A stretch of DNA of 8,112 nucleotides from Candidatus Hydrogenedentes bacterium CG07_land_8_20_14_0_80_42_17 (GTDB taxonomy: Bacteria; UBA8481), in NCBI GenBank assembly GCA_002780065.1, contig PEWQ01000103.1:1-8112 (forward strand). The letters run 5' to 3'. Under the pieces are notes generated by a model that was not told the DNA's origin, did no database searches, and worked only from the letters and a program-made list of their open reading frames with translations. How positions within the stretch are numbered: the stretch's first letter is position 1; every line of letters starts with the position of its first letter. The position numbers and the translations under genes are program-made. Positions 1 through 8,112 of the stretch are shown here, one piece after another.

Positions 1-195
1 AACCGCAACGAGGTAAGCCGTGTTATTGTAAACGGAATCACGAACACATGGAATGAATTCAAAATTCCGATATCGCAATTCACCGGTATTACGAATCGAT
101 CGGAGATGACGGAGATAATCCTTCTTGTCGACGCACAAACAGCATCGGCTCCAAATGGAGTTCTGCTGATTGACGACTTCAAGTTGATCAAATAA
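1..195 (+). CDS. C-terminal fragment of a CIA30/CBM11-like carbohydrate-binding domain protein (5' end outside window)
   Basis: Frame 1 is open from the window edge and ends with TAA at 193-195, giving 64 residues. The fragment contains NGIT..W..F.IP (from residue 11), then F.GIT, then a hydrophobic strand (EIILLVD) and the terminal LLIDDFKLIK. The same order of motifs closes the two carbohydrate-binding proteins coded on the other strand at 212-1069 and 2355-3125, where it reads GIT..WTRF.IPLK.F..I.DWT and ends in a hydrophobic strand plus D(D/E)I.F. It is therefore the end of a third member of that beta-sandwich family. What lies N-terminal (anchor, signal peptide or enzyme domain) cannot be seen. 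It is the only plus-strand gene here and it converges on the minus-strand operon with a 16-base gap. Family assignment rests on similarity within the window and recalled family features, not on a search. Confidence 0.82.
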   Translation, partial: NRNEVSRVIVNGITNTWNEFKIPISQFTGITNRSEMTEIILLVDAQTASAPNGVLLIDDFKLIK

Positions 196-211
196 TTATC
201 TCTTATCGACG

Positions 212-1069
212 CTACTTGAACATGATCTCATCGAAGAAGAGCAAGCCTTCCTTTACATCCGCAAGTTCCGGAGTGATGACAACCGTCATCTCCTTCATTC
301 GGGTCCAATCAGTTATGCCCTTGAAATTCTTCAACGGTATGTCAAATCTGGTCCACTTCGCAGTGATGCCTTCGACTTGAGTAGTTCCCACCTCTTCTTG
401 GTTCTTCATCTCCAGCTTAACCCGCGACATGCCGCTCATGTTGCTGGCTGAAGACTTAATCATCATGGAGAGGATACGATAGTGCGAGAGATCGAGTGTC
501 TGCCGATCAGGTCCGTTCTTGAACTGAATCCAGATTCCGCCGAAGCCAGGATTTGGAGACTCAATGTCGTACCAGAGTTTCAGTGCATATCCTTTTGAGC
601 CGAAACGATTAATCGGATCGTAAGATTCGAGAAACTTAATTGTCGGGTCAGTGGGATCGCTCACCCATCCGCCCACAGGACATGACCACTCACGATCAGT
701 GACACCGTCCTTGTCAAAGTCGCAGACGAGAAGTGTCCCGACCGGCGGCGAATCCACGTCAGCCTTCTGCTGTTCAGCATTCAGCTTAGAGCGAATTACG
801 TCTATGTCAGGTGCCTCTAAAACCACAATCTCCCGATTCGCCAAGACGCTGTCGCCGATATCGATACCGACGAGAGATTCATACAAAGTCGGTCTGATTA
901 GATCCTTCAGTGTGATACGGTCATCGGGCTTTATTGCGGTATTGATGGTGTAGGCGGCGTAGTAGAAGAGCAGAATTGAACAGGTAATCACAATAAAAAG
1001 TATAGTTAAGATAAGTAGTCGAAAGTTAAGACGACGATGACCGGCAACCTTGAGCTGTTCTTGCGTCAT
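212..1069 (-). CDS. Membrane-anchored protein with CIA30/CBM11-like carbohydrate-binding domain
   Basis: The 285-residue protein starts with a basic stretch (HRR.NFR, residues 11-17) followed by one hydrophobic helix at about 18-40. This predicts a short cytoplasmic N-terminus and a periplasm-facing remainder. Residues 43-110 are an unassigned polar linker. Residues about 112-285 form a jelly-roll type binding domain: a start strand LLVCDF, GGW..DP.D.T near 133-143, YDIESPNPGF.G.W at 167-180, a DLS.Y strand, K.EMKN, GIT..WTRF.IPLK.F at 234-249, and a C-terminal hydrophobic strand ending FDEIMFK. These blocks are shared with the neighbour at 2355-3125, so the two are paralogous domains with different anchors. 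No catalytic motif is visible, so a glycan-binding or scaffold role is inferred. It is the last gene of the operon. Its ATG overlaps the preceding stop (ATGA, 1066-1069), with GGAG at 1077-1080, seven bases upstream. Confidence 0.85.
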   Translation of the reverse strand: MTQEQLKVAGHRRLNFRLLILTILFIVITCSILLFYYAAYTINTAIKPDDRITLKDLIRPTLYESLVGIDIGDSVLANREIVVLEAPDIDVIRSKLNAEQQKADVDSPPVGTLLVCDFDKDGVTDREWSCPVGGWVSDPTDPTIKFLESYDPINRFGSKGYALKLWYDIESPNPGFGGIWIQFKNGPDRQTLDLSHYRILSMMIKSSASNMSGMSRVKLEMKNQEEVGTTQVEGITAKWTRFDIPLKNFKGITDWTRMKEMTVVITPELADVKEGLLFFDEIMFK

Positions 1070-2355
1070 GACGTCGCTCCAGTCTCAAGAGCATGCGCGA
1101 TTACCTCGCGAATTTCAGCATCCTCGGGGCTTAGGAAAACAGCCTTGTCAAAATTCTCCATAGCCTCCCGCCGTTTTCCGAGTGCAATCTGCGCCAGACC
1201 CATGTTTATAAAGAGATCAGGGTTATTCTTCAACTGCTCGCCCACCTTCTCAAAATGAGCCAGCGCGGATTGAAAGTTACCCATACGAAGATACGTAGTT
1301 CCGATATTAAAGTGCAGGCGCCGCCGGTCCGGCAACTTTTCCAAAGCCTTAAGAAAATAGTCGAGTGCCTTTTCCGGCTCATCCAGCCGGTAATAACAAT
1401 CTCCATAGTCATTGAGCACAAGAGCATTGTCCTGCTTATCGAGTGAAATCTTATTCAGCAGTCCCAATTTTTCGCGAGCGGCGGTACGCGATTGATCAAG
1501 CTTCAATTTTCGATGCGCCACCACGAGCGCGTCAGCCGAGAGTGCGGCCCAAGCATGTCCATCGCTGCTACGCACCACTTCTCCGAAGCGTTGCATTGCG
1601 AGATGCAGATTATTCTCTCGAAGAAGCCGGCAACCATCTCGATATCCGTTCGCCGCAGACGTAAAGTCGAGCCAACCGTCGCGATAGCCTAATATACCGC
1701 CTCCGATGAGCACAGAGATCATAAGCCCAGCGGCGAACGCAAGCCACGACTTGCGACGCGGCACGGTCGCAATCTCGACGAACGCCTTCTCCGAAAAACG
1801 CACCCACTCCCCGCGCTCCGCAGACCATATGAGATCTTCATTTGACACAGCCTTCTGTCTAATTGAATCCATAACCTCAGATGTGGTCAAAGGGCCGTAC
1901 TGCCGATGATCCTTGTTCGCGAAAAGATACCATGAACGTGCCGGCCGTTCCTGCATGTAATAGCGGTGCTCGCGCCACTGTATGAAGTTTTTGAGATACT
2001 CAATGTCATCAGTGCTGATGCTGCTAAATCTAATTGCAATAAAATATTTATACCCCGGCGTCCATGACGGCTCAGAGCGCAGTATCTTTCCTTCAATCGC
2101 ATCAAAAGGACGTTCCTTGGGCAGGTCGAGAGTGACCTGAACCGTAGTTCCCTCCAGACGTGACGGAAACTTTCCGGAGACAAGGTTGAGCCGGCCGGCC
2201 ATGCCTTTCTCATTCAACCCGGTTGTGTATCCATCAAAAAGAAGGTTTTCCGCACCGCTGATCTTAATCGGAACCTGCATGGTAACTAGACGCCGATTGC
2301 GCTGATCCTCTCCTTCTTTATTGCTATGTTTTGACAGCAAACTCATATCCCCCAT
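1066..2355 (-). CDS. PilZ-GYF_2-transmembrane-TPR protein
   Basis: Four parts are visible in 429 residues. Residues about 19-130 look like a PilZ beta-barrel: a basic start (RNRR at 19-22), VPIKI, then GLNEKGM at 46-52 where PilZ proteins carry D/N-x-S-x-x-G, and later strands such as YFIAIRF. Residues 142-190 match GYF_2: WY at 142-143, YGPL at 153-156, DLIW at 174-177, and W184. A basic PRRK (199-202) precedes a hydrophobic helix at about 204-224, placing PilZ and GYF_2 in the cytoplasm. The remainder, probably periplasmic, holds helical repeats, with three clear TPR units at about 312-345, 346-378 and 379-412. The second PilZ arginine aligns with Leu23, and D/N and S are replaced by Gly46 and Asn48, so c-di-GMP binding is doubtful. 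The gene overlaps its neighbours by 1 base (TAATG) and 4 bases (ATGA). Met4 (codon 2346-2344) is an alternative start. The function is inferred to be envelope sensing or scaffolding for the glucan-related neighbours. Confidence 0.85.
   Translation of the reverse strand: MGDMSLLSKHSNKEGEDQRNRRLVTMQVPIKISGAENLLFDGYTTGLNEKGMAGRLNLVSGKFPSRLEGTTVQVTLDLPKERPFDAIEGKILRSEPSWTPGYKYFIAIRFSSISTDDIEYLKNFIQWREHRYYMQERPARSWYLFANKDHRQYGPLTTSEVMDSIRQKAVSNEDLIWSAERGEWVRFSEKAFVEIATVPRRKSWLAFAAGLMISVLIGGGILGYRDGWLDFTSAANGYRDGCRLLRENNLHLAMQRFGEVVRSSDGHAWAALSADALVVAHRKLKLDQSRTAAREKLGLLNKISLDKQDNALVLNDYGDCYYRLDEPEKALDYFLKALEKLPDRRRLHFNIGTTYLRMGNFQSALAHFEKVGEQLKNNPDLFINMGLAQIALGKRREAMENFDKAVFLSPEDAEIREVIAHALETGATS
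1077..1080 (-). promoter_or_regulatory. Ribosome binding site for the last operon gene
   Basis: GGAG on the minus strand lies seven bases before the ATG at 1069, within the end of the PilZ-TPR gene. It supports this start, which also forms the ATGA overlap. Confidence 0.6.
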
Positions 2356-3125
2356 TACCTCCAGAAATAAATGTCGTCGATAAAAATAGCTCCCACTTTT
2401 TTGGTTGCCATCTCGTCATCAAATACAATTACAAATTCCGAAATTTTCGTCCAGTCATTGATAGAATAAAATTGCTTGAGAGGAATTCGAAAGCGTGTCC
2501 AGTCATCAGTGATTCCATCTATGATAACCGGGCTCTTCTCACCAACAATATTATTCTTCAATTCCACCTTAATTCGCCTGGTAAAACCTTTTTCATGGTC
2601 GCCCCGCACATAGAAAACAAGTTCTTTGTACCCTGAAAGATCAATCTCATTCAGCTTCATCCAAAAGCCGTTGAAAGCCGGATTAGGCGATTCAACGTCA
2701 TAAGTAAGCTTGAGGCTGATGCCGGCGCCGACACCGTGGTTTTCCAGACTGAACTCCTCCATACAGCCTTGAGTTTCGTCAAGTGGATCACGGTTCCATG
2801 CGCCGTAGTTGCCGCCAATAAGATTCGGCTTTTCTCCGTCGTTGAAGTCGTCGATTAGCAGAACATCGGACTGCGTAGCAGATGAAATCGCGTTGGTCTC
2901 TCCTTCAGTCACCTGTGTGTCGGCTTTTACCACTCTCATGCCTTTGAGCGGTGATACGTTGACTTCCTGCCCAGACTTATCTGAGTTCTGATACGTTGAT
3001 GCGTCTCCGACCGAAGACGCATTCTGTTCTTTACCGCACGCGGCCGATAGAATTAGGAAAATGCCAACCAAAACAGAAATACCGAATCGCACTCGTAGCG
3101 GCCGGAACATAACAATTTTCTTCAT
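2355..3125 (-). CDS. Probable lipoprotein with CIA30/CBM11-like carbohydrate-binding domain
   Basis: The protein has 256 residues. The N-terminus is a signal sequence: basic MKK...RPLRVR, a hydrophobic core at about 14-29, and LSAAC ending at Cys30. The lipobox is imperfect, with Ser rather than Leu at -3, so lipidation is likely but not certain. Residues 31-86 are a Ser/Thr/Asp/Asn-rich linker of the kind that tethers a surface or periplasmic domain. Residues about 88-256 form a binding domain with LLIDDFNDG, GG..GAW..DP.DETQ (104-119), YDVESPNPAF.GFW (142-155), DLSGY, KVELKN, GIT.DWTRF.IPLKQF from 204, and a final IDDIYFWR. The same blocks occur in the proteins at 212-1069 and 1-195. From memory, such domains often accompany PF10091 glucoamylase-like enzymes, which agrees with the upstream neighbour. 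No enzyme motif is seen, so glycan capture for the hydrolase is an inference. Its start overlaps the upstream stop (ATGA, 3122-3125) and has a strong ribosome binding site. Confidence 0.88.
   Translation of the reverse strand: MKKIVMFRPLRVRFGISVLVGIFLILSAACGKEQNASSVGDASTYQNSDKSGQEVNVSPLKGMRVVKADTQVTEGETNAISSATQSDVLLIDDFNDGEKPNLIGGNYGAWNRDPLDETQGCMEEFSLENHGVGAGISLKLTYDVESPNPAFNGFWMKLNEIDLSGYKELVFYVRGDHEKGFTRRIKVELKNNIVGEKSPVIIDGITDDWTRFRIPLKQFYSINDWTKISEFVIVFDDEMATKKVGAIFIDDIYFWR
2358..2362 (-). promoter_or_regulatory. Ribosome binding site with ambiguous start choice for the PilZ-TPR gene
   Basis: The minus strand carries GGAGG only two bases before the ATG at 2355, and eleven bases before a second in-frame ATG at 2346 (Met4). 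Neither spacing is ideal. The first start forms the TAATG junction with the upstream stop and suits re-initiation, while the second has a workable though long spacing. The choice changes the protein by only three residues. Confidence 0.55.
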
Positions 3126-5173
3126 AATTTTCCTCCCAGAATAACGCGGCCCAATGTAATCCCAGGATCATGAAAGAACCATGTGAGTTTGGCCTTGTTC
3201 GAAATGTCCTTGTCATTCACCGCTACATTTAATTGCATGATCTTTCCCGGCAAGGGTGTGACGCCGAGAAACTTCCAGTCAATCGCGGCCTCGATCACGT
3301 AATCATTAGCGCGCACAGAGGATGCAACGCGAATGTTCTCGCCGCCGTCGAACTTCTGGAACCATGCCCAGCTTCGCGCTCCGCCGCCTTCAGGACTGCT
3401 CGGCGTCAGGCCAATCTGAAAATCATTAGAACTGCCCCATGCTAAATTGTTATTCTCAGGATCGATATAAATTTCCACGAGGTCGTCCAAGAAAATCTTG
3501 GTCGGGTCGGTCTGAAGCGTAACCAGCTCATCGTCTTTCACCACAGCTAGAATATACAATGCTCGCTCGTCATAAGCAATTCTTACGTCAGCGTGTATAT
3601 CTCCAACTCGCTGAATTGACCCGTCCTCCAGATTTGTCTTCGGATCGAGCATAATTTGCGTATCAACATGCCAATCGCCAGGATTGCCATCAATGACCGG
3701 AGGAGCGGTTAGGAGCGGTATAACAGCGGTAGGCTGTTGATCCAGCTTCGATTCAAAATACTCGCAGATGATCTCCTGATTGTTGCCGGACATTTTACCC
3801 TCGATGAATCCTGCGAGTTTCATACCTCGCTGAACGGCATCATTCTGCATGAACTCGCGCCAAACTTGACCGGTCAGAAAATTCTCGATCATTAACATGA
3901 TCGTGCCCTGATCAATGGCAAGAACTTCCTGTGACTGCCAATTCTTGTCGAGGTTGAAAGCATCTGTGAAACCATAATGTCCCCAGAACTGCGGATATTT
4001 TTGGTAAACATACTTTATGAAATCGATAGACTCACGCGGAGTGAAGACAATAGAACCGATCGCAGCCGTGGGGGCGATGGTGCCGTCATGCAGAGCTCTA
4101 CCAGGCTTAGCACCGTAAGCATGGTATCCGTCCGGCGCCTGACATGCGGTCAGCCCCCAGACGTTTGGACCATAGGTCGAGAAGTTAGTCATCTCGTCGA
4201 TGCAAAATTGACGATTAGCCAGCGTTGCCTGAATCGAATTCTGAAAATAGTCGGCATAGTCGTCGTGCTTGTTGCGCAGGTCGAACCATACCTGAGGGTA
4301 CTGGTGCGTGAAGAGCGGCGCCGAAGCAATGCAAGTGTGTTCTCCATAACGCGACATAGGCCGCGATAACTCGTGCCACACACTAGGCGGGAGCGGATGT
4401 GTGGGCGAGCCAATTGCAAGAAGATACATAAGCACAGCCTCACTGTAGTGGTCCCATCTCCATTCCTGAAAGCCCTTCTCGGGGCTCCAGCCTAGTGCTA
4501 GAGTGCGTCCGCCATTCATCATCCATGGCCAGTCCATCCGCTCATACAGCTCGCGCGAAAGTTTTTCCACCTCAGTCCCCTTGAAATATTGTCCCGCGTG
4601 AAGAGCTCCGGCAATGAATAGCGTTGAGTCGATGGGCGACAGCTCGCTCTTCCAAGTTCTCACTCCGCTCTTAATGTCCACAAAGTGATAGAAGAATCCA
4701 TGAACCTCCTGCATCCTGCTGAAGAACTGTAATGTTCTAAGTGCGCGATTGTATGCCTGCTCGCGTGTTATCCAGCCTTTTTCAACACCAATGCAGTATC
4801 CGGAAAGAGCATAGCCTGCCCCGGCAATAGTGCTTGGCGAATAATCTAAAGGTGTCTTGTAGCGATAGCTGGCGCGGTCCTTGATCAGTCCGTTATCTGT
4901 ATTGCACTCGTTCCAGAAAAAATCAAACGCGGACTTCTCGACAAGCTCAAGAAGTTCCCGCTCCTCGGCAGATATTGCAAACGGAATTCCCGTTGTGCTC
5001 ACAGGTTTCTTCCAAGCAATCGGAACAGCAAAGAGAGCCGCGATCAAAATGACAGCAAGACTAGCGAAAAAAAATCGGCGCCGCCAGACTCGGCTAGACC
5101 AAATGCTATCGGCCCTTCTATCCGAATCTCCATTCGTATTTTTATTAGAAGATAGAAACTTTGATTTCTCCAC
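3122..5173 (-). CDS. Membrane-anchored GH144/PF10091-type glucan hydrolase with C-terminal CBM9-like domain
   Basis: Numbering follows the longest frame (TTG at 5272, 716 residues). I prefer the GTG at 5173, which gives 683. A basic RVWRRR (61-66) precedes one hydrophobic helix (67-86), predicting a membrane anchor with the rest outside. Residues about 100-490 match the glucoamylase-like PF10091/GH144 family: ELSPIDSTLF.AG (210-222), WDHYSEAVLMYLLAIGSPTHPLP (273-295), HQY..VWFD.R (323-333), DYF.NS..ATLANRQFC (341-357), YGPNVWGLTA..APDGY (367-383), DGT.APTAA.GS..FTP (396-412), YGFTDAFN (433-440), and LAIDQGTI.LMIEN (451-464). GH144 members cut beta-1,2-glucan, but the substrate here is unproven. 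Residues about 518-716 are a CBM9-like beta-sandwich: PPVIDGNPGDW (524-534), VRIAYDERALYI (563-574), DDLVEIYIDP (596-605). Such a fusion suggests the enzyme is held on its glycan. No in-frame ATG occurs before Met187, which lies inside the catalytic domain, so the start is non-ATG and uncertain. Confidence 0.9.
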   Translation of the reverse strand: MEKSKFLSSNKNTNGDSDRRADSIWSSRVWRRRFFFASLAVILIAALFAVPIAWKKPVSTTGIPFAISAEERELLELVEKSAFDFFWNECNTDNGLIKDRASYRYKTPLDYSPSTIAGAGYALSGYCIGVEKGWITREQAYNRALRTLQFFSRMQEVHGFFYHFVDIKSGVRTWKSELSPIDSTLFIAGALHAGQYFKGTEVEKLSRELYERMDWPWMMNGGRTLALGWSPEKGFQEWRWDHYSEAVLMYLLAIGSPTHPLPPSVWHELSRPMSRYGEHTCIASAPLFTHQYPQVWFDLRNKHDDYADYFQNSIQATLANRQFCIDEMTNFSTYGPNVWGLTACQAPDGYHAYGAKPGRALHDGTIAPTAAIGSIVFTPRESIDFIKYVYQKYPQFWGHYGFTDAFNLDKNWQSQEVLAIDQGTIMLMIENFLTGQVWREFMQNDAVQRGMKLAGFIEGKMSGNNQEIICEYFESKLDQQPTAVIPLLTAPPVIDGNPGDWHVDTQIMLDPKTNLEDGSIQRVGDIHADVRIAYDERALYILAVVKDDELVTLQTDPTKIFLDDLVEIYIDPENNNLAWGSSNDFQIGLTPSSPEGGGARSWAWFQKFDGGENIRVASSVRANDYVIEAAIDWKFLGVTPLPGKIMQLNVAVNDKDISNKAKLTWFFHDPGITLGRVILGGKL
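3131..3137 (-). promoter_or_regulatory. Strong ribosome binding site for the probable lipoprotein
   Basis: The minus strand reads GGGAGGA followed by AAATT and ATG, a near-ideal Shine-Dalgarno site with five-base spacing. It lies inside the last codons of the hydrolase gene, whose stop overlaps this start (ATGA, 3122-3125). It is the best ribosome binding site in the operon, so the binding protein may be made in larger amounts than the enzyme upstream. Confidence 0.8.
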
Positions 5174-5320
5174 AATAAATTTCAAATTACTTAAATGGAA
5201 AGCAAGAGTCAAGGCAAAAAAAGTTGGAGTTTCCCGAAAAGTCGGTGGTAAGTGACTGGGATTTATTGACAATTGGAGGGTGATGGTGCCTGGCTTATAT
5301 TTTTATAGTTATTTTTCCTG
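5174..5320 (-). other. AT-rich junction between the glycosyltransferase and the hydrolase operon
   Basis: This is the only non-trivial gap on the minus strand if the hydrolase starts at GTG 5173. It holds the candidate promoter, A/T tracts and no recognisable stem-loop followed by a T-run, so I see no intrinsic terminator for the flippase-glycosyltransferase pair. Read-through from that pair into the hydrolase operon is therefore possible. The frame of the hydrolase stays open up to 5302 (TAA at 5305-5303), so part of this stretch could be coding if TTG 5272 is used. Confidence 0.5.
5184..5212 (-). promoter_or_regulatory. Candidate sigma70-type promoter for the hydrolase operon
   Basis: On the minus strand TTGACT (5212-5207, five of six to the -35 consensus) is followed after 17 bases by TAATTT (5189-5184), which keeps the important T, A and final T of the -10 box. 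The surrounding DNA is AT-rich. Transcription would begin near 5177, just before the GTG at 5173, giving an almost leaderless message. This would account for the lack of a Shine-Dalgarno site there. The -10 match is weak and the element would lie inside the reading frame if translation began at TTG 5272. This is a prediction from pattern alone. Confidence 0.35.
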
Positions 5321-6442
5321 TCAATCCGAGTAATCATTTCTTACTTCTTCAAATATTTCAAAAAGGCTTTTACCAATTGATGACCATCTCAAATAGTTCT
5401 TCGCATATTCTTGAGCATCAAGAAGCATCGGAGCAAAGGAAGATATATCCTTGCGAATTCTTCCGAGCAAACTCATTACATCTTCAGGCTTTTTGAAATC
5501 CGCTGTAAATATCAAACCTTGCCTCGCAAACTCATTTTCAGTTCGATGCCGATCCGATGCTATCACAGGTTTCCCTGATGCTAAATATTCAGCCATTCGA
5601 GTCGGCATACCCACGTGTTCTTCTCTTCTCGGAGGCTGAATCAAAATATCCGCAGAGGAAAGAAGCAGAGGCATCTTTTCAGGCTCAAACGCGCCAAGAA
5701 ACCGCACAGGCAGACCTCTAGCCATAATTTCGAATTTATTTTTAGAGGAGCCTTCGCCCGCAATCCATAACTCGCAATCTTTAAAACTCTTTGCAAGGCG
5801 CATCAGTTCCTCCACTCCTTGCCACTCATTTAAATGTCCGACAAACAAAATAGAATAAATGTTCTGAGGAATATTGAGTATTTTTCTAGCTTCATCTCTA
5901 TCAGTCAAAGCCCCGAAAAAATTGTCGGCAATACCCATCGGCAAAACTCTGAACTTATCGAGTGAGATTGCCAATCTCTTTCCAACTCGTTCAGCCATTG
6001 CGGCTGAGGTCACAATAATTCGAGAAGCGCTCTTCAAAAAATTATATTCCGTATATCTGGACAATACTCGTTCTCGAAATGAACGCTCACGCATCTGGAA
6101 CTCGAGATCGCCGTTCAAATCCGCAACGAGCGGCACTCTCAATCGCCTCGCGGCAAGCCACGGAGCAATACTCTGATATTCAACTCTTCCGAAGATTAAA
6201 GCCGGCTTCGAATTTTTTGCGGCGCTCATAACCGCATCCAACATCTTCTTTTGAGACAGCAATGTTCCCAACAAAGCAATATTAACTTCTGGTATTTCCA
6301 CCGACCCTGTCGAATCGTCTCTTCTCAAAAAAGAGAGCACATCGAGACCTGCAGTGCGCATTCCCTCTATGAAACCTTTGATATGAGAAGTCGTACCATT
6401 TTTTCGATCGAGATAACCTTCAGTTATGTAAAAAATTTTCAT
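5321..6442 (-). CDS. GT-B glycosyltransferase, GT4 type
   Basis: The protein has 373 residues, normal for GT4 enzymes, which transfer a sugar from a nucleotide donor to a growing glycan on the cytoplasmic side of the membrane. The N-terminal Rossmann half starts with MKIFYITEGY and has an acceptor-side glycine/Ser-His segment (NGTTSHI, 15-21). The C-terminal donor-binding half begins near 197 with ILFVGHLNEWQGVEEL, the usual strand-plus-loop. GMPTRMAEYLASGKPVIAS at 278-296 is the GT4 signature in its P-T-(K/R)-x-x-E-Y version, with Glu285 as the expected donor-ribose contact. No membrane segment or signal peptide is visible. Donor and acceptor cannot be told from sequence. Its ATG overlaps the flippase stop (ATGA, 6439-6442) and no clear Shine-Dalgarno site precedes it, so translation is probably coupled. 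Context suggests lipid-linked oligosaccharide or exopolysaccharide assembly, or a nearby capsule-type pathway. Confidence 0.9.
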   Translation of the reverse strand: MKIFYITEGYLDRKNGTTSHIKGFIEGMRTAGLDVLSFLRRDDSTGSVEIPEVNIALLGTLLSQKKMLDAVMSAAKNSKPALIFGRVEYQSIAPWLAARRLRVPLVADLNGDLEFQMRERSFRERVLSRYTEYNFLKSASRIIVTSAAMAERVGKRLAISLDKFRVLPMGIADNFFGALTDRDEARKILNIPQNIYSILFVGHLNEWQGVEELMRLAKSFKDCELWIAGEGSSKNKFEIMARGLPVRFLGAFEPEKMPLLLSSADILIQPPRREEHVGMPTRMAEYLASGKPVIASDRHRTENEFARQGLIFTADFKKPEDVMSLLGRIRKDISSFAPMLLDAQEYAKNYLRWSSIGKSLFEIFEEVRNDYSD

Positions 6443-7989
6443 TTCTGTTTCAGCGCTCTTCGAGCCTCAATGATTTCTCCAATCCGATCGATAAGTTCGT
6501 AAATATCCGCAGACCGAATCAAAAATAGAAATGCAAAGTACACAAAGACTCCTGTCAAAGCTCCTATCGTAAATCCCGCCAAAGAAGAAAAACTATATGC
6601 AAAGATATATGCAATGCTGGAGGCGAGAAGCGCTGATAAGACGTCAAGTGAAAATGACTTAAAAATCCTCTTCAATTCGCTTTCATCAAAATGAAATTTC
6701 ACGACAAAAATCTGAAGTCCAAACGAGAGATAATTCAGAAGGACAAATGCAGACGCAATTCCATAAATTCCCCATCGAGCAGAAAATACTCTTGCGACGC
6801 AAATATAGAAAAGTGCTTGAAACACCTTCAGAACGGCGATAAATCGGGTTTTACCCATAACGTAAAGAGCTCTGGCTGTAATCTCTGCAAGCGTCATTCC
6901 GCCAAGCGCTATGAGATAAATCCGAAGCACGCCTGCCACCGCGCCGGAGTTCTCTAGAGTGAACGCTCCGCGCTGAAAGACTATCTCCACAAGCTGATTT
7001 GAAAGCGCAATTCCAATCAGAATTGCCGGAGCTGTAAAGAGCCAGATGAATCTCAAGCCTTTAGATATGGTTTGCACAAACCCTTTTATGTCGGAGCGCG
7101 AATTTTCCGCGGCCATTCTCGGAAAGAGCACAGTGCTGACGCTTCCGGAAATCACAATTGAAAATAACGTAAGAAGTTTCATTGCGTATCCCAAATGCGA
7201 AATGCTTCCTTCTGCCATGTAGGAGGCTAAATACCTGTCAATCAGAGGAATAAGCTGAATAAATAAATTAGAGAAAAAGAGCGGCCAGAGCATTTTGAAA
7301 ATCTTATGCAGTTCAGGATTGAAAAGAGTGATTTTAAATTTCCAAATATTTTTCAAAAGCGGCAGAAGCAATACAGCCTGCAAAAAAACACTTATTGTTG
7401 CGGCGTAAGCCATTCCTTTTATGCCGAATCTTACTCCGAAGGCTATAAGAAGAATTAAATACATTATTCCGCCAATTACCGGTGTTAAAGCCTGCCACAC
7501 AAATTTTTTTAACGATTGGCTTAGATAAGTCAGCATCGTTATAATTCCGCACGCTGTAATGGTTGGCCATAAAATAAGAGCTATCGAATGCGCAGTTTTA
7601 AATGAAACCGCATCGAGCCCCGGCACGAGCAATTCTAGAATTCTCTTCGATAGAATCAAACTTGCCGCCGTCATCAAAATAAAAATCAGAAGCACAATAT
7701 TGAAGATTGTCGAAGCAAGTTCACTCGCTTTGGCAGTGCCTTTCTTTTCAAGAGTATCTACGAAAACCGGAATGAAAACAAATCCGATAGAGCCTAGAAA
7801 TACCGACACGATATACTGTGGCAGTGCGTTTACTGCCATGAATGCGTCCATATCTGAACCTGCTCCGAAAAGCGCGGCTGATATTACAGACGTCAAAAAA
7901 CCCAGAGCCTGCCCTGCAAACGTCGCAATAGTGACTACAATAATCGCACTCGAAGAACTTTCTTCTCCTTCAAAAAGCTTAAATTGCAT
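6439..7989 (-). CDS. MurJ/MviN-like flippase (MOP superfamily), probable glycan-lipid flippase
   Basis: The protein has 516 residues, close to the usual 500-530 for MurJ, and is hydrophobic throughout, with segments consistent with about 14 helices. Family motifs are LFGAGSDMDAF (40-50), FIPVFV (72-77), VFQRGAFT (337-344) and TARALYVMGKTRF (371-383). These proteins move undecaprenyl-linked glycans across the inner membrane. Aligned by eye with E. coli MurJ from memory, the arginines needed for lipid II flipping appear replaced: R18 by Gln27, R24 by Thr33, R270 by Lys271. The Asp39 equivalent (Asp48) is kept. Together with the coupled GT4 gene this favours a polysaccharide-unit flippase over the housekeeping lipid II enzyme, so I give no murJ symbol. 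It lies 8 bases after the upstream stop, in an AT-rich gap without a good ribosome binding site. Sampled G+C is near 33-43%, lower than in the operon to the left. Confidence 0.88.
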   Translation of the reverse strand: MQFKLFEGEESSSSAIIVVTIATFAGQALGFLTSVISAALFGAGSDMDAFMAVNALPQYIVSVFLGSIGFVFIPVFVDTLEKKGTAKASELASTIFNIVLLIFILMTAASLILSKRILELLVPGLDAVSFKTAHSIALILWPTITACGIITMLTYLSQSLKKFVWQALTPVIGGIMYLILLIAFGVRFGIKGMAYAATISVFLQAVLLLPLLKNIWKFKITLFNPELHKIFKMLWPLFFSNLFIQLIPLIDRYLASYMAEGSISHLGYAMKLLTLFSIVISGSVSTVLFPRMAAENSRSDIKGFVQTISKGLRFIWLFTAPAILIGIALSNQLVEIVFQRGAFTLENSGAVAGVLRIYLIALGGMTLAEITARALYVMGKTRFIAVLKVFQALFYICVARVFSARWGIYGIASAFVLLNYLSFGLQIFVVKFHFDESELKRIFKSFSLDVLSALLASSIAYIFAYSFSSLAGFTIGALTGVFVYFAFLFLIRSADIYELIDRIGEIIEARRALKQK

Positions 7990-7997
7990 TTTTATTT

Positions 7998-8112
7998 TTA
8001 ATCAGTTCCTGACTGAAATGGAATCAAGCCGCGAAGCATATCAAGTGTCTCGTCGATTCTCGAAAAAATATTTCCTTCAAAACAAAATCCTTTTTCTTTT
8101 ATTCTATCGGCT
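7998..8112 (-). CDS. C-terminal fragment of an unidentified gene (5' end outside window)
   Basis: On the minus strand a frame is open from 8111 to TAA at 8000-7998, giving 37 residues that begin ADRIKEKGFCFEG and end GLIPFQSGTD. It lies 8 bases upstream of the flippase, on the same strand and with similar AT-rich composition, so it is probably in the same transcription unit. The fragment is amphipathic and soluble-looking, with a plausible helix around RIDETLDMLRGL. It is too short to assign a family. By location it may be a glycan-pathway enzyme, but that is only a guess from context. The other two frames on this strand are closed by stops (TAG right at the edge in one). Confidence 0.55.
   Translation of the reverse strand, partial: ADRIKEKGFCFEGNIFSRIDETLDMLRGLIPFQSGTD

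Follow-up and report, generated by a model that had tools for sequence, protein, structure and literature searches.

How can a predicted beta-1,2-glucanase, two putative carbohydrate-binding proteins and a PilZ domain protein, encoded by four overlapping genes in a Candidatus Hydrogenedentes genome (the home genome), be accommodated in a single functional scheme? The stretch of DNA analyzed here (the window) is one whole contig of 8112 bases, from an assembly of 2.39 Mb that is 87% complete, so that the gene cluster may be truncated at either end or at both. The four genes, all on the minus strand (5173-3122, 3125-2355, 2355-1066 and 1069-212 in the list of open reading frames), encode, in this order, a GH144-CBM9 enzyme, a probable CBM lipoprotein, a PilZ-GYF_2-TPR protein and a membrane-anchored CBM protein (TM-CBM). 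They are joined by an ATGA (3122-3125), a TAATG (2353-2357) and a second ATGA (1066-1069), respectively, all on the minus strand; the reading frame coordinates and a direct reading of the sequence bear out the four genes and three junctions listed in the first-pass annotation. That annotation also took the tight coupling to imply that the four products are made together and probably work together. However, ATGA- or TAATG-type overlaps are possible in 17 of the 35 same-strand neighbour pairs on seven contigs or stretches of the home genome, and in 13 of 30 when the window is excluded (approximate counts, obtained with a simple gene caller). Overlap thus is ordinary in this genome and the joints alone are a weak argument for a complex, so that we do not take the coupling of the genes to prove that their products function jointly; the shared role itself withstands this change because the gene set is conserved, which is stronger evidence than the overlapping joints. 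Scans for promoters and terminators yielded no more matches than in shuffled sequence, and comparison with PHROGs gave no useful match.

The components of the cassette

The product of the first gene (3122-5173, minus strand) is predicted, from Pfam and PDB matches and a TM helix, to be a membrane-anchored GH144-type beta-1,2-glucanase with a C-terminal CBM9. Read from the GTG at 5173 (the longest open reading frame begins at TTG 5272), it consists of an N-terminal TM helix, a catalytic domain (about 4975-3767; PF10091, E 2e-72) and the CBM9 (about 3637-3179; CBM9_1, 8e-20). GH144 enzymes in the PDB match at E values of 2e-71 to 2e-60; for the catalytic domain, the values are 2e-71 with XCC2207 (XcSGL, 8xul) and 1e-60 with the CpSGL-type 5gzh, over about 390 residues, and the similarity spans the whole (alpha/alpha)6 domain, which places the protein in family GH144. 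The residues of clan GH-S are kept as well, namely, D182, E245, F288 and Y350 (numbered from the 5173 start). Compared with the residues described for the known enzymes (PMC12102758), E245, F288 and Y350 correspond to E239, F286 and Y367 of XcSGL, and D182 occupies the position of the acidic residue E142 of CpSGL. Given that the clan acid, the phenylalanine, the tyrosine and a candidate base are all retained, beta-1,2-glucan is the most plausible substrate of this enzyme. It resembles the GH144 beta-1,2-glucanases CpSGL and XcSGL of clan GH-S in fold family and clan-defining residues but, unlike these, has an N-terminal membrane anchor, a C-terminal CBM9 and a PilZ-GYF_2 adaptor for a neighbour.

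The second gene (2355-3125, minus strand) encodes a CBM11-like protein whose hydrophobic N-terminus ends in a cysteine (LSAAC), suggesting a probable lipoprotein; it scores 245 bits with the A3 profile, of which its own sequence is a member. The fourth (212-1069, minus strand) encodes the TM-CBM, in which an N-terminal TM helix precedes a CBM11-like domain, as judged from homology to the fusion proteins described below, a tree and a structural model. Neither protein matches Pfam when scanned alone, and their assignment is derived from this model and from the weak profile matches of their relatives, which hit CIA30 at 1.5e-6 and CBM_11 at 4e-6. The model of the TM-CBM has a mean pLDDT of 73, with 81-96 per ten-residue block from residue 191 on, and its fold is like that of the CBM11, CIA30 and CBM30 beta-sandwich domains (Z of 16.6, 16.1 and 15.2, respectively, in the structure search). 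CBM11 and CBM30 are families known to bind beta-glucan, and we infer that the window CBMs bind glycan. Unlike the cellulase modules of these families, the domain occurs here as a stand-alone lipoprotein, anchored by a TM helix or fused to PilZ-GYF_2. The title of PDB entry 6r3m mentions a beta-1,3-1,4 tetrasaccharide.

When 39 CBM domains are placed in a tree, the four that are linked to PilZ group as a single clade (97/95), the window TM-CBM is the sister of the CBM of one of the fusion proteins (that of contig C117; 97/91), and the two window CBMs lie on different branches. The window lipoprotein groups near CBM proteins from other phyla, in a part of the tree that is weakly resolved, and several of these proteins adjoin CBM-GH144 enzymes. 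At 1-195 of the plus strand, a convergent gene that is cut by the contig end encodes a C-terminal fragment with this CBM fold as well (A3 profile, 60 bits; 34-37% identity to the other CBMs).

The third protein (1066-2355, minus strand), hereinafter the adaptor, combines, according to Pfam, a PilZ-like domain (2301-1978), a GYF_2 domain (1932-1789), a TM helix (1749-1684) and TPRs (1425-1096; E 2e-18), all on the same strand. It is one of four PilZ-GYF_2 proteins that we detected, the others being a second home-genome copy (contig C84) and two proteins of a sister genome (contigs C117 and C118). The PilZ cut-off (PF07238, 22.5 bits) is passed by the window (24.4) and C117 (29.4) proteins; the C118 protein reaches 19.5 bits in the protein scan, under the cut-off, and 22.7 in the genome scan, and the C84 protein is unlisted. 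The GYF_2 cut-off (PF14237, 25.8 bits) is exceeded by the C117 protein (31.6), with the window (25.2), C118 (21.7) and C84 (17.1) proteins below it. The four proteins align unbroken across the GYF_2 region, and the PilZ-GYF_2 part of the window protein is 43-46% identical to both sister proteins. Single-sequence structure prediction of the adaptor was poor (pLDDT 47).

The canonical c-di-GMP motif of PilZ domains consists of RxxxR and (D/N)xSxxG (PMC10333796). This motif is absent from the PilZ domains of all four PilZ-GYF_2 proteins, which instead have in common RxxR and TGLNE[NKH]G; one of the four contains RxxxR too, as a chance product of extra arginines. The other PilZ proteins of both genomes carry the canonical motif. 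Direct c-di-GMP control through the PilZ domain of the adaptor is, on this sequence evidence, not supported. Related PilZ domains with an SGINENG motif are found in response-regulator proteins of another lineage. As for topology, the TM helices have basic residues on their N-terminal side, and this charge pattern together with the signals suggests that the PilZ-GYF_2 head is cytoplasmic, with the CBMs, the TPRs and the enzyme outside the cytoplasm.

Conservation, fusion and fission

The phylum is represented in our data set by two genomes, the second being that of Candidatus Hydrogenedentota bacterium J006, which belongs to the same order but to a different family. On its contig C118, one strand encodes, in order, a CBM lipoprotein, a GH144-CBM9 enzyme, another CBM lipoprotein and a PilZ-GYF_2-TM-CBM protein in a single chain, so that the order GH144-CBM9, CBM lipoprotein, PilZ-GYF_2 is common to the two genomes; the enzyme, encoded by the only GH144 gene of J006, is 45% identical to that of the window over 666 aa. 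A second PilZ-GYF_2-TM-CBM fusion is encoded on C117, near the contig end. In the home genome, C84 carries a second PilZ-GYF_2-TM-TPR gene that is joined to its own CBM lipoprotein gene by an ATGA, the type of joint found at 1066-1069 of the window. This pair is followed by Wza-like and Wzz/kinase-like genes, which we considered as integral partners and rejected because they are kept without PilZ-CBM in J006. Altogether, linkage to a CBM holds for four of four PilZ-GYF_2 proteins (two by fusion, two via overlapping genes), and a GH144 gene stands beside two of the four. The first-pass annotation had raised the question whether the PilZ protein has unrelated partners elsewhere. In J006 it does not: both copies are fused to a CBM, and one stands with the sole GH144 and two CBM lipoproteins; the C84 copy, likewise, is joined to a CBM gene.

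The TM-CBM shares 45% identity with the C117 fusion (200 aa) and 33% with the C118 fusion (235 aa); in the latter comparison, residues 48-282 align with 314-528, linker included. Because the match to the fused CBM extends through the linker, the genes appear to have been either split or fused. A further alignment, of 437 aa, between the C118 fusion and the PilZ-TPR protein of C84 suggests that the fusion retains a vestige of the TPRs between its TM helix and its CBM; the TPRs, then, are not invariant, the J006 fusions having a remnant at most. Judged from these comparisons, the cassette is a PilZ-GYF_2/CBM unit joined with a GH144/CBM-lipoprotein unit.

Upstream of the cassette and co-directional with it, on the minus strand, are genes for a GT4 glycosyltransferase (5321-6442; Pfam) and an extra copy of a MurJ-like flippase (6439-7989; PF03023), a stronger MurJ being encoded on contig C191. 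The two genes overlap each other by an ATGA and are separated by a 147-base gap from the GTG start of the GH144 gene; they adjoin the conserved cassette and lie outside it. The J006 counterpart of the GT4 (40% identity over 361 aa) is located beside a MurJ-like gene, away from the cassette, and the pair was accordingly rejected as an integral part. A cyclic beta-1,2-glucan synthase of the NdvB type, which would be expected to match PF10091, was another candidate; none was found in either assembly, both of which are incomplete.

Distribution in other lineages

The full PilZ-GYF_2 architecture is confined to this phylum among 386 genomes from across the domain and 288 genomes centred on a CBM-rich lineage. 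A single-sequence scan of genome contigs for PilZ-GYF_2 gave no match, and an alignment-based scan detected J006 only. The CBM family has a broader distribution (14 of 290 genomes), and in other lineages it often adjoins or is fused with a GH144 or GH144-like enzyme, in some loci together with ABC permease, GH35 or GH94 genes. Loci L099-L101 and L107 are like the window in that members of this CBM family adjoin, or are fused to, enzymes of the GH144 or GH144-like type; unlike the window, they belong to genomes in which PilZ-GYF_2 was not found, nor was it found in the 288 genomes around one of them, save this phylum. At L100, a TPR gene abuts the CBM-GH144 gene. Our search of the open-access literature found nothing relevant on PilZ with GYF, or on GltJ/AgmX with GYF.

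Possible functions of the cassette

Conservation in two genomes supports a joint function of the parts, and the earlier idea of a glucan sensing, trimming or attachment complex in the envelope gains from the conserved partners as far as the shared role and the envelope location are concerned. The reading that we prefer, with a degree of confidence that falls a little short of even, is that of a trans-envelope module in which an inner-membrane adaptor links the cytoplasm to the binding and trimming of beta-glucan in the periplasm. A cytoplasmic protein signal would enter the adaptor via PilZ/GYF_2, and the adaptor, via its TPRs or its own CBM, would gather the glucanase and the CBMs in the periplasm; this assembly would hold and trim a polysaccharide that contains beta-glucan, probably with beta-1,2 linkages, on its way across the envelope, and the CBM lipoprotein, probably located in the outer membrane, would hold the chain or hand it on. 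In this scheme we infer which polymer is handled, what signal is received and which way transport runs, export being favoured because polysaccharide genes lie beside both home-genome copies. Against export counts the J006 cassette, which has neither MurJ/GT4 nor Wza/Wzz beside it. The scheme as a whole is further weakened by the catabolic appearance of the C104 locus of the home genome and of the CBM/GH144-type genes of other lineages (GH94, GH35, ABC), by the occurrence of the cassette in two genomes, by the lack of a synthase and by a PilZ domain without the canonical c-di-GMP motif.

A catabolic role is indeed the strongest alternative, possible but less probable: the lipoprotein would capture external beta-glucan, the GH144-CBM9 enzyme would cut it, and the adaptor, with its periplasmic CBM, would report occupancy inward. 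Such scavenging coupled to sensing is compatible with the company that the CBM family keeps in other lineages, with another CBM lipoprotein gene of the home genome that lies divergently to genes for GH94 and GH35, and with a solute-binding protein and a LacI-type regulator encoded about 1.4-3 kb downstream of the J006 cassette, but there a DNA methyltransferase gene intervenes between the cassette and the solute-binding protein. Moreover, the window has no transporter or phosphorylase, the enzyme has a membrane anchor instead of being secreted, and the polysaccharide synthesis or export genes that adjoin both home-genome copies point the other way.

Alternatively, the PilZ-GYF_2/CBM adaptor and the GH144/CBM-lipoprotein pair might be two independent units that share an operon and perform separate tasks. 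In favour of this view, GH144 is not adjacent to two of the four PilZ-GYF_2/CBM units (C84 and C117, the latter near a contig end), gene overlaps are common in the home genome, and the two window CBMs come from different branches of the tree; nevertheless, we consider it improbable, given that two genomes from different families, with GH144 enzymes that are just 45% identical, have both units together and arranged in one order. A surface-attachment or motility apparatus, in which a motor or polarity protein would be recruited by the GYF head, as it is by GltJ/AgmX in Myxococcus, and the CBMs would hold on to polysaccharide of the cell itself or of foreign origin, is very unlikely: the closest GYF match is that of AgmX (7z3c), which has a similar layout of a cytoplasmic GYF, a TM helix and a periplasmic part, but this similarity is weak (E 0.003), no gliding genes were seen nearby, and a hydrolase is not expected at the centre of such a machine.

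Returning to the trans-envelope module, a more specific and rather doubtful extension of it is that PilZ-GYF_2-TM-CBM, either as a fusion or as separate proteins with TPRs, represents a new class of membrane-spanning glycan receptors or adaptors without direct c-di-GMP binding, which would couple periplasmic polysaccharide occupancy to a cytoplasmic protein partner and so set where and when the beta-1,2-glucanase trims. That a non-canonical PilZ (TGLNExG) is conserved suggests a use of PilZ beyond direct c-di-GMP sensing. In more general terms, the cassette would offer a simple testable link between cytoplasmic control and envelope glycan binding and cutting in a little-studied lineage, and the fused proteins of J006 make both the partnership and the topology directly testable.

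Relationship to known systems

The synthase-dependent exopolysaccharide secretion systems, such as those for alginate (Alg44/AlgK/AlgX/AlgL) and cellulose (BcsA/B/C/Z), include PilZ, TPR, CBM and polymer-modifying parts (PMC9734138). The cassette resembles them in its predicted cytoplasmic-side PilZ, periplasmic TPRs and carbohydrate-binding module, and polymer-modifying or cutting enzyme. It differs from them in having neither a synthase nor a beta-barrel porin, in the non-canonical PilZ motif, in combining PilZ, TM helix and TPR or CBM in a single chain with GYF_2 added, in placing the TPRs on an inner-membrane anchor, and in an enzyme that is predicted to be of the beta-1,2-glucanase type. 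Specifically, no membrane-embedded processive synthase was found among the genes of the window and of loci L033 and L034, on contigs that are short, such that a more distant synthase is possible; there is no porin in the window, where the TPRs sit on an inner-membrane-type anchor. Close to the J006 cassette, the opposite strand carries a TolC-type gene. With GltJ/AgmX of Myxococcus xanthus, the adaptor shares a probable GYF domain in a membrane protein (7z3c, E 0.003), but it has PilZ and CBM or TPRs instead of the other domains of that protein, and gliding genes were not seen. The first-pass annotation held that the combination matches no named system. The architecture does differ from those of the polysaccharide secretion systems, and a synthase is missing, but the accessory parts are of kinds already known from such systems (PMC9734138).

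Carbohydrate-binding and GH144-like proteins beyond the cassette

In the tree, the GH144-like enzymes of two loci in the home genome, L041 (contig C198, 141-2273) and L042 (contig C158, 2281-4248), and of three loci in other lineages, L100 (3373-5436), L101 (8159-10309) and L107 (2098-4047), form a second, distinct branch (support 100/99), and an N-terminal CBM is fused to most of these enzymes. The CBM count on the window contig reaches three with a convergent gene fragment (1-195, plus strand) that has the same CBM fold as TM-CBM and ends 16 bases from the stop of the latter gene. Elsewhere in the home genome lies what looks like a beta-glucan breakdown locus (L060, contig C104, 146-5271): a CBM lipoprotein gene is divergently oriented to genes for GH94 and GH35 enzymes and for an ABC ATPase, which are followed by genes for two GGDEF proteins. 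At L061 (contig C39), a lipoprotein with weak resemblance to the CBM is encoded on the minus strand at 7798-8514, next to a Ser/Thr-rich repeat protein (8694-9536), the DNA of which contains a run of N.

The MurJ-like flippase and GT4 glycosyltransferase, which probably constitute a polysaccharide synthesis pair, are found both in the window (5321-7989) and in the sister genome J006 (L133, 7895-10605), with 31% and 40% identity, respectively; this conserved pair's flippase is separate from canonical MurJ.

Comparison with other lineages

In other lineages, the PilZ domains of L062, L063, L064, L065 and L066, either stand-alone or C-terminal to a response-regulator receiver domain, show the same unusual type of motif as the PilZ-GYF_2 proteins, here [ST]G[IV]NENG in place of (D/N)xSxxG, and are a non-canonical PilZ branch. 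At L100 (11772-15874), in another lineage, CBM-GH144 has a gene for a TPR protein as its immediate neighbour, an arrangement reminiscent of the TPR partner in the window cassette.
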